A stretch of 64,000 nt of DNA from Synechococcus sp. C9 (lineage in GTDB: Bacteria > Cyanobacteriota > Cyanobacteriia > Gloeomargaritales > Gloeomargaritaceae). The stretch is from NCBI RefSeq assembly GCF_022984075.1, contig NZ_JALAAD010000001.1, positions 372,001 through 436,000 on the forward strand. Direction: 5' to 3'. Below are positions 1 to 64,000 of the stretch, in pieces. The position numbers were made by a program, and so were the translations under genes. Every line of letters begins with the position of its first letter. Position 1 is the first letter of the stretch. The notes below the pieces were generated by a model, which made no database searches, was not told the origin of the DNA, and worked only from the letters and a program-made list of their open reading frames with translations.

Positions 1-564
1 TACCAGCCCAAACCGGTCCCGCAAGGGGGAACTCAAGGCACCCACCCGGGTCGTCGCCCCCACCAGCGTAAATTTGGGCAACGTCAAGGAACGGGTACGG
101 GCACTGGCTCCCTTGCCGACCGTGACATCCACCCGAAAATCCTCCATCGCCGAGTAGAGGGTTTCCTCCGTCACCCGGGGCAGGCGGTGAATTTCATCCA
201 CAAATAAAATATCCCCGGCGTCCAAATTCACCAACAGGCCAACAATGTCCCGGGGGCGTTCCAACGAAGGGCCGCTGGTAATATGGCATTGGCGACCCAG
301 CTCCTGCGCCAGGATCAACGAGAGGGTCGTTTTCCCCAACCCCGGCGGGCCATAGAGCAACAGGTGATCCAGGGGTTCCCCCCGCCCCTTGGCCGCCCCC
401 ACCGCAATCTCCAGAACTTGTTTCAGTTCCGTTTGCCCCAGATATTCCGCTAAGGATTGGGGACGCAGGGAATCCTCCGGCAGAATTTGGGTCTCCTGCG
501 CCGTCACCTGGGGCTTTAAGAGCGGATTGCGCCCCCCCTCACCCTGGGAGGAGACAATCGCCAT
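1..564 (-). CDS. ruvB: Holliday junction branch migration ATPase RuvB (N-terminal part, cut by window edge)
   Basis: RuvB is the hexameric AAA+ motor that works with RuvA to migrate Holliday junctions in recombinational repair. The 188 visible codons begin MAIVSS, contain the family stretch [11 protein letters not shown], and then the Walker A segment YGPPGLGKT. Reading on towards position 1 gives Walker B and sensor regions typical of RuvB. The ATG at 564 lies only two bases after the rpsJ stop codon, so ruvB probably shares the rpsJ transcript and its ribosome binding site must lie inside rpsJ. The frame is open to the window edge; the missing C-terminal part reflects the window, not a truncation. 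Confidence 0.95.
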
Positions 565-566
565 GA

Positions 567-890
567 CTAGGTGGGCAATTTGACTTCAATATCCACCCCC
601 GCCGGTAAGTCCAATTTCATCAGCGCATCAATGGTCTTGGACTGGGGCTGGTAAATGTCAATGATCCGCCGATGGGTGCGGCTCTCGAAATGCTCCCGGG
701 AGTCCTTGTCCACGTGGGGGGAACGCAACAGGCAGTAAATCCGCCGTTTGGTGGGCAAGGGAATCGGGCCGACCGCATGGGCTTGGGTGCGGTTGACCGT
801 ATCCATGATCCGCTCACAGGAAGTATCCAACAGGCGATGGTCGTAGGCCTGCAGGCGAATACGGATTTTTTGTTTGGTCAAAGGGGTCAT
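567..890 (-). CDS. rpsJ: 30S ribosomal protein S10
   Basis: Small-subunit protein S10 (107 aa), also known in other bacteria as the NusE antitermination factor. Family signatures include [26 protein letters not shown] and the C-terminal [14 protein letters not shown] place the start at the ATG at 890 rather than a longer frame from 941: it gives the usual length of about 105 aa and is preceded by GGAGG seven to eight bases upstream. It follows tuf by 56 bases, the usual cyanobacterial arrangement in which S10 is attached to the str operon. Confidence 0.97.
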
Positions 891-946
891 CACATTTACC
901 TCCCAAAACAGCGGAGAACCACCCAATTGCAGCTCCCCCACAGGAA

Positions 947-2176
947 CTAGTTGAGGATTTTGGTCACCACCCCGGCACCGATGGTACGCCCACCCTCCCG
1001 GATGGCAAACCGCATCCCCTGCTCGATGGCGATGGGATGGATCAACTCCACCGTCATTTTGATCCGGTCACCGGGCATGACCATCTCCACATTTTTGCCA
1101 TCGTCGGAGGTGTAGGCCTTGATGGTACCCGTCACATCCGTCGTCCGCACGTAGAACTGGGGTTTGTAGCCGGAGAAAAAGGGCGTGTGCCGTCCCCCTT
1201 CCTCCTTTTTCAAAACGTACACCTCGGATTCAAACTCCGTATGGGGTTTGATGCTTCCGGGTTTGGCCATCACCATCCCCCGCTCAACGTCGGTCTTTTG
1301 AATCCCCCGCAACAGCATCCCCACGTTATCCCCGGCAATCCCCTCTTCCAGGGTTTTTTGGAACATCTCCAGACCGGTGACCGTGACCGTGCGGGTTTCC
1401 CGTAAACCGACAATTTCCACGGTTTCCCCGACTTTGACCTTGCCCCGCTCAATCCGACCCGTCGCCACCGTACCCCGCCCGGTGATGGAGAACACATCTT
1501 CCACCGCCATCAGGAACGGCTTATCAATCTCCCGCTCCGGCGTTTTGATGTACTCGTCCACCGCATCCATCAGTTCATAGATTTTGTCCACCCAGGGGTT
1601 TTCCCCCCGCACCGTGTTGGGGTTTTTCTGCATGGCTTCCAAAGCTTGCAGTCCCGACCCCCGGATGATGGGAATCTCATCCCCAGGGAAGTCATAGTTG
1701 GTCAGCAATTCCCGGAGTTCCAATTCCACCAACTCCAATAGCTCCTCGTCCTCGGCCATGTCCACCTTGTTCAGGAACACCACAATGTTGGGCACCCCCA
1801 CCTGTTTCGCCAGCAAAATATGCTCCCGGGTCTGGGGCATGGGTCCGTCCGTCGCCGCCACCACCAGGATCGCCCCATCCATCTGGGCAGCACCGGTGAT
1901 CATATTTTTCACGTAGTCGGCGTGCCCAGGGCAATCCACGTGGGCATAGTGACGCTTCTCCGTCTCGTACTCCACGTGCGCCGTGTTAATCGTGATCCCC
2001 CGCGCCTTTTCCTCGGGAGCGGCATCAATTTCATCGTATTTGCGAGCCTTCGCCTTGCCCAGAGCCGCCAAGGTCATGGTAATGGCGGCAGTCAGGGTGG
2101 TTTTGCCATGATCCACGTGGCCGATGGTGCCGATATTGACGTGGGGCTTGGTCCGTTCAAATTTTGCGCGTGCCAT
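947..2176 (-). CDS. tuf: Elongation factor Tu
   Basis: EF-Tu (409 aa), the GTPase that delivers aminoacyl-tRNA to the ribosome. G1 is GHVDHGKTT near residue 19, followed by the switch I region [14 protein letters not shown]3 DCPGH, G4 NKVD and G5 GSGL. Domains 2 and 3 are complete, ending in [15 protein letters not shown]. The length is normal for cyanobacteria. It lies 21 bases after fusA and 56 bases before rpsJ in the same operon. No second tuf copy is visible in the window. Confidence 0.98.
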
Positions 2177-2197
2177 GGATGTCGTGTCCCTCTTTGG

Positions 2198-4315
2198 TTA
2201 AGCGTTCCCTTTTGCTTTGATGATGGTTTCGGCCACGTTGCGCGGCACCTCATCATAATGGCTGAACTCCATTGTAAAAACACCCCGTCCCTGTGTCATA
2301 GACCGGATGTCCGTAGCGTAGCCAAACATTTCCGCCAGGGGGACTTTGGCCGTAACCTTCGCCAACCCAGCTTCGGAGGACATACCCTCAATTTGACCAC
2401 GGCGGGAGTTCAGATTACCCATAATATCACCTAAGAAGTTTTCTGGCACCTCCACCTCCACTTTCATCATGGGTTCCAGCAGAACCGGGGCGCACTTCAT
2501 CACCCCTTCCTTGATGGCAATCGAACCGGCGAACTTAAACGCCATTTCCGAGGAGTCCACATCGTGGTAGGAACCGTCCACCAGGGTCACCTTCAGGTCA
2601 ATCACGGGATAACCCGCTAAAATCCCTCCCTCGCAGGCTTCCCGAATCCCCTGTTCCACCGGCGGGATATACTCCTTGGGGATCACCCCGCCCACAATCT
2701 TGGAGACAAACTCCAGCCCAGTCCCCGGCTCCCCTGGGGCAATTTCGATCACCACATGACCGTACTGCCCTTTCCCACCGCTTTGACGGATGTACTTGCC
2801 CTCCTGGGTAGTGGATTTGCGGATGGTTTCCCGGTACGCCACCTGGGGATTGCCCACGTTCGCTTCCACGTTAAATTCCCGCAACATCCGATCCACCAGG
2901 ATTTCCAGGTGCAGTTCCCCCATGCCGGAAATAATCGTCTGGTTGGTCTCCGCATCCACCGCCACCCGGAAGGTCGGGTCTTCCTTGGACAGGGATTGCA
3001 GAGCCTTGGAGAGCTTATCAATGTCGGCTTTGGTCTTCGGCTCAATTGCCACGGAGATCACCGGTTCCGGGATAAACAGGGTTTCCAAAATCACCGGGTG
3101 GTTTTCATCGCAGAGGGTATCCCCCGTAATCGTGTCCTTTAACCCCAATACGGCACCCAAATCCCCAGCCCGCAGTTCCTCCACCTCCTGCCGGTCATCC
3201 GCTTTCAGCACCACCAGCCGGGACAGGCGCTCCTTCTTGCCCTTGGTGGAGTTGAGCACATAGGTACCCCGCTGCATTACCCCGGAATACACCCGCACAA
3301 AGGTCAAATCCCCAAATTTATCCGACATGATCTTAAACGCCAGCGCCGCCAGGGGTTCGTTGTCATCCGCATGGCGTTCCACCTCCTCCCCGTTGGGCAG
3401 GGTGCCCTTAATCGCCGGGATGTCAATGGGGGACGGCAAATAGTCCAACACCGCATCCAGCAACAACTGCACGCCCTTATTTTTGAAGGCAGAACCGCAG
3501 AGCATGGGCACCATTTTGCCCCCAATCGTCGCCTTGCGAATGGCGGTACGAATTTCCTCCTCCGTCAATTCTTCCCCTTCTAAATACTTTTCCGTCAAAA
3601 CATCATCGGTTTCCGCTGCCGCTTCCACCAGTTTCGCCCGAAACTCCTCGGCTTTTTCCCGCAGTTCCGCCGGAATCTCCACCTTGCGAATGTCCTTGCC
3701 AATGTCATCAAAATACTGGAAGGCACACATCCGCACCAGGTCAACTACCCCTTGGAATTGGTCTTCCGCACCGATGGGCAGTTGGATCGGCACCGCATTC
3801 GCCCGCAGACGATCCCGCACCTGGTCGTAAACCTTGTAAAAATTCGCCCCGGAGCGATCCATCTTGTTCACAAAAATAATCCGGGGCACCCGGTAGCGGT
3901 CCGCTTGCCGCCACACGGTTTCGGTCTGGGGTTGCACGCCCCCCACCGAGCACAAAACCGTAATCACCCCATCCAGCACCCGCATGGAGCGTTCCACTTC
4001 GATGGTGAAGTCCACGTGTCCGGGGGTATCAATAATGTTAATCGCATATTCATCGGCACCAGGCATGGGTTGGGAGGGGTCATCCGGGTTGCGCTTCGTC
4101 CAGCGGGTACTGATGGCGGCGGCGGTAATCGTAATCCCCCGTTCCCGTTCCTGCGCCATCCAGTCAGTAATCGCCGTGCCCTCATGCACTTCCCCCATTT
4201 TGTGCACCAGCCCGGAATAGAATAAAATCCGCTCGGTGGTGGTGGTCTTACCGGCATCAATGTGGGCGGCGATGCCCATATTTCGCACACGTTCAATCGG
4301 GGTAGTTCGAGCCAC
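2198..4315 (-). CDS. fusA: Elongation factor G
   Basis: EF-G (705 aa), the translocase GTPase of protein synthesis. G1 is [15 protein letters not shown] near residue 17, then [17 protein letters not shown] and NKMDRSGA; the C-terminal domains IV-V end with [13 protein letters not shown]. Translation starts at a GTG (4315) with a strong AGGAGG a few bases upstream. The 83-base gap to rpsG is the longest within the operon, but I see no clear terminator there, so I infer cotranscription. Full length and no odd substitutions noticed. Confidence 0.98.
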
Positions 4316-4398
4316 GGGTTCCTCCTGGATTGCCTGTGATAAGAATACTAGCGAGTCTGTTACAAATTTTATCCTTTTTTGGCAAGTGCCGGGGTGCC

Positions 4399-4869
4399 CT
4401 AGTAACGGTAATGGGCAAAAGCCTTGTTGGATTCCGCCATCCGGTGGGTTTCCTCCCGTTTTTTGATGGAGGCTCCGGTTTCGTTCGCCGCATCCATGAG
4501 TTCGTTCGCCAGTTTGATTGCCATGGTTTTACCGTTGCGTTGGCGGGAATAGTTGGTCAACCAGCGCATCGCCAGGGCGGTTCCCCGTTCGCTCCGCACT
4601 TCCACCGGCACCTGGTAGGTGGCTCCCCCCACCCGGCGGGCTTTCACCTCCACCAAGGGGGTGGCATTGCGTACCGCTTTTTCCAGGGTTTCAATCGGGT
4701 CGTTGCCGGTTCGTTCCTGGATGGTGGCGAGGGCTTGATAAACCAGACGGTAGGCGAGATTTTTCTTGCCACATTTGAGGATATGGGAGACCAGGATGTT
4801 CACCAGGCGGCTGTTGTACTGGGGGTCGGCTCCCACGGAACGGCGTTTGACTCGGCGACGACGGGACAT
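4399..4869 (-). CDS. rpsG: 30S ribosomal protein S7
   Basis: S7 (156 aa), a primary 16S rRNA binding protein of the 30S head. It starts [10 protein letters not shown], carries the family core [14 protein letters not shown] and [12 protein letters not shown], and ends KAFAHYRY. The length is exactly as expected. It lies 40 bases after rpsL. S7 is the translational repressor of the str operon in E. coli; whether that holds here cannot be seen from the sequence. Confidence 0.97.
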
Positions 4870-4909
4870 AGGCTTGGGAAAGGGATAAGTTAACGGCTAA
4901 CTCAACGTG

Positions 4910-5347
4910 CTACTTTTTCTTGGCTCCGCCTTTACCGGCAGGGGCGGCAGGTTGACCGGGTTTGGGGCGTTTGACCCCGTATTTGGAACGACCTTGGTTG
5001 CGGGGGGGAATCTGGTTGGGATGTTTGACCCCGGCGGCATCCAGGGTACCCCGGATGATGTGGTAGCGCACCCCCGGTAAATCCTTGACCCGACCGCCCC
5101 GGATCAAAACCACCGAGTGTTCCTGCAGATTGTGCCCGATGCCCGGAATGTAGGATGTCACCTCAAACCCGGAGGTCAGACGTACCCGTGCCACCTTCCG
5201 CAGGGCGGAGTTGGGCTTTTTGGGGGTGGTGGTGTACACCCGGGTGCAAACCCCGCGCCGTTGCGGACAACTTTTCAGAGCCGGGGATTTGGTCTTGCGT
5301 TTGAGGCTTTCACGCTCCGAACGCACCAGTTGTTGAATGGTGGGCAT
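4910..5347 (-). CDS. rpsL: 30S ribosomal protein S12 with extended C-terminal tail
   Basis: S12 (145 aa), the decoding-centre protein of the 30S subunit and target of streptomycin-resistance mutations. The conserved core includes the segment [17 protein letters not shown] and the loop [12 protein letters not shown]. Typical S12 ends shortly after SRSKYG.KRPK at about 124 aa. Here another 20 or so residues follow, rich in Pro, Gly, Ala and Lys and ending GGAKKK. The start ATG at 5347 gives the standard N-terminus MPTIQQLVR. First gene of the operon; a promoter must lie in the roughly 100-base divergent gap to the KDPG aldolase gene. Confidence 0.97.
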
Positions 5348-5448
5348 ACAATCTGAGTTTTAAGCGGCAGTTATCAATCATGCCAAAAATCCTAGTGGCT
5401 TGTCAAATACCCCTGGGGTAGGATGGAACTAAACCGCCTAGGAGGGGA

Positions 5449-6117
5449 ATGGAGGTGCGGTTTGCCGATTGGCTTCAGGACCTGAAACGGTATCGGGTGA
5501 TCGGGGTGGTGCGGGCGGGGGAACCGCAGTTAGCCTACCAGCTGGGGGCAGTTTTGGCGCAGGCGGGAATCCGGTTGATTGAAATTACCTGGGATTGCCC
5601 GGAGGCGGATCAGGTGATTCCCCGGCTACAGGTGGCGTACCCGGACTGTCGGGTGGGAACGGGCACCATTTTAACCCAGGCGGATTTGCGGGCGGCGTTG
5701 GCGGTGGGGGTGGATTTTGTCTTTACGCCGCACACGGAGCGGGAGTTGATTGCCACCAGTACGTCAGCGGGGGTGCCGTTGGTGCCGGGGGCGTTCACCC
5801 CCACGGAAATTGTGCAGGCGTACCGGTGGGGTGCCCCGGCGGTGAAGGTGTTTCCCATCGGCAGTCTGGGGGGGGCGAGCTATCTGCGGCAATTGCGGGC
5901 ACCCTTGGGGCATATTCCCTTGATTCCCACCGGGGGGGTGACCCGTGCCAATGCGGGGGAGATGTTGGTTGCGGGTGCCATTGCCGTGGGGTTGAGCCGG
6001 GATTTGTTCCCGGAACCCTGGTGTTCCCAAGGGAATTGGGCAGGGCTACGGGAGGAATTGGCGGTTTGGCTGAAGAGCTTGGGGCTTACAGGGGTTGCAA
6101 CAGCGGGTTCGCCGTAA
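5449..6117 (+). CDS. eda: 2-keto-3-deoxy-6-phosphogluconate aldolase (KDPG/KHG aldolase family)
   Basis: Class I aldolase (222 aa) that splits KDPG into pyruvate and glyceraldehyde 3-phosphate in the Entner-Doudoroff route. The family Glu is in LIEITW (E45) and the Schiff-base lysine in PAVKVFP (K133); the phosphate-binding segment is IPTGGV near residue 163. Start at the ATG after GGAGGGGA. No edd gene lies nearby, but gnd occurs about 50 kb downstream. Some cyanobacterial homologues act on other 2-keto-3-deoxy acids, so the exact substrate is inferred. Its 3' end overlaps the convergent DUF1517 gene by 32 bases. Confidence 0.88.
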   Translation: MEVRFADWLQDLKRYRVIGVVRAGEPQLAYQLGAVLAQAGIRLIEITWDCPEADQVIPRLQVAYPDCRVGTGTILTQADLRAALAVGVDFVFTPHTERELIATSTSAGVPLVPGAFTPTEIVQAYRWGAPAVKVFPIGSLGGASYLRQLRAPLGHIPLIPTGGVTRANAGEMLVAGAIAVGLSRDLFPEPWCSQGNWAGLREELAVWLKSLGLTGVATAGSP

Positions 6118-6979
6118 CCAGTTCTTCCCGGGTGAGGGTATCGCCGTCCGCTTGGGGGAACCAGATAATTTCCAGCGCCAGCAAGTCATCGGCACCGATA
6201 CTGCCCAGGGTGGTGAGGCTATTTTTTACATCCGTCAGGGTTTGGATCACCGGCAATTTCACCGGGGTCGTGGTTGCCACCAACAGGGTGACCAACAGGT
6301 ATTCCCCCGGCTCGGTACCATTGAGATTCACGGTCGGAGCTTGTACCGAGGCATTCACCAGGGTTTCCTGCTGGACTTGCGCCCGTACCCGCAGTGCCAA
6401 ACGGTTAAATTCCGCTTCCGCCTGGTTGAGGGGCACTTTTTCCTGGCTGGTGTAGGCGTAGCTCCAGTATTCCGGGTGACGGAGGAGGGCTAGGGTCAAT
6501 CCCTGTACCAATTCCACCCGTCCTTTGCCCGTATCTGCCCGGCTGGTTTGTGCCAATTGGTTCAGTTCCTTTTGCAAACTGCGGGCTTGGGCGAGGAGGG
6601 CGACCTGCATTTGCGCCACGGTGACGGTGGGGTTGAGGAGTGCCTGTTCCTGCCGTTGTTCCTGGAACCGTTGCACCGCTTGGACGATGAATCCCGCCAC
6701 GCCCAGGAGTAAAATTACTGAAAATAAACCGCCGCCCCCGAAGAAGAAGGGGGTAAAGATGGGAAAGCCAATGCCGCCGCCCCCGTAATAGCCCCGGTTA
6801 TAGCTGTAGCTGGGGTTGGCACTGCGGCTGGGCAGACGATAACTGCTGGTGGGCGGACGAAAGGAACCACCGCTAATGCGTCCGCCGGTACGAGCCGCCC
6901 AAGCAGGGGAGACACTGCTCAGGGTCAAAATGCCGACTAAAACCAAAAGGCATAAAATCCGTACAAAAGAGCGTTTCAC
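6086..6979 (-). CDS. DUF1517 membrane protein
   Basis: Function unknown (about 297 aa). An N-terminal signal peptide or anchor ends near PAWAARTGG. A Gly/Ser/Tyr-rich linker follows (SYNRGYYGGGG), then one hydrophobic segment (FSVILLLGVAGFIVQAV) and a soluble C-terminal domain. This layout and the sequence match the DUF1517 family of cyanobacteria and plastids. I prefer the GTG at 6979 because AAGGTGG lies at the right distance; a GTG at 6988 is also possible. It is 33 bases downstream of the MlaD-like gene on the same strand, so the two may be cotranscribed. Confidence 0.85.
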   Translation of the reverse strand: MKRSFVRILCLLVLVGILTLSSVSPAWAARTGGRISGGSFRPPTSSYRLPSRSANPSYSYNRGYYGGGGIGFPIFTPFFFGGGGLFSVILLLGVAGFIVQAVQRFQEQRQEQALLNPTVTVAQMQVALLAQARSLQKELNQLAQTSRADTGKGRVELVQGLTLALLRHPEYWSYAYTSQEKVPLNQAEAEFNRLALRVRAQVQQETLVNASVQAPTVNLNGTEPGEYLLVTLLVATTTPVKLPVIQTLTDVKNSLTTLGSIGADDLLALEIIWFPQADGDTLTREELVTANPLLQPL

Positions 6980-7021
6980 GATAACCACCTTTATCCAGGG
7001 AATGCAGCTTCTATATCATTC

Positions 7022-7972
7022 TTATTGTAACGAGTCTGCCTGCCCCTGGTTTTCCTGGGCGATTTGTTCGAGTTGCCAGCGCAGGTCTTCCGAGAGGGAA
7101 ATGAATTTGCCTAAGCCCCGGATCAGCCGCTTCAGGTCTTCCCGGATTTGCGGGTCGCCGGTGATTTGATCCACGTCAGTGGCGACTTTACGAAAGGCGA
7201 CGAAGGTGGATTGCGCCGTATCCAGGGTTTTATTCAGACGCAATAAACTGCTCCGAATTGTCTGTTGATTGGTGCGCACCAAACCGGTCATGGTATCAGC
7301 GGCAATGCCAACTTTGTTAGCAGACCGATCTACCTCTTGGGCGGCGGCTTGCAATTCCTTGAAGGCAGTACGGGCATCTTGAGTAACTTGTTTCACATCC
7401 TTGGTCAGCCCATCCAATCCCTTGGTCACTTGCACTAAACTTTCCAGCAATTCGGAATTATCCAATTGTTTGACAATCGTAGCCGTTGCTTGGATCAGGT
7501 CATCAAAGGTGGGGCTGGTTTGACCTACCAATTGGGCACCCTGGCAGACAATTTGTTCCGCATTGCAATCCTGGCTCCGGGGACCGGCATCAATCGCCGT
7601 CACATCCAAATCTTGCCGGGGGCTAATATCCACAAAGGTTTGACTGACCAACCCGCCGCTGAGGGCACGAAACTGGCTATTTCTGGGAATCAAAATATCC
7701 TTATTCCGAATTTCCACCGTCACCAGCACCTGATTCACCCCCGGCTGGATCGCCACCACCCGCCCCACCTCCACCCCCCGCAGACGGACGGCGGCACCCA
7801 CACTCAAACCGCCAGCATGGCGAAACGCCAATTGAAACCGATAGCGATTGGCATTGAGGGAGATATTTTCCACCCACAGCACTACCCCCACTAGCAGAGC
7901 GATGGTGCCTACGACAAATAAACCCAATAGTCCTTCCCGTTGGCGGCGTGAGGGTTTGACGGCGGTGGTCAT
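7022..7972 (-). CDS. MlaD/MCE-domain lipid transport protein
   Basis: 316 aa with one N-terminal membrane anchor (LLGLFVVGTIALLVGVVLW) followed by an MCE domain: LAFRHAGGLSVGAAVRLRGVEVG, then IPRNSQFRALSGGLVSQTFVDI. The C-terminal half is helical and coiled-coil-like. In other bacteria and in chloroplasts (TGD2), MlaD proteins form hexameric rings that pass phospholipids between membranes with an ABC permease and ATPase. No MlaE or MlaF partner is visible here. Transport of envelope or thylakoid lipid is inferred from the family. Confidence 0.88.
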   Translation of the reverse strand: MTTAVKPSRRQREGLLGLFVVGTIALLVGVVLWVENISLNANRYRFQLAFRHAGGLSVGAAVRLRGVEVGRVVAIQPGVNQVLVTVEIRNKDILIPRNSQFRALSGGLVSQTFVDISPRQDLDVTAIDAGPRSQDCNAEQIVCQGAQLVGQTSPTFDDLIQATATIVKQLDNSELLESLVQVTKGLDGLTKDVKQVTQDARTAFKELQAAAQEVDRSANKVGIAADTMTGLVRTNQQTIRSSLLRLNKTLDTAQSTFVAFRKVATDVDQITGDPQIREDLKRLIRGLGKFISLSEDLRWQLEQIAQENQGQADSLQ

Positions 7973-8410
7973 AGGGCGATGTTCCTCAAGTTTGTTTTCA
8001 GTATAACGACACCAGCCTCAGAGGATGTTAAGAAATTTACGAGCTTTTAATTCTGGTCGCACTAGGGGCATCTCACTCAGTTGATGAACCGTAATTTTGG
8101 ATCATTTGGCTAATTCGATTGACTAAGTGAAGTGGGGGAATGTGGGGGCAATAGGGATGTTACTAAGAATTAAAAATGAGGCTTGATCCCTGCAACTATA
8201 GCAGTCCTATTTGATTTAGTGAACAGAAATTCTCCAGAACCAAGTACGGGGGCAGTGCCCCTGCGACCTATTTTTAGAGATACCCATAACCCATATTTCA
8301 GCGCATATAAAAATCCCCTAAAAAATCAGGCTGAAGATGATCCTGTCAATGATTGGCGATTCCCCGCCCGGAATGGGGTATCATCAAAGGCGAAGATTGT
8401 TGCGTGGTTT
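7973..8410. other. Intergenic region with one dispersed repeat
   Basis: No gene recognised. It separates the divergent MlaD-like and PstS-like genes. It contains a copy of the dispersed hairpin repeat (8197-8287) and, at 8064-8074, AGGGGCATCTC, which resembles the inverted end of the complete copies. If that is the other end of this copy, the element would be about 220 bases. No Pho-box-like tandem repeats were seen upstream of the PstS gene. Confidence 0.6.
8197..8287 (+). repeat. Dispersed hairpin repeat, copy 1
   Basis: Runs from TATAGCAGTCCTA through CCAGAACCAAGTACGGGGG and GTGCCCCTGCGACC to TTTTTAGAGATACCC. The same succession of blocks occurs in at least seven other intergenic places in this window. 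The centre can fold as a short GC-rich hairpin; this copy has GGGGCAGTGCCCC there. It lies in the leader of the PstS-like gene. Confidence 0.8.
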
Positions 8411-9478
8411 ATGCGCCGTCGCCGTTATCTCTACCTCAGTACATTCGCCGGGTTGGGGGCAGTGGCGTGCCAATCCAAGCCAGTTCCCCCGCCAGAAACG
8501 TCCCCTCCGCCAGGGCAACCCGTGTTTTTGAATGGGGCAGGTGCTACATTTCCCTCATTTTTGTACCTGAAATGGTTCGCCGAGTACCAGAAACTCTATC
8601 CCGAAGTCCAGATTTCCTATCAACCCATTGGGAGTGCCGCCGGGATTCAGCAATTTCTCACAGGCACGGTGGATTTTGCGGGCAGTGATGTGGCGATGAC
8701 CGATGAAGAAGCGGCGAAAGTCCAACGGGGTGCCCTGTTTGTCCCCATGACGGCGGGGAGTGTGGCGGTGGTCTATAACATTCCGGGGGTGCCTACGGGT
8801 TTGAAACTGTCCCGGCAGGTATTACCCGCCATTTTTCTAGGGCAAATCACCCGTTGGAATGACCAGGAACTAGCGGTTTTGAATCCCGAATTAACCCTAC
8901 CCGATTTACCGATTACGGTGGTGTATCGCTCTGATGGTAGCGGTACTACAGCCATTTTTACCAGTCATTTGAGTGCTATTAACCCCCTCTGGCAAAATCA
9001 GGTGGGTACAGGTTTAACGGTAAATTGGCCGGTGGGGACGGGCATTAAAGATAATGCGGGGATCAGTGCCCAAATCCAGCAGGGGGAAGGGGTGATTGGC
9101 TATGTGGAAACCGCCTATGCCCTGCAGTTGAAACTAGCAACAGCCGCCTTGGAAAATCAAAGTGGTAAATTTCTCCTGCCGACGGAAAATTCGGTGGAAA
9201 AGGGGGTGGCAGATGTAAAATTAGATGCTAAATTGCGGGGGTTTATCCCTGACCCAGCCAGCCCGGAAGCCTATCCGATTGTAAGTTATTCCTGGTTTTT
9301 AATTTACCAGAAATATGAGGATAAAAATAAGGGTGAAACCCTGAGAAAGTTCATCAAATGGGCATTGGTTGAAGGGCAGAAATTTGGTTTAGCACTGGGT
9401 TATGTCCCCCTGCCTGGATCGGTGGTGGCGCAGGCGCAAAACCTGATGCAACAGCATACCCTTGTGGCATCCCCTTAA
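8411..9478 (+). CDS. pstS: PstS-like phosphate-binding lipoprotein
   Basis: Periplasmic binding protein (355 aa) of the PstS family, the substrate-capturing part of the high-affinity phosphate ABC importer. Signatures are NGAGATFPSFLY, QPIGSAAGIQQF, DFAGSDVAM and YRSDGSGTT. The N-terminus MRRRRYLYLSTFAGLGAVAC looks like a twin-arginine-type lipoprotein signal with the lipobox Cys at residue 20. I chose the ATG at 8411 because upstream in-frame codons run through a dispersed repeat and give no signal peptide. No pstC, pstA or pstB is adjacent, so this is a solitary binding protein, perhaps a phosphate scavenger or sensor. Confidence 0.88.
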   Translation: MRRRRYLYLSTFAGLGAVACQSKPVPPPETSPPPGQPVFLNGAGATFPSFLYLKWFAEYQKLYPEVQISYQPIGSAAGIQQFLTGTVDFAGSDVAMTDEEAAKVQRGALFVPMTAGSVAVVYNIPGVPTGLKLSRQVLPAIFLGQITRWNDQELAVLNPELTLPDLPITVVYRSDGSGTTAIFTSHLSAINPLWQNQVGTGLTVNWPVGTGIKDNAGISAQIQQGEGVIGYVETAYALQLKLATAALENQSGKFLLPTENSVEKGVADVKLDAKLRGFIPDPASPEAYPIVSYSWFLIYQKYEDKNKGETLRKFIKWALVEGQKFGLALGYVPLPGSVVAQAQNLMQQHTLVASP

Positions 9479-9514
9479 TGGTAGGAACAACGTTGGGGAA
9501 AAAGAGGTAAACCG

Positions 9515-10039
9515 ATGGTACTACGGCTTCATATTGGTGGCACCCGCCCCCACCCGGATTGGAAAATTCTGGATGTGGAACCCCGTCCAGAGGTGGATTA
9601 TGTGATGAATGCCGCTGATCTGAGTGCTTTTGCGGATGAGTCGGTGGATGTGATTTACGCTAGTCATGTTCTGGAGCATTTTCATCACAGCTTAAATAAT
9701 GAATTGCTCCAGGTGTTGGTCGAGTGGCGGCGGGTACTGAAACCGGGGGGCAAGTTATTAATTAGCGTGCCGGATTTGCGTGTCCTGTGTTGGCTGTATG
9801 GCAATCCCAATTTGCTCCCGGAAGAACGGATGCATTTGATGCGGATTATGTTTGGGGGACAAACGGATGAATACGATGTGCACAAGGCGGGGCTGGATTT
9901 TGAAATTTTGGGGATGTATGTGGAACAGGCAGGATTTAGTGACTATGAACAGGTGAGTGAATTTAATTTATTCCCCGATTGTAGCCGGATTAGAATCCTG
10001 GACACCCTGATCAGTTTGAATGTGATTGCTACCCGGTAA
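9515..10039 (+). CDS. Predicted SAM-dependent methyltransferase (COG4627-like)
   Basis: Small class I methyltransferase-like protein (174 aa). It has the later Rossmann motifs ADESVDVIYASHVLEHF and RVLKPGGKLLISVPDL, but the N-terminus lacks the usual glycine-rich motif I and starts directly with LHIGGTRPHPDWKILDVE. This pattern is typical of the COG4627 group, whose members often sit among polysaccharide genes. The substrate is unknown. AGAGG lies about six to nine bases upstream of the ATG. It is 36 bases after the PstS-like gene and convergent with asnB. Confidence 0.75.
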   Translation: MVLRLHIGGTRPHPDWKILDVEPRPEVDYVMNAADLSAFADESVDVIYASHVLEHFHHSLNNELLQVLVEWRRVLKPGGKLLISVPDLRVLCWLYGNPNLLPEERMHLMRIMFGGQTDEYDVHKAGLDFEILGMYVEQAGFSDYEQVSEFNLFPDCSRIRILDTLISLNVIATR

Positions 10040-10092
10040 GGTTAAAAACCGATGAATTTTGGGTGTGAACCGCTTGAGTCTTGTTGAATCAC

Positions 10093-12009
10093 TTAACTTG
10101 TTTGCTCATGCCAAGCCTGAAACATCAACACCGGCCAAAGTTGGGCTTGCCAATTAAAACGACCCTGTAAATGTTCTTGCCATTTTTGGTGAATCATTTG
10201 CGGTTCCAGATACCCCTGTTGTTGCAATCGCCGGGGGTTTAGCAATCCTTCTGCCCAATCCCGTAAAGGAGGATGACGCAACCATTCGCCCAGGGGCAGG
10301 GCAAATCCTTGTTTGGGACGTTCGATGAGTTTTTGGGGGACATATTGGTAGAGAATTTGCCGTAAAATCCATTTACTTTTGCCCTGGTGAATTTTGTATT
10401 TAAGGGGCAATTGCCAGGCTAATTCCACCAGATTTTGATCTAAATAAGGGGCACGGGATTCTAATCCCACCGCCATCGTTGCCCGGTCAACTTTTACCAA
10501 AATATCATCTGGTAGTTCCATTAGACAATCGGCATACATGAAGCTGTGAATTTCATCGTTTAGTAAAGGGGCATCAGCGGCTAATTTCTGAAAGATGGTT
10601 GGGTTTTGTTTCCCTAAATCAATGACCAAATCCTTTGCCAAGGGTGGTGTCAGCCAACGACGGCTTAAATAGTCATACATCAAAGCGGGATGGGGTTCTG
10701 CTAAAACAGCCGCCAAACGTGCCAAATTATCGGCTGGGGAGTAGTAGGGTGTGGTGAATAATAAATTTACCCAACGGTAGGGAATTTTTTGTAAGAAATA
10801 GGCGAATTGTCGTCGGATTATCAGGGGTAACCAAGCGATTGCCCGCCAGATGGTGCGTCCATATTGATACTGACGATACCCACCAAATAATTCATCCCCC
10901 CCATCCCCGGACAAACTGACGGTAACCTGTTGCCGGGTCAATTCCGCCACTAAAAATGTGGGAATTTGGGAGTTATCCGCAAAGGGTTCATCGTAAATCT
11001 GGGGAAGTTTGGGGATTACAGCCATCGCCAGTTCCGGCGTAGCAATTAATTCCGTATGTGCGGTTCCCAAATGCTGAGCTACCTGTTTTGCCCAAGGTGC
11101 TTCATTATAGGCGGTTTCACTAAATCCAATCGTAAAAGTTTTCACAGGTTGCGGGGATTGTTTTTGCATCAACGCCACGATTAACGAAGAATCCACACCC
11201 CCTGATAAAAAAGCTCCTAACGGCACATCCGCTACCATCTGTTCCCTAACCGTTTGCGTGAGTAATTCTTCTAGGGTTTTTACTGTTTCTGCGGGGGATA
11301 AACGCCAGGGGGTTTGAGTAGTAATGACCTGCGCCAGTGACCAATAGGATTGGGGTTGCACAACCGCTGTGGGATGGGGGATTTTTAACCAGGTTCCGGG
11401 CGGCAATTTATAAATGTTTTGGTAAATACTGGCAGGACTGGGAATATAGCCGTAATTCAGGAATAAATCCAGAGCGTGGGTATTTATTTCACCAGACCAA
11501 CCAGGGCTGTACCGCAGGGCTTTTAATTCTGAAGCAAAGACCAACCCTGCCCCCGTCCAACCGTAGTACAGGGGTTTTTCCCCCATGCGGTCCCGGGCGA
11601 GGTAGAGACACCGTTGTTGGGGATGCCACAGCGCCAGGGCAAACATTCCCCGGCATCGCTGTAAACAGGGCACCAACCCCCACTCGGCAATGCCCGCCAG
11701 CAGGACTTCCGTATCCGAATGCCCCCGCCACCCCTGAGCCGCCAATTCCCGACGCAGGGCACTATGGTTATAAATTTCCCCGTTAAACACCAGCACCAGC
11801 CCATTGGCCGCCACCATCGGTTGTGCCCCCAGGGGCGACCTATCCAAAATCGCCAAGCGCCGATGCCCCAAACCCAGCCCCAGGGATGGCTCCACCCACA
11901 CGCCCCCGTCATCCGGCCCCCGATGGGTTAATTGCGCCGTCATTTGCTGGACCGCCGTCACCACCTCCTGCCCGCCAGATCGGAGCCACACCCCGGCGAT
12001 GCCACACAT
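10093..12009 (-). CDS. asnB: Asparagine synthase (glutamine-hydrolysing)
   Basis: 638 aa. N-terminal class II glutamine amidotransferase domain starting MCGIAGVW (Cys2 is the nucleophile), with the HRGPDDGG and FNGEIYNH motifs; C-terminal ATP-pyrophosphatase domain with LSGGVDSS near residue 270 and SGDGGDELFGGY. It converts aspartate and glutamine to asparagine and glutamate. The start codon directly abuts the stop of the upstream membrane glycosyltransferase. That neighbour leaves open a role in amidating a cell-surface sugar or peptide, as some AsnB paralogues do. Confidence 0.93.
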   Translation of the reverse strand: MCGIAGVWLRSGGQEVVTAVQQMTAQLTHRGPDDGGVWVEPSLGLGLGHRRLAILDRSPLGAQPMVAANGLVLVFNGEIYNHSALRRELAAQGWRGHSDTEVLLAGIAEWGLVPCLQRCRGMFALALWHPQQRCLYLARDRMGEKPLYYGWTGAGLVFASELKALRYSPGWSGEINTHALDLFLNYGYIPSPASIYQNIYKLPPGTWLKIPHPTAVVQPQSYWSLAQVITTQTPWRLSPAETVKTLEELLTQTVREQMVADVPLGAFLSGGVDSSLIVALMQKQSPQPVKTFTIGFSETAYNEAPWAKQVAQHLGTAHTELIATPELAMAVIPKLPQIYDEPFADNSQIPTFLVAELTRQQVTVSLSGDGGDELFGGYRQYQYGRTIWRAIAWLPLIIRRQFAYFLQKIPYRWVNLLFTTPYYSPADNLARLAAVLAEPHPALMYDYLSRRWLTPPLAKDLVIDLGKQNPTIFQKLAADAPLLNDEIHSFMYADCLMELPDDILVKVDRATMAVGLESRAPYLDQNLVELAWQLPLKYKIHQGKSKWILRQILYQYVPQKLIERPKQGFALPLGEWLRHPPLRDWAEGLLNPRRLQQQGYLEPQMIHQKWQEHLQGRFNWQAQLWPVLMFQAWHEQTS

Positions 12010-13677
12010 TTACGGCTCCCGCACCTGCACCAGCCGCCACCCCTCGTACACCCCCACCACCCGATAGCGACTCCGGGGTCGCAGAGAAAAATCCGGTTGC
12101 ACCCACGCCCAACTCCCCCCAGGCAAAGCCGCCGGGTCGGGATACCATTGCCCCAAGTGGGGGGTATAAATGCTGAGCAAAATCTGCGCCTCATCCCCCG
12201 TCCCCTGACGGACAAAATGCACCGGCTGAACCGCCAACACCTCTGCCATCGGGGTTTCCTGCAACAGCCATTTCACATCGGGACGAAAATTGCCCACCAA
12301 CCCCATCGCCCCCAACAAGGTCAACGTCAACCAGGGCCCAGCCACGCACACGCCCAGCCACCCCCGCATCCCCGGCCACCTTTGCCGCCAGCGATACCGA
12401 CCCAGCCAAACCAAGGGCAGTAACCCCCAGCACAGCCCCAACCCCAAAGCCGGCCAGCGGTAGGGCATCACCTCCGGCACCTGGTCGGCAAACCGGGGGT
12501 AAAAGACCGTCGTCAACAGCACCAACACCCCCCCCACCAACCCCAGCCCATAGGCCCAACTGCGCGCTAACCACCGGGGTTTCAGCCCGCCCGCAAAAAT
12601 CAACCCCAGACGGACCAGCCCCAACCCCGCCAACAGGGACAGCCAGGGCATCACCACCAAACTATAGTGGGGCAAACGGGTGGAAATAGCACTCAACCCC
12701 ACCAGCACCACCAGCGGATACCCCCACAGCAAACTCCGTGCCACCGGCGGCGTTACCATCCCCCCCACCAACGCCAACAGGGGCCAGGGAAACCCCTGCA
12801 ACGGCACATTCCAGAAGTAATAGAACCAGCCATTCCCCTGCCGGGTCCGCACCACCGCCCGCCCCACAAACCCCAGCAACGCCTGCACGGGTGCCCAGCC
12901 ATCTTGCCGCATCACCAACCCCAGCCACATCCCCGTCGGTGCCATCCCCAACAACACCCCCAGCCACAGCCACGGACTCCGTAAATGCCCATGCCGCCGT
13001 CGTTCCAGCACCAAATAGGGCAAAAGTCCCACCAGGGGAATCAACCCCATCAGACTGCGAAATAAAATCCCCAAACCCAGCGCCACCCCCGCCCCCAACC
13101 GCCACACCTGCCCCCGTTGCTCCGATGCTTCCGCCCGAATCAGCGCCCAGACTGCCCCCACCCCCAACAGCACCGTGAGTATATCCGGGGTCGCCTGCCG
13201 ACTGTAGGAAAACCAGACAAAATGCAGATTGAGTAATAACGCCCCCCACCAGGCCGCCGGTGCCGGGATCAACCGTTTTCCCAAATCATAAAGTAATAAC
13301 GTTGTAATAATGCTCGCCAATTGGGACGGCAGTCGTGCCACCGACTCACTCAGCCCCCCCAGGTGAAATAGGGTCGCCAACAGCCAATAAAATCCCGGCG
13401 GTTTGTGGTAATGCACCGTATCCCAGGAGCGGGGCACCAGCCAATCCCCGGACAGCACCATGCCCCGGGCCCGCCACACATACAACCCCTCATCGTAGGG
13501 CAAAAAACTCTGTTCCCCCCCATGCCCAAACAGCAGTGGGATCAGCAACAGAATCAGGCTGATGTAGGGAAACCAACGGAACCAACGCACAGCGGTTTGT
13601 GACAAACAATCTAGGGGTAAAAACTCAATTGGGGTAACCCGGTGATTTCCGGCCAGCCCCGGCTGATATTCAGACAT
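12010..13677 (-). CDS. Family 39-type membrane glycosyltransferase (ArnT/PMT superfamily)
   Basis: 555 aa polytopic protein with about 11 to 13 hydrophobic segments. The first periplasmic loop carries the acidic signature [14 protein letters not shown], followed by [18 protein letters not shown] and RLPSQLASI. These are typical of ArnT/PMT enzymes that use polyprenyl-phosphate sugars on the outer face of the membrane. The substrate is unknown. An ATG at 13677 overlaps the end of argC by 67 bases; TTG at 13605 or GTG at 13590 would remove the overlap, so the start is uncertain. Its stop TAA is immediately followed by the asnB ATG. Confidence 0.82.
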
Positions 13678-14663
13678 TGTACCGCCTGCCCCGCCTGCCC
13701 CTTCAGCAAATTATCAATCGCACTCATGACAATCACCCGGTCCGTGTGGGAGTCCAGTTCCAGACCGATGTAGCACATATTGGTTCCCCAAGCCCATTTG
13801 GTATGGGGATAAACCCCCGGTGGCAGTACCCGCACCCAAGGTTTTTCCCGGTAAAAGGCTTGGTAAATCAGCAGTAAATCCTCCGTGGTCAGCCCGGGGT
13901 CCCGCACTTGGGCATAGACCGTCGCCAAAATCCCCCGCACCATTGGCACCAGATGGGGGGTAAACTGCACCTTCACCGGTTGCCCCGCCAAATCGGCGCA
14001 AATTTGTTCAATTTCCGGGCGATGCCGGTGGCGACCCACCCCATAGGCACTGATGGAATTATCCGCCTCCGCCAGCAGGAGATGGGTTTTCGCCTGCCGT
14101 CCCCCGCCAGAGGTTCCCGATTTGGCATCAATCACAATGCTGTCCCACGCCACCAACCCCTGCCGCAACAGGGGCGCCAACGCCAACAAACTCGCCGTCG
14201 GATAACACCCCGGACAACCCACCAAGGTCGCCTGGAGCAGGGACTCCCGATACAGTTCCGGCAGACCATACACCGCCTTGGCCGCCACTGTCCCATCCGT
14301 GCGCTCAATCCCATACCAGGTTTGGTAAATCTGCATATCCCGGAAGCGGTAATCGGCGGACAGGTCAAACACTTGGCACCCCTGCGCCAACAAATCCGGC
14401 ACCAATTTGGGCGCCACCCCATTGGGCAAAGAAAGAAACACCACCTGGGCTTTTCGGGCAATCACCTGCACATCCACCGGCTCCACCACCCGATGCACCT
14501 GATGTCCCAGATGGGGATAAATATCGGCAAATTCCTGCCCCGCACTGCTATCGCCGCCCAAATACGCCAACTCCAGGTAGGGATGGCTGAGGATGAGCCG
14601 CACCAATTGCACCCCCCCATAACCCGAAGCTCCCACCACGGCTACCGGAATTTTGTCCGTCAC
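13611..14663 (-). CDS. argC: N-acetyl-gamma-glutamyl-phosphate reductase
   Basis: 350 aa arginine biosynthesis enzyme that reduces N-acetylglutamyl phosphate to the semialdehyde with NADPH. The N-terminal nucleotide-binding motif is VVGASGYGG, the catalytic cysteine lies in VGCPGCYPT (near residue 150), and the C-terminus GLPQLSFYP is that of the family. Translation appears to start at GTG 14663. The 3' end overlaps the frame of the downstream glycosyltransferase. Full length and no odd features. Confidence 0.95.
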
Positions 14664-14999
14664 GCTGTCCCCCAGGGTTTTGCCGTTAGCCTAACATGAG
14701 TTTACGTTCAGGGGCATCCTCAAATCCCCATTTCCCCCATTTCTGCCGGTGCTACAGCCATTTGGTGAACGGATATTCCGGAAAACCGAATCCCAGGTCG
14801 GCGCTCCTGTGGCAATCGCATTGGGAATGTGAGTAAAAATTTCATACCGGGAAAATCCAGGGTCGCAGGGCATCGCCCCGTCTTTGGTTCTTGGTAACCT
14901 GGTTATGCGGTGATGCCCAGGCATCTTCTGGGATTGGGATATGACCGCCCTCACCGCCCGCTTCAAACCCTATGCCATGGGGACGAAGACATTGTTTTC
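14664..14999. other. Intergenic region with a degenerate repeat copy
   Basis: No gene recognised between nanE and argC. At about 14861-14892 a block reading GGTCGCAGGG..CGCCCCG..TTTGGTTCTTGG is a degenerate, reverse-oriented copy of the dispersed hairpin repeat. GGGGCATCCTC near 14711 and TGATGCCC near 14911 may be decayed ends of a longer element. Confidence 0.5.
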
Positions 15000-15680
15000 T
15001 CAAGCCTGCAATGCCTGCACAAACCACCGGGTAATATCCACCGGGCGGGTGATGGCTGAACCAACCACGACGGCATAGGCTCCGGCATCAAGGGCTTGGC
15101 GGGCTTGGTGGGGCGTACGGATGCGCCCCTCAGCGATGACCGGGATGGCAACCGCCTGGGTGAGTTGCTGGATGAGGGTCAAATCCGGGGCAGAGGGGTT
15201 CAGGTTCGCCGTAGCTGGGGTGTAACCCGATAGGGTCGTCGCCACATAATCCGCCCCCGCCGCCGCCGCCTGTACCCCCGCCGCCAACGTATCCACATCA
15301 GCCAGGATCGGCACAGCACCCAACTCTTGTTTCAACCGGCGGACAAACTCGGTTCCCGACATCCCCCAAGGACGCTGACGGGTGGTGGCATCTACAGCAA
15401 TCACATCCGCCCCGGCGTGGATTAAATCCAGCACATCCTGCATCGTCTCCGTGATCAACACCGACCCATCCGGGTATTGGTGCTTGGTCAGTCCAATGAT
15501 CGGCACCGTTACCTGGGAACGCACCGCTTGCACATGGGCCACCCCACACAGGCGCACCGCCCCCGCTCCCCCCAACACCGCCGCTTGGGCAAACGCTCGG
15601 ATAAATTCCTCCCCGTAGAACGGACTGCCCGGTTCCGCTTGACACGAAACGATCAACCCAGGCGGTAGGGAGATGATCAT
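15000..15680 (-). CDS. nanE: Putative N-acetylmannosamine-6-phosphate 2-epimerase (NanE family)
   Basis: 226 aa TIM-barrel protein of the NanE family, which interconverts ManNAc-6-P and GlcNAc-6-P. Family segments are GLIVSCQAEPGSPF, ADVIAVDATTR, LADVDTLAAG and the phosphate-binding IAEGRIRTP with VVVGSAITRP. The ATG at 15680 gives the normal N-terminus; upstream codons run into purH. It lies 16 bases after purH and is probably cotranscribed. No sialic acid catabolic genes are near, so the role is more likely amino-sugar salvage or surface polysaccharide precursor supply. That is an inference. Confidence 0.85.
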   Translation of the reverse strand: MIISLPPGLIVSCQAEPGSPFYGEEFIRAFAQAAVLGGAGAVRLCGVAHVQAVRSQVTVPIIGLTKHQYPDGSVLITETMQDVLDLIHAGADVIAVDATTRQRPWGMSGTEFVRRLKQELGAVPILADVDTLAAGVQAAAAGADYVATTLSGYTPATANLNPSAPDLTLIQQLTQAVAIPVIAEGRIRTPHQARQALDAGAYAVVVGSAITRPVDITRWFVQALQA

Positions 15681-15696
15681 TCCAGAATCCCCACCC

Positions 15697-17235
15697 CTAG
15701 TGGTAAAAATGCCGCCTACCCGTGAACAGCATCGCCACACCCCCTTCATGGGCGGCTTGGATCGACTCCTCATCCCGGAGACTGCCCCCCGGTTGCACCA
15801 CCGCCGTAATTCCCGCCGCCCCTGCCGCCATCACCGAATCCCCAAAAGGAAAAAAACCATCGCTGGCCAACACCGCCCCCTGCGCCCGTTCCCCCGCCTG
15901 CGCCAAGGCTAACCGCACCGCCCCCACCCGCTGGGTCTGCCCACCGCCAATCCCCAGGGTCACTCCATCTTTGGCGACCACGATGGCATTGGATTTCACC
16001 GCCTTTACCACCCGCCACGCCAACCATAAGTCCGCTAATTCCGAGGGCGTGGGTTGTTTTGCCGTCACCACCTGCCATTGCTGGGGTTCTACTGTCCCTA
16101 GGTCGGGAGTTTGTACTAAAAATCCCCCGCTGATCATTCGTATCTCTGCCTCCGGCGGTATTCCCAACTCCGGCATGACCAACACCCGCACCTTGGATTT
16201 CCGTTGCAAAATCGCCGCCGCCGCTGGGCTACATCCGGGGGCCACGATACATTCCAAAAATAATTCCGTCATTGCCGTCGCCGTTGCCTCGTCCAAGGGC
16301 TGATTCACTGCCACGATGCCCCCAAAGGCTGATACCGGGTCCGCCTGGAGTGCCTTTTGGTACGCTGTCAGTAAATCATCGGCACAGGCCACACCGCAGG
16401 GGTTGGTATGTTTGATAATCGCCGCCGTGGGTTGGGTGGTGGGAAATTCCCTGATCAAACGCCGGGCGGCCTCCAAATCCACCAAATTGTTAAAACTCAA
16501 TTCTTTCCCTTGGAGCAATTCGGCGGTACACCAGCCGGTGGGTGTATCCCCAGTCCGGTACCAAGCCGCCTGTTGGTGGGGATTTTCCCCGTAACGCAGG
16601 GGTTGAACCAGGGTGCCCTGACAGGCCCAATGGTGGGGCCAGCGGGTCGGGGTGGGGGTCAGGTAGGCGGCAATCCGCTGGTCGTACTGACTGGTGTGGC
16701 AAAAGGCTTGGGCGGCGCAGGCTTGGCGAAATTCCCGCTGGGTCTGCCCCTGGTGCGTCCGCAGGTGGTTGAGGTACTCCGGGTACTGGCTGGGTTCACA
16801 CAAAACCGTCACAAAAGCATGGTTTTTCGCCGCCGCCCGGAGTAACGCTGGTCCGCCAATGTCAATCTGTTCCACCGCTTGGGCGTGGGTGGTCGCCGGA
16901 TTCTGAACCGTCTCCGCAAAGGGATAGAGATTCACCACCACTAAATCAATCAAATCAATCCCTAAATTCTCCAATTCTGCTAAATCCTGGGGCACATCCC
17001 GCCGGGCGAGAATCCCCCCGTGAATTTTCGGATGTAGGGTTTTCACCCGTCCGCCCAAAATCTCCGGCGAACCTGTGTAGTCGGATACTTGCGTTACCGG
17101 CAAGCCCGCCTTTTGCAAAACCTGCGCCGTACCCCCACTGCTCAGTAATTCATAGCCAAATTCTTGTACCAAAGCTTCAGCTAAGGGCACCAAACCCGTT
17201 TTATCACTCACACTCAATAGGGCTTTCCGGGTCAT
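15697..17235 (-). CDS. purH: Bifunctional AICAR transformylase / IMP cyclohydrolase
   Basis: 512 aa enzyme of the last two steps of IMP synthesis. The N-terminal cyclohydrolase (MGS-like) domain starts KALLSVSDKTGL and has GGRVKTLHPKIHGG. The C-terminal AICAR transformylase domain has LRYGENPHQ, KHTNPCGVA and SDGFFPFGDSV. The length is normal. It follows the nucleotidyltransferase-like gene by 3 bases and precedes nanE by 16, so the four minus-strand genes from 18515 to 15000 probably form one transcript. Confidence 0.96.
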   Translation of the reverse strand: MTRKALLSVSDKTGLVPLAEALVQEFGYELLSSGGTAQVLQKAGLPVTQVSDYTGSPEILGGRVKTLHPKIHGGILARRDVPQDLAELENLGIDLIDLVVVNLYPFAETVQNPATTHAQAVEQIDIGGPALLRAAAKNHAFVTVLCEPSQYPEYLNHLRTHQGQTQREFRQACAAQAFCHTSQYDQRIAAYLTPTPTRWPHHWACQGTLVQPLRYGENPHQQAAWYRTGDTPTGWCTAELLQGKELSFNNLVDLEAARRLIREFPTTQPTAAIIKHTNPCGVACADDLLTAYQKALQADPVSAFGGIVAVNQPLDEATATAMTELFLECIVAPGCSPAAAAILQRKSKVRVLVMPELGIPPEAEIRMISGGFLVQTPDLGTVEPQQWQVVTAKQPTPSELADLWLAWRVVKAVKSNAIVVAKDGVTLGIGGGQTQRVGAVRLALAQAGERAQGAVLASDGFFPFGDSVMAAGAAGITAVVQPGGSLRDEESIQAAHEGGVAMLFTGRRHFYH

Positions 17236-17238
17236 CGC

Positions 17239-17838
17239 TTAGTATCCATCATCCACTTGGGTTAATTCTATATTGGAAATTTCTGCCCAGGTTTGTTGAA
17301 TATCTTGGCTATAATTCTGCTGTTTTAAGCATTCTGAAATTTCTAATTTTAACTCAGGAAAACGTAGTAGTAATAAGGTTAAATCCCGCCAATCTGTACC
17401 AGCTTTGGGTTGATTCTTGCGGCTATGGTAAGCCACCAATTTACTCATCGCTAATTCCCGGGGTGTTAACACTTGAATATCGCCAATCAATTCGGTTTCG
17501 GGTAATTGGTTTACAGAACGAATATCGGCTAAATGGCGATTCTCTGGCTTATGTACTTGATAAATTCGCCAAGCTTGACCGGATTTGATTTCTCGTATCC
17601 GCACGGCAATATGTAATTTTTCATGGAGATAATTTTGTAGTTCGGTTGCGAATCTATTTGCTTCTAAGGCGAGAATGTCCACATCTTGGGTCATGCGGGC
17701 TTCCGTAATATAGGCATTGACCGCATAGGCACCGAAGAGAGCCACATCCCTGCGCCCCTGCAAACATTCCAGAATCGTTTGTTGAATCTGGGCTAAGGGC
17801 AAAGGCTCAGCCATCAAAAATTCGGTGAAACTTAGCAT
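17239..17838 (-). CDS. Nucleotidyltransferase-like protein (AbiEii/MNT-like)
   Basis: 199 aa. Near residues 35-57 it has ALFGAYAVNAYITEARMTQDVDIL, close to the polymerase-beta-fold core in which TQDVDIL would carry two metal-binding aspartates. The rest is helical and ends in an acidic tail. Such proteins include AbiEii toxins and other stand-alone nucleotidyltransferases. Its ATG (17838) shares one base with the TGA of the upstream gene (TGATG), a sign of translational coupling. A TTG at 17841 is another possible start. The target (tRNA, protein or small molecule) is unknown. Confidence 0.6.
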   Translation of the reverse strand: MLSFTEFLMAEPLPLAQIQQTILECLQGRRDVALFGAYAVNAYITEARMTQDVDILALEANRFATELQNYLHEKLHIAVRIREIKSGQAWRIYQVHKPENRHLADIRSVNQLPETELIGDIQVLTPRELAMSKLVAYHSRKNQPKAGTDWRDLTLLLLRFPELKLEISECLKQQNYSQDIQQTWAEISNIELTQVDDGY

Positions 17839-18515
17839 CAAATCTGCCGTTCCCGATAGGTGCCATTCACCAATTCTACCCCATGAAATCCATGCCCGAC
17901 TGTACGCATCCGCAAACGATTATTCACCTCCGAAAGTCCATGTTTTTTGTGGTGCGCTTTGATGCGATCCAAATTGGCGACATACCAATCCTGGGCGGTG
18001 CGCCGGTCACAGTGCGCCTGGAGTTCTAAAACCGCAATATCAATATAAATTTTTTGGTTAATATCCGTCGCCTGGTCGTTAAATCCCACCAGCATATTAA
18101 AGGCTTGTTCCACACTGGACATAGGGGGGGAAGGGGATGCCTCCGGGTGAATTTGAAGCATCAAACCCTGTTTCACCAATTCCAATAAAGGCTTACCCGA
18201 ATTGAAGATCAATTTCTCCAAACTCGCCCGGTCCTCCGGGGTAAGTTCCAGGGCATCCAGACTGAATGGGGTTGCCGTTTGGCTCTGGGATTGGCGATAA
18301 CTGGACACCAGCAGGTCAATCACCTGGGCAGGGGGCAGATGCAGTTCCTCGGCGAGGGCGGCTAAACCCGCATGGGTCGGTTGGGCGGTGGGGTTGTCCA
18401 ATTTGGTGAGCAAGAAGGTCAGGACATCGTTCCAAGACCCCCCCAATTCCGATTTCAGGTCACTGAGCCGTTGATACTCTTCATCCGTCGGTGCAAAGGA
18501 AATTTTGGTAGTCAT
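17838..18515 (-). CDS. Unknown protein coupled to the nucleotidyltransferase
   Basis: 225 aa and not recognised as a named family. The N-terminal 40 residues (MTTKISFAPTDEEYQRLSDL) resemble a short DNA-binding-like helix pair. Residues 50-75 and 95-120 look like further small helical modules (LAEELHLPPAQVIDLLVSSY; PEDRASLEKLIFNSG). The C-terminal part contains a basic segment (HHKKHG, RLRMRTVGHGFHG). Gene order, size and stop/start overlap with the nucleotidyltransferase suggest an antitoxin- or adaptor-like partner, but that is inference from context only. Confidence 0.5.
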   Translation of the reverse strand: MTTKISFAPTDEEYQRLSDLKSELGGSWNDVLTFLLTKLDNPTAQPTHAGLAALAEELHLPPAQVIDLLVSSYRQSQSQTATPFSLDALELTPEDRASLEKLIFNSGKPLLELVKQGLMLQIHPEASPSPPMSSVEQAFNMLVGFNDQATDINQKIYIDIAVLELQAHCDRRTAQDWYVANLDRIKAHHKKHGLSEVNNRLRMRTVGHGFHGVELVNGTYRERQI

Positions 18516-18588
18516 GCTCGCCCCTTGACATGCCAGTTCATACTTTTATTATGGGCGTTAATGCGCCGTTTAACCGACAAGTTATCCC

Positions 18589-19479
18589 ATGAGTTTCACC
18601 AGTTTTTTTGCGCCGGTGCGGGGACAGAGCTTGGCGGTGATGCTTTTGGAACGGGCTTTGGGGTGCCAACGGGTGGCTCCTGCCTATCTCTTTCAGGGAC
18701 CGGCGGGGGTGGGAAAAGCCCTGACTGCCCGGTGTTTGGCGCACTATTTACTAGGCAAGAACCGGGATCATCCCGATCTCCTCTGGGTGGCACCCGTGCA
18801 GAAAACCCAGGACTCAGGACGGGTCACCCAAGCCCAAATTCGCCTGGAGCAGGTGCGGGAAATTACCCAATTTGTCGGGCGTACACCCTGGCAAAGCGAC
18901 CGTTCCCTGGTGGTGATTGAGTCGGCTCAATGTCTGAATGAACCAGCGCAGGATGCCCTCTTGAAAACCTTGGAAGAACCCGGTCATAGCCGCATCATTC
19001 TGCTTGCCGACCGCCCGGAGGAGTTGCTGACCACCATTCGTTCCCGGTGCCAGGTGATCCCGTTTCGCAATTTGGACAGGGACGATATGGGCGCCGTTCT
19101 CAACGAACAGGGCTACGGCGAAATTACGCACCATCCCGAACTATTGACCCTCGCCTGCGGTTCCCCCGGTGCCGCCATCGCCCATTGGCAACAGTGGCAG
19201 GCGTTACCCCCGGAATTGCCCCCGCTGTTTGACCCCTTGCCCACGTCCCTAGCCCAAGCTTTGGAACTTGCCCGTCGTTTGACCCAAGCCCTGGAACCAA
19301 CAGCGCAACTGTGGCTGACGGATTACCTACAGTGGTTCTATTGGGAACGCTACCAGCGGCAGGAACTGATCCAGATTTTGGAGCAAACCCGTCAAGCCTT
19401 ATTGAATTATGTGCAACCCCAGTTGGTTTGGGAAGTGACTTGGATGCGGATTTACCAACTTCAGTGTTCTCTTCCCTGA
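18589..19479 (+). CDS. holB: DNA polymerase III subunit delta' (clamp-loader ATPase-like)
   Basis: 296 aa subunit of the clamp loader that places the sliding clamp on DNA. It has Walker A-like FQGPAGVGKA near residue 38, the sensor-like QDALLKTLEEPG, and TTIRSRCQVIPF. The four zinc-binding cysteines common in E. coli-type delta' are not evident between residues 50 and 70, where the protein has HYLLGKNRDHPDLLWV, like other cyanobacterial homologues. It is divergent from the coupled gene pair at 17.2-18.5 kb, with a 73-base shared promoter region. Confidence 0.88.
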   Translation: MSFTSFFAPVRGQSLAVMLLERALGCQRVAPAYLFQGPAGVGKALTARCLAHYLLGKNRDHPDLLWVAPVQKTQDSGRVTQAQIRLEQVREITQFVGRTPWQSDRSLVVIESAQCLNEPAQDALLKTLEEPGHSRIILLADRPEELLTTIRSRCQVIPFRNLDRDDMGAVLNEQGYGEITHHPELLTLACGSPGAAIAHWQQWQALPPELPPLFDPLPTSLAQALELARRLTQALEPTAQLWLTDYLQWFYWERYQRQELIQILEQTRQALLNYVQPQLVWEVTWMRIYQLQCSLP

Positions 19480-19509
19480 GGGCAAAATTGATGCGGAGTA
19501 AAACCTAAT

Positions 19510-19600
19510 TAAGGGCATCTCTAAAAATAGGTCGCAGGGACACCGCCCCCGTCCTTAGTTCTGGGAAATTTCTCTTCGTTAATCAAGTAGGATGGGTATA
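19510..19600 (-). repeat. Dispersed hairpin repeat, copy 2
   Basis: Reverse-oriented copy beginning TAAGGGCATCTCTAAAAAT, then AGGTCGCAGGGACACCGCC, AGTTCTGGGAAATTTCTC and GTTAATCAAGTAGGATGGG. It has the same block order as copy 1 read on the other strand. It fills most of the gap between holB and the coiled-coil gene. Confidence 0.8.
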
Positions 19601-19677
19601 AATTTGTTATTTTAATCCCTCGGGCGGCAAATCCGCTGATGTATGATCAAGGTATAAATACCAGGAAAAATTGAACG

Positions 19678-20028
19678 ATGAGTTCTCCCGTAACCCTCGA
19701 AACTATTGCCGCTAGTCTAGAGAGTATTGCTCAACAGGTGCAAGCCCTAGACCATAAAGTGACGATGTTGGATCAACGGGTGGAAGCCCTAGATCAACGG
19801 GTGGAAGCCTTAGATCACAGGGTGGAAGCCCTAGAGCATCGGGTAGAGACTTTAGAGCATAGTGTAGAAGCTTTGGATCAAAAAGTTACCAAACTAGAGG
19901 CGGAACAAGCCAAAACCAACCTCATTGTTGAAACCTATCAAAAAGCCTCAACTCAGGTGGTTAATCTAGCCTTTGGGTTACTAGCGACTGCCACCATTAC
20001 CGTCATTGTCACCAGCGTTTTTAAGTAA
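19678..20028 (+). CDS. Small tail-anchored coiled-coil protein with perfect heptads
   Basis: 116 aa. From about residue 20 to 75 it is a run of seven-residue units of the type L-D-x-R-V-E-A (VEALDQRVEALDQRVEALDH), written in DNA as near-identical 21-base units (GTGGAAGCCCTAGATCAACGG). A hydrophobic segment near the C-terminus (VNLAFGLLATATITVIVTSV) would anchor it in a membrane with the coiled coil in the cytoplasm. Small proteins of this kind are common in cyanobacteria but functionally unassigned. The repeat count could vary by slippage. Confidence 0.75.
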   Translation: MSSPVTLETIAASLESIAQQVQALDHKVTMLDQRVEALDQRVEALDHRVEALEHRVETLEHSVEALDQKVTKLEAEQAKTNLIVETYQKASTQVVNLAFGLLATATITVIVTSVFK

Positions 20029-20101
20029 AAACTTTTCTACCGATAACATCCCCTAGGCAATTGCTAATGACTGTAACAATCACACTTCAATTATGAGTAA
20101 A

Positions 20102-20246
20102 GGCGTTGCTGAATGTAGATATGATTTCCCTCATCCCCCGCTTTTTCTGTAAGGAGAAAGGAGCCAGAATCTCGTCCCCTCACCCATTGGAAAAGGGTTA
20201 GAGTAAAGGCACATTTTAAGAATTCATACCTCTGTTCAGCAACACC
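20102..20246. mobile_element. MITE-like element with GGCGTTGCTGAA ends
   Basis: About 145 bases bounded by imperfect inverted ends of about 26 bases: the left reads GGCGTTGCTGAATGTAGATA and the right, on the other strand, GGTGTTGCTGAACAGAGGTA. No transposase and no obvious target duplication. The ends resemble those of some IS5-group elements from memory; this was not checked against a database. It stops seven bases short of the isiX stop codon. Confidence 0.6.
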
Positions 20247-20253
20247 ACAGACC

Positions 20254-21612
20254 CTAATTTCCTACCCCGTACCACCGTTGGGGCGTTTGGGGGCGACGCT
20301 GGGATGGCTTGGTCGCCGCCGGGGCGTAGAAGCTCCCCATACTGGGTTCTGCCCGTCGTTCTAGCCGAGGGGCTGGCTCGTAAAATACGAGGGTTCGCCA
20401 GTGGTACACCGCTTGATACAGGGTGGTTTTCACCCCATTGATCCCCCGCAGGGATGGGGCTTGCCAACCCCGCACCGGTTCGTAGATGGCTTCCGTGCCT
20501 TGGGGTGTGAGGGCGGGAGCGGGTACCAAGCGTGGCTCGTACACCACATCCAGAAGCGGTTGGGGTTCACACTGGAACTGGGGTTGGTACACCGCCTGGG
20601 CTTCCGCCCGCCAAGACCGGAACATTTGCCCCACATCCAGCCCCATCGCCCGCTGGAAATGCCATAGCCCCCCTTGCAGGAAAAAGAAGGCTAGGTAAAA
20701 GTGGGCATTTGCCAACCACACCCGGGACGAATAGCCCCCCGTGCCCGTCGGGTCGAAGTAGTAGGGCGTGAACTGCGACTTGAGTTCCAGAGCAGGGCCG
20801 TAAAATTCCACCGGGTAGGCGAGGGTATTAAACCCGCAGTAGTAGGAAGCGGCAAACCCCGCCAGGGCAATCCCAAACAGGGAATAGCTCAAAATCCCAT
20901 CGGCGGAAAACAAAAAGCGGTTTTTTACCCAACCAAAAGGCGGCACCAGGATATGCCACGTCCCCCCCAAAAACAACAGCAATGCCACAAGGATATGCCC
21001 ACCCACCAGGTCTTCCAGGTTATTCACATCAAACAGATGGGTGCGGTAATCCCACAGGGCAAATACATCTAAATTTGGCTGGCTCACCACCCGCACCTGC
21101 CCCAAGGTGGCATCGTACAAACCGCCCAAAAACATGGCTTTGGCAACCAAAAGTAGGGCACCGAACCCCAAGATCAACAGGTGGTGCCCCAAAATGAACC
21201 CCAACTTCGCCGCATCATCCCAGCGAAAATGAAATTTGCCCACCGGCGGTTGGGACATTTCCAAACTGGCGGGTAGTTTTTGCCGATGGAACCAGGCACC
21301 CCACGCCAATACCCCGGCGGCTACCAGATGAAAACCCGCCACCGCCACGAAGGGAAACGTATTGACAATCTGCCCGCCCTCGCCCACGCCCAGCCCCAAG
21401 GTCGCCAAGTGGGGGAGCAAAATTAACCCCTGTGCGTACATCGGGACTTTGGGGTTATACTTTGCCAGTTCAAACAGGGTAAAGGCACCCGCCCAGAGCA
21501 TGATCAATGCCCCCTGCGCCACGTGTGCCACAATAAACGTATTGGATTGGTGAATAAACCGGGCATTACCCGCCCACCAAGGATAGGGGGACAGGCTGGA
21601 ATCTCGTTTCAT
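20254..21612 (-). CDS. isiX: IsiX-type chlorophyll-binding antenna protein (IsiA/Pcb/CP43 family) with long C-terminal tail
   Basis: 452 aa. Six membrane spans near residues 25-50, 84-108, 137-162, 201-224, 240-262 and 297-320 carry the His residues that ligate chlorophyll in this family ([40 protein letters not shown]). The opening PWWAGNARF is that of IsiA. The lumenal loop between spans 5 and 6 is short, as in IsiA/Pcb and unlike CP43. Unlike IsiA (about 340 aa), it continues for about 115 residues rich in Pro and Tyr, with repeated Y-x-P units (VYQP, VYEP, IYEP, FYEP, FYAP). The ATG at 21612 is preceded by AAGGTG. Position after apcD4 and apcB3 supports the IsiX assignment; a light-harvesting role next to photosystem I is inferred from the family. 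Confidence 0.85.
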
Positions 21613-21644
21613 AACAGCACCTTTTGCATGAATAAACATGAGTT

Positions 21645-21766
21645 ATGGCAATCTCAAATGATTCATCAACATCGCCAATTACCTCAGAATCAGAGCGGAA
21701 AAATTTCCTTCAACCCTGGACGATTCAAAGAATTAGCTTCGCTCACGATTCACATGAGATTGCCAT
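21645..21766. repeat. Inverted repeat between apcB3 and isiX
   Basis: ATGGCAATCTCA at 21645-21656 and its perfect reverse complement at 21755-21766, with partial pairing continuing inward (AATGATTC against TGTGAATC). The arms enclose about 98 bases with no gene. It may be a small mobile element, or an RNA stem that separates expression of isiX from the two phycobiliprotein genes. The left arm lies just upstream of the isiX start. Confidence 0.65.
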
Positions 21767-21780
21767 CCTTCTCTTGGCGA

Positions 21781-22266
21781 TTAGGTCAAACCAGCGATGA
21801 TGTGATCCAGATAAACTGCGAGTTCCTGACCCGCTTCCGCCCCCACGCTGGCATTGAGCACTTCTTTCATCGCATTCAGGGCTTCCACCACCCGGTCAAT
21901 CGGCACCCCCAGCGCCGTGTAGGTTTCTTTCAAACCATTCAATACCCGCTCATCCAGAATGGACGCATCCGCCGCCAACATGGCATAGGTAGCATAGCGC
22001 AAAAAGTAGCTCAAATCCCGCAAACAAGCTGCATAGCGACGGGTCGGGTACATATTTCCCCCCGGCAGGGTAATGTCGCCGTAGAGCAAACTTTTTGCCA
22101 CCGTCTTGCTAATAATGTCACTGGCGGTCGCACTAATAATACCGGCGGCTTTGACCCGCATGGCACCCCGTTGGAAGTATTTATTGAGTTGATCCAAGGC
22201 GGCACTATTGAGATATTGCCCCTGCTCATCGGCGGGGTTAATCAGGGCAGTAATCGTATCTTGCAT
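21781..22266 (-). CDS. apcB3: Allophycocyanin beta-subunit paralogue (ApcB3-type)
   Basis: 161 aa phycobiliprotein. Phycocyanobilin would attach to Cys81 in YAACLRDL; Asn71 in PGGNMY sits where allophycocyanin beta carries methyl-asparagine. The whole sequence aligns with ApcB (MQD.IT..IN start, [15 protein letters not shown]). It lies between apcD4 (120-base gap) and isiX (168 bases before the isiX start), the order of the low-light apcD4-apcB3-isiX set; this order is why I give the paralogue name. AGAGGAG precedes the ATG. It probably pairs with ApcD4 in a far-red-absorbing allophycocyanin. Confidence 0.9.
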
Positions 22267-22386
22267 GATGTCTCCTCTAGGTAAATCATTGGGCTAAGAT
22301 TATCCATCGGTATCCTGGCAATGAACCCCATAAAATTCACCATTGATTGGCTGGAGAATGGAGTTTGATTACAGGAATTTTGGAAC

Positions 22387-22860
22387 TTAAAATGCACGGA
22401 TCAAACGGTCAAAATAGGGAGCGGCTAACGCCATTTCTTCCGCAGACATCAGACCAGCGGCTACTTCCTTGAGACTTGCCATCGCCATCCGCAAATTGGC
22501 TAAAGGCACCCCCAAAGATACATACATTTCCCGCATCCCATTCAAGCCAATATCTTCCAAAGGTTTATCATTCCCAGCCAAGACACAATAGCTCACCAAA
22601 CGGATGTACCACCCCTGATCCCGTTGGCAGAGGGCGGTTTTTTGAGCATTGCCCCGATTGCTGGGAGTATTGGGACATTTTGCCCAAAAACGCTTGCTCC
22701 CTTCTTCCACAATCTTCTTTTCGTTGGCGGCGAGTTTTTCTGCCACCCGAATCCGCAATGCCCCCTTGCTAAAAAACTCTTCCAATTTGTTCAATTCGGT
22801 ACTGCTGAGGAACCGTTCAGCAGCGTCCGACTGGGCGATCACCTGCGCAACAAGACTCAT
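22387..22860 (-). CDS. apcD4: Divergent allophycocyanin alpha-subunit (ApcD4-type)
   Basis: 157 aa, slightly shorter than core ApcA (161 aa). The bilin-binding region reads ALCQRDQGWYIRLVSY, keeping Cys78 and the Asp81 that contacts the chromophore nitrogens. The surroundings differ strongly from ApcA: Trp59 and Trp84, the loop PNTPSNRGNAQ, and extra cysteines at 62 and 92. Changed aromatic packing round the bilin is typical of the far-red-shifted ApcD paralogues. First gene of the cluster. A purified product of the homologous pair is known from published work to absorb far-red light; that this copy does so is inference. Confidence 0.87.
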   Translation of the reverse strand: MSLVAQVIAQSDAAERFLSSTELNKLEEFFSKGALRIRVAEKLAANEKKIVEEGSKRFWAKCPNTPSNRGNAQKTALCQRDQGWYIRLVSYCVLAGNDKPLEDIGLNGMREMYVSLGVPLANLRMAMASLKEVAAGLMSAEEMALAAPYFDRLIRAF

Positions 22861-22988
22861 GGTTTTTGATTAAAATAATGGACTACAGATAACACAATAA
22901 AATGAAGCCTAAAGCAATGGAACACATTATGAAGAAAAAGTTGTGATTTGAAATAAATGTGCAACAAACAAATCCCGGTTCATGTACT

Positions 22989-23030
22989 ACAAATTGTGTG
23001 ACAAAAAATGTAACAAATTGTGTGACAAAA
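22989..23030. promoter_or_regulatory. Tandem 18-base direct repeats upstream of apcD4
   Basis: ACAAATTGTGTGACAAAA occurs at 22989-23006 and again, identically, at 23013-23030, a 24-base period. The pair lies 129-170 bases upstream of the apcD4 start codon. Read on the apcD4 strand it gives TTTGTTACATTTTTTGTCAC, in which GTTACATT resembles a half site of the RpaB-binding HLR1 motif. It may be an operator for the antenna cluster or a relic of a transposon end; the sequence alone cannot decide. Confidence 0.5.
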
Positions 23031-23050
23031 CCGTACGGCACGGCTTCATT

Positions 23051-23166
23051 TAAGGGAACCTCTATTGATTTGAACCAATCATCAATCCCATCGTGGGAAT
23101 GCCCCTATTACCCAGAACCAAGGGTGGGAGTGCCCCCCTGCGACCTAATTTTTAGAAATGCCCTTA
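23051..23166. mobile_element. Dispersed repeat, copy 3 (complete MITE-like form)
   Basis: About 116 bases bounded by TAAGGGAACCTCT and AGAAATGCCCTTA, an imperfect inverted pair that includes a possible TA duplication at each side. Inside is CCAGAACCAAGG, then the GC-rich block and TGCGACCTAATTTTTAG, as in the other copies. No coding capacity. It lies between the apcD4 promoter region and the TldD/PmbA gene. Confidence 0.75.
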
Positions 23167-23250
23167 TGGGAGCCACGCACGACCCAGGTATCCGCTGATC
23201 CCGATGCCATGCCCGAGATGCCATAATAAACGGGATGGGCAGGAATTTTT

Positions 23251-24585
23251 ATGGCTGATTTCATCGCCGCTATTGCGGAAAGTTGGCAGACCTGCGTGAC
23301 CGCCTTGGCAGACCTATCCCTAGCCTGGCGGGCGGAGTTGGTGGCGGAGTCCAGCGATTTTGTGCGGTTTAATGGGGGGGCAATCCGTCAAAGTGGGACG
23401 GTGCAGGATGCCCAGATGCAATTAACCCTGATGACCCAGGGACGCAGTGGCTATCGGCGGTTCCCGTTGATGGGGGTGCCTGCTATAGATGAGGCGCAAT
23501 TGCGGGAAGCGGTGGCGGCACTGTGCCAGGAGGTGCCCGAATTGCCCCCGGACCCGTTTTTGGTACTGCCGGAGGGGTCGCAACACAGCCGGGTTGAGCA
23601 AGAGGGAGCGATTCCCCCGGTGACGGAGGTGATCCCCGCCATTGTCGGTGCGGTGCGGGGTCTGGATTTCACGGGATTGTATGCGGGGGGACCCCAGGTG
23701 CGAGCCTATGCGGATAGTGCGGGGCAAGCCCACTGGTTTCAAACCGTATCCTTTAATTTGGACTACTCTCTATTTAATGCCCAGCAACGGGCGGTGAAGG
23801 GTTATTACGCCGACCGGACGTGGGATTTAGCCGCTTTTTGTGCCCAAATTCAGGGGTTAAGCACCCAGTTGCAGTTCCTGGCTCAACCGGCGAAAACCCT
23901 GCCCCCCGGTCGTTACCGGACTTATTTTGCCCCAGCGGCGGTGGCGGAATTGGTGGGGATGTTGTCCTGGGGGGGGGTGAGTGAGGCGGCGATGCGCCAG
24001 GGTACCAGTGCCCTTTTACCGCTCCGGCGGGGGGAACGGCGGTTGGCGGACAGCTTTCACTTGCGGGAAAATTTCCAGGCGATTCCTGCGCCCCGGTTCA
24101 ATGACCAGGGGGATTTGGCACCGGCGCAGTTGGACCTCATTTCCCAGGGGGAGTTACAGCAAACCTTAATTAGTCAGCGCACGGCGAAGGAATACGGTTT
24201 AACCCCGAATGGAGCCGTACAGGGGGAGTACCTGCGGGCACCGGAAATTGCACCGGGAACCTTGGCTGAGGATGAAATTTTAACCACCCTTGACCAAGGT
24301 TTGTATATTGCCAACTTGCACTATTTGAACTGGAGTGACCAGGCAACGGGGCGGATTACGGGCATGACCCGCTATGCCTGTTTTTGGGTGGAGCAGGGGC
24401 GGTGGGTGGCTCCCATTGAAAATCTCCGGTTTGATGAAAGTCTTTATCATTTTTGGGGTGAAGGTTTGCTGGGGTTAACCGCAACCCAAACCCTCATTCC
24501 CGCTACGGATACCTATGAGCATCGGAGCTTGGGGGGGGTGTTGGTGCCGGGGATGTTGGTGCAGGATTTTAGCTATACGTTGTAA
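23251..24585 (+). CDS. TldD/PmbA-family protein
   Basis: 444 aa belonging to the TldD/PmbA (modulator of gyrase) superfamily. In E. coli, TldD and PmbA/TldE form a heterodimeric metalloprotease that degrades unfolded peptides and matures microcin B17. No HExxxH zinc site is visible, so it is of the PmbA/TldE type or a divergent solitary form. Recognisable family regions are RGLDFTGLYAGG in the middle and GRITGMTRYACFWVEQGR and PIENLRFDES near the C-terminus. The ATG at 23251 gives the only sensible N-terminus. The partner is not in the window. Confidence 0.82.
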   Translation: MADFIAAIAESWQTCVTALADLSLAWRAELVAESSDFVRFNGGAIRQSGTVQDAQMQLTLMTQGRSGYRRFPLMGVPAIDEAQLREAVAALCQEVPELPPDPFLVLPEGSQHSRVEQEGAIPPVTEVIPAIVGAVRGLDFTGLYAGGPQVRAYADSAGQAHWFQTVSFNLDYSLFNAQQRAVKGYYADRTWDLAAFCAQIQGLSTQLQFLAQPAKTLPPGRYRTYFAPAAVAELVGMLSWGGVSEAAMRQGTSALLPLRRGERRLADSFHLRENFQAIPAPRFNDQGDLAPAQLDLISQGELQQTLISQRTAKEYGLTPNGAVQGEYLRAPEIAPGTLAEDEILTTLDQGLYIANLHYLNWSDQATGRITGMTRYACFWVEQGRWVAPIENLRFDESLYHFWGEGLLGLTATQTLIPATDTYEHRSLGGVLVPGMLVQDFSYTL

Positions 24586-24640
24586 TGTGTAATTCACGCC
24601 GGGGATGAATGATTGACCAGGGCTTTGTTTGAGCAATTCT

Positions 24641-24713
24641 GGGGCACTTCTAAAAATGGGTCGTAGGGACACCGCCCTATGCCTGGTTCTGCGGAGTTTC
24701 TGTTGATGCAATG
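24641..24713 (-). repeat. Dispersed hairpin repeat, copy 4
   Basis: Reverse-oriented, shorter copy: GGCACTTCTAAAAATGGGTC, then GTAGGGACACCGCCCTATGC, CTGGTTCTG and TTTCTGTTGATGCAA. It lies in the gap between the TldD/PmbA gene and the ARC6-IMS gene. Confidence 0.72.
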
Positions 24714-24787
24714 TTCTCGGCAGCCAGGCACCTGGGCAATCCAACCGACAGGATTAAACTAGAATTAGCCACCCCTGGGGGAAGCAG

Positions 24788-25909
24788 ATGGCTGTATCCT
24801 ACCGGCAACTTTTATTGGAACGGGATGGGCAACCGCTCAATGAGTCCCAGGTGCGGCTGTTGTTGCGGCAGGTGCTGAGCCAATTGCGGGGATACCACGA
24901 CCGGCATCAGGCGCATGGGGGGGTGAGTTTGAGTACGATCCAGCAGGTGCCCCACGGGTGTCAGTTGGTGCCCCCAACCCGCACGCCAGCGACCACTACG
25001 CCCCAGCAGGATATTGTGGCCTTGGCACGGGCGGCGGTGACCTTGTTGACCGGCTATCCCCCTAGCCCGGATTGGGTCTGGCAGGAACATTGTGAGATTG
25101 ACCCTACCCTGGCGCAGGTGTTGACCCAGATGTTGGCCGGGGGGTTTGACCAAGCGGGGCAGGTGTTGGCGGTGTTGGTGCCGGAGGATTTTGAAGCCAC
25201 GGAATTTGACACGGTACCCTACCAAACGCCGGTGGTTTCTGCTCCCACGCCCCCGCCCCCCACCCAGCCGATGGCGGCTCAGACGACACCGATGCCGCAT
25301 CCCATTAACCCCCAGGGGGCGACCAAGGTGCCGGTGATGGTGCTGTTGCTGTTGGGTTTGGGATTGGGGGGAATGCTCACGGTGACGGGTGGGTTGGTTT
25401 GGTTTATGTTCCGGCGGCATTCTCCAGCGGTGGTAGCCCCCGCCCCTGAGCAAACTTCCGTGCCATCCCCGCAGGTAGGGGGAAGTGGGGGGCAAAAAAG
25501 TGCCGCCGCACCGACGACCAGCGGTTTCTCCCCTGAGGATGGGGTCGCCCTGGTGGAAGCCTGGTTAGAGGCGAAAAAAACCATCTTTGCCCCGCCCTAT
25601 GATTTGGATTTGGCGGCCAATTTCCTGACGGGCCCCGCCTGGACTGATGTTTCCAAACCGGATGGTTCTGTAGATTGGTTGCGTAAAAATAATACCTATT
25701 ACCGCTATGGGGGGCATCAAGTGACCCTGCAACGACTGCGGAAATCTACTGCCAACCAAGTGGTTTTAGACCTTACCATTCAGGAGCAGTTAAATATTTA
25801 CAAAAATGGGCGTTTGCGCCAAAGTAAAACCGACCGGGATACCTATCGTTTTGACCTGCGCCGGGTGGGGGATACCTGGAAAATCTATGACCGCCGTAGT
25901 GTGAAATAA
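24788..25909 (+). CDS. Membrane protein with kinase-like N-terminus and ARC6-like IMS domain
   Basis: 373 aa. Residues 1-120 resemble the C-lobe of a protein kinase without its catalytic core: LLLRQVLSQLRGYHDRHQAH, where an active kinase would have HRD, then DIVALARAAVTLLTGYPP. A Pro/Thr-rich linker leads to one membrane span near residues 181-207 (VPVMVLLLLGLGLGGMLTV). The last 125 residues match the IMS (ARC6-like) domain: ALVEAWLEAKKTIFAPPYDL ... RYGGHQVTLQ ... RVGDTWKIYD. IMS domains occur in the plastid division proteins ARC6/PARC6 and in cyanobacterial Ser/Thr kinases. A scaffold or sensor role is inferred; it has no visible kinase active site. Confidence 0.72.
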   Translation: MAVSYRQLLLERDGQPLNESQVRLLLRQVLSQLRGYHDRHQAHGGVSLSTIQQVPHGCQLVPPTRTPATTTPQQDIVALARAAVTLLTGYPPSPDWVWQEHCEIDPTLAQVLTQMLAGGFDQAGQVLAVLVPEDFEATEFDTVPYQTPVVSAPTPPPPTQPMAAQTTPMPHPINPQGATKVPVMVLLLLGLGLGGMLTVTGGLVWFMFRRHSPAVVAPAPEQTSVPSPQVGGSGGQKSAAAPTTSGFSPEDGVALVEAWLEAKKTIFAPPYDLDLAANFLTGPAWTDVSKPDGSVDWLRKNNTYYRYGGHQVTLQRLRKSTANQVVLDLTIQEQLNIYKNGRLRQSKTDRDTYRFDLRRVGDTWKIYDRRSVK

Positions 25910-25949
25910 CTAAGAAATTAAACCCATGCGTTTCCCTTTATATTCAATC

Positions 25950-26030
25950 TATAGCAATCCTCCTTGATTAACAAACAGCAATTCTCCAGAACCAAGTACG
26001 GGGGCGGTGCCCCTGCGACCCCTGTTCCAT
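25950..26030 (+). repeat. Dispersed hairpin repeat, copy 5
   Basis: TATAGCAATCCTCCTTGATT, then CAGCAATTCTCCAGAACCAAG, GGGGGCGGTGCCCC and TGCGACCCCTGTT. The centre can form a perfect GGGGC-GGT-GCCCC stem-loop. It lies just upstream of the K+ channel gene. Confidence 0.8.
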
Positions 26031-26082
26031 TCTTATTTAGGATCACTATATCTAACTAAACCCCAAGCCCGTGAGGTCACCT

Positions 26083-27207
26083 GTGTCCCGTCGTTCCCTC
26101 CCCAAATTCATCAAACAAGCGAAGCGACTGCGGGAACGTTGGCGGGTTTCCCCTGGGTTACGCAATTTACTGACAGCCTTAGCCCTATTTTCGGGGGTGC
26201 TGGTCTTGGGGGTTTTTGGGTATTGGGTCTTGGCGGGTTGGCCGTTTTTGGATGCCCTATATATGGTCATCATTACCATTTTTGGGGTGGGATTTGGGGA
26301 GGTGCGCCCCATCAATACCCTGGCCTTACGGCTATTTACGATGTTAATTATTATCCTAGGAAGTGCGGCGGTGGTGGGCACGATTGGGGCTGTGGTTCAG
26401 TTTGTGACGGAAGGGGAAATTAAACAGGTTTTGGAGTCGCAACGGATGCACCAAAAAATTACCCAATTACAGGATCATGTGATTATCTGCGGTTATGGAC
26501 GCATGGGGCAAATCCTGGCGCAACGGGTGTACGAAGCCGGTTTGGACTTTATTGTGTTGGATATTAACGAGGAGCGGATTCGGGAGGCGACCGAACATGG
26601 CTATTTAACCCATCTGGGCAATGCGGAGGATGAGGAAACCCTGGTCTGGGCGGGGGTGGAGCGGGCCCGGGCCTTGGCAACCGTACTCCCGGATGATGCC
26701 CTGAATGTGTTTATCACCCTGACCGCCCGGGGGCTGAATGCGGGGTTGACCATCCTGGCTCGGGGGGAATTTCCGGCGACGGAACGGAAACTGCGCCTGG
26801 CGGGAGCGGACCATGTGGTGCTACCGGCGACGATTGGAGCCATGCGGTTGGCCTATTTGATTACCCACCCCGCCACGATTGACCTGCTGGATCGCAATGA
26901 TGGTAGCAGTACAATTAACGAAATGCTCAACCAAATCAACCTGCGGATGGATGAATTATTGGTGCCGGAACATTCACCCCTAATTGGCTGCACGGTGGGG
27001 GATGTGGAGGTGCGGGGGGAGCGGACGTTTATTGTGGTGGCTCTGCGGCGGGCGGATGGGCTGTTGGTGGATAACCCGGAACGTCATTTAACCGTGCAGG
27101 CGGGGGATACGCTGATTGTGGTGGGGCATCGGAGTGATATGCCTTCCCTGGCGCAAAAATTTCGTCTGCGGCGGCAAATGCAGTATCGGGGTGCCCGCCA
27201 AAGTTAA
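26083..27207 (+). CDS. Two-span potassium channel with RCK (TrkA-N/TrkA-C) domains
   Basis: 374 aa from the GTG at 26083, which has GAGG at a good distance; GTG at 26071 is an alternative. Two membrane spans (residues about 29-51 and 84-109) flank a pore loop whose filter reads TIFGVGFGE in place of the usual TVGYGD. The cytoplasmic part has a Rossmann RCK domain (HVIICGYGRMGQILAQRV, with acidic VLDINEER after the second strand) and a TrkA-C domain (GCTVGDVEVRGE). Such channels, like MthK, are gated by ligands bound to RCK rings. The altered filter still keeps the G-x-G-F-G backbone, so K+ selectivity is likely but not certain. Confidence 0.88.
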   Translation: MSRRSLPKFIKQAKRLRERWRVSPGLRNLLTALALFSGVLVLGVFGYWVLAGWPFLDALYMVIITIFGVGFGEVRPINTLALRLFTMLIIILGSAAVVGTIGAVVQFVTEGEIKQVLESQRMHQKITQLQDHVIICGYGRMGQILAQRVYEAGLDFIVLDINEERIREATEHGYLTHLGNAEDEETLVWAGVERARALATVLPDDALNVFITLTARGLNAGLTILARGEFPATERKLRLAGADHVVLPATIGAMRLAYLITHPATIDLLDRNDGSSTINEMLNQINLRMDELLVPEHSPLIGCTVGDVEVRGERTFIVVALRRADGLLVDNPERHLTVQAGDTLIVVGHRSDMPSLAQKFRLRRQMQYRGARQS

Positions 27208-27219
27208 GGTTCCTCAGGG

Positions 27220-28950
27220 TTAATAATGGTTCCCCACCTTGCGATGGTGCACCGCCGTCAACCCCTCCGGTTTGGCAACCCGCCCCGTATCCACCGTGGC
27301 ATAGACAATCCAATGGTCAGAACATTCCATCCGGGTGGCTACCGTACATTCTAAGTACGCCAACGCCTCGGTCAAAATCGGCGCCCCATTGCTGGCGGTC
27401 TGGGTTTTCACCCCGGCAAAGCGGTCATCCCCTGGCGCAAACCGTTTCAAAAAGTGCTTCATCAGGTGTTGGTAATTCCCCGCTTCCAGCACATTCAAAA
27501 CAAAGTGATCCCCGACCTGCATCAGGGCTTCAATCGCCCGGTCCTTCGCCACCGCAATCGTTAAACCCAAGGGCTGAAAACTCGCCTGCGCCACCCAACT
27601 GGCCAGCATCGCCCCGCTCCGTTCCCCCTGTTTGGCTGTGATGATGTACAGACCGCCGCTCAACCGTCCCAACGCCCGGTCCAGGTCATTATCCAGGGCT
27701 TTCATCTGTTGGATGGTCCGGTCCCGATTCACCCATTGTCCGAGATCGGTGCCCGCCTCTTCCGCCCGTTGATAGGTCGCCGGGGTCGGTGCCCCTGTCC
27801 AACGCAGATGGGGGAAGGCTGTTTCCAACCCCAAATCCCGGAATTTTGCCGCCAAAACATGGATGGACTCGTCCTCGCCGCCGCCCGACTCAAACAATCC
27901 TACCCGTTGCTTTGCCTGGACAGAACCCAAAATCGTCCCCACCACCGCCCGGGTGTGCGGGGCAAATTCCCCAGTCACCGGGGGCATCCCCACCACCAGC
28001 CCCTGACTGCGCTCCACCAACTCCCGCACCTCTTGCAAATCCGCCGACTTCATATCCACCATTTCCACCGTCGCCCCCGCCTTGGTCGCCCCGTGGGCAA
28101 TCGCCTGGGAAATCCGGTCGCTATCCCCATAATCTGCTGTATAAAATACCGCAATGGTATTGCCCGCTTGGCTTTGCTCCTGACTCCATTGTTGGTAACG
28201 ATCCAGCCAGTCCGGGATGTAATGCTGAAGTAAGGGACCATGCCCCGTGGCAATCAAACGGGGTTGCCCCAGGGGAGCCATGCGTTTCAAGGCGGCCAGC
28301 ACCGACCGGGCATTCGGCCCCATCAAACAGTCGTAGTAATAGCGAAAATCCTCTTCAATTTCGGTCAGGGATTCATCGTAGAGGCGTTCCCGGCAGTAGT
28401 GCATCCCAAACACATCACAGGTAAATAAAATTTTACTGCCATGATCCCAGGTCAAAATCGTGTCCGGCCAATGCAAATTGGGGGCACTGATAAATTCCAA
28501 AATATGTCCCTGCCCCAGGTCAATTTTATCCCCCTGTTTGACCTGTAGCCGCTCGTAGGGACGATGAATAAAATTATCCAAAAATTGCAGGGCGACCTTG
28601 GAACCCACCACCGTCACCTGGGGAGCCAACGCTAAAATATCCCGCACCAAACCGCTGTGATCCGGCTCCGTGTGACTAATAATTAAATAATCCAGTTGGG
28701 TAAGATCAATTAATTCTTGAATTTGGGGGAGATATAATTCACGAAATTTGGCATGGGAGGTATCCACCAGGGCGGTTTTGTCCCCCTGAATTAAAAAGGA
28801 ATTGTAGGTGGTGCCGTTTTGCAAACCAAATTCAATATCAAACCGGTCCCGGTCCCAATCTAATGAACGAATAACCGTGGTTTGGTCGCCCAAATGTTCA
28901 ACCTGAAGCGTTAACCGTTTGGGTTGGGTCGGTGCAATGGTGGCAGTCAT
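27220..28950 (-). CDS. flv3: Flavodiiron protein, three-domain cyanobacterial type (Flv3-like)
   Basis: 576 aa: metallo-beta-lactamase-like diiron domain (1-250), flavodoxin domain (about 258-400) and a C-terminal flavin reductase domain specific to oxygenic phototrophs. The diiron ligands look canonical: HTEPDH, NLHWPD, FTCDVFG and ATGHGPLL. Flv1-type partners usually have these replaced, so this copy resembles Flv3 (or an Flv4-like paralogue). With a partner it reduces O2 to water using electrons from photosystem I. No second flv gene is nearby. It converges on the K+ channel gene with a 12-base gap. Confidence 0.87.
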   Translation of the reverse strand: MTATIAPTQPKRLTLQVEHLGDQTTVIRSLDWDRDRFDIEFGLQNGTTYNSFLIQGDKTALVDTSHAKFRELYLPQIQELIDLTQLDYLIISHTEPDHSGLVRDILALAPQVTVVGSKVALQFLDNFIHRPYERLQVKQGDKIDLGQGHILEFISAPNLHWPDTILTWDHGSKILFTCDVFGMHYCRERLYDESLTEIEEDFRYYYDCLMGPNARSVLAALKRMAPLGQPRLIATGHGPLLQHYIPDWLDRYQQWSQEQSQAGNTIAVFYTADYGDSDRISQAIAHGATKAGATVEMVDMKSADLQEVRELVERSQGLVVGMPPVTGEFAPHTRAVVGTILGSVQAKQRVGLFESGGGEDESIHVLAAKFRDLGLETAFPHLRWTGAPTPATYQRAEEAGTDLGQWVNRDRTIQQMKALDNDLDRALGRLSGGLYIITAKQGERSGAMLASWVAQASFQPLGLTIAVAKDRAIEALMQVGDHFVLNVLEAGNYQHLMKHFLKRFAPGDDRFAGVKTQTASNGAPILTEALAYLECTVATRMECSDHWIVYATVDTGRVAKPEGLTAVHHRKVGNHY

Positions 28951-29055
28951 GCTTTTCCCCCCTAGTTATTTACATTTCTTAATTGATTTCCATGATAACG
29001 GAACCGGGGGGTGGCTGGGCATGGGCAGGATTGAATTTTTAATAACTGAGCCATA

Positions 29056-30735
29056 ATGATTCATTATCTATTGGGTGCCCTGTCCATGACTACAGCTGGT
29101 TTTCGTACCCTGCGCCCCCATGCGCTCCGCAGTTTACGGGGACTCCTGCCCTGGCATGACCGGCTGTTGACGGTGGACCCCCGCTCGGGCTACCTGGCGA
29201 GCCTTGACCCGCTCAGCGATGACACCCGGATCCTCAACCCGGAGACGACCCACTACCTCCAGGACGTGGGGGGGTGGAGCCTGGAAGGGGATGCCCTTTG
29301 GTTCACCGACCGGGAACAGGTGTATGTCAGTTATGTGCATCGGGAAGCGGGGCTATGGCAGTTGGCGGAACCGGTGTTGGCACTCACCCTGGACGACCAG
29401 GCGGAAGGCATTGTCAAACGGGGAGAATGGCTGTATATCAGCAGTCAGGGGCGGGGCTGTATCTGGGTCATCCGGGTCACGGATGGGAAGGTGGTGCAAA
29501 CCTGGCGCACTCCAGGGGTGGGGATTTCCCAGTTAGCCGTCCTGGAGGAAAAACTCTGGCTTTGTGATAACATTGAACAAACTTTGTACCAATTAAACTG
29601 GCAGACGGGTCAGGTGGAACTCGCCGTTCTTACCCCCTACGAGTCGCCGGTGGGGTTGGCGCAGTGGCGGGGGCGGTACTATGTCGCCTATGCGGGGGAG
29701 GAGCCGTACATCCGGGATGAGCCGAATGCCAGCCAGTCCTTGCAGTTGGGGTTTCGGGACCGGGTACTGGTGCATCCTTTGAGCTTTCAGTATTACCCGG
29801 AGGGGCAGTACACCCTCAGTAATGGTTATGTCCTGGAACTGAGCTATGTGGAGGAGTGGTGCCCCCTGGAGGAGGTGGATTTAGCGCAGGTGGAGTGGCG
29901 GATTGCCCTGCCTGCTACGACCCATCGTCAGCGGTTGCGGCGGGTGGAGCCAGTGGGACTGCCCTTTACCCTGGAGGAGGAGGCGGGACAGCCGGTGGCG
30001 GTGTTTCGCTTTGACCGTTTGACCCAACGGCAGGGGTTGATTTTTGGCTGGCGGGCGGAATTAGAAGTCTTTAGCATCAAATACCAAATCCCGGAGCATC
30101 CCGAAGTCCCCCCCCTTGAGCCGGAATTACAACAGCAGTATTTGGTAGATGACGATGAACTGAGTATGGATGAACCGATCATCCGGGCGGCGGCGCGGGA
30201 GGCGGTGGTCGGTGCCGAGACCTTCCCGGAACAATTGCTGGCGATTCGCAATTATGTCTATGACCGTCTGCGTTATCACATGAGAAGTACGATTGACCCA
30301 CCCCACATTGCCCTCCAGCGGGGGACGGGTTCCTGTGGGGAATACGTGGGGATCATGCTGGCGCTGTTGCGGTTGAATGGCATTGCCTGCCGGACGGTGG
30401 GGCGGTATAAATGCCCGAAAAACCCAGAATTGTTGGGGGTGCCGCTGTTTCCCCAGTTCAACCATGTGTGGCTGGAGGTGTACTGGCCGGGGCGGGGCTG
30501 GTTGCCCATCGAGTCCAACACGGATCATTTGCCGGAACGCCCTTGGTTGCAACCCCAGCGATTTTTCTTGGGCTTAGCCTGGTATCACTTGGAACTGGGG
30601 CGGGGGATTCGTTTTGAACGTCTGCGCCTCCCGGATGGCTCTCGCCCGGAGTTGGGCTTGGGGGATTTGGCCATTAATCACATTCGCTGTATTTTGCACG
30701 AAGAGATTGCCCCGCCTACCCCACCCGATACATGA
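29056..30735 (+). CDS. Transglutaminase-like protein with a beta-propeller-like N-terminus
   Basis: 559 aa. Residues about 15-240 contain repeated W-x-T, G-x-L-W-x and V-x-V blades suggesting a propeller (GWSLEGDALWFTDR, KLWLCDNIEQTLYQL). A linker follows, then a transglutaminase core at about 385-500: the catalytic Cys in GTGSCGEYVG, the His in FNHVWLEVYWPGRGW, and the third position in PIESNTD, where Asp is more usual. Function is unknown; cysteine-protease or peptide cross-linking activity are options. The ATG at 29086 is an alternative start. Its last 20 bases overlap the convergent caspase-like gene. Confidence 0.65.
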   Translation: MIHYLLGALSMTTAGFRTLRPHALRSLRGLLPWHDRLLTVDPRSGYLASLDPLSDDTRILNPETTHYLQDVGGWSLEGDALWFTDREQVYVSYVHREAGLWQLAEPVLALTLDDQAEGIVKRGEWLYISSQGRGCIWVIRVTDGKVVQTWRTPGVGISQLAVLEEKLWLCDNIEQTLYQLNWQTGQVELAVLTPYESPVGLAQWRGRYYVAYAGEEPYIRDEPNASQSLQLGFRDRVLVHPLSFQYYPEGQYTLSNGYVLELSYVEEWCPLEEVDLAQVEWRIALPATTHRQRLRRVEPVGLPFTLEEEAGQPVAVFRFDRLTQRQGLIFGWRAELEVFSIKYQIPEHPEVPPLEPELQQQYLVDDDELSMDEPIIRAAAREAVVGAETFPEQLLAIRNYVYDRLRYHMRSTIDPPHIALQRGTGSCGEYVGIMLALLRLNGIACRTVGRYKCPKNPELLGVPLFPQFNHVWLEVYWPGRGWLPIESNTDHLPERPWLQPQRFFLGLAWYHLELGRGIRFERLRLPDGSRPELGLGDLAINHIRCILHEEIAPPTPPDT

Positions 30736-32530
30736 GGGACAGACCCGCCCAGGTATCCAGGTGCAGTTCGTAGGTGTCCTTGGGGGCGGAGGTGAGCTGG
30801 TGCAGGTGGGCAAGAATCGCCTGGGCGAGGGGCAGGGGTTCCGGGGGCAGGGGGGTCGCCCATGCGGAGGTGCCCAGTAAAAGGCGCAACTCCGTCAGTC
30901 CGGGGGTGGCGGGGGCGGTGAGGGTGAGGGTAACCGGGGTCTGGGGGGGCAGAACCTGGGGCGGGTGGGGGGTGATTTCCTGGTTGGCCTGGATGGTCAA
31001 GGGTAGGGCAAACAGGGGTTGGGCTTCCCGGTGGCTGACCTGGCAGGTGAGGGGGCTGGCGGCGGCCAAGGTGGGAATGTCCTGGCTGAGGCCGGTGGCG
31101 GTGGCGGTGGGTGCGGTGGTCTGGGTCAAGAGGAGCCGATCCGCCTGGGCGAGCCGGACGGTCAGGTTCAGGGGGGTGGCCGCCAGGTTATCGGTTAATT
31201 GCAGGAGTTTGACCGCCAGGAGGTTTTGCAGGCGGGGAATCAGGCGTTTGATCGCCGCCTTGACCGTCTCATCCGCCTCCCCTTCCGTGCCGAGCAGGAG
31301 GTCGTGGCCGGGGGAAAACAGCCCGTAGGTGGTGGGGGTGACCCGTCCCAGCAGGCAATCCACCCGTTGTTCCCCCACCTTGACCGTATTGACATAACTC
31401 AAACTGCCCAGGGCACTGGTGGCATCCACCCGTTCGATGCGCTCCAGGTCGGCGGCCAGGGCAATGGTCACACTTACGTTGCTTGGCACGACCCGCACCC
31501 GTTCCCGCACCCAATCCCCCACCTGGACGGAGCCGGGGTTGGTGGTTTTACCGATCAGGCCATTGCGGGAGCGCAGTACCAGCCTCACCCCCTGGGGGGT
31601 TTCCAGTTGGGATTCGGGGGCTAAAGCCGCCAAAATCCAGGGAGCCAGCCCCGCCAGCACACATTCCACCCCGTCGGCATTCACCTGCACTACCCGTCCC
31701 GCCGCCCCCACCGCCACCGGCAGTCCCCGGGGGGCACCCACCATTTCCGGTGCCTGTTGGGAACCCACGGTCTGGGCAATCTGGGCGGCCACCTCCACCA
31801 AAATCGGGGCGGGGGTCGTGCCCCACAGGGTCTGGGTGAGGGCGTAGGTTAATGTACCTGCACTAAACCCCGCCCAGAGGGCTTCGGTGGCGATACTCCC
31901 CGGGCGGGCGGCTCGGAATAGCACCCCCGGCGGGCGAGAATTAGGTGGGGGGGTGGACAACCCCTCTTGAACGGACGGGCAGGCTCGCACCCGCATATTG
32001 CCGCAGGCAAAACTCCCCGGATAGTCATACCCCGTATCCAAGACGGTGATCACCTGTTCCGTGGGCAATTGCCGCAACCAGTCCAGCAATTCCCCCTCCC
32101 CAATCCCGTTTTCAATACCGTTCCCCATGCCGTCAAACCCCGCATCGCTAGGCAGGAGCATGGGTTGAGCCGACCGAGTCCCATAGCCGCTAAAATGCAC
32201 GACCACCACATCCCCCGCTCGGGCCTGCTGGGCTAAATGCTCCTGAAAGGCTTGGCGAATCTGGCTACGGCTGGCCTGGGCATCGGTCAAGGTCAGCACA
32301 TCCGTCGGGGCAAACCCAAACCGCCCACAGAGCAATTCCCGCTGGAGCCACACATCCGTCCCACACCCGGCAAGGGCAGGGGTCTTGGTCAGGCGGGGGT
32401 AATGATTGATGCCAATTAACAGGGCCAGTTTGCGGGCAGTGGGGGCGGCCAACACCCGTCCGGTGCCCCAAAAAGCCCCCCCCAAGGTCAAGAGCATGGT
32501 TTGGAGCCAGGCACGCCGGGTATAGCCCAT
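30716..32530 (-). CDS. Caspase-like protein (orthocaspase family) lacking the catalytic dyad, with Tat-type signal
   Basis: 604 aa. The N-terminus MGYTRRAWLQTMLLTLGG is a twin-arginine-type signal. The p20-like fold follows from KLALLIGINHYP to about residue 185. Active family members have H-F-S-G-H-G with the catalytic His and D-x-C-H-S-G with the Cys. Here these read VHFSGYG (His replaced by Tyr) and VLDTGYDYPG (no Cys at the site), so peptidase activity is unlikely. The C-terminal 400 residues are repetitive beta-type sequence ending in PLPLAQAILAHLHQL. Such pseudo-enzymes are known among cyanobacterial orthocaspases. It is 11 bases downstream of sat. Confidence 0.78.
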   Translation of the reverse strand: MGYTRRAWLQTMLLTLGGAFWGTGRVLAAPTARKLALLIGINHYPRLTKTPALAGCGTDVWLQRELLCGRFGFAPTDVLTLTDAQASRSQIRQAFQEHLAQQARAGDVVVVHFSGYGTRSAQPMLLPSDAGFDGMGNGIENGIGEGELLDWLRQLPTEQVITVLDTGYDYPGSFACGNMRVRACPSVQEGLSTPPPNSRPPGVLFRAARPGSIATEALWAGFSAGTLTYALTQTLWGTTPAPILVEVAAQIAQTVGSQQAPEMVGAPRGLPVAVGAAGRVVQVNADGVECVLAGLAPWILAALAPESQLETPQGVRLVLRSRNGLIGKTTNPGSVQVGDWVRERVRVVPSNVSVTIALAADLERIERVDATSALGSLSYVNTVKVGEQRVDCLLGRVTPTTYGLFSPGHDLLLGTEGEADETVKAAIKRLIPRLQNLLAVKLLQLTDNLAATPLNLTVRLAQADRLLLTQTTAPTATATGLSQDIPTLAAASPLTCQVSHREAQPLFALPLTIQANQEITPHPPQVLPPQTPVTLTLTAPATPGLTELRLLLGTSAWATPLPPEPLPLAQAILAHLHQLTSAPKDTYELHLDTWAGLSLMYRVG

Positions 32531-32541
32531 ATTGCCCCCCG

Positions 32542-33696
32542 TTAATCCCGCATGGCCGCAATCAAAATGGCCGCCACCTCGGGTCGGCTAAATTCCGGGG
32601 GGGGAGCTTCGCCCCGGCGCAGTAATTCCCGCACCTTGGTACCCGAAAGATGGATGCGCTCCTCCGGTAAACTAGGGCTGGTTTTGCTGGTTGCCATCCC
32701 CTGGGTACGAGGGCAATAGAAGGCGTGTTCAAAAAACAGGGGGGTGATCCCCAGCGCCTGCGGGTCAAATTCCCGAAAAATCTCCTGCGCCTCGTAGGTG
32801 CCGTAGTAATTCCCCACCCCCGCATGGTCCCGCCCCACGATGAAATGGGTACAGCCGTAATTTTTCCGCACCAGGGCGTGGAAAATCGCCTCCCGGGGCC
32901 CCGCATAACGCATCGCCGCCGGATTCACCCCCAACACCACCCGCTGGGGAGGGAAATAGCGTTCCAACATCACCTCATAACAGCGCATCCGCACCTCCGC
33001 CGGGATGTCATCGCTTTTGGTCGCCCCCACCAAGGGATGCAAAAACAACCCGTCCACGATTTCCAACGCACATTTTTGGATATATTCATGCGCCCGATGA
33101 ATGGGATTGCGGGTCTGGAACCCCACCACCGTCCGCCAACCCCGTTCCTGAAACACCTGACGGCTTTTACGGGGCGGCAAATGGTAGGCAGGAAAGGGCG
33201 GCGTGGGCAACCGCCACACCCAAATTGGTCCCCCCAGATACACCGACCCCTGATCCAGCAGGGCCTGCACCCCCGGATGGGCGGTTTCCGTGGTTTTATA
33301 AACCCGTTGCGCCTCCCGTTCCTGGTCCGGGCGGTAGAGTTCTTGCACTTCCATCGCCCCGATCACGGTTCCCTGGTTGTCTGCCAAACGCACCCAAATC
33401 CCCGGGGTTAACCCCGCCGCCACCGCCTCCGTCACCGCCAGGGTAATCGGGATCGTCCAGGGCAGACCATTCGCCAAGTGCATGGTGTCCACTACCGCCC
33501 GGTAGTCCGCCTCCCCCATGAACCCGGTCAGGGGACTCAACCCCCCCGTGGCGATCATTTCCACATCCGAGAGGGCACGCTCGCCCAAGGTCACAGTCGG
33601 TGCCCCCTGGGTTTGGGCCAGCCATTGCGCCTCAGCCGCCGGTGCGACCACCCGGTCAATCAACACCCCTCCGTGGGGAGCAATTCCCAAATCCAC
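32542..33696 (-). CDS. sat: Sulfate adenylyltransferase (ATP sulfurylase)
   Basis: 384 aa enzyme that makes APS from sulfate and ATP, the first step of sulfate assimilation. Key motifs are [17 protein letters not shown] (QTRN and HxxH), [17 protein letters not shown] and [15 protein letters not shown]. The start codon is GTG (33696). The length is as in other cyanobacteria. It precedes the caspase-like gene on the same strand by 11 bases, probably one transcript. Confidence 0.95.
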
Positions 33697-33758
33697 AGCC
33701 CATTGATGAATGCTACTGCTTGTATCCTACTGGATTTCGGGTCAATATCCCGGCAAAC

Positions 33759-35183
33759 CTAACCTTCCGGGGACTCAGCAGACCCCATCGCTTTGCGTTC
33801 CGCCAGTCGGAGCAAAATTTCGGCGTGTTTTTCCCGGGTGATGGGATAAAAATAGGCAAACACCAACCCCAAAATCAACACCAGGGTGGGCAAAGGCCCA
33901 ATCATCACCCGAATCGTCCACAAAGCTGATGGGGGCTGGATCGGTTCCGGTTGTCCCGCCACGGTTTTGATAAACCCCGATAGCTCCAAGGCTTGCCCCA
34001 CCAGAAATAAGCCAATTGCCAAACCAATTTTTTGCAAAAACACCATCAGCGCATAAAAAATCCCCTCCCGCCGTTGTCCCGTTTGCAATTCATCCACCTC
34101 AATCACATCGGGAATCATCGACCAGGGGATTAAATAAGCCGTCGCCACCCCCACCCCAGCGCACACCGCCAGGAGAAACATGAGCGCCGTTTGCCCCGGT
34201 TGCAGAAAAAATAAACCCGTTTGCGCCCCAATCCACGCCACCATTCCCAGCCCATACACCTGTTTTTTCCCCAGGGTTTCGCTTAATTTTGCCCAGACAA
34301 ACAGCATGATCAACGCCGTCACCTGCACCGCCAGCACCACCTGGGTAAAGGCTTGGTCGGTCAAACCCATCCAATTTTTCACAAAATAGGGAATAATCGC
34401 CACCGTATTTTGCACCGCCAACCAGGAACAGAGATAAATGCCAATCACAAACAAAAACGGGCGATTCCGCAAAGCAATCCGCACCTGCTCCCAAAGAGGC
34501 ATGGGGGTTTCCTGCGTCGTTTCCCGGCGAGTCCGTTCCGCCCGCACCGCCCGGGGGTAAATTCCCCCCACACACCAATACAGGGGCAAGGTAATCAAAA
34601 CCGCCCCCACCCCCCCCAACACCAGATATTGTTGCAACGGTTGATTGGGCAAAAGCTGAAAAATCACCAACGCCAAAATGAGCGAAAGAATACTGCCCCC
34701 AATCGAAAACCCAAAGCGAAAACTATTCAAACTGGTGCGCTCGTCGTAATCCTGGGTCAATTCCGCCGTCAAAGCCGTGTAGGGCAAATTCACCACCGTA
34801 TAAAACGTATTGACCGCAATGGCGACCAAAACGTAATACCAAAACAGGAGCCATTGATTTTGCGCCGGGTCAGGGGTAAATTGGGGCACCCACCACAGGA
34901 AAAAAAAACTCACCCCAAAGGGAATCGCCCCCCAAAACATCCAAGGTAACCGGCGTCCCCAGGAATTACGGGTACGGTCGCTCAAAACCCCGATCAGCGG
35001 GTCATTGATGGCATCCCAAACTTTCCCGACCAGTAAAACCGTCCCCGCTAAACCCGGATTCAACCCCGCCACATTGGTAAAAAAAATCAACTGAAACACC
35101 ACCATCAAATTGGCGGCTATGGCTGGACCCAAATCCCCCGCCCCGTAACTGAGTTTTTCCCAAAACGACAGCCGCTGATTCAT
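33759..35183 (-). CDS. MelB-type sugar:cation symporter (GPH family, MFS)
   Basis: 474 aa with 12 predicted membrane spans. The N-terminus has SYGAGDLGPAIAANLMVVF and KVWDAINDPLIGVLSDRTRNSWGRRLPWM, the classic GPH/MelB signature with the cation-site aspartates. GPH members move melibiose, other galactosides, xylosides or glucuronides with Na+ or H+. The substrate here is unknown. ATG 35183 is preceded by an in-frame TTG. It is divergent from cimA, with only 53 bases between start codons. Confidence 0.85.
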   Translation of the reverse strand: MNQRLSFWEKLSYGAGDLGPAIAANLMVVFQLIFFTNVAGLNPGLAGTVLLVGKVWDAINDPLIGVLSDRTRNSWGRRLPWMFWGAIPFGVSFFFLWWVPQFTPDPAQNQWLLFWYYVLVAIAVNTFYTVVNLPYTALTAELTQDYDERTSLNSFRFGFSIGGSILSLILALVIFQLLPNQPLQQYLVLGGVGAVLITLPLYWCVGGIYPRAVRAERTRRETTQETPMPLWEQVRIALRNRPFLFVIGIYLCSWLAVQNTVAIIPYFVKNWMGLTDQAFTQVVLAVQVTALIMLFVWAKLSETLGKKQVYGLGMVAWIGAQTGLFFLQPGQTALMFLLAVCAGVGVATAYLIPWSMIPDVIEVDELQTGQRREGIFYALMVFLQKIGLAIGLFLVGQALELSGFIKTVAGQPEPIQPPSALWTIRVMIGPLPTLVLILGLVFAYFYPITREKHAEILLRLAERKAMGSAESPEG

Positions 35184-35236
35184 CAAACCCGCCTTACAAT
35201 TAAAATTGTTCTTTGCCCTGCCGATTCACCCCGTAC

Positions 35237-36823
35237 ATGGAGCGCATTTGGATTTACGATACCACCCTGCGAGACGGTGCCCAGCGGGAAGGCTTGTCCT
35301 TGAGTTTGGAAGATAAACTCCAGATTGCCCACCTGCTCGACCAATTGGGGGTGCCCTTCATCGAGGGGGGTTGGCCGGGTGCCAATCCCAAGGATGTGCA
35401 ATTTTTTTGGCAGTTGCAACAGGAACCCCTGACCCAGGCGCAGTTGGTGGCCTTTTGTTCCACCCGCCGCCCCCGCACCACCGCCGCCGAAGACACGCTC
35501 CTGCAAGGGATTCTCGCTGCTGGCACCCCCTGGGTCACCGTATTTGGCAAGTCCTGGGATTTACACGTCACCGAGGGGCTGGGCACCACGTTAACCCAAA
35601 ACCTGGACATGATCGCCGACACGGTCACCTACCTGCGGAGTCAACACCGGCACGTCCTCTACGATGCGGAACATTGGTTTGACGGCTACCAGGCTAACCC
35701 GGAATACGCCCTCGCCACCCTGGAAACCGCTTACACCGCCGGGGCAGAATGGTTGGTACTTTGTGATACCAACGGCGGTACCTTGCCCCACCAAATCACG
35801 GAAATAGTCCAGCGGGTCAAAGCCCATTTTCCCCAGGCGCAGATCGGCATCCACACCCACAACGACAGCGGGACAGCGGTTGCCAATGCCCTGGCCGCCG
35901 TGCAAAGCGGTGCCCGCATGGTGCAGGGAACCATCAATGGCTACGGGGAACGGTGTGGGAATGCCAATTTATGTACATTAATCCCGAATTTGCAATTAAA
36001 ACTGAAGTATGACTGCATTACCCCTGCCCAGTTAACTCGCCTGGTGGAAGTTAGCCGAGCGGTGAGTGAACGGGTGAATTTGGCTCCCGATGACCATGCC
36101 CCCTATGTGGGGTTATCCGCCTTTGCCCATAAGGGCGGGGTACACGTGAGTGCGGTGGGCAAAAACCCCCTGACCTACGAGCACATCCAGCCGGAGCAGG
36201 TGGGGAATCAGCGGCGGGTGGTAATTTCCGAGCATTCTGGTCTCAGCAATATCATCGCCAAAGCCCAGGAGTTGGGTTTGCCCCTGGAGCGCACCCATCC
36301 CGCCACCCGGGAAGTTCTCCAGCGGCTCAAGGATTTGGAGGGGCAAGGGTATCAGTTTGAAGCCGCCGAAGCCAGTTTTGCCCTGTTGGTGCGGCAGGTG
36401 TTGGGACAACGGCACCCCCCTTTTGTACTGCATGGGTTCCAGGTGCATTGCCAGACCCAGGCGCAGGGGGAGGGGCATTGGAGTTCCTCGGTGGCAACCA
36501 TCAAAGTGGCGGTGGAGGGGCAGGAATTACTGACGGCGGCGGAGGGCAATGGCCCCGTTTCCGCATTAGACCGGGCCCTGCGGCGAGCCTTGGAGACTTT
36601 TTATCCCCAGGTGCGGGACTTTCACCTCAGCGATTACAAGGTGCGGGTCTTGGATGGGCAATCGGGGGCTGCCGCCACCACCCGGGTGTTGGTGGAATTT
36701 ACCCACGGGGCGCACCGGTGGACGACGGTGGGGGTATCCAGCAATATCATCGAAGCGTCCTATCAAGCAGTGGCGGAAGGGCTGGAATACGGGTTAATGC
36801 AGACCCATGCGCTGGTGGGTTAG
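35237..36823 (+). CDS. cimA: Citramalate synthase
   Basis: 528 aa DRE-TIM metallolyase that condenses acetyl-CoA and pyruvate to (R)-citramalate for threonine-independent isoleucine synthesis. It starts MERIWIYDTTLRDGAQREG, has IGIHTHNDSGTAVAN and GTINGYGERCGNANL, and carries the LeuA-type allosteric domain at the C-terminus (from about residue 390, ending GLEYGLMQTHAL). I use the ATG at 35237 rather than an upstream TTG. 2-Isopropylmalate and homocitrate synthases are related, but the REGLS opening and length fit the CimA group used by cyanobacteria. Confidence 0.9.
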   Translation: MERIWIYDTTLRDGAQREGLSLSLEDKLQIAHLLDQLGVPFIEGGWPGANPKDVQFFWQLQQEPLTQAQLVAFCSTRRPRTTAAEDTLLQGILAAGTPWVTVFGKSWDLHVTEGLGTTLTQNLDMIADTVTYLRSQHRHVLYDAEHWFDGYQANPEYALATLETAYTAGAEWLVLCDTNGGTLPHQITEIVQRVKAHFPQAQIGIHTHNDSGTAVANALAAVQSGARMVQGTINGYGERCGNANLCTLIPNLQLKLKYDCITPAQLTRLVEVSRAVSERVNLAPDDHAPYVGLSAFAHKGGVHVSAVGKNPLTYEHIQPEQVGNQRRVVISEHSGLSNIIAKAQELGLPLERTHPATREVLQRLKDLEGQGYQFEAAEASFALLVRQVLGQRHPPFVLHGFQVHCQTQAQGEGHWSSSVATIKVAVEGQELLTAAEGNGPVSALDRALRRALETFYPQVRDFHLSDYKVRVLDGQSGAAATTRVLVEFTHGAHRWTTVGVSSNIIEASYQAVAEGLEYGLMQTHALVG

Positions 36824-36917
36824 TCTTTTACCCTGGTAACTATGGGTAAAATCACTGACAGAAGGGGCGGTGGTTGGTTATTCTGAACCGTAGGACGAAC
36901 CTTAGGCGGGCAAGGTT

Positions 36918-37754
36918 GTGGCAGAATTTGCAGTGCGATTTTGGGGTGTGCGGGGTAGCATTGCGGTGCCGGGGCCGGATACGGTGCGGTATGGGGGCAA
37001 CACTCCCTGTGTGGAAATGCGGGTAGGCGGGCAACGTTTGATCTTTGATGGCGGCACCGGACTGCGGGTTTTGGGCAAAACCCTGATGGGGGAAAAAAAC
37101 ATCCAAGCTCACTTGTTTTTTAGCCATTCCCACTGGGATCACATCCAAGGCTTTCCCTTTTTTACCCCAGCCTATATGGCGGGAAATTGTTTTCATATTT
37201 ACGGCCCAGCCACCTACAATGGCTACTCGATCAAGCAAAGTTTAAGCAATCAAATGATTGACCCCAATTTCCCCGTGCCCTTGCAAATTATGCAGGCGGA
37301 TTTGCACTTCCATGACCTGACGGCGGGGGAAAAAATCACTCTGGGGGAAATCACGGTGGAAACCGGCAGTTTGAATCATCCCAACTACGCCCTGGGCTAT
37401 CGGGTTTCCTGGGGCGGCAAAACCGTGGTCTATGCCAGCGATACGGAACATTATCCTGACCGGCTGGACCGCAGTGTAGTGCATCTGGCCCGTCATGCGG
37501 ATGTCCTGATTTATGATGCCAATTATACGGACGAGGAATACCATCACCCGGTTACGCCCCGGCGGGGTTGGGGGCATTCCACTTGGCAGGCGGGGGTACA
37601 GGTGGCGCAGGCGGCGCAGGTCAAGCAGTTAGTATTATTTCATCACGATGCCAGTCATGATGACCCGTTTTTAGACGAAATTGAAGCGCAGGTGCGGCAG
37701 GTTTTGCCCAATAGTGTCCTGGCGCGGGAGGGCATGGTTTTGCAATTATTATAG
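36918..37754 (+). CDS. Metallo-beta-lactamase-fold hydrolase
   Basis: 278 aa with GTG start. Metal-binding motifs are SHSHWDHIQGFP (HxHxDH), GSLNHPNYALG, ASDTEHYPDRL and the final LVLFHHDASHDD. It opens with VRFWGVRGSIAVPGPDTVRYGGNTPC, a signature shared by cyclic-nucleotide phosphodiesterase-like and PhnP-like members. Phosphodiesterase activity is the most likely reaction, but the substrate is unknown. No neighbour points to a pathway. Confidence 0.82.
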   Translation: MAEFAVRFWGVRGSIAVPGPDTVRYGGNTPCVEMRVGGQRLIFDGGTGLRVLGKTLMGEKNIQAHLFFSHSHWDHIQGFPFFTPAYMAGNCFHIYGPATYNGYSIKQSLSNQMIDPNFPVPLQIMQADLHFHDLTAGEKITLGEITVETGSLNHPNYALGYRVSWGGKTVVYASDTEHYPDRLDRSVVHLARHADVLIYDANYTDEEYHHPVTPRRGWGHSTWQAGVQVAQAAQVKQLVLFHHDASHDDPFLDEIEAQVRQVLPNSVLAREGMVLQLL

Positions 37755-37834
37755 TTATCGCCATCCTACTTAATTAACGTATAGAAATTTCCCAGAACCA
37801 AATGCGGGGCGGTGCCCTGCGACCCCTGTTCTAA
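37750..37834 (+). repeat. Dispersed hairpin repeat, copy 6
   Basis: TATAGTTATCGCCATCCTAC, then AGAAATTTCCCAGAACCAAATG, CGGGGCGGTGCCCTG and CGACCCCTGTTC. It starts at the stop codon of the metallo-beta-lactamase-fold gene. It is followed at once by copy 7, the only tandem pair in the window. Confidence 0.8.
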
Positions 37835-37841
37835 ATACAAC

Positions 37842-37910
37842 AATTTTACTTGATGAAAAGAGTAGAAATTCCTGAGAACCAAATGCGGGGCGGTGCCCTG
37901 CGACCGCTAA
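37842..37910 (+). repeat. Dispersed hairpin repeat, copy 7
   Basis: TTTTACTTGATGAAAAGAGT, then AGAAATTCCTGAGAACC and AAATGCGGGGCGGTGCCCTG. The core is identical to copy 6, so the two probably arose by local duplication. Confidence 0.78.
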
Positions 37911-38038
37911 CTTTGAATTGATTGAAGTGCCCATGATTCAGTTAGTATTCAGTCTGCAAACAAGATAACTTTTCATGGGGTTGCGTCAATAACAGTGTCT
38001 TTTTGATGGTACATTAGGGGAACATTTCCCTGGGTGTT

Positions 38039-39346
38039 ATGGTTGGGTGGGGACAGCAACTGGGGCGTTATCCATTGTTGGCGGTAGGGCTGGTTGGCTG
38101 TAGCCTACTGCTGGTCTGGCAAGGGCTGGGGCATGGCTTGGGCATGGGCTTGGGGGTCGTCAGTGGGGCTTTGGTGCTGGTGCTGGTGGGGCGACAACGC
38201 TGGTTCGGAACCCATCCTGCCCCGACCCCACCCCCAAATGGTTCCCAACTCAGCCGGGGGGAGGTCATTGCCTACTTGGAACAAATTGCCCAACAACTCA
38301 GCGACCTAGAAGAGGAATTAGGGCAACCCCAACCGGATTTACACCAAAACTGGCAAGACTGCATTGCCGCCCTGGAACAGCCCCTTTCTTTGGCATGGCG
38401 GGGAACCTTGCCCCAGATTCCCATCCCCCAGGGGGCATTTCCCACCCACTCACAGCATCCCGCCTGGGTTCTCTACGGAGTGCAGGAGCGTTTGACTCCG
38501 GCGCAGGTGCAGGAACTCACCGCCTATCATGCCCAAGACCAGCCGGTGCAGGTGGTGTGGTGTGCCGCTCCCTGGTCGGGTAAGGAATTAAAAGCGGCGG
38601 TGGCGCAACAACTCCGGGATTTGGGGTATCCCCAACCCCTGCTTACCATTACCCCCCAGCCTGCCCCGATTTTAGTCCAGCGGATGCAAGGGGATGGGTC
38701 ATGGGAAGATTCATGGGAAATCCCACCACCTGTCCTGGAGGAACTCAACCATTGGCTGACCCAACGGAGCCAGGAACCCCACTGGCAGTATCAGGCGATT
38801 TTACGCCGGGGGCGGGCATTGCAAACCACCATTGCGCAACGCCAGCAGTCCCATCGTGCCCAATTAGCCCAGCGGGTGATCCACCGCTATCAGGTGTGGG
38901 CGGGGGTGTGGGCGGGGGTGAATCCGGTGCCCAGTCTCGACCTGTTGGCGACCGGGGCGATCAATGCCCAGATGTTGGTGGATTTGGCGCAGGTGTACCG
39001 GCGACCCCTCACCCTCAGCCAAGCCACGGAGATGGTCAAGGCTTTGGCACCCATGTTGCTCCAAATGGGGGTCGTGGAAGCGATCACCCGACTGGCGGCG
39101 GTTTGGCTCAAAACCCAGGTGGTCACCTACGGGGTGGGGGGAGCCATTCAGGCGCTCAGTGCCGCCTACCTCACCCATCTGGCGGGGCATACTTTTTTGG
39201 AAACCCTCCAATACCCGGAGCGGGAACTGAACCCAGGGCTGTGGCAGTCCTTGGGAACACGGGTGCAAGCCAGCGCTACCGCCATGCAATTTTGGCAACG
39301 GTTTATTCCCCAATCGCTCCCTTGGGTGGTGCAAAGCGGGGCATGA
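38039..39346 (+). CDS. DUF697-domain membrane protein without a GTPase domain
   Basis: 435 aa. Two N-terminal hydrophobic segments (LLAVGLVGCSLLLVW; GMGLGVVSGALVLVLVG) are followed by a Gln-rich helical region. The C-terminal third resembles DUF697: NPVPSLDLLATGAINAQMLVDLAQVY and VVTYGVGGAIQALSAAYLTHLAG. In relatives DUF697 is fused to an Era/dynamin-like GTPase. Here the central region (about 110-230) lacks any P-loop, so it is a GTPase-less version or one with a decayed domain. Role unknown. Confidence 0.7.
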   Translation: MVGWGQQLGRYPLLAVGLVGCSLLLVWQGLGHGLGMGLGVVSGALVLVLVGRQRWFGTHPAPTPPPNGSQLSRGEVIAYLEQIAQQLSDLEEELGQPQPDLHQNWQDCIAALEQPLSLAWRGTLPQIPIPQGAFPTHSQHPAWVLYGVQERLTPAQVQELTAYHAQDQPVQVVWCAAPWSGKELKAAVAQQLRDLGYPQPLLTITPQPAPILVQRMQGDGSWEDSWEIPPPVLEELNHWLTQRSQEPHWQYQAILRRGRALQTTIAQRQQSHRAQLAQRVIHRYQVWAGVWAGVNPVPSLDLLATGAINAQMLVDLAQVYRRPLTLSQATEMVKALAPMLLQMGVVEAITRLAAVWLKTQVVTYGVGGAIQALSAAYLTHLAGHTFLETLQYPERELNPGLWQSLGTRVQASATAMQFWQRFIPQSLPWVVQSGA

Positions 39347-39438
39347 TCCCGTGTTTTGAGGAAAATGTTTGAGGGCAATGGCTGGCAAATGGGAAATTTT
39401 TGGTTAAAATTTGGGGGAATTACCCGGGGGTGTGAGGC

Positions 39439-41295
39439 ATGACAGGAATACGGTCAGCGTGGGTGATCGGGGCAGTGGGATGCTGTTTGTTGGCGGCGCC
39501 CGCCCAGGCGAATACCCTGGTGAACTGGCGATTTGACCGAATTGGCAACCGTTTGGAATTTAGCACCGCTTTGCCCACCCAACCCCAGGTGCAGGTGTTG
39601 AACGACCCCCCCCGGATTGTGGTGGATTTACCGGGCACGGTCTTGGGTCGCCCCCCGGAAAGTCGGGATATTATTCCAATGGTGGGGCGGGAATCCCTGG
39701 TGCGGCAGGTGCGTTTGGGGCAATTTGACCCCCAGACCAGCCGTTTGGTGGTAGAACTTTACCCGGATTATGTCCTCACCCCGGAGCAGGTGCAACCCCG
39801 CACCGTTGGCATGAATCAATGGGTGATTGCCTTACCCAGCACCCTGGCACGCACCAATGTGCCCAGCCCCCCGGCGGTTGCCAATCCGCCCCAGATGCCC
39901 CCCCCGGAAACGGTGACCCAGACAGCGGTGATCGAAGGGGTGCGAGTGACGGAAGCGGGGCTGGCTCTACGGGTACGGGGAACTACGGCGGCGGCACAGG
40001 TACGGCGTTCCCCAGATCGGCAGGAAATTTGGGTGGACATTCCCGCTACCCTGGCGCCTCAATTCCAGACCGAGACCTTGAATTTGTCCCACCTGGGGGT
40101 ACTGCGGGTGCAGGCACAGCAACTCCAGAACCAACCCCCGTTGACCCGGTTGACCTTGCAGGTGGATAGCAATAGCCCGGATTGGCAGGTCGCCACCCTG
40201 GGAAATGATGTTTTAATGTTGCCGAAAAAGCCCCGCTACGGTCCAGAAACAGCGACAACCCCAGCCCCAGCCCCAACCCGCCTCCGCCCGTTACTGCCCT
40301 CCCTAACCCCCCTGGTGGAGCGGGTGGAATGGGATGCCACCAACCAACAGGTCTTGCTCCGGGCTAACCGTCCCTTCACCTACAGCCAGAGTTGGGAGCG
40401 GGAACCGGGGTTGAGTTTTGCCTCCCTGCGGCTGGTTTTGGAGTCCGTGCGGTTGTCCCCCCAGGCGGCGCAGTCCCTAAAAAATATCCCTGGACTGGAG
40501 GTGGCGGTGGAATCCGTAGGGAATCAGGTGCATTTAATTTGGCGACCCTCCCAAGAAATGCGGGTGATTGGCATTCAAGAGGTCAGTCCCCAGTTGGTCG
40601 CGGTGCAGTTGCTCCCGGCGGCGGCGCAAACCCCAACCCTGTCCCCCTTAGCCCGGTGGCTGAATCGTCGGACTGGAGCGACCACTCCCGTGTCCCCCCC
40701 CCGCCCCATGAATCCGAATCTGAACCTGCCCCGGCCTACCCCCGGACGACCGGTGGTGGTGATTGACCCCGGCCACGGCGGCCCCGATCCGGGTGCGATT
40801 GGCATTGGCGGTCTGCGGGAAAAAGATATTGTCATGGATATTTCCCGACAGGTGGTGGCTCTGTTGGAACAGCAGGGGGTGCAGGTGGTGCTCACCCGCA
40901 ATGCGGATGTGGATTTGGGGTTGGAACCCCGGGTGGTGCTGGCTCGCCAGGTCAATGCTTCAATTTTTGTCAGTATCCATGCCAACGCCATCAGTATGAG
41001 CCGCCCCGATGTGAACGGCATTGAAACCTATTATTTCCATGCGGCGAGTTATGGGTTGGCGCAGGAATTGCACCGGGCGATGGTGCGGGCAAGTGGGGCA
41101 CCGGACCGGGGGGTACGGCAGGCACGGTTTTACGTGATCCGCAATACCCCAGCGGATATGCCCTCGGTCTTGTTAGAAGTCGGGTTTGTGACGGGGGCGA
41201 CGGATGCGCCGCGGTTGGCGAGTGCGGAGGGACGGCGGGTAATGGCGCAGGGGATTGCCCAGGGCATTTTGCGCTATCTCCAGGTGCGGCGATGA
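39439..41295 (+). CDS. amiC: N-acetylmuramoyl-L-alanine amidase with AMIN domains
   Basis: 618 aa periplasmic cell-wall hydrolase. A signal peptide ends near AAPAQA. Two AMIN-like domains follow (about 25-130 and 280-390), which in AmiC direct the enzyme to division sites. The C-terminal Amidase_3 domain starts VVVIDPGHGGPDPGA. The zinc-site residues look intact: His in DPGHGG, Glu in GLREKD, His in SIHANA, and catalytic Glu in LLEVGF. In filamentous cyanobacteria this family also drills septal pores; here cell separation is more likely. Its last four bases overlap murI (ATGA). Confidence 0.92.
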   Translation: MTGIRSAWVIGAVGCCLLAAPAQANTLVNWRFDRIGNRLEFSTALPTQPQVQVLNDPPRIVVDLPGTVLGRPPESRDIIPMVGRESLVRQVRLGQFDPQTSRLVVELYPDYVLTPEQVQPRTVGMNQWVIALPSTLARTNVPSPPAVANPPQMPPPETVTQTAVIEGVRVTEAGLALRVRGTTAAAQVRRSPDRQEIWVDIPATLAPQFQTETLNLSHLGVLRVQAQQLQNQPPLTRLTLQVDSNSPDWQVATLGNDVLMLPKKPRYGPETATTPAPAPTRLRPLLPSLTPLVERVEWDATNQQVLLRANRPFTYSQSWEREPGLSFASLRLVLESVRLSPQAAQSLKNIPGLEVAVESVGNQVHLIWRPSQEMRVIGIQEVSPQLVAVQLLPAAAQTPTLSPLARWLNRRTGATTPVSPPRPMNPNLNLPRPTPGRPVVVIDPGHGGPDPGAIGIGGLREKDIVMDISRQVVALLEQQGVQVVLTRNADVDLGLEPRVVLARQVNASIFVSIHANAISMSRPDVNGIETYYFHAASYGLAQELHRAMVRASGAPDRGVRQARFYVIRNTPADMPSVLLEVGFVTGATDAPRLASAEGRRVMAQGIAQGILRYLQVRR

Positions 41296-42098
41296 ACCGG
41301 ATTGGCATCTACGACAGTGGTTTGGGGGGGTTGACCGTCCTGCGAGCCTTGCAAAAACAATTACCCCAGGAGCCGGTGCTGTACTTTGGGGATACAGCCC
41401 GGGTGCCCTACGGGACACGTTCGGCGGCGGAGCTATTGACCTTTGGGCGGGAAATCCTCACCTGGATGGGGGAGCAGGGGGTGAAAATGGTGCTGGTGGC
41501 TTGTAATACCAGTTCTGCCCTGGTGTTGGAGCAACTCCAGCGGGAATTTCCCTGGCCGATTTTGGGGTTGATTCTCCCCGGTGCCCGGACTGCTGTACAA
41601 ACAGGGCGGCGAATTGGCGTATTGGCAACTCCAGCCACGGTGCAAAGTGGTGCCTACCCCCGGGCGATTCGGGAGGCTTGTCCTCAGGCGGGGGTGTGGC
41701 AGGTACCCTGTCCCGCCTTGGTGCCCTTGATCGAACAGGGACGCAGTCATACCCCGGAAACCCGCCTGGTGCTCAACAGTTATTTGGCTCCCCTGCGGAG
41801 TGTGGGGGTGGACACGGTAATTTACGGATGCACCCATTACCCCCTCTTGGATGACCTGATGGCGGAACTACTGCCCCCCCAGGTGCGGCGGATTGACCCG
41901 GCGACAGCCTTGGTACGGGCGGCGGCGCAGGAACTGGATGTATTGGGGTTAAAACATCACGGTAGCGGCGGGGTGCGCTTTGGGGTCAGCGGTTCCCCCC
42001 AAACCTTCGCTCGGGTGGCGCAACGGTGGCTCGGAGCTATTCCCCCAGTGGAAGCCGTCAATTTGCCCATGGTGCAGGCACTACCCTTGGGGGAATGA
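41292..42098 (+). CDS. murI: Glutamate racemase
   Basis: 268 aa enzyme that supplies D-glutamate for peptidoglycan. It starts IGIYDSGLGGLTVL with the catalytic-site Asp, and has the two catalytic cysteines in VACNTSSA and YGCTHYPLL. The ATG overlaps the amidase stop as ATGA, so the two cell-wall genes are translationally coupled. The 3' end overlaps a convergent crcB gene by 18 bases. Confidence 0.95.
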   Translation: MNRIGIYDSGLGGLTVLRALQKQLPQEPVLYFGDTARVPYGTRSAAELLTFGREILTWMGEQGVKMVLVACNTSSALVLEQLQREFPWPILGLILPGARTAVQTGRRIGVLATPATVQSGAYPRAIREACPQAGVWQVPCPALVPLIEQGRSHTPETRLVLNSYLAPLRSVGVDTVIYGCTHYPLLDDLMAELLPPQVRRIDPATALVRAAAQELDVLGLKHHGSGGVRFGVSGSPQTFARVAQRWLGAIPPVEAVNLPMVQALPLGE

Positions 42099-42473
42099 AG
42101 ACCAATTCGCCAAAAAAATTCCCAATTCCAGCCCCACCCAACCAGCAACGGGACTACCAAGGAAATAAACCAGGGCGGGGGCATAACGTCTTTGTCCCCA
42201 GAGTTTAGACATATCCAACGCATAGGTAGAAAACGTCGTATAGGAAGCGATAAACCCCATCGTGACTAACCCATTTAACCAAGAGATATTTTCATCAATC
42301 AGCGTGCTACAAAAGCCCATGAATACGGAACCGGATACATTCACAAACAGGGTGCCAAAGGGGAAATCCGTTCCCATCGTTTCCGCAAACCAAATAATCA
42401 GATAATGGCGGCAGAGGGCACCGGGAATGGCACCCAAGGCGATCCACAGGGGTAACAACCAAGGGTGATCCAT
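42081..42473 (-). CDS. crcB: Fluoride channel subunit CrcB/FluC (second of two)
   Basis: 130 aa with four membrane spans. Family motifs are GAIPGALCRHYLI near the N-terminus, PFGTLFVNVSGSVFMG, and GFIASYTTFSTYALD, which forms the phenylalanine-lined fluoride path. CrcB proteins act as dual-topology homodimers or as heterodimers encoded by adjacent genes. It starts four bases after the first crcB gene ends. Confidence 0.92.
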   Translation of the reverse strand: MDHPWLLPLWIALGAIPGALCRHYLIIWFAETMGTDFPFGTLFVNVSGSVFMGFCSTLIDENISWLNGLVTMGFIASYTTFSTYALDMSKLWGQRRYAPALVYFLGSPVAGWVGLELGIFLANWSSFPQG

Positions 42474-42477
42474 CGCC

Positions 42478-42912
42478 TCACGGTTCCTGCTGATCCACGG
42501 GGAAGCGTATCAACCGCCCCGCCAACCGACTGCCCAATTCTAAGCACAGCCACCCCAGGATACCACTGCCCATCCAATAGAAAAAAAACAACCCCCACCC
42601 GTGTGCCGTCCAGAGGTGTTTACTATCCAATTCATAGCTGGAAAAGGTGGTGTAGGCACCCATAAATCCTGTCAACAGGAATAGCCGTAACTCTGGATGC
42701 ACCGGCAACTGGGGGGTAAAACAGAGCGTCGCCACCAAGCCCATTGCCCCACAACCAGTTACATTCACCACGAAGGTGCCCAGGGGCAGAGTTGTGGTAA
42801 AAATATGGCTCACCCCCATCTCCACATAGTAGCGGCTCACGGCTCCCAGCACCGCCCCCAAGGCAATCCCCAAAACCGGTCTCAGAGTGGTCAGAACCAT
42901 AGACATTTCCAT
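42478..42912 (-). CDS. crcB: Fluoride channel subunit CrcB/FluC (first of two)
   Basis: 144 aa with four spans and the same motifs as its neighbour: GAVLGAVSRYYVE, PLGTFVVNVTGCGAMG and GFMGAYTTFSSYELD. It is clearly a paralogue rather than a recent duplicate, since the sequences differ strongly outside the motifs. In-frame ATGs at 42912, 42906 and 42900 make the start uncertain. I looked for a fluoride riboswitch upstream and did not find a convincing one. Confidence 0.92.
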   Translation of the reverse strand: MEMSMVLTTLRPVLGIALGAVLGAVSRYYVEMGVSHIFTTTLPLGTFVVNVTGCGAMGLVATLCFTPQLPVHPELRLFLLTGFMGAYTTFSSYELDSKHLWTAHGWGLFFFYWMGSGILGWLCLELGSRLAGRLIRFPVDQQEP

Positions 42913-43060
42913 CGCAGGTTAGGCAGGGGTGCCCCTTCCAGTTTTACCCCATCCCCTTTAGTTTTGGTGAGGTCGGCATCTTTCAGATTAATTCAGTGGT
43001 GCTATTTTTAATGATGGTTTGCGATGACCAGGTTTACTACTACAAATAAACTGTGATTAT

Positions 43061-43173
43061 AGGGCATCTCTACTTATTTGAGCCAAGCAAAAATTTCATC
43101 GTTGGCATACCCATATTACCCAGAACCAAGGGCGGGGGCGGTGCCCCGGCGACCCATTTTCAGAAGTGCCCTT
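43061..43173. mobile_element. Dispersed repeat, copy 8 (complete MITE-like form)
   Basis: 113 bases from AGGGCATCTCTACTTATTTG to TTTTCAGAAGTGCCCTT. The ends form an imperfect inverted pair (AGGGCATCTCT against AGGGCACTTCT). The interior matches copy 3: TACCCAGAACCAAGG, GGGGGCGGTGCCCC, GGCGACCCATTTT. It lies in the 400-base gap between the crcB pair and the lipoprotein gene; I see no gene in the rest of that gap. Confidence 0.78.
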
Positions 43174-43264
43174 TAATAAATGTCTCATATTTTAATCTTT
43201 TTATTACGAAAATTATCCATAAAAATCACAAACCTTAATAGTATCAGTGCCGTTGACGTCTCCG

Positions 43265-43313
43265 GCTATAATTCAATCGTGAAGATTCATCGTACCTAGG
43301 GGAGTCAATAGCG
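43265..43313 (+). promoter_or_regulatory. Candidate promoter and ribosome binding site for the lipoprotein gene
   Basis: A TATAAT -10-like box near 43267, in GGCTATAATTC, lies about 45 bases before the start codon, with GGGGAG about ten bases before it. No convincing -35 box at the usual distance. It could be the start point for the following run of plus-strand genes. Confidence 0.4.
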
Positions 43314-44090
43314 ATGAAAACAGCCGCTAAAATTACACCACTGGCTCTATTTTTGAGTTTATTTTTTATCTCTGGATGTAATTTATTCAGTGAACCTGAA
43401 GCCAACACTCCACCCGTCAGTGGCTCCCCTGGTGTAACACCCAGCCCTGGTCAGGAGGGGGATAACCCCATTACCCTGGGCACCCAAGGGACGGAACGGA
43501 GCGGCACTGACCCCCTCGAGTTATTTCAAAATCCGCAAATTAAGAAAGAACTCAACATTACCGATGAGCAGTCCGCCAAAATCAAAGCGATTGGGGAGCA
43601 ATTTCGGCAACGGGCGCGGGCTTTGGTTTCCGGCTTAAACCTGGGGCAAATGGAACCAGCGGAGCGGGAGAAAAAATTAGATCAAATCAAAGATGAATTG
43701 GAAAAAGAAGTGGGCATCGCCCGGGATGAAGTGGGGAAAGTCCTCACCCCAGCACAACTCAAACGTTTCAAAGAAATCACCCTACAAATTTATGGATTTG
43801 GCATCCTCTCCTATGAACATTTTATTCAAGAGTTAAAACTCACCCCAGAACAACAGGCGAAACTCAAAAAATTGCGGGATGATACCTGGACGAGTATGCG
43901 GATCAATTTGAAAGTGCCCGAAAAGGGAGCGGACAACAAGCAAATCATTGCCACCAACCGCAAACGGATGGATCAAATTCTCCAGGAAAGCAACGCTAAA
44001 GCCCTAGATATATTAACCCCAGAGCAAAAGAAATTAGTGGAAACCCTCCAGGGAGCAAAGTTTCAATTTACACCCCCCCAACCCGGTTGA
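43314..44090 (+). CDS. Lipoprotein with Spy/CpxP-like LTPEQ repeats
   Basis: 258 aa. Lipoprotein signal with the lipobox FISGC (Cys22), then a Pro/Gly-rich linker. The helical domain carries repeated L/I-T-x-E-Q or L-T-x-A-Q units: NITDEQSAKIKAI, VLTPAQLKRFKEI, KLTPEQQAKLKKL and ILTPEQKKLVETL. This spacing resembles Spy/CpxP periplasmic chaperones, though the match is by pattern only. It precedes the HydE-like gene by 51 bases on the same strand and may belong to that transcript. Confidence 0.65.
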   Translation: MKTAAKITPLALFLSLFFISGCNLFSEPEANTPPVSGSPGVTPSPGQEGDNPITLGTQGTERSGTDPLELFQNPQIKKELNITDEQSAKIKAIGEQFRQRARALVSGLNLGQMEPAEREKKLDQIKDELEKEVGIARDEVGKVLTPAQLKRFKEITLQIYGFGILSYEHFIQELKLTPEQQAKLKKLRDDTWTSMRINLKVPEKGADNKQIIATNRKRMDQILQESNAKALDILTPEQKKLVETLQGAKFQFTPPQPG

Positions 44091-44141
44091 TCAAATCCTA
44101 GCACCACCCATTGCTCAATACCATTTGTTTTAGGAGTCAGA

Positions 44142-45131
44142 ATGTACGCCTTAGTTGCTGAACCTACCGAGAGAATTTTAGGTTACTCTTTGGGGGAATT
44201 AATTGATGCTGAAGGGGAATTACAGCAGGAACTCTTTGCCCAGGCTCGGTGGGTGCGGCAACAGTATCAAATGGATCAGGTGCATTTGCGGGGTGTGATT
44301 GAAATTTCTAATTTCTGCCAAAAAAACTGTAATTACTGCGCCATGCGGGCGACCAATCAAAAGTTAGACCGCTATCGTTTATCGGCAGTGGAAATTTTAG
44401 ATATTGCCGCAGAGATTCATCGCTTGGGCATTGGCACTTTATTTTTGCAGGCGGGGCAAGACCCGGAATGCGATGCCATTTTACAGGAGGTGATCCCCAC
44501 CGCCAAACGGCAATTTGGTTTGCATATTTTGCTCTGTTTGGGAGAATATCCCCGGGCGACCTATGAACGGTGGCGGGGGTTGGGAGCAGATGCTTACATT
44601 CTCAAATTTGAAACCTCAGAACCGGCGGGCTATCGTCAAATTGCCCACACCCCTTTGACCCGGCGTTTGCAGTGCATTCGCTGGCTTCAGGAATTGGGTT
44701 TTCAAGTGGGAACCGGCAATATCGTCGGGCTACCCGGACAAACCCTTGATACCCTGGTGCAAGATGTATTATTGACCCAAGAAATTCAGCCGGATTTTGC
44801 CAGTTCTTCCCCGTTCATTGCCAATGAAAACACCCCTTTTTCAGCGCAAAAAGCCGGGAGTCTCAAGCGGACATTAAACATCATGGCAATTTTTCGGATG
44901 CTTTTACCCCAGGCGTTAATTCCCACGGTGAGTGCCCTAGAAAAGTTAGAACCCGGTGGACAACTGGCGGGGTTAAATGCAGGGGCAAATGTGATTACGA
45001 TTAACTTTACACCGCCCCAATGTCGCCAAAAATATGTGATTTACTCCCAGCGGCGTTTTGTGGTGAGTTTAGACCATGCTAAAACGATTATTCACCAGGC
45101 AGGTATGACCGTGCGACCAGTGGCAATTTAG
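44142..45131 (+). CDS. HydE/BioB-like radical SAM enzyme
   Basis: 329 aa. The [4Fe-4S] motif is CQKNCNYCAM (CxxxCxxC) near residue 60, preceded by LRGVIEISNF as in HydE. Other HydE-like regions are LFLQAGQDPE, LCLGEYPRATYERW, YILKFETSEP, GNIVGLPGQTLDTLVQD and the C-terminal GANVITINFTPPQCRQKY. HydE matures [FeFe]-hydrogenase with HydF and HydG; none of those is present here and cyanobacteria usually lack that enzyme, so another substrate, perhaps a sulfur-containing amino acid, is likely. AGGAG precedes the ATG. It is 15 bases before the methyltransferase gene. Confidence 0.8.
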   Translation: MYALVAEPTERILGYSLGELIDAEGELQQELFAQARWVRQQYQMDQVHLRGVIEISNFCQKNCNYCAMRATNQKLDRYRLSAVEILDIAAEIHRLGIGTLFLQAGQDPECDAILQEVIPTAKRQFGLHILLCLGEYPRATYERWRGLGADAYILKFETSEPAGYRQIAHTPLTRRLQCIRWLQELGFQVGTGNIVGLPGQTLDTLVQDVLLTQEIQPDFASSSPFIANENTPFSAQKAGSLKRTLNIMAIFRMLLPQALIPTVSALEKLEPGGQLAGLNAGANVITINFTPPQCRQKYVIYSQRRFVVSLDHAKTIIHQAGMTVRPVAI

Positions 45132-45146
45132 GGAGTAAGACGAGGG

Positions 45147-46223
45147 ATGAAATTATCTCGTTCAATCCGTTGGTTAATTGTTAGTTTAATGACCGGCATG
45201 ATCGTCTGGATTGCTTATACTTTTGCCGTGCCCCAGTTATTAACACCTCGGGTAGCGATTACGTCACCCATGTCCCTAATTCATGTGGGGAGTAATGATT
45301 CCTTTGCGATTACCCCGGACGGCATCAAAGCGGGGCGTTATATCTTGGAAATGTTAGTCAGCGGCAGTCAGGAGGCGGCACAAAAAGCCATTGAAATTTA
45401 TGACGAAATCATTCCCCGGGAAAATTATGGGGGGGAATACAGTGCATTACGTTGGTTCGCTGACTTATTTTTGATGCCTGACCAAGAAAAGCAAAAAGCC
45501 TTACAAGACCCCTTTGTGGCTAGTTTTTATGATTTTTTTGCAGAAAATAATTTTGCCAATCTCAAAGAATACGTTCAACGGAAATATCTCCTACAACAAT
45601 ATCCAGACCAACTCACGGAAACAGGTCGCAATCGAGCCGCCTTTTTAGAGGATTTTATCCTGTTTAACAACCCGACCCGTGAGGCATGGGAACAAACTAG
45701 CAAGGTTCTTTCTGTAATACCCATTTCCCCTGGTCAAACCATTGCGGATATTGGCAGTGGACCGGGATACTACAGCACCCGTTTCAGCCAAAAAGTGGGG
45801 GCAAAGGGGCGAGTTTATAGTATTGATACGGTGCAAGCGCATTTGGATTATATCAATCGCTATATTCAACGGCAGAATATTACCAATATCACGACGATTA
45901 ATAGTTATCCTGGCACCACGATTGGATTACAGGGAAAACAGGTGGATGTGGCTTTCATGTGCTCTTTGTATCACAATATCTATGGCATGAGTACGGCACC
46001 CGACCGGGACAGTTTTGTGCAAAGTATTAAAGCGGCGTTGAAACCTGGGGGTACTTTGGTATTGGTGGACAATGGACTGGTAGAGCCGGGGCAATTACCG
46101 TATCACGGTCCCTATGTGGCGAAAGAATTGGTTATCCATCAACTGCGTTTTTATGGCTTTAAGCTCAAACGGGAATATGCCTTTATCCCCCAACGCTATG
46201 TGTTAATTTTTGAAGCAGTTTAA
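45147..46223 (+). CDS. Membrane-anchored class I SAM methyltransferase
   Basis: 358 aa. One N-terminal hydrophobic segment (IRWLIVSLMTGMIVWIAYTF) is followed by a domain of about 150 residues that I do not recognise (GIKAGRYILEMLVSG ... NFANLKEYVQRKY). The methyltransferase domain starts near residue 190, with motif I ADIGSGPGYYSTRF, SIDTVQ and AALKPGGTLVLVDNG. The anchor places the enzyme at a membrane, with SAM only on the cytoplasmic side, so an inside-facing anchor is the sensible reading. A lipid, quinone-like or tetrapyrrole substrate is possible. It sits between two radical SAM genes. Confidence 0.75.
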   Translation: MKLSRSIRWLIVSLMTGMIVWIAYTFAVPQLLTPRVAITSPMSLIHVGSNDSFAITPDGIKAGRYILEMLVSGSQEAAQKAIEIYDEIIPRENYGGEYSALRWFADLFLMPDQEKQKALQDPFVASFYDFFAENNFANLKEYVQRKYLLQQYPDQLTETGRNRAAFLEDFILFNNPTREAWEQTSKVLSVIPISPGQTIADIGSGPGYYSTRFSQKVGAKGRVYSIDTVQAHLDYINRYIQRQNITNITTINSYPGTTIGLQGKQVDVAFMCSLYHNIYGMSTAPDRDSFVQSIKAALKPGGTLVLVDNGLVEPGQLPYHGPYVAKELVIHQLRFYGFKLKREYAFIPQRYVLIFEAV

Positions 46224-46328
46224 CCCCGCAAATCTGAAATTTTTCTGCGAAATCCCCTTGTAATTTACTCATTCATGGTATATCTAAAATCAACCTTTCT
46301 TTCCTATTGGTAATCAGGGGGTAATACG

Positions 46329-47780
46329 ATGGTGGTTGTGCAGTCATCCACATACATGGAACACATTTCTGAACGACTGGCGCAGTACGAGGAGTTACAA
46401 TCCTTAGGTTTAATTGTGCGCTCAGGGGATTTTTTCCCGTCGGTACATTATCCCCCAATTACCATGTATCCGCCGCTCACCCCGGAGGAATTATTAGCGA
46501 CTTATACGCCCCCAGCGGATGGCAAATTTGATATTTATGCCCATGTGCCTTTTTGTCGGCAACGGTGTTTGTTTTGCCATTATCCGGTGCAATTAGGCGA
46601 GCGGAGTGCGGAGAAAGACCAGTATTTATCCGCTTTTGCCCAGGAGATGGATATTTACATGGAACGATTAGGTTATACTCGCCTCAAAGCCCGTTCAATT
46701 TTGGTGGGGGGCGGCACACCGACCTATCTGGCACTAGACCAATTAGAGCGATTTTTACAGATATTAGACCGCCGCCTTGATCGTCGGGAATGTACCCAAT
46801 ACAATTACGACGTTGACCCAGTGACCTTAATTGGCAAAGAGGGAAATGAACGCTTGAAAATGATGCGGGATTATGGGGTTGACCGCCTGACCATTGGGGT
46901 GCAATCCTTGAATCCAGCCACTCTGAAATTAATGAACCGGCATCATGGGACAGAGCAGGCATTAGAGTCCATTAGTGATGCTCTGAAATTTGGCTTTCAG
47001 GTGAATATTGAGTTTATTTTTGGTTATCTCGGTCAAACCTTAGAAAATTGGATAGCAGTGATTGAACAGGCAGTGGGTTTGGGAGTGCATGAAATCCAAT
47101 TATATCGTTTGAAATTTGAAGCCTATGGCGATTTTCAAGGGCCAGTAAAACACCAACGGGAACGGCATCCCGAAGTGGTACCTACAGTGCAGGAAACCCT
47201 GGCGATGAAGCAGGCGGCAATTAATATTCTCAACGTCCACGGTTATCGGGAAAATTTGCGGCGGGTGTTTTCTAAACAGCCAGAATATTACTCCCACTAT
47301 GCGGACAACCAATGCTGTGGTTTGTTGGATCAATTGGGGTTTGGTCTAACGGCATTTAGTAGTTTACGGGATCGGTTTGGCCTCAATACCCAAAGTTTTG
47401 ATGAATATTACCGGATGATTGGTGAACGTCGTTTGCCCTTGAACCGGGGATTGATTCGCAGTTGGGAGCAACAAATTCGCTGGGCAATTGTCTTACCTTT
47501 GAAGAACCGGCGGGTGTGGAAAAATTATTTTCATAAAGTCACCAATTACTCATTAAATGAGGTATTTCGCCCCAAAATTAACGCTCTGAAAAAACACGGT
47601 TTACTGACTGAGGATGAAGAAAAAATTGAATTAACGCCCTTGGGAGCTTTTTTTGCTGATGAAGTAGCACAACAATTTCATTATCCAGACCATATTCCTT
47701 TCCCACGTTCAGACTATGCCAATGGAGATTTGAATCCCTATTATTACCAGGAAATCTTTGGGGGAAATCATGGCGGATAA
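46329..47780 (+). CDS. HemN/HemW-like radical SAM enzyme
   Basis: 483 aa. The cluster motif reads HVPFCRQRCLFCHYP (CxxxCxxC), as in HemN-type enzymes; VGGGTPTYL, the Gly-rich SAM-binding strand, and RLTIGVQSLNP follow. The C-terminus has the HemN-type winged-helix part (IRWAIVLPLKN ... LKKHGLLTEDEEKIELTPLG). True HemN makes protoporphyrinogen IX without oxygen; many relatives do other jobs (HemW, heme degradation, methyl transfer). Start at ATG 46329 behind AGGGGGT. Its last 11 bases overlap the FHA-ABC gene, so the two are coupled. The specific reaction is unknown. Confidence 0.78.
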   Translation: MVVVQSSTYMEHISERLAQYEELQSLGLIVRSGDFFPSVHYPPITMYPPLTPEELLATYTPPADGKFDIYAHVPFCRQRCLFCHYPVQLGERSAEKDQYLSAFAQEMDIYMERLGYTRLKARSILVGGGTPTYLALDQLERFLQILDRRLDRRECTQYNYDVDPVTLIGKEGNERLKMMRDYGVDRLTIGVQSLNPATLKLMNRHHGTEQALESISDALKFGFQVNIEFIFGYLGQTLENWIAVIEQAVGLGVHEIQLYRLKFEAYGDFQGPVKHQRERHPEVVPTVQETLAMKQAAINILNVHGYRENLRRVFSKQPEYYSHYADNQCCGLLDQLGFGLTAFSSLRDRFGLNTQSFDEYYRMIGERRLPLNRGLIRSWEQQIRWAIVLPLKNRRVWKNYFHKVTNYSLNEVFRPKINALKKHGLLTEDEEKIELTPLGAFFADEVAQQFHYPDHIPFPRSDYANGDLNPYYYQEIFGGNHGG

Positions 47781-50190
47781 AACAATAATTGCTTCCGATA
47801 CAATTGTCAATTTGCACCCGGAAATTGAGGTCAACAATCAGGGACAAATTATCCGTTTTCAATTGACGGAACCACACCATGTTTTGGGGCGTGCCCCCCG
47901 TAAATCTCCGCCCGAAGGTTTAATTATTCCCGATCAATGGGTGCATATTAGTCGGGTGCAGGCGACGTTTCGGCGGACGGGTGAGCATTACACGATTCAT
48001 GATGGGGATGGGCAAACCTCGAGTATGAATCGGTTATTTATTAACCATGCCATTATTACACCGGCACAGGGACATCTTTTGCATCCTGGGGATGAAATCA
48101 CCATTGGTACCGACCCGAAAACAGCGATTACGATTACCTATCACCACCCCTCTACCCAAGTTAAACCCATTACACCTAAGAAACGTTCCCTATCTTTGAA
48201 AGGGCGTTCATCAGTGATTTTAGGGCGGGGACAGGAAGCGGATTTACAACTGGATGCCCCCACCGTTTCTCGCTCCCATGCAGTCATTTTTCAGGATAAT
48301 AATGGGCACTATACGATCCGAGATTGTAGTGTAAATGGGGTCTTTGTCAACGGTAAAAAAGTAGTGACTATTGCTCCGTTAAATGTTGGGGATGTGATTA
48401 CCATTGGTCCCTACCGTTTGGTATTGCAAGGGGATATGTTGGTGTTGTCCGACCAGGGGGATCGGATTCGCTTGGATGCCAAGGATTTAGCTAAAGTTGT
48501 TACTGGGAAAAAAGGTCAAAAAATTCGTATCCTGAATGATATTTCTCTGGTGATTGAACCGGGGCAATTTGTGGCATTGGTAGGGGGAAGTGGGGCGGGG
48601 AAATCAACGTTAATGAAAAGTTTATTGGGGATTGAGGCGGTCAGCCAAGGTTCGGTATATCTAAATGGGGATGATTTACGCAAGTATTTTAATATCTATC
48701 GAAGCATTATTGGCTATGTACCACAAAGTGATATTGTTCACACCAATCTAACAGTAAAAGAGGTACTGTATTATGCGGCAAAACTGCGGTTGCCTAAGGA
48801 TGCGAATATCAACGAGATTATTGAACAGGTGATGCGCCAAGTGGAATTAACGGAGCGGCAGGATACCTTGGTGCGGAGTTTAAGCGGGGGTCAATTGAAA
48901 CGGGTGAGTATTGGGGTGGAATTGTTATCTGATCCCAAATTATTCTTCCTCGATGAACCTACCTCGGGACTCGACCCGGGTTTGGATAAAAAAATTATGC
49001 AATTGTTACGGAAATTAGCGGATCAAGGGCGCACAATTATTCTGGTAACTCATGCGACGACCAATGTTACCCTCTGCGACCGTTTGGTGTTTATGGGTTT
49101 GGGGGGAAATTTATGTTACTTTGGCCCACCCCAGTCAGCGGCATCATTTTTTGACCTGGAACATCAGGATTTTGCCGATATTTATATCAAGTTAGAAACC
49201 CGAGAGGCAGTAGCGCAGGAAGCAGAGCGATTTCGCCAGTCGGAAACGTACCAAAAATTTATCCAGGAACGCTTGATTGGACAGGTGAATGAACAGCCTT
49301 TTCAGCCGGAAAAAGTGCGGGCTTCGTTTTGGCGGCAGTTGTGGGTGTTGGTGGGGCGGTATGGTCAACTCCTGAAACGGGACCCGGTTTATTTGTTTTT
49401 GTCTTTGGCAACTGCACCCTTGGGAATTGTGTTAATTCGCTTGGCAGTGCAAACCCAAAATCCCTTTGTGGGGGCACCGGATTATGTGTTGGCTTCCTTG
49501 GCACGGCGGGTCATTTTTGTAATTGTCTGTGCCGCTTTGTGGGCAGGTTTTGCTAGTTCATTGCAGGAAATTGTCAAGGAATCAGCGATTTATCTGCGGG
49601 AACGGTTGGTGAATTTGGGACTGTTTGCCTATTTGAGTTCTAAGGTGGTGACCCTGGGGGGCTTGGCAATTTTACAGAGTGTCCTGATTACCGCTGTGAT
49701 CCTCCTTGGGTTTAGTTGGCCGCCGGGATTGTGTGGTGCCGATGCCCTATGTTTTCCCAACTATTTCCCTTGGCCTTTAGGGGTATTCATTACCATTTTT
49801 CTGACGATTTTAACCTCGGTTTCTCTGGGCTTAATGGTATCCGCAATGGTGCGAAATTCAGCGCAGGCGAATAGTGCCTTACCCCTACTTTTGCTCCCCC
49901 AAATTATCTTTGCGGGAATTTTATTTGACCTGGGCAATCAGGGGCGACTGGTTTCTTGGTTGATGCTGAGTCGGTGGGCCGTGGGGGCGTTGGGGGCGTT
50001 GGCGGATGTCAATTCTTTGGTGCCAGGAGTACCGGCGGGTACGGACCCGGACAGCATTCCCATCAAGGAGATGGCGATGTTCACGGCTACTTTGCCGAAT
50101 TTGGGGTTGAATTGGGCAATCTTGCTCCTGCATACGGTAGTGTATTTGGGCGTGACCCTGTGGGTGCAAAAACGCAAGGATATTTACTAA
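47770..50190 (+). CDS. FHA-domain ABC transporter (ABCG-type half transporter)
   Basis: 806 aa. Two FHA phosphothreonine-binding domains: about residues 35-115 (VLGRAPRKS ... RVQATFRRTGEHYTIHDGD) and 140-220 (ILGRGQEADLQLDAPTVSRSHAVIF ... SVNGVFVNGK). An ABC ATPase follows at about 245-455 (Walker A GGSGAGKST, signature LSGGQLKR, Walker B FFLDEPTSGLD). Six membrane spans of the ABC2 type occupy about 530-800. This order of ATPase before membrane domain is that of ABCG exporters. FHA domains imply control by Ser/Thr kinases. The ATG at 47770 lies inside the upstream radical SAM gene, with GGGGGAAATC before it. Cargo unknown. Confidence 0.88.
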   Translation: MADKTIIASDTIVNLHPEIEVNNQGQIIRFQLTEPHHVLGRAPRKSPPEGLIIPDQWVHISRVQATFRRTGEHYTIHDGDGQTSSMNRLFINHAIITPAQGHLLHPGDEITIGTDPKTAITITYHHPSTQVKPITPKKRSLSLKGRSSVILGRGQEADLQLDAPTVSRSHAVIFQDNNGHYTIRDCSVNGVFVNGKKVVTIAPLNVGDVITIGPYRLVLQGDMLVLSDQGDRIRLDAKDLAKVVTGKKGQKIRILNDISLVIEPGQFVALVGGSGAGKSTLMKSLLGIEAVSQGSVYLNGDDLRKYFNIYRSIIGYVPQSDIVHTNLTVKEVLYYAAKLRLPKDANINEIIEQVMRQVELTERQDTLVRSLSGGQLKRVSIGVELLSDPKLFFLDEPTSGLDPGLDKKIMQLLRKLADQGRTIILVTHATTNVTLCDRLVFMGLGGNLCYFGPPQSAASFFDLEHQDFADIYIKLETREAVAQEAERFRQSETYQKFIQERLIGQVNEQPFQPEKVRASFWRQLWVLVGRYGQLLKRDPVYLFLSLATAPLGIVLIRLAVQTQNPFVGAPDYVLASLARRVIFVIVCAALWAGFASSLQEIVKESAIYLRERLVNLGLFAYLSSKVVTLGGLAILQSVLITAVILLGFSWPPGLCGADALCFPNYFPWPLGVFITIFLTILTSVSLGLMVSAMVRNSAQANSALPLLLLPQIIFAGILFDLGNQGRLVSWLMLSRWAVGALGALADVNSLVPGVPAGTDPDSIPIKEMAMFTATLPNLGLNWAILLLHTVVYLGVTLWVQKRKDIY

Positions 50191-50247
50191 ACCCCCAATG
50201 CGGGGTGGAAATGGCACAATAGAGCATGACCGTCACCGGATGCCCCC

Positions 50248-52059
50248 ATGACTGATACCCCTGTGAGCCGTCTGCGGAATTTTTGCATCATTGCCCACAT
50301 TGACCACGGCAAGTCCACCTTGGCGGACCGGTTGCTCCAGGTGACAGGGACAGTGGAACAGCGGCAGATGCGGGAACAATTCCTGGACAATATGGATTTG
50401 GAGCGGGAACGGGGCATTACGATTAAACTCCAAGCCGCCCGCATGAACTATCAGGCAAAAGATGGACAAAAGTACGTTTTGAACCTAATTGATACCCCCG
50501 GTCATGTGGATTTTTCCTATGAGGTTTCCCGGTCACTGGCGGCGTGTGAAGGGGCGTTATTGGTCGTAGATGCGTCCCAAGGGGTGGAAGCGCAAACCCT
50601 GGCGAATGTGTACATGGCGTTAGAACATGATTTAGAAATTATTCCGGTGATTAATAAAATTGATTTACCAGGGGCCAATCCCGAACGGGTGAAACAGGAA
50701 ATTGAAGATGTGATTGGTTTGGATTGCTCCCAGGCGATTTTGGCTTCGGCAAAAGAAGGGATTGGCATTGAAGATATTTTAGAAGCGGTGGTGCAACGGA
50801 TTCCCCCGCCCCAAGACCGCCGGGATCAGCCGTTACGGGCGTTAATTTTTGATAGCTATTACGACTCCTATCGGGGGGTGGTGGTGTATTTGCGGGTGAT
50901 GGATGGGGGGTTCAAAACGGGCGACCGGGTGCGCTTGATGATGTCCGGGAAGGAATACGAAGTGGATGAATTGGGGGTGATGTCGCCCAAACAGGTGCCG
51001 GTGGCGGATTTACAAGCCGGGGAAGTGGGCTATTTGACGGCGGCGATTAAAACGGTAGAGGATGCCCGGGTGGGGGATACCATTACCTTGGCTTATAACC
51101 CGGCGACCGAGCCATTACCTGGCTACAAAGAGGCGAAACCGATGGTGTTTTGCGGTTTATTTCCGATTAATGCGGATGACTATGCCGATCTGCGGGATGC
51201 CCTGGGCAAGTTGAAATTGAATGATGCCGCTTTGCACTATGAACCGGAAACTTCTTCGGCGATGGGGATGGGATTTCGGTGCGGCTTTTTGGGGCTTTTG
51301 CACATGGAAATTGTCCAGGAACGCCTGGAGCGGGAATACAATTTGGAGTTAGTAGTTACGGCTCCCTCGGTGGTCTATCGGGTGACATTAAATGATAATT
51401 CGGTGGTGGAAATTGACAACCCTGGGGATTTACCCAATCCCAACGAACGGCAACAAATTGAAGAACCCTACGTGAAGGTGGAAATCATCACGCCGGAGAC
51501 CTATGTGGGGACGTTGATGGAGTTAGCCCAATCCCGGCGGGGCGAATTTAAGGATATGCGTTATCTCACTCCGGAACGTACGGTGTTGGTGTATGAAATT
51601 CCCTTGTCGGAGGTGGTGACGGACTTTTTTGATCAGATGAAATCCCGCTCCCGGGGCTACGCCAGTATGGAGTACCAATGGGTGGGGTATCGGGCGAATG
51701 ATTTGGTGAAATTGGATATTTTGATTAACGATGAACCAGCGGATGCCCTAGCCACGATTGTGCATCGGGACAAAGCCTACAATGTGGGGCGGGCGTTGGT
51801 GCAAAAGTTAAAGGAATTGATTCCTCGCCATCAGTTCAAAGTGCCCATTCAAGCCGCCATTGGCAGTCGAGTGATTGCCAGCGAATCCATTGCCCCCCTA
51901 CGCAAAAATGTGTTGGCGAAATGTTACGGGGGGGATGTGAGCCGCAAACGCAAATTGCTAGAGAAGCAAAAAGAGGGGAAAAAACGCATGAAAGCCTTGG
52001 GTAATGTGGACGTGCCCCAGGAGGCATTTATGGCGGTTTTGAAATTGAAAAGCGAATAA
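50248..52059 (+). CDS. lepA: Elongation factor 4 (LepA)
   Basis: 603 aa ribosomal GTPase, conserved in bacteria and plastids, that helps translation or ribosome maturation under stress. G1 is [15 protein letters not shown], then [28 protein letters not shown] and NKIDLPGA; the C-terminal LepA-specific domain has [20 protein letters not shown]. The length is normal. No clear Shine-Dalgarno sequence before the ATG. It follows the FHA-ABC gene by 57 bases. Confidence 0.97.
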
Positions 52060-53374
<1,315 letters not shown>

Positions 53375-53458
53375 GTTAAGGATTGTCATTACAAGTAATT
53401 TTGGTCGTTTGGGCAATCGTTTGTTGTTGCTGAACCATTTATAGTCATTGCACAAAAA

Positions 53459-53701
53459 GGTAGTGCTATCTTTGTAATGCTCAAGAAATGGTAACAAGGA
53501 TTCTCAGGCAGGTGGGTGGCTTTGTCTCTCCAGGGAGAAGCGTCACGGGGTAGGGACATTGCTCAAATACCCATGAGATAAGGCTTTGCGGGAATTTACT
53601 ACCTACACTTAGAGAGCCTATCGTCTGAAATGGCAGACACTCCTTTGGGAAGGCATGGCACTAATTGTAATAACAAACAATTACTTGGATAGCACTACCT
53701 A
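53459..53701. mobile_element. MITE-like element with IS1-like inverted ends
   Basis: About 243 bases. The left end GGTAGTGCTATCTTTGTAAT and the right end, on the other strand, GGTAGTGCTATCCAAGTAAT share a perfect 12-base inverted repeat with further matches. The pattern resembles the terminal repeats of the IS1 family as I remember them. No transposase and no target duplication recognised. The right end lies within three bases of the recQ stop codon. The flanking 53375-53458 holds no gene; it includes GTTGCTGAACC, similar to the ends of the MITE beside isiX. Confidence 0.65.
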
Positions 53702-53703
53702 CA

Positions 53704-55200
53704 TCACGCCCGTTTCCCTCGCCCGGCTCGCCAACAATTATCACAATGACCGCAGGGTAGGGGGTCGCCCTCCTGTTCTAATCCCAAAGCCTGCACCAGA
53801 AACCACCACCGACATTGGTCGCTTTTGAGATAGGCATTGATCGCTTTTAATCCCATATCACTGGGTTGCACGTTGATTTGCGCCAGTTTTTCCTTGAGAA
53901 TTGTGTAGCTGTAGGGGTCGTCCCAGTGCAGTGCCCCCACCCGATGCAGGAGTGCCAGAGCCGCCGCCGCTTGCGGATTATCTTTGAGTTTTTCCAATGT
54001 TCCTTTCGGGGGCAAAGTCTGTGCCGCTTTTTGGGCTTGGTGGTATTGCTTTTGTAATTGGTCGAGGTAATGGCGTTGGGCATTCAGTTCCGTCGGATTG
54101 AGCCAGTTAAAGAGCCAGCCCACCGGCAGTTTGCCCCACCAGCCCGTCGGTTGACTGGTAAAGGTAATCGCTTCCGCCTGCCCCCCATCCCGCCCGCCCC
54201 GACCAATTCCCTGAATATAATCCAAGGGGTTAAAGGGCGGTTGCACATGGATCACCCAGCGAATATCCGGCTTGTTGACCCCCATCCCCAGGGCACTGGT
54301 GGAAACCAGAAATGGCACACCCCCCGTCAGCCACAACTGCTCCAATTCCCGCCGCTGGGGTGCGGACAACCCCGCATGGTACGCCTGGGTAGGGATGCCC
54401 TTTTTTTGCAACCATGCCGCCCAGGTTTCCGTGTCCCGCCGGGTGGCGACGTACACCAAACCCGCCTCCCCCTCATGGGATTTGATCGTATAATACACCT
54501 GTTGTTGCCGCTGGTGCGGAGTTAAAACCGTGCGGACAGTAATGTTAATGTTCTTACGATACGGACTGCGACGCACCACCTCCGGGTTTTCCAAACGCAA
54601 CACCCGCTTGATGGTTTCCTGCACCAGGGGGTCGGCGGTGGCGGTAAAAGCGGCGATGGGAATCCGGGTGCCCGCTGGTTTGGTCTTTTGCAATGCCCCC
54701 CGCACTGCCCCCAACCGCTCATAGGCAGGGCGAAAACTGTCCCCCCACTGTACCAAACAGTGCGCCTCATCCAGGATAATGCCCCGAATCGCCACATCCC
54801 TGCGGGTTAACACCTCCCATACCGGCGGACTGAGCAGGGTTTCAGGAGCCAAATAGAGCAGGCGCAATTCATTACTTTGTAAGCGTTTGAGGGTACGTTT
54901 GCGCTCAAAGGGGGACTGTTGGCTGTGCAGGGTCGCCGCCGGGAGATGTTTTTCCTCCAACGCCTGCACCTGGTCTTCCATCAGGGCAATGAGGGGGCTG
55001 ATCACCAAACTCACCCCATCCTGCATCAGGGCGGGGAGTTGAAAACAAATGGACTTGCCGAAACCGGTGGGCAGGACGATCAGGCTATCCCTACCTGCTA
55101 ATAATGTACTGACAATTTCCCCCTGGGGTGGGCGAAAATCCGGGTAGCCCCACAGTTCTTGAAACTTCGCCCGGGCATCCTCCAGGGTAAACGTCCCCAT
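53704..55200 (-). CDS. recQ: RecQ-family ATP-dependent DNA helicase
   Basis: 498 aa 3'-5' superfamily 2 helicase for recombination and fork repair. Motif I is LPTGFGKS, motif II LDEAHCLVQWG, motif III AFTATADP, motif VI QGIGRGGRDG. A zinc-binding cluster closes the protein (CRWW ... CGHCDNC). It is shorter than E. coli RecQ (about 610 aa) because the HRDC domain is absent and the RQC region is reduced. It is nine bases after gnd, probably cotranscribed. Confidence 0.9.
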   Translation of the reverse strand: MGTFTLEDARAKFQELWGYPDFRPPQGEIVSTLLAGRDSLIVLPTGFGKSICFQLPALMQDGVSLVISPLIALMEDQVQALEEKHLPAATLHSQQSPFERKRTLKRLQSNELRLLYLAPETLLSPPVWEVLTRRDVAIRGIILDEAHCLVQWGDSFRPAYERLGAVRGALQKTKPAGTRIPIAAFTATADPLVQETIKRVLRLENPEVVRRSPYRKNINITVRTVLTPHQRQQQVYYTIKSHEGEAGLVYVATRRDTETWAAWLQKKGIPTQAYHAGLSAPQRRELEQLWLTGGVPFLVSTSALGMGVNKPDIRWVIHVQPPFNPLDYIQGIGRGGRDGGQAEAITFTSQPTGWWGKLPVGWLFNWLNPTELNAQRHYLDQLQKQYHQAQKAAQTLPPKGTLEKLKDNPQAAAALALLHRVGALHWDDPYSYTILKEKLAQINVQPSDMGLKAINAYLKSDQCRWWFLVQALGLEQEGDPLPCGHCDNCWRAGRGKRA

Positions 55201-55209
55201 GCTCGCACC

Positions 55210-56646
55210 CTATACGACCCGCGCTTTTTCCTTAATTTCCACCCATTCCGTATGGAACGTGCCGGGTTGGTCAATCCGTTCGTAGGTATGCGCCCCAAAA
55301 AAGTCCCGTTGCGCCTGGGTGAGATTTTGGGGTAGGGTCGCCCGCCGGTAACTGTCGAAATAATCCAAAGAGGCACTGAACGCCGGTACCCCAATCCCCG
55401 TATGCGCCGCCGTTGCCACCACCTCCCGCCAAGCACTTTGCCGGTCTAAAATGCTTTGCTTAAATTCGGGAGCCAACAGCAAATTGGGCAGGGTGGGATT
55501 GTCCACAAAAGCCTGTTTGATTTTATTCAAAAAGCCCGCCCGAATGATACATCCCCCCTTCCAAATCCGAGCCAATTCACTCAGGTTCATATTATAGTTA
55601 AGCTCTTGGGAAGCGGTCGCCAACAGAGCCATCCCCTGGGCATAGGAACAGATTTTCGAGCAGTATAGGGCATCCCGCACCTTATTAATAAAGCTGTGTT
55701 TTTCGGGAATGTTGGTCAGACTGGGTCCAGGTAATTCTTGGGAAGCGACCACCCGTTCCTGCTTCATACTGGAAATGATCCGGGCATTCACGGCGGCGGT
55801 AATCGTGGGAATCGGCACCCCCAACTCCAACGCACTGGTCACGGTCCATCGCCCGGTGCCTTTTTGTCCCGCCGTATCCAGGATCATATCCACCAGGGGT
55901 TTACCGGTTGCGGGGTCTTGAACGGTGAAAATTTGGGCAGTAATTTCAATCAAGAAGGAATTTAATTCCTCCGTTTGATTCCACTCGCTAAATACCTGAT
56001 GAAATTCCGTCGCCGACAGTCCCAGAATACTTTTTAATAAATCGTAGGCTTCGGCGATCAACTGCATATCCCCGTATTCAATGCCATTATGCACCATTTT
56101 TACATAGTGCCCTGACCCGCCTGGGCCGATATAGGTCACACAGGGGCCGTCATCCACCTGGGCGGCGATTTTGGTCACCAACGGCTCCAATTCCTGATAG
56201 GCTTCCCGGGTACCGCCGGGCATCAAACTGGGGCCATTCAACGCCCCTTCCTCACCGCCGCTGACCCCCATCCCCACATAGCGCAGACCCACCGCCTCGA
56301 GTTCCTTCGTGCGCGCCTCCGTGTCCTCGTACCAGGAATTGCCCCCATCAATAATGATGTCCCCCGGCTCCAACAGGGGTTTCAACTGGTCAATCACCGC
56401 CTGCACGGGTTTTCCCGCCTTCACCATAATCAAAATCTTGCGGGGACGCTCCAGACTGGCGACCAATTCCTCCACAGAATGGGTACCAACAATGTTTTTA
56501 CCAGCCGCCCGCCCCTTGATAAATTCATCCACCTTTTCCGTGGTGCGGTTGAACACAGCCACCGGGAACCCGTTGCGCTCCAGATTCAGGACCAGATTTT
56601 CCCCCATCACAGCTAAACCGATCAGACCAATCTGTTGCTGTGCCAT
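55210..56646 (-). CDS. gnd: 6-phosphogluconate dehydrogenase (decarboxylating)
   Basis: 478 aa enzyme of the oxidative pentose phosphate pathway, which gives NADPH and ribulose 5-phosphate. It has GLIGLAVMGENLVLN with the NADP-binding Rossmann motif, GGNSWYEDT, GVSGGEEGAL, KMVHNGIEYGDMQ and the C-terminal ACYG-like region FGAHTYERID. ATG 56646 is preceded by AGGAGG at a good distance. Upstream of recQ; downstream of otsB by 77 bases. Confidence 0.96.
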   Translation of the reverse strand: MAQQQIGLIGLAVMGENLVLNLERNGFPVAVFNRTTEKVDEFIKGRAAGKNIVGTHSVEELVASLERPRKILIMVKAGKPVQAVIDQLKPLLEPGDIIIDGGNSWYEDTEARTKELEAVGLRYVGMGVSGGEEGALNGPSLMPGGTREAYQELEPLVTKIAAQVDDGPCVTYIGPGGSGHYVKMVHNGIEYGDMQLIAEAYDLLKSILGLSATEFHQVFSEWNQTEELNSFLIEITAQIFTVQDPATGKPLVDMILDTAGQKGTGRWTVTSALELGVPIPTITAAVNARIISSMKQERVVASQELPGPSLTNIPEKHSFINKVRDALYCSKICSYAQGMALLATASQELNYNMNLSELARIWKGGCIIRAGFLNKIKQAFVDNPTLPNLLLAPEFKQSILDRQSAWREVVATAAHTGIGVPAFSASLDYFDSYRRATLPQNLTQAQRDFFGAHTYERIDQPGTFHTEWVEIKEKARVV

Positions 56647-56723
56647 CCCTACCACCTCCTGAGCGTCGTTGGCATCAGATTAACCCCTTCCTCAAGGCAC
56701 CCTGGAAACTTTACCGATTTACT

Positions 56724-57521
56724 TTACGATTTACTTTGCGATGCGAGCGCCGCCAACTCCCGATAAACATCCCCCACCTCTGAGCAAATATGCTGAGCCT
56801 GGGTAGTTCCGGGGGTTTTGCCCACGGCGATGGTAAGTCCCCCCCGTTGATTGACCGCCACAAAAGCCGCCTCATCCGTCACATCATCCCCGATATAGCA
56901 CCCTTGGCGCAACTGCCAAAAATCCCATAAAAAAACCACACAATCCCCCTTATCAAAGGTGCGGGGCAGTACCTCCAAAACCTCTTTTCCCGGTTGCAAT
57001 TTGAAGGGTGCAGTTAACTCCGTATCATGGGTAAATAAGCCATATAATAGTTCAATAATCTGGGGTTTTACCGATGCTTCCACTTGCCGATAATGCACTG
57101 CCAAAGAATAGGTTTTATCTTCAAGAAATATGCCAGAATTTAACAGGTTAGCCGCAGTTAATTGGGCGATAACTTTCTCCCGAAGTGGTTGTAATTGCTG
57201 TTGTAATTGCTCCCGGTTTGGTTGCCGTAAAAAGTGATCCTTCTGGGGCACATAAATCTCCCCCCCATGTAGCCCGCATAACGTGATTGCTTCCCCGGTT
57301 AATGCGGATAAAAAAAACCGTAATTGGGAAACCGACCGCCCGCTCACAATCGCCACCCGTATCCAAGGATGACGGCACAATTTCAGTAATAATTCCCAAC
57401 CTGCCGGGGGCAAAAACGCCTGGGTGGGGTCAGGGACAATTGGAGTTAATGTGCCATCATAATCCAGCATTAATCCCAAAGGCGATTCCCGCCGCCAATA
57501 GTCAGCGATGGTTGACCGCAT
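56724..57521 (-). CDS. otsB: Trehalose-phosphatase-like HAD phosphatase
   Basis: 265 aa from ATG 57521. HAD motif I is MLDYDGTLTP (two catalytic Asp), motif II AIVSGRS, a lysine in RTFDKGDCV, and motif IV YIGDDVTDEAAF. These fit the OtsB family that dephosphorylates trehalose 6-phosphate. Earlier in-frame ATGs reach 57572, but the family N-terminus starts near 57521. It overlaps the otsA gene by 20 bases, so the two are coupled. Glucosylglycerol-phosphate phosphatase is a less likely alternative. Confidence 0.88.
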   Translation of the reverse strand: MRSTIADYWRRESPLGLMLDYDGTLTPIVPDPTQAFLPPAGWELLLKLCRHPWIRVAIVSGRSVSQLRFFLSALTGEAITLCGLHGGEIYVPQKDHFLRQPNREQLQQQLQPLREKVIAQLTAANLLNSGIFLEDKTYSLAVHYRQVEASVKPQIIELLYGLFTHDTELTAPFKLQPGKEVLEVLPRTFDKGDCVVFLWDFWQLRQGCYIGDDVTDEAAFVAVNQRGGLTIAVGKTPGTTQAQHICSEVGDVYRELAALASQSKS

Positions 57522-59004
57522 GGGTAAAAGCATCCATAAACGATTGCACCCAATGGTGAATATCATGGTCACATACGGTTTGCCGTAATGCCCGCATTTT
57601 TGCTTGACGAATTGGCATCGGTAAAGTCAACGCCTCATGCAATTTATCTGCCATTTCTTCGATGTAAAAAGGGTTAATCATCAGGGCTTCTTTTAACTCA
57701 TACGCCGCCCCGGTTAATTCACTTAAGATCAGCACCCCGGATAAATCTATTTTCGCCGCACAATATTCCTTCGCCACCAAATTCATCCCATCGCGCAAGG
57801 GGGTGATCATCGCCACATCTGCAATCATAAAATAGGTCAGCACATCCTCTAGGGAAAAGCGCCGGTAAAAGTAATGAATGGGCACCCAATTATCCTGGGA
57901 AAATAATCCATTGATCCGTCCTATCGCCTGCTCGACTTCCTCCCGCATCCGTTGATAGGCTGGCACCGCCGTCCGGGTGGGAGAAGCAATCTGAATAAAG
58001 GAGAACTGGCGGATGTATTCGGGATATTTTTCAAAAAAGAGTTGCAATGCCTGCAAATTTTCCAAAATACCCTTGGTATAATCCAAGCGATCCACACTCA
58101 CCCCAATATATTTTACTGGGTAATTGTGCCGGAGTTGTTGCGCCCGTTTTTGTAAGGTAGGCGTTGCTACTAATGCGGCGATTTTCTGGGCATCAATACT
58201 GATGGGAAATGCCCCGACTTGAATCCCCCGCCCTTGGTAATAAATACGTTGATGTTCCCGGTCTATTTGAATCTCCTCTTGGGGCAGTAATCGTTCCACC
58301 GCATCCAGGAAATAAGTAGCATAATCCGGCACATGAAACCCGATCAAATCACTGCCCAACATCCCCCGTAAAATCACATCCCGTTTCGGGAGTATCTTAA
58401 ATACTTCCAGGGCGGGAAATGGAATGTGGAGAAACAAACTAATTTTATGGTGAGGGCGTTGTTTTCGCACCAATTCCGGCACCAGCAAAAGATGGTAATC
58501 CTGCACCCAAATCCAATCCTCTGAACCAGTATGAGCCACGACCGCATCGGCAAATTTTTGATTGGCGGTGACATAGCTCGGCCAGTCCTGTTCTTCAAAG
58601 AAATTACATTTAGAAATAAAGTAATGAAATAGAGGCCATAGACGGGTGTTGGCATAGCCATAGTAATAATGATTGATTTCCTCTTGGGTTAAAGGTACGG
58701 ATTGAATCTGATAAGGAAGTTGAATTTTATCCCAATCAATGCTATCTTCATCACTGGCAACATCATCAACTTCTACTACTTTTTTTGACGCATCTTCCCA
58801 GCAAATCCATAGCCCATCCCTCTGGCGTAAAACCGGATCAAGAGCGGATACTAATCCCCCTGGCATCCGTTCAATCCGAATGTCATTACCGTGGGTCTGA
58901 ATGGTGTAGGGTTCCCGGTTCGAAACAATCACTAAACGACCAGGTTGATTTGGTTGTACAACCACAGGGGTAGCGGTTGCGTTTACGATACTTTGTTCCG
59001 TCAT
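57502..59004 (-). CDS. otsA: Trehalose-6-phosphate synthase family (GT20) glycosyltransferase
   Basis: 500 aa. It uses a nucleotide sugar and glucose 6-phosphate to form a phosphorylated disaccharide. GT20 signatures are [55 protein letters not shown] and [14 protein letters not shown]. Start at ATG 59004 with AGGAGG six bases upstream. GT20 also includes glucosylglycerol-phosphate synthase, common in cyanobacteria. Coupling to an OtsB-like phosphatase and proximity to a GH15 enzyme favour trehalose, though not decisively. Confidence 0.85.
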
Positions 59005-59014
59005 AATCAACCTC

Positions 59015-60802
59015 CTAGTTTGTCTGGTTTTGTGCTAGTAGCATCGCTGAATTGATAATCGCCACATGGGTATATGCTTGAGGAAAATTCCCCGTTAACT
59101 CACCGGTTTTTTGGTTAATATCCTCCGAAAATAAGCCCAAATGATTGCCAAAGGATAATATATGTTCAAAGTAATTTCGTGCCTTGCGTTTTTGACCGGA
59201 AAGGGTCAGGGCATCAATCAACCAAAAGGTACAGATGGTAAAAGCATTTTCCGGCAAACCCAACTCGTCATGGTTGGTATAACGAAACATTAATCCATCC
59301 ACCATCAGTTCCTCTTCGGAACGTTGAATTGTCGCTAACATCCGGGGGTCTTTGGGGTCAATGATCCCCAGAATGGGCATGAGCAAATTACTGGCATCTA
59401 AATCATCTTTGCCATAGGCTTGCGTAAAGGCTTGTCGGTCATTATTCCAGGCTGAACCCAGGATCATTTCCCGCATTAATTTGCGTTTTTGATTCCACTT
59501 GCGGTAGAGGGTTTGCCGTTTGAGTTGATAGGCAATTTTGCAACCCCGATCCACCGCCACCCAACACATCAGTTTAGAAAAGGTGTAATGGTCAGGACGG
59601 TCGCCGATCTCCCAAATGCCATTGTCTTTTTCAGGAAATTTTTGAATGGCTAAATCCACAAGTTGTTCTACACAAGTCCAGAGCAGGTCACAGTTGGGAC
59701 AGACCACCCGTTCATCCACAAAAACCGGATACATACTTAATAATGCCTCCCCATAAACATCGGTTTGATGGTGCAGGGTGGCATCATTGCCAATGCGTAC
59801 TGGGCGACTCCCATGAAACCCGGCTAGATAATCCAAATATTGCACCGTTGGCACATCATGACCTTCAATGGTGTATAAAGGTTTCAAGTAACCCCGATGC
59901 GCCAAAACAATTTTGGATAAATAGCCGACAAAGTTTTCTGTTTCCTCAAATTTGGATAGTTTCAATAAAGCATTTACCGTAAAAAATGAATCCCGAATCC
60001 AACAGTAGCGGTAGTCCCAATTCCGAATACCACCGACAATTTCTGGTAAGCTAGTGGTGGGGGCGGCGATGATGGCTCCGGTGGGTTCATAGATCATTTG
60101 TTTCAGCGTTAATGCCGAACGAATGATGGGCTTTTGATATTCATTGGGTAAGTAACAATGCTTTACCCAACGTTGCCAGTAGTGATTGGTTCGTACCAGC
60201 TTTTCTTTAATGGCAGAAATGGCTTGGTCTGGGATGGGTTGATAGTAGGATAAACTTAAAAAAGCATCCCCTTTCAAACGGATGGGTTCCTTGCCAATAA
60301 TTTGCACCGGCGAAACGCTGGTTACCAGAAATAGGCTGTTGTCCTGGTGGGGGGATGCAATGGTGGTTTCATTGACCATGCGACAGGGAGCGAATTCCGG
60401 TTGATAACCGGGTCTCGGATGATAATGGATGATAATTTCTGGCTCTCCAAAACGCACTTCAATATAGCGACACAATTCCGGGGGGGTGTAGGAACGATTG
60501 CCGTCCCAAATTTCCCAACGGGGCATGAAATCATGAATCACGAATGAAGCAAAGGTTGATTCAAAAATCGTTAGTAAAACATTGCTATTTTTTTCATAGG
60601 TTTGCTGAATGGTGTAAAGTTCAGGATGCAGGGGTTCAATCCCAAAGTAACTCCCGTTTTCCGCATCCAACAAACGGTCAAAAACAAATGCACCTTCAAA
60701 GGTAGGCATACACAGATAATCAATGCTACCTACTGGGGAAACCAGGGCACATATCCGCCCATTACCAATCAGTCCATAGTTCAAAGAAACCGGCGACTTC
60801 AT
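59015..60802 (-). CDS. Glycoside hydrolase family 15 protein (trehalase/glucoamylase-like)
   Basis: 595 aa cytoplasmic GH15 protein. An N-terminal beta-sandwich domain (NYGLIGNGRICALVSPVGSIDYLCMP) is followed by the (alpha/alpha)6 barrel with GGIRNWDYRYCWIRDSFFTVNAL near residue 270, the substrate site of the family, and GIWEIGDRPDHYTFSKLMCW. GH15 enzymes hydrolyse starch ends or, in archaeal and actinobacterial relatives, trehalose. Its stop TAG forms part of the otsA ribosome binding site. A trehalose-turnover role is inferred from this operon. Confidence 0.85.
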   Translation of the reverse strand: MKSPVSLNYGLIGNGRICALVSPVGSIDYLCMPTFEGAFVFDRLLDAENGSYFGIEPLHPELYTIQQTYEKNSNVLLTIFESTFASFVIHDFMPRWEIWDGNRSYTPPELCRYIEVRFGEPEIIIHYHPRPGYQPEFAPCRMVNETTIASPHQDNSLFLVTSVSPVQIIGKEPIRLKGDAFLSLSYYQPIPDQAISAIKEKLVRTNHYWQRWVKHCYLPNEYQKPIIRSALTLKQMIYEPTGAIIAAPTTSLPEIVGGIRNWDYRYCWIRDSFFTVNALLKLSKFEETENFVGYLSKIVLAHRGYLKPLYTIEGHDVPTVQYLDYLAGFHGSRPVRIGNDATLHHQTDVYGEALLSMYPVFVDERVVCPNCDLLWTCVEQLVDLAIQKFPEKDNGIWEIGDRPDHYTFSKLMCWVAVDRGCKIAYQLKRQTLYRKWNQKRKLMREMILGSAWNNDRQAFTQAYGKDDLDASNLLMPILGIIDPKDPRMLATIQRSEEELMVDGLMFRYTNHDELGLPENAFTICTFWLIDALTLSGQKRKARNYFEHILSFGNHLGLFSEDINQKTGELTGNFPQAYTHVAIINSAMLLAQNQTN

Positions 60803-61059
60803 CCGTTAACCTACTCCCACATTCAACTCATGATATTAAATGATACTAATGTTTTCCTGTGTTTTATGGGTGCTTTTTCTAGGTAGCTACGTTCACCTTA
60901 GCACTCCGACTCAAATGCGGTCAAATTCACCTCTGGGCATTGCCACAGGATTTTATATTCAGGGATGAAAATTGCTACTGCCCTGGAACCACTGCGGAAA
61001 ATTCAATTAGCATGGGGAAGTGGGATGTTTCACCGCTAAGGTAGGTGCAAGGCATAGGC
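60803..61059. other. Divergent promoter gap
   Basis: About 257 bases between the GH15 gene (minus) and the protease gene (plus). It must hold promoters for both directions. I see no repeat, RNA gene or small open frame that I can support. Confidence 0.5.
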
Positions 61060-62436
61060 ATGGCGTATGGATGGGAACTGGTCGCCCTAACTGGGGGACT
61101 GCTGGTGTTGTTGGTGGCGGCGGGGTGGCGTTTCCGGGGACTGACGGTGGATCAGCGGCTGGCGTGGGGGCAGTGGCTTTTGCTGGGGTTGCCCTGGGGG
61201 CTGTGGTTGGGGCTGGTGGCGGGGGGCATCCGGGTAAATTTGACAATAATTGTATTGCTTTTGTTAGGCACTCAGTTGGGTTATGTGACCTTGGGGTGGT
61301 GGCGACGGCGATTATTCCCTGCTCCGACCCTATCTGCTGGGACGGCGGCGGTTTCCCCGGCATCGGAAGTAACACCTGCATCTGAGGGTACCCCGTTTTT
61401 GAGTTTGCCGGAATTGCGGGAACTGTGGGGTTGGGAGTATTTTTTTCCGACGGAACTGCGTCCTTATCGGGGTGGGGCGATTGTCGCGGGGAATTTGCGG
61501 GGCAATCCGGCGCAGGCGCATCGGGTGTTGACGGCGAAACTGCGGGAGCGGCTGGGGGATGCCTACCGGTTATTTCTGGTGAGGGATGGGCAACAGCGAC
61601 CCATGCTGGTGATCTTGCCGACGGGGGAGGTGGAGACGGAAATGGTGCCCTGGTTGCGGGGGTTGAGCCTGGGGCTGTTGGGGGTGGCGTTGGTGACCTC
61701 TTGGCAGATTGCTCCCCCCTGGGGACTGCTGATGGGGCTGGTTTTGCTGGCGCATGAGGCGGGGCACGGGTGGCAGGCACGGCGGTACGGGGTACGTTTG
61801 TTGTGGCCTTTGTGGGTGCCAACGGCGGAATTGGGGTCGTTTGGGGGGGTGACCCGGTTTGCCACGGCGGTTCCCCATCGCACGGCGCTGTGGGATATTG
61901 CCGCCGCTGGCCCTGGGGTGGGAGCAATCGTCAGTTTGATCCTCCTGCTAGTGGGGTTGGGCATATCGGCGCAAGGGGGGGGGATGTGGGTGGAACCGGA
62001 ATGGTTGCAGGCTTCCCTACTGGTGGAGGGGCTGGCACGGTTGGTTTTGGGAGCCGGGTTGACAGAGCCGTTGGTGCGTCTGCATCCGCTGGTGACGGTG
62101 GGCTGGGTGGGGTTGGTGGTGACGGCGTTGAATCTCCTGCCCGTGGGTTGCCTGGACGGGGGGCGCATGATTCAGGCGGTGTATGGGGATAGAATGTTGC
62201 GGGCAACGGGCTTGGTGAGTCTGGTGGTGGTGGGGTGGCTGGGGCTGAACCAACCTGTGCTGTTGTCCTGGGGGATTTTGATTTTGTTTATCCAACGGCG
62301 ACCGGAACGACCCACCCTGGAGGATATGACGGAACCGGATGACCTGCGGGTGTGGCTGACGTGGGGTTTACTGTTGTTTGCCCTGGTGGTGCTATTGCCG
62401 TGGCAGGCGGGGTTCGCCCTGGGATGGGGGGGATGA
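61060..62436 (+). CDS. Site-2 protease-like M50 metalloprotease
   Basis: 458 aa integral-membrane protease from ATG 61060. The zinc site is LLAHEAGHGW (HExxH) in one span. The second metal site lies in LLPVGCLDGGRM, equivalent to the family N-P-x-x-x-DGG. A soluble domain between spans 3 and 4 (about 105-195) is like that of the plastid EGY proteins and their cyanobacterial homologues. Such proteases release membrane-bound regulators. Stop and start codons overlap (ATGA) with the DUF2232 gene. Confidence 0.87.
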   Translation: MAYGWELVALTGGLLVLLVAAGWRFRGLTVDQRLAWGQWLLLGLPWGLWLGLVAGGIRVNLTIIVLLLLGTQLGYVTLGWWRRRLFPAPTLSAGTAAVSPASEVTPASEGTPFLSLPELRELWGWEYFFPTELRPYRGGAIVAGNLRGNPAQAHRVLTAKLRERLGDAYRLFLVRDGQQRPMLVILPTGEVETEMVPWLRGLSLGLLGVALVTSWQIAPPWGLLMGLVLLAHEAGHGWQARRYGVRLLWPLWVPTAELGSFGGVTRFATAVPHRTALWDIAAAGPGVGAIVSLILLLVGLGISAQGGGMWVEPEWLQASLLVEGLARLVLGAGLTEPLVRLHPLVTVGWVGLVVTALNLLPVGCLDGGRMIQAVYGDRMLRATGLVSLVVVGWLGLNQPVLLSWGILILFIQRRPERPTLEDMTEPDDLRVWLTWGLLLFALVVLLPWQAGFALGWGG

Positions 62437-63074
62437 GCGCGCCCCGGGTTCGGTCTGAATTGCCCTTGGCTTTGGTGGAAACGGCTTTTTTAGCCAGTAC
62501 GGCGAGTTTGGGGTGGCTGGCGAGTTTTTATTTGGGGTTGACACCGGTACTGCGGTTGTTTTTACCAATTCCCCTGGCGTTGGTAACCCGTCGCTGGGGG
62601 CATCGCTGGGGTTGGTTGGGTTTGGGCACAACTTTTCTCCTGCTCTCGATATTGATGGGACCGCCCCGGGGTTTGGCATACATTTTGCGCTATGGGTTTT
62701 TGGCGTTGCTGTTGGGCTACCACTGGCGCCGGGGGACGGGTTGGGGCACCACGGTGGTGCAGGGAATTGGGGTCGGTACGGTGGGGTTTTTCGGGCAGAT
62801 TGCGGTGCTGTCGGTGTTGGTGGGGGAAAATCTCTGGCTGTTGGTCACCACCCAAGGCACCCAAGCTCTGGAATGGGTTTTGGAGCGTTTGCAGATTCTG
62901 GCACAGCCGGAGGTGGCTTGGATTCAGGTGGCGACGGTGGGGTTGGTGATGGTCAATGCGGCGGTCTATACCTTTGTGGTGCAGTTGGTGTCCTGGGCGT
63001 TGCTGGAGCGGTTGGATACGCCGGTTCCCCCCCCGCCCAACTGGTTGCGGGTCTGGTTGGGGTTGGAGGAATGA
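62433..63074 (+). CDS. DUF2232 family membrane protein
   Basis: 213 aa with about six hydrophobic segments: LVETAFLASTASLGWLASFY, LRLFLPIPLALVTRRWGHRWGW, GLAYILRYGFLALLLGYHWRR and others. The pattern PIPLALVTRRWG followed by GPPRGLAY fits the DUF2232/YybS-like group, which includes substrate-specific components resembling ECF-type transporters. Function unknown. ATG 62433 lies within the protease stop; its own TGA overlaps the start of the CobT-type gene, so three genes are translationally chained. Confidence 0.78.
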   Translation: MSAPRVRSELPLALVETAFLASTASLGWLASFYLGLTPVLRLFLPIPLALVTRRWGHRWGWLGLGTTFLLLSILMGPPRGLAYILRYGFLALLLGYHWRRGTGWGTTVVQGIGVGTVGFFGQIAVLSVLVGENLWLLVTTQGTQALEWVLERLQILAQPEVAWIQVATVGLVMVNAAVYTFVVQLVSWALLERLDTPVPPPPNWLRVWLGLEE

Positions 63075-64000
63075 TCCAGGGACACCATCGCCCGGATTGG
63101 GTGCAGGCTTGGGGCGAGCAGGTGCAGGGGCAAACGCCGGGGTTGGTCTGCGTGGTGGGGTTTACGGAAACGGCGTTGATCCCAGGCATTTCGGCGGCGG
63201 GGGCGACCCCAGTGGCTCGGCGTACCACAGCGGCGGCGGATGCGGAATTTCTCCTGCGGGGCGTGCAACCCCACCCGGTTTATCCCTTGCCCCCTCTGTA
63301 CCAAGGGGCTTCGCCGGTGTATATTTCCCACGCCATTGTCCGGGCATTGCATCTCCCGGTCACCCTGGTCAATACGGGTTTGCCCGTGCCCCTGTCGGTT
63401 CCGGCGGTACATCTAGGTCATACCCTCGCCCGCTGTGTCAGTACGGGGCAAGCGATGGATTTGGACACGGTACATCAGCTTTGGCAAAAGGGCTGGGACT
63501 GGGGGCAGTCTTTGCTTACGGCGCAACCAAAGCCTTACTACATCCTGGGGGAATGTGTGGTGGGGGGAACCACGACGGCGTTGGCGGTACTGACGGGGCT
63601 AGGGGTTCAGGCGCAGGGGCGGGTGAGTAGCAGTCATCCCCAATGCAACCACGCCCAAAAATGGCAGGTGGTGCAAAGCGGGCTACAACGGGCGGGGGAT
63701 TTGTCCGACCCCTGGAGGGTGGTAGCGGCGGTGGGAGACCCCATGCAGGTGGTGGTGGCGGCGGTCACCCTGGCGCTCCATCGGGATGTGCCGATTTTGT
63801 TGGCTGGGGGCACCCAGATGCTGGCGGTGTGGGGCTTGATCCAGTCCATTGCCGCCCATGAAAACCTCCCCTGGCAACCGGAACGGGTACTGGTGGGCAC
63901 CACCGGCTGGGTCGTCCATGACCCCAGTGCTGAAGTTATCGCCCTGGCGCAGGATTTGGGGGCACCCTTGGTTTCAGCAGACCTGGATTTCAGCCATTCC
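63071..64000 (+). CDS. cobT: Nicotinate mononucleotide-dependent phosphoribosyltransferase CobT-type (cut by window end)
   Basis: The first 310 codons from ATG 63071 (GGAGGA upstream) read MIQGHHRPDW ... VGFTETALIPGISAAGATPV ... LGECVVGGTTTALAVLTGLG ... LLAGGTQMLAV. This resembles the cyanobacterial/archaeal branch of the NaMN:dimethylbenzimidazole phosphoribosyltransferase family. Most cyanobacteria make pseudocobalamin with adenine as the lower base, so the acceptor may not be dimethylbenzimidazole. The frame runs off the window. The start overlaps the DUF2232 stop (ATGA). Confidence 0.82.
   Translation, partial: MIQGHHRPDWVQAWGEQVQGQTPGLVCVVGFTETALIPGISAAGATPVARRTTAAADAEFLLRGVQPHPVYPLPPLYQGASPVYISHAIVRALHLPVTLVNTGLPVPLSVPAVHLGHTLARCVSTGQAMDLDTVHQLWQKGWDWGQSLLTAQPKPYYILGECVVGGTTTALAVLTGLGVQAQGRVSSSHPQCNHAQKWQVVQSGLQRAGDLSDPWRVVAAVGDPMQVVVAAVTLALHRDVPILLAGGTQMLAVWGLIQSIAAHENLPWQPERVLVGTTGWVVHDPSAEVIALAQDLGAPLVSADLDFSHS

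Follow-up and report, generated by a model that had tools for sequence, protein, structure and literature searches.

A Gloeomargarita caspase-like protein lacking both catalytic residues, probably lumenal, and its widely kept neighbour sat

The window analysed here, a stretch of 64,000 nucleotides from Synechococcus sp. C9, encodes a 604-residue protein that almost certainly represents, in Gloeomargarita, the YS/YG pseudo-orthocaspases of cyanobacteria. This family is already published and counts SyOC of Synechocystis, likewise with Tyr-Gly, among its members (Klemencic 2019, PMC6426788). Its widely kept genomic neighbour is sat, not the transglutaminase-like gene whose reading frame overlaps its own. 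The overall reading that we favour is a lumenal, non-cutting pseudo-orthocaspase that would hold basic peptides and is probably co-transcribed with sat. The relevant features, numbered from the first letter of the window, are as follows.

29056..30735, plus strand: transglutaminase-like protein, convergent (PF01841, E 1.7e-17); adjoins the pseudo-orthocaspase gene only in the genus Gloeomargarita.
30716..30735, strandless: 20-base overlap of the two convergent frames, including both stops; also found in the other six Gloeomargarita genomes.
30716..32530, minus strand: pseudo-orthocaspase gene (P0001), 604 aa, ATG start (PF00656, E 3e-14).
30863..31066, minus strand: residues about 489-556, aligned with the DUF4384 of relatives but shortened, and unmatched by Pfam here.
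31742..32434, minus strand: caspase-fold domain, residues 33-263 (PF00656); the best solved relatives by sequence are metacaspases.
31883..31885, minus strand: Glu216, a position that is Glu in 66 of 67 inactive rows and Asp in all 11 His/Cys relatives.
32030..32032, minus strand: Gly167 codon, aligned with the catalytic Cys (VLDTGYD).
32036..32038, minus strand: Asp165, putative second pocket Asp (pocket match inferred from motif); Asp in 67 of 67 inactive rows.
32183..32185, minus strand: Tyr116 codon, at the catalytic His site by alignment (HFSGYG).
32354..32356, minus strand: Asp59, putative first pocket Asp (pocket match likewise inferred from motif); Asp in 67 of 67 inactive rows.
32444..32530, minus strand: twin-arginine signal, residues 1-29, RR at 5-6 (MGYTRRAWLQ...VLAA); cleavage after VLAA is assumed from sequence.
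32542..33696, minus strand: sat, sulfate adenylyltransferase (ATP sulfurylase), 11 bases directly upstream on the same strand; conserved neighbour.

A preliminary description of this DNA had proposed a caspase-like protein that has lost both catalytic residues, and this is borne out. The Peptidase_C14 match scores 53.7 bits against a cut-off of 21.4, and when the protein is aligned with 11 relatives that keep both residues, the Tyr116 column is His and the Gly167 column Cys in all 11. The His/Cys dyad by which active orthocaspases are recognised is thus absent. It is also incomplete or missing in 59 of the 60 best matches outside Gloeomargaritales and in 8/8 within the order, the Cys site of the 67 inactive rows being Ser in 48 and Gly in 16 (window protein included). 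That inactive orthocaspases with Tyr at the His site occur in cyanobacteria, as the description stated, is a matter of published record (PMC6426788). The reading frame is not a decaying relic: internal stops are absent, and dN/dS against five congeners is 0.21-0.27, as under purifying selection. Outside the caspase part, the profile's matches to solved structures are weak (best 0.0092, a designed protein). Judging from these sites, the protein very probably lacks peptidase activity, while the putative acidic pocket of Asp59 and Asp165, equated by motif with the pocket Asp residues of PMC6426788, appears still intact. This pocket is read from the sequence; the AlphaFold2 model built with three sequences (window protein, L032, and L033) was of low confidence (mean pLDDT 33, pTM 0.24).

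Matches to the protein are found in 77 of 89 class genomes, the weakest best E value being 2.7e-18, and the 12 genomes without a match all belong to one family (f19). Most cyanobacteria carry such an exported, probably non-cutting caspase relative. The inactive form is not universal, because PMC8283722, in the portions available, lists, in addition to Gloeobacter, several strains in which all orthocaspases are true ones. DUF4384 is detected in 21 of 33 members at E values up to 1, the best (1.4e-15) belonging to the His/Cys row L078. In 10 members scanned singly, it lies above the cut-off in L078, L094, and L083, below it in L041, L062, and L107, and gives no match in L043, L067, L084, and L101, nor in the window protein. 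Its presence in family members is no discovery, as the same portions of PMC8283722 tabulate it for four pseudo and 19 true cyanobacterial orthocaspases. The open-licence literature searched yielded no text naming Gloeomargarita together with orthocaspase or metacaspase.

The twin-arginine-type signal that the description placed before the caspase part appears sound on sequence grounds: the RR-x-hydrophobic pattern occurs in 68/68 aligned rows, and TatC is encoded in the source genome. A simple A-x-A cleavage pattern is present in 41 of the 68 rows and in one of the seven Gloeomargarita rows; the window protein has VLAA instead. Inactive forms are not alone in having this signal, as Tat-type relatives with both His and Cys exist. 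The periplasmic location first proposed is probably mistaken, or at best only part of the picture. When PsbU-APEX2 was used for labelling in Synechococcus sp. PCC 7002, the homologue A0101 (listed with sll0148) came out together with lumenal proteins of photosystem II, at a mean log2 enrichment of 7.64, and it was not identified in the cytoplasmic control (PMC7880944, as excerpted). The lumen is therefore likelier than the periplasm, and by analogy with this homologue the 604-residue protein probably resides in the thylakoid lumen.

These elements suggest the following mechanism. The pseudo-orthocaspase would fold in the cytoplasm and then reach the thylakoid lumen, and perhaps the periplasm as well, by way of the Tat pathway. 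There it would not cut; its acidic pocket (Asp59, Asp165) would instead hold basic stretches of lumenal proteins, making it a scaffold or an assembly/stress factor, probably near photosystem II. That the protein is a basic-peptide binder or scaffold is put forward tentatively, from the residues it retains. The change in H2O2 tolerance on loss of SyOC speaks for the mechanism as a whole, and the normal growth of the unstressed SyOC knock-out against it (PMC7889975). The best surviving alternative is a pro-death factor under oxidative stress, as proposed for SyOC. According to the accessible text of PMC7889975, Synechocystis lacking SyOC tolerates H2O2 better. However, a tolerance phenotype in one strain is no proof of a death pathway, expression of the SyOC gene goes down in H2O2 (same source), and the high expression of YS forms elsewhere was interpreted as housekeeping (PMC6426788); we thus consider a death role unlikely.

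A further alternative, that of the preliminary description, makes the protein a periplasmic binding or scaffold partner of the overlapping transglutaminase-like enzyme. The signal is there, and the convergent 20-base overlap reported at 30716..30735 is real and identical in 7/7 Gloeomargarita genomes, in all of which the two genes adjoin. But conservation of this neighbour proves lineage-specific: the pair is not adjacent in G200, which belongs to the same family, and was not seen at 60 other loci (0/61 altogether, one of the 61 being cut by a contig end and L053, L072, and L082 having downstream flanks shorter than 2.5 kb). Yet the transglutaminase-like protein is encoded in 71/89 class genomes, located elsewhere in most of those outside Gloeomargarita, and we thus rejected it as a general partner. 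Moreover, convergent genes are not co-transcribed, the start of the transglutaminase-like protein shows no Tat-type signal by eye, and the PCC 7002 homologue is lumenal. Such a partnership is very improbable.

The neighbour that is kept across families is sat. In 45 of 68 loci it precedes the gene on the same strand, namely in 37 of the 60 outside Gloeomargaritales and all eight inside. The ±6 kb loci come from 8/8 genomes of the order and from 60 genomes chosen by hand among the 76 others of the class that gave a match; the 16 genomes left out include at least eight from family f7, which contributes 15 of the 60. Outside the order, 13 of 23 families show the arrangement, the remaining ten being mostly sampled once or twice. 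Family f7 supplies 15 of the 37 positives (22/45 without it), f13 gives 0/5, and at one of the 45 loci (L047) about 2 kb separates the two frames. The adjacency was not found in 23 of the 60 loci outside the order, two of which (L074 and L085) have upstream flanks too short for a verdict. In a matched control, sat adjoins at 27/40 loci in 9/17 families, whereas for the transglutaminase gene the best of its true neighbours reaches 16/40 loci in three families. The 40 control genomes were hand-picked from the same 60, and some flanks are cut off where a contig ends. Two clusters of frames (14 and 10 loci) were set aside, as they overlap the transglutaminase gene on the opposite strand.

As the gene lies 11 bases behind sat, both are probably on the same transcript, and the level of the pseudo-orthocaspase would thus be tied to sulfate assimilation. 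A promoter/terminator scan found no promoter-like and four terminator-like sites against 1.0 and 4.5 in shuffled sequences, which is not above chance. The presence of sat among operon partners of cyanobacterial metacaspases had been briefly remarked in two earlier papers, as far as their accessible parts go; the counts across families turn these remarks into a specific, testable operon. A functional tie of the pseudo-orthocaspase to sulfur assimilation is possible but doubtful, and it is rather unlikely that the two genes form an old two-gene unit in which a lumenal non-cutting protein connects sulfur assimilation with the upkeep of photosystem II or with oxidative stress. If true, production of the pseudo-orthocaspase would be coupled to sulfate activation in a large part of the photosynthetic cyanobacteria.

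Tat-type relatives keeping His and Cys (L078, L116-L123, L127, and L128) offer a close active comparison for experiments. They share with the inactive rows the twin-arginine start and 51 positions at which at least 90% have the same residue in both groups, but differ in having His116 and Cys167 (11/11) and Asp216 rather than Glu; by the rule applied, 23 positions differ between the two groups. Their frames are mostly 719-788 aa, and L078 carries DUF4384. No sat was seen in the roughly 1.3-1.4 kb upstream of nine of them, in 0.1 kb for L118, or in 5.9 kb for L078, which is weak evidence because the stretches are short. In a quick tree under a mixture model, 62 inactive rows group together (91), with the window protein inside, beside the 11 Tat-type His/Cys rows (98); it omitted five near-duplicates of the 68 rows (L063, L070, L077, L080, and L103) and two of the 20 paralog loci, L112 and L113 (the latter without a match). 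When the His and Cys boxes were removed, the 10 remaining His/Cys rows formed one clade (100/100), and the outgroup root fell among inactive rows, once on L087 (apart from its family sister L088) and once beside Gloeomargaritales. The first of these box-free trees further omitted 18 of 81 rows, eight of them long or gappy and 10 of them near-duplicates, and was run without a mixture model; the second also omitted L083 and L073. The more economical history would be a single loss, starting from a Tat-type ancestor that was active.

Such relatives bear on another possibility, a decoy or dimer-partner regulator of active orthocaspases comparable to cFLIP for caspase-8, as many larger class genomes have several C14 matches, some of them Tat-type His/Cys relatives. 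However, the source genome has a single C14 match (and a single match to the 604-residue protein itself), several other class genomes with the protein also show one, within the limited sensitivity of PF00656, and small unicellular species are reported with the pseudo form alone (PMC6426788). "One C14 gene" is to be read as a lower bound, because PF00656 misses the members of six class genomes that the protein itself matches (G036, G058, G083, G087, G119, and G177); in a 14-genome control, S. elongatus was matched in one search and not in another. We regard the decoy role as highly improbable, and a genome whose only C14 match found is inactive helps to separate the role of the pseudo-orthocaspase from active-caspase regulation.

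Finally, it is scarcely credible that the protein is an active hydrolase whose nucleophile has moved or been replaced (Cys56 with His98 or His112, or the Ser found at the Cys site of most relatives): C56, H98, and H112 are kept in 61, 61, and 63 of the 67 inactive rows (C392 and H577 less so, in 36 and 46), but the His/Cys relatives also retain them, at 90% or above, alongside their true dyad, and Gly, present at the Cys site in the window protein, is unable to be a nucleophile. An intact His/Cys pair at other positions, which would have undone the preliminary description, was thus looked for, and none is both conserved in the family and special to the inactive form; the alternative catalytic pair was rejected as unlikely.

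Compared with known systems, the window protein agrees with the YS pseudo-orthocaspases of PMC6426788 in its Tyr at the His site, replaced Cys, RR signal, two pocket Asp, long C-terminus, and single copy in small genomes. It differs in having Gly at the Cys site instead of the commoner Ser, although a table in that paper also gives Tyr-Gly for Synechocystis 6803, 6714, and 7509 and for Synechococcus JA-2-3B'a(2-13) and PCC 6312. It is also shorter, with a stop-to-stop frame of 623 against 626-836 in 60 relatives outside the order, mostly owing to the C-terminal part. In the view of the same study, what most strikingly sets YS forms apart from active orthocaspases is their Tat-like extension; in contrast, a Tat-type signal and His/Cys coexist here in 10 of 19 hand-picked paralogs. 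Metacaspase M32 of Nodularia spumigena (NSP_23610) likewise adjoins a sulfate adenylyltransferase gene (NSP_23620), but its other sulfur neighbour, methylthioadenosine phosphorylase, has a lookalike frame (by eye) within 6 kb in only 9/68 of our loci (PMC4933709, consulted in part). A knock-out exists for SyOC of Synechocystis sp. PCC 6803 (sll0148; Lema et al. 2021, PMC7889975), and none is known for Gloeomargarita; by its published dyad and layout, as given in the accessible text, SyOC is the same in being Tyr-Gly and the sole orthocaspase gene of its genome.

Three genes of the window are discussed here:

30716..32530, minus strand: pseudo-orthocaspase ORF, 604 residues
32542-33696, minus strand: sat (ATP sulfurylase), upstream of the pseudo-orthocaspase across an 11-base gap
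29056-30735, plus strand: transglutaminase-like gene, convergent with and overlapping the pseudo-orthocaspase

The preliminary description of an inactive caspase-like protein proves correct in its main point, and its coordinates hold as well. The pseudo-orthocaspase matches Peptidase_C14 over residues 33-263 (E 3e-14), and, among solved structures, entries annotated as metacaspase-4, -9, -1 and MCA2 are the closest by sequence; a prediction built on three closely related sequences gave no usable model, and the fold assignment goes no further than the sequence match. The His-box sequence is HFSGYG, that of the Cys box VLDTGYD. Alignment columns 116 and 167, occupied by His and Cys, respectively, in all 11 relatives keeping the dyad (hereafter His/Cys relatives), hold Tyr and Gly in the window protein, which confirms the loss of both residues at the positions proposed. 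A search for an intact pair elsewhere pointed to three residues only, C56, H98 and H112 (present in 61, 61 and 63 of the 67 inactive rows, i.e. above 90%), and an alternative catalytic pair drawn from them is unlikely, since the His/Cys relatives retain all three in addition to the true dyad. Nor is the gene a relic, because its ORF contains no internal stop, it is matched in 8/8 genomes of the order Gloeomargaritales, and its dN/dS (0.21-0.27 against five congeneric genomes), somewhat higher than those of sat (0.12-0.16) and of the transglutaminase-like gene (0.12-0.17), is well below 1. As previously proposed, the caspase domain is preceded by a predicted twin-arginine type signal (MGYTRRAWLQ, then a short hydrophobic stretch up to VLAA), and TatC is encoded in the same genome. 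Towards the C-terminus, DUF4384 was found in 21 of 33 family members scanned (E up to 1); among ten members scanned singly, three passed the curated cut-off, three were weaker and four lacked it. The window protein gave no such hit; its corresponding region, around residues 489-556, is shorter, and the C-terminal part spans 138-150 residues in Gloeomargarita versus a median of 201.5.

Our dataset contains 194 genomes of the phylum, 89 of them from the same class. Matches, which include paralogs, occur in 77 of these 89 genomes, own included (weakest E 2.7e-18); the 12 others all belong to one family (f19) and measure 1.6-3.0 Mb. Outside the class, six genomes of the draw give weak matches. The closest named record is Gloeomargaritales cyanobacterium VI4D9 (94% identity; locus L032). 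The dyad is Tyr/Gly throughout the order (8/8); of the 60 best-matching loci retrieved from outside it, 59 lack the full dyad, locus L078 being the sole His/Cys case. First and second sites among the 59 are Tyr/Ser (41), Tyr/Gly (6), Cys/Ser (3), Phe/Ser (3), Tyr/Arg (2), and Leu/Gly, Leu/Ser, Tyr/Cys and His/Gly (one each); as far as the lists in PMC6426788 and PMC8283722 go, all except Leu/Ser are already recorded as pseudo-variants. Asp is present at D59 and D165 in 67/67 inactive rows. Residue 216 (31883-31885), Glu in 66/67 inactive rows versus Asp in 11/11 His/Cys rows, could be a third feature that distinguishes inactive members.

Two variants deserve mention. Three related f11 genomes (loci L043, L055 and L057) carry Cys at the first site (HFSGCG), with sat upstream in all three; this CS variant is listed in PMC8283722. 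Locus L083 (4760-7024, genome G191) encodes a Tat-type relative on a long branch that may represent an intermediate, as it has His at the first site but Gly at the second; two Synechococcus strains with His-Gly have been published (PMC6426788).

The main interest of the finding lies in the Tat-type His/Cys relatives and in the pairing with sat. Of 20 hand-picked paralog loci, 19 matched the family profile, and ten of these combine a twin-arginine start with His and Cys; with L078, the set comprises 11 loci (L078, L116-L123, L127, L128). They otherwise resemble the inactive family: 51 positions are shared with the inactive rows at >=90% conservation, and 23 differ under the rule applied. Since all 11 carry a twin-arginine start, this signal is no distinguishing feature of inactive members. 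His/Cys relatives form one clade in three trees (support 98; 100/100; 100/100). A single sister clade of inactive rows is supported by the first tree (91) but not by the second and third, which place the outgroup root among the inactive rows. As to the direction of change, the more parsimonious, though tentative, reading is that catalysis was lost.

Upstream and on the same strand, sat is found in 45 of 68 pseudo-orthocaspase loci: 8/8 in the order and 37/60 outside it, the latter from 13 of 23 families (f7, 15/15; f6, 6/10; f13, 0/5). It is far more widely kept than the second commonest neighbour outside the order (10/60 loci). For a matched control, we counted neighbours around the transglutaminase gene, using 40 of these genomes: the true neighbour kept most often there occurs in 16/40 loci (3 families), versus 27/40 loci (9/17 families) for sat beside the pseudo-orthocaspase. 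No sat was found in the flanking DNA examined for the 11 His/Cys relatives, flanks being short for ten. The link of sat with these caspase-like genes is already in print (Asplund-Samuelsson et al.); this analysis adds the count across families, the association with inactive members and the matched control.

Conservation of the transglutaminase-like neighbour, suggested earlier as a check, holds for the protein itself, found in 71/89 class genomes (E up to 1e-20), nearly always as one match. It does not hold for adjacency. The two genes are neighbours, overlapping in the same way, in the seven Gloeomargarita genomes only (own included); adjacency was seen neither in G200, a genome of the same family, nor in 60 other loci (one of which, L072, covers 0.2 kb downstream). 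The protein's long N-terminal part has no Pfam match over cut-off.

Instead of the periplasm initially proposed, we favour the thylakoid lumen, because in Synechococcus sp. PCC 7002 a proximity-labelling experiment that started from PsbU, a photosystem II subunit on the lumenal side, enriched A0101, whereas the cytoplasmic control did not yield it (PMC7880944). Table 1 of that study describes A0101 as a caspase p20 protein, lists it with sll0148, and gives a mean log2 of 7.64, between Psb32 (8.07) and Ycf48 (7.58). The PF00656 search yields one C14 match in the own genome, a lower bound, as it missed six class genomes matched by protein search; in a 14-genome control, it matched Synechococcus elongatus once and none on the other run. 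A lumenal, non-cutting binder is the simplest working model, because the protein lacks a nucleophile, seems to retain its acidic pocket as judged from the residues, and has a single C14 match in its genome. It would be made together with ATP sulfurylase by co-transcription, be exported to the lumen, bind basic stretches without cutting them, and probably serve near photosystem II as a scaffold or as a factor in assembly or stress.

Inactive orthocaspases with Tyr at the His site are indeed known from cyanobacteria, as the preliminary description states: Klemencic et al. 2019 (PMC6426788) describe Tyr-Ser pseudo-orthocaspases with an RR + A-x-A signal and a retained acidic pocket, and their table gives Tyr-Gly for Synechocystis 6803 and several further strains. 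Photosynthesis or thylakoid biogenesis is where they suggest the proteins act. In Synechocystis, deletion of SyOC (sll0148, Tyr-Gly) leaves growth normal, and recovery at 2 mM H2O2 is faster (Lema et al. 2021, PMC7889975). The window protein belongs to this described family, its Tyr-Gly dyad being already on record, and shares most of the features compared with the YS/YG pseudo-orthocaspases; the simple A-x-A pattern, seen in 41 of 68 rows, occurs in one of the seven Gloeomargarita rows, and the three trees differ on the grouping of inactive rows. With SyOC, the comparison covers the published dyad and layout. The Tat signal of active-looking relatives, however, runs against the impression given in PMC6426788.

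Follow-up and report, generated by a model that had tools for sequence, protein, structure and literature searches.

Genes of the locus

The window, the whole 64,000-nucleotide stretch of Synechococcus sp. C9 DNA that was analysed, contains a run of genes on one strand that encode a lipoprotein, two radical SAM enzymes, a methyltransferase and an ABC exporter (Table 1). The first-pass annotation had reported four co-directional genes at 44142-50190, and the open reading frames agree exactly with the values it gave, including the 15 bases between P0001 and P0002, the 105 bases between P0002 and P0003 and the 11-base overlap of P0003 with P0004. Its domain assignments also agree with Pfam, which places Radical_SAM in both P0001 and P0003, HemN_C additionally in P0003, Methyltransf_31/25/11 in P0002 and, in P0004, FHA in two stretches together with ABC_tran and ABC2_membrane, the architecture of an FHA-ABC exporter. 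The LTXXQ lipoprotein gene, absent from that earlier list, is a fifth member of the unit, as the gene immediately 5' of the HydE-like gene in cyanobacterial carriers is its orthologue and a homologue lies beside the methyltransferase gene on a Bradyrhizobium plasmid. The next gene after P0004 is lepA, which starts at 50248. When the locus was scanned for promoters and terminators, nothing rose above shuffled sequences. At 42081-42912 (-) of the window are two adjacent small membrane-protein genes that, by eye, have the look of a paired CrcB/Fluc fluoride channel.

Table 1. Features of the cassette locus, in window coordinates.
Feature	Position	Strand	Basis or remark
LTXXQ/CpxP-like lipoprotein (P0005)	43314..44090	+	PF07813; lipobox-like LFFISGC; first gene of the conserved unit
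HydE-like radical SAM enzyme (P0001)	44142..45131	+	PF04055, TIGR03956; CX3CX2C intact
Class-I SAM methyltransferase with N-terminal signal anchor (P0002)	45147..46223	+	Pfam, N-terminal analysis, AlphaFold2, Foldseek
105-base gap	46224..46328	.	EamA permease gene here in Nostocaceae and other carriers
HemN-like radical SAM enzyme (P0003)	46329..47780	+	Distinct subfamily, invariant HYADNQCC
FHA-FHA-ABC-ABC2 exporter (P0004)	47770..50190	+	Pfam domains

The five genes have a GC content of 44-48%, compared with a mean of 55.8% (sd 5.9) for sampled genes of the same genome, which puts them at the 6th to 11th percentile. The cassette DNA is thus A/T-richer, as had been noted by eye, but the contrast is milder than the roughly 40 versus 55% first estimated, and other parts of the window (9-11 kb and 57-61 kb) are of comparably low GC. 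With genes that lie no lower than this percentile range and a cassette that four Gloeomargaritales share, we do not regard the low GC as proving a recent transfer.

Distribution of the cassette and its transporters

Relatives of P0003 with 47-94% identity are found in named genomes, in sampled genomes of the phylum, in Omnitrophota and on plasmids. Counting the window, the HemN-like gene is present in 21 genomes or records, which comprise four Gloeomargaritales, seven other cyanobacteria in a patchy distribution, two bacteria with small genomes from a different class of the phylum, six Omnitrophota, a single myxobacterium and a Bradyrhizobium plasmid of the conjugative type; three more plasmid records, near copies of the latter, are kept outside this number. 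The HydE-like gene shares the locus of the HemN-like gene in 17 of the 21 (in one of them about 10 kb away) and lies elsewhere in the genome in two more. Gene order and orientation vary, being divergent in Cyanothece and Crocosphaera and mixed in Omnitrophota. The LTXXQ protein accompanies the set in every one of the eleven cyanobacterial carriers as well as in Bradyrhizobium, whose plasmid has all of the parts: an LTXXQ-like protein, the methyltransferase (51%), a DMT permease, an ABC/FtsX/HlyD exporter, the HydE-like enzyme and the HemN-like enzyme (58.7%). The neighbourhood is therefore kept across Cyanobacteria, Omnitrophota, Myxococcota and a Bradyrhizobium plasmid, in accordance with the conserved cassette that had been suspected from the single locus, and the scattered orthologues that were named as the case against it are not what the neighbourhood search found. 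The set is interrupted in two genomes. In a congener (G239; one contig of 3,049,282 bases, compared with 2.96 Mb in four contigs for the present genome) it is broken between the methyltransferase and HemN-like genes, with the HemN-like and FHA-ABC genes some 135 kb away, and in a Chlorogloea genome it is split into two loci.

The usual core of the cassette includes an EamA/DMT permease that Gloeomargarita lost or never had. Its gene is present in 17 of the 21 carriers and is missing only in the four Gloeomargaritales, and a copy hidden elsewhere in the Gloeomargarita genome was considered and rejected, the sole candidate being a generic paralogue of 29-32% identity. The FHA-ABC gene adjoins the set in Gloeomargarita and in two Nostocaceae, but orthologues of it were found in 22 of the 146 genomes sampled from the phylum, almost always without the cassette, and it is retained here as a local partner and not as a universal core member. 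Genes for an HlyD/FtsX/ABC exporter lie at the cassette in three other carriers (Cyanothece, Crocosphaera and Bradyrhizobium). The association with transporters that had been put forward for the locus is thus borne out. The further suggestion that export is gated by Ser/Thr phosphorylation is reduced to a local possibility, because the FHA-ABC protein is not specific to the cassette and is replaced in other carriers. In architecture P0004 can be likened to the Rv1747-type FHA-ABC exporters of mycobacteria, with which it shares two FHA domains, an ATPase and an ABC2 membrane domain, although its first FHA domain has, by eye, Q at the position where His is usual.

Two radical SAM subfamilies

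P0001 resembles HydE (TIGR03956; T. maritima structures 3iix and 5few) in its radical SAM fold, its CX3CX2C motif and its equivalents of E161 and R180 (T. maritima numbering throughout), and it aligns clearly with T. maritima HydE over the full barrel (E 5e-68). Against the NCBIfam HydE model it scores 256.5 bits, with a cut-off of 254.6, and the copy in the Bradyrhizobium cassette scores 165.7 only. When 14 cassette copies were compared with 24 canonical HydE proteins from relatives, the Cys motif was intact in all 14, with E161 and R180 kept, and the substitutions R159K, G226S, R279Q and M291T were each present in 14 of 14. There are further changes from canonical HydE at T134 (to L or I), S136 (to C), T269 (to S) and G228. 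Seven of these positions (T134, S136, R159, G226, G228, T269 and M291), which from the structural literature on HydE we take to line its pocket, carry the canonical residue in 24 of 24 canonical proteins and, position by position, in none or at most one of the 14 cassette copies. In the tree, canonical HydE forms one group, and the cyanobacterial cassette copies and those of Omnitrophota and the small-genome lineages fall outside it, the join having weak support; Bradyrhizobium has a long branch that the tree does not place. By its sequence, the cassette HydE-like enzyme is a subfamily separate from canonical HydE. Since TIGR03956 admits this non-hydrogenase subfamily, in the case of P0001 by 1.9 bits, annotation may assign HydE to genomes that lack a hydrogenase. 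Two HydE-like proteins of 40-43% identity to P0001 (L053:1595-2521 (-) and L054:9257-10174 (+)) have lost the whole CX3CX2C stretch and are for this reason probably no longer radical SAM enzymes; a gene for an FkbM-type methyltransferase adjoins the HydE-like gene in both loci.

HydE chemistry is summarized as the adenosylation of a synthon in excerpts from PMC11736057, and HydE is described as co-occurring with HydF and HydG in excerpts from PMC3226654. In the present genome, profile searches gave no Fe_hyd_lg_C match for an [FeFe]-hydrogenase, with a positive Thermotoga control, and no HydG above the cut-off, again with a positive control, the sole match being P0001 itself. Among the carriers, HydG exceeds the cut-off only in G190, G242 and G393, each of which has one or more HydE-like genes in addition to that of the cassette, so that a hydrogenase role and a cassette role coexist there.

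P0003 shares the HemN fold, the HemN_C domain and the CX3CX2C motif with the HemN, HutW, HemW and STM4012 families, and the best Foldseek match, the closest solved structure, is E. coli HemN (1olt). However, it falls under every NCBIfam equivalog cut-off, with 150.1 against 324.95 for the HemN coproporphyrinogen dehydrogenase, 131.9 against 400 for the ChuW/HutW class C radical SAM methyltransferase and 161.5 of 380 for another HemN-type equivalog, and the HutW and HemW models match it weakly. It differs from these families also in motifs of its own, GDFFPSVHYPPIT near the N-terminus and an invariant HYADNQCC, and long branches set its clade apart from the other HemN-like proteins of cyanobacteria. 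Judged by motifs and tree, the HemN-like cassette enzyme is a tight and isolated subfamily.

Methyltransferases with predicted export and the proposed function

P0002 has the features of a class-I methyltransferase, namely a Rossmann-like fold, the glycine motif DIGSGPG and an acidic residue after strand 2, and is predicted to bind SAM. In its AlphaFold2 model (mean pLDDT 82) the methyltransferase domain is confident and is accompanied by a further, helical domain, and the top Foldseek match is the SAM methyltransferase 3dh0. A hydropathy and charge scan of 15 aligned cassette methyltransferases revealed a hydrophobic N-terminal segment, preceded in nearly all by positive charge, that the radical SAM proteins of the cassette do not have, and there are relatives with signal peptides that appear cleavable. 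For METHYLTRANSFERASE a location outside the cytoplasm is predicted, with the catalytic domain of P0002 on the outer side of the membrane. The N-terminal anchor recognized at first pass therefore stands, but the notion of an enzyme that is merely anchored gives way to that of an enzyme with a catalytic domain predicted to face outwards.

Of the 21 carriers, 19 have a class-I methyltransferase that bears an export signal, from several unrelated families; in other phyla the signal-bearing neighbours are three tandem PrmA-like proteins (L083), a PCMT (L084) and UbiE-like proteins (L042-L044, L085, L087). The same motif pattern found no exported methyltransferase among 404 background genes, in a strict scan that counts few methyltransferases of any kind. 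The full-length P0002 type occurs in 4 of 386 genomes of the phylum, all four with both radical SAM orthologues. A related family of about 250 residues (L110-L121) is widespread in cyanobacteria; all 12 members sampled look exported, 10 of which come from genomes that lack a full-length P0002 orthologue, and an exported methyltransferase is therefore not unique to the cassette; that it is a signature requiring the core is contradicted by this family. These proteins and a Bordetella protein (3ocj, 'possible exported protein') also have a SAM-methyltransferase fold behind an export signal, but the cassette type is distinguished by its extra helical domain (about residues 50-180) and, in this sample, is found only in cassette carriers. 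In the two small-genome carriers the place of the methyltransferase is taken by signal-anchored proteins of about 325 residues next to the EamA and HemN-like genes (L046:6329-9343, three in tandem, and L047:7259-8335). These gave no Pfam match at E up to 1 and no family by profile comparison, and an FkbM-like identity suspected by eye was withdrawn. At L042:3097-5031 (-) the cassette methyltransferase has a long N-terminal extension that resembles, by eye, a degenerate metallophosphoesterase, of which Pfam reports none, and at L084:2598-6967 an Omnitrophota operon upstream of the core encodes two NHL-repeat-like proteins, one large protein and one PCMT, all with signal-like starts.

We put forward as somewhat the more probable account a biosynthesis-and-export cassette in which the final methylation takes place outside the cytoplasm. 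Two cytoplasmic radical SAM enzymes, the HydE paralogue that does not serve a hydrogenase and the enzyme of the HemN-like subfamily, would make a small compound, which a permease, EamA in most carriers, would move over the inner membrane. An ABC exporter, in Gloeomargarita the product of the FHA-ABC gene, may help or replace EamA, and the signal-anchored SAM-type methyltransferase would carry out the last, methylating step outside the cytoplasm. Here we infer the order of the steps, the transport of the product and the identity of both methyl donor and product. That the HydE-like and HemN-like enzymes, the permease and an exported methyltransferase travel together across phyla argues for this proposal, as part of which the cassette would have spread horizontally. 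Against it stand the exported methyltransferases of about 250 residues in genomes without the cassette, the two carriers with anchored 325-residue proteins instead, the missing EamA of all four Gloeomargaritales and the route by which SAM or another methyl donor would get outside, for which it offers no explanation.

Other accounts of the gene set are less probable to different degrees. That these are chance neighbours with no joint function could draw on the split loci of G239 and Chlorogloea, but it is scarcely credible when in 17 of 21 carriers, across phyla and in varied orders and orientations, the HydE-like gene remains at the locus of the HemN-like gene. Nearly as improbable is a leftover or alternative set for [FeFe]-hydrogenase maturation, for which P0001 clears the HydE equivalog cut-off by its small margin; the genome has neither hydrogenase nor HydG, the pocket differences are fixed, the tree branches are separate and the HydG-bearing carriers have other HydE-like genes beside the cassette copy. 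We reject it for the Synechococcus sp. C9 genome. The first-pass annotation had named hydF/hydG and an [FeFe]-hydrogenase elsewhere in the genome as the case against its view; neither hydG nor such a hydrogenase is present. The similarity of P0003 to HemN, its closest solved structure, and the weak HutW and HemW matches suggest modification of a tetrapyrrole such as a heme or chlorophyll derivative. This we consider doubtful, as P0003 lies far under the cut-off of all HemN-type equivalogs, the cassette occurs in Omnitrophota and small-genome lineages and none of its annotated neighbours is a tetrapyrrole gene.

An unlikely alternative, yet one with more in its favour, is that the HydE-like and HemN-like enzymes produce or alter a methyl donor of the adenosyl-sulfur type, either SAM or an analogue, that EamA exports and that secreted methyltransferases with different acceptors use. 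Next to the core lie methyltransferases from different families (P0002 type, UbiE-like, three tandem PrmA-like and PCMT), as expected if the donor is the shared item, and their variation between lineages would be explained if the exported compound were the methyl donor. There are SAM transporters among the EamA/DMT proteins of Rickettsia and Chlamydia, and the HydE crystal structure 5few holds S-adenosyl-L-cysteine, labelled 'final product'. However, exported methyltransferases also occur where the core is absent, which argues against a strict need for such a supply; Gloeomargarita has no EamA gene, and the chemistry is a proposal only. Donor supply is less likely than biosynthesis, export and methylation of a compound, but it would be categorically new.

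No description of the gene set was found in the searchable open-licence literature, and the excerpts from PMC11736057 and PMC3226654 do not mention it. As far as this literature shows, the cassette is undescribed and is a new variant among radical-SAM biosynthesis-and-export clusters. Two radical SAM subfamilies, labelled 'HydE' and 'coproporphyrinogen oxidase' by automatic annotation although neither label fits, are thereby defined and tied into a mobile cassette that crosses phyla. This also raises the question of which methyl donor and which methyl acceptor serve methyltransferases that are sent outside the cytoplasm, and the cassette, its plasmid-borne version included, is a small testable unit. 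If the donor proposal were true, there would be a periplasmic supply of a SAM-like compound, and SAM-dependent reactions outside the cytoplasm, fed by a donor pathway of their own, would amount to a system of a new kind.
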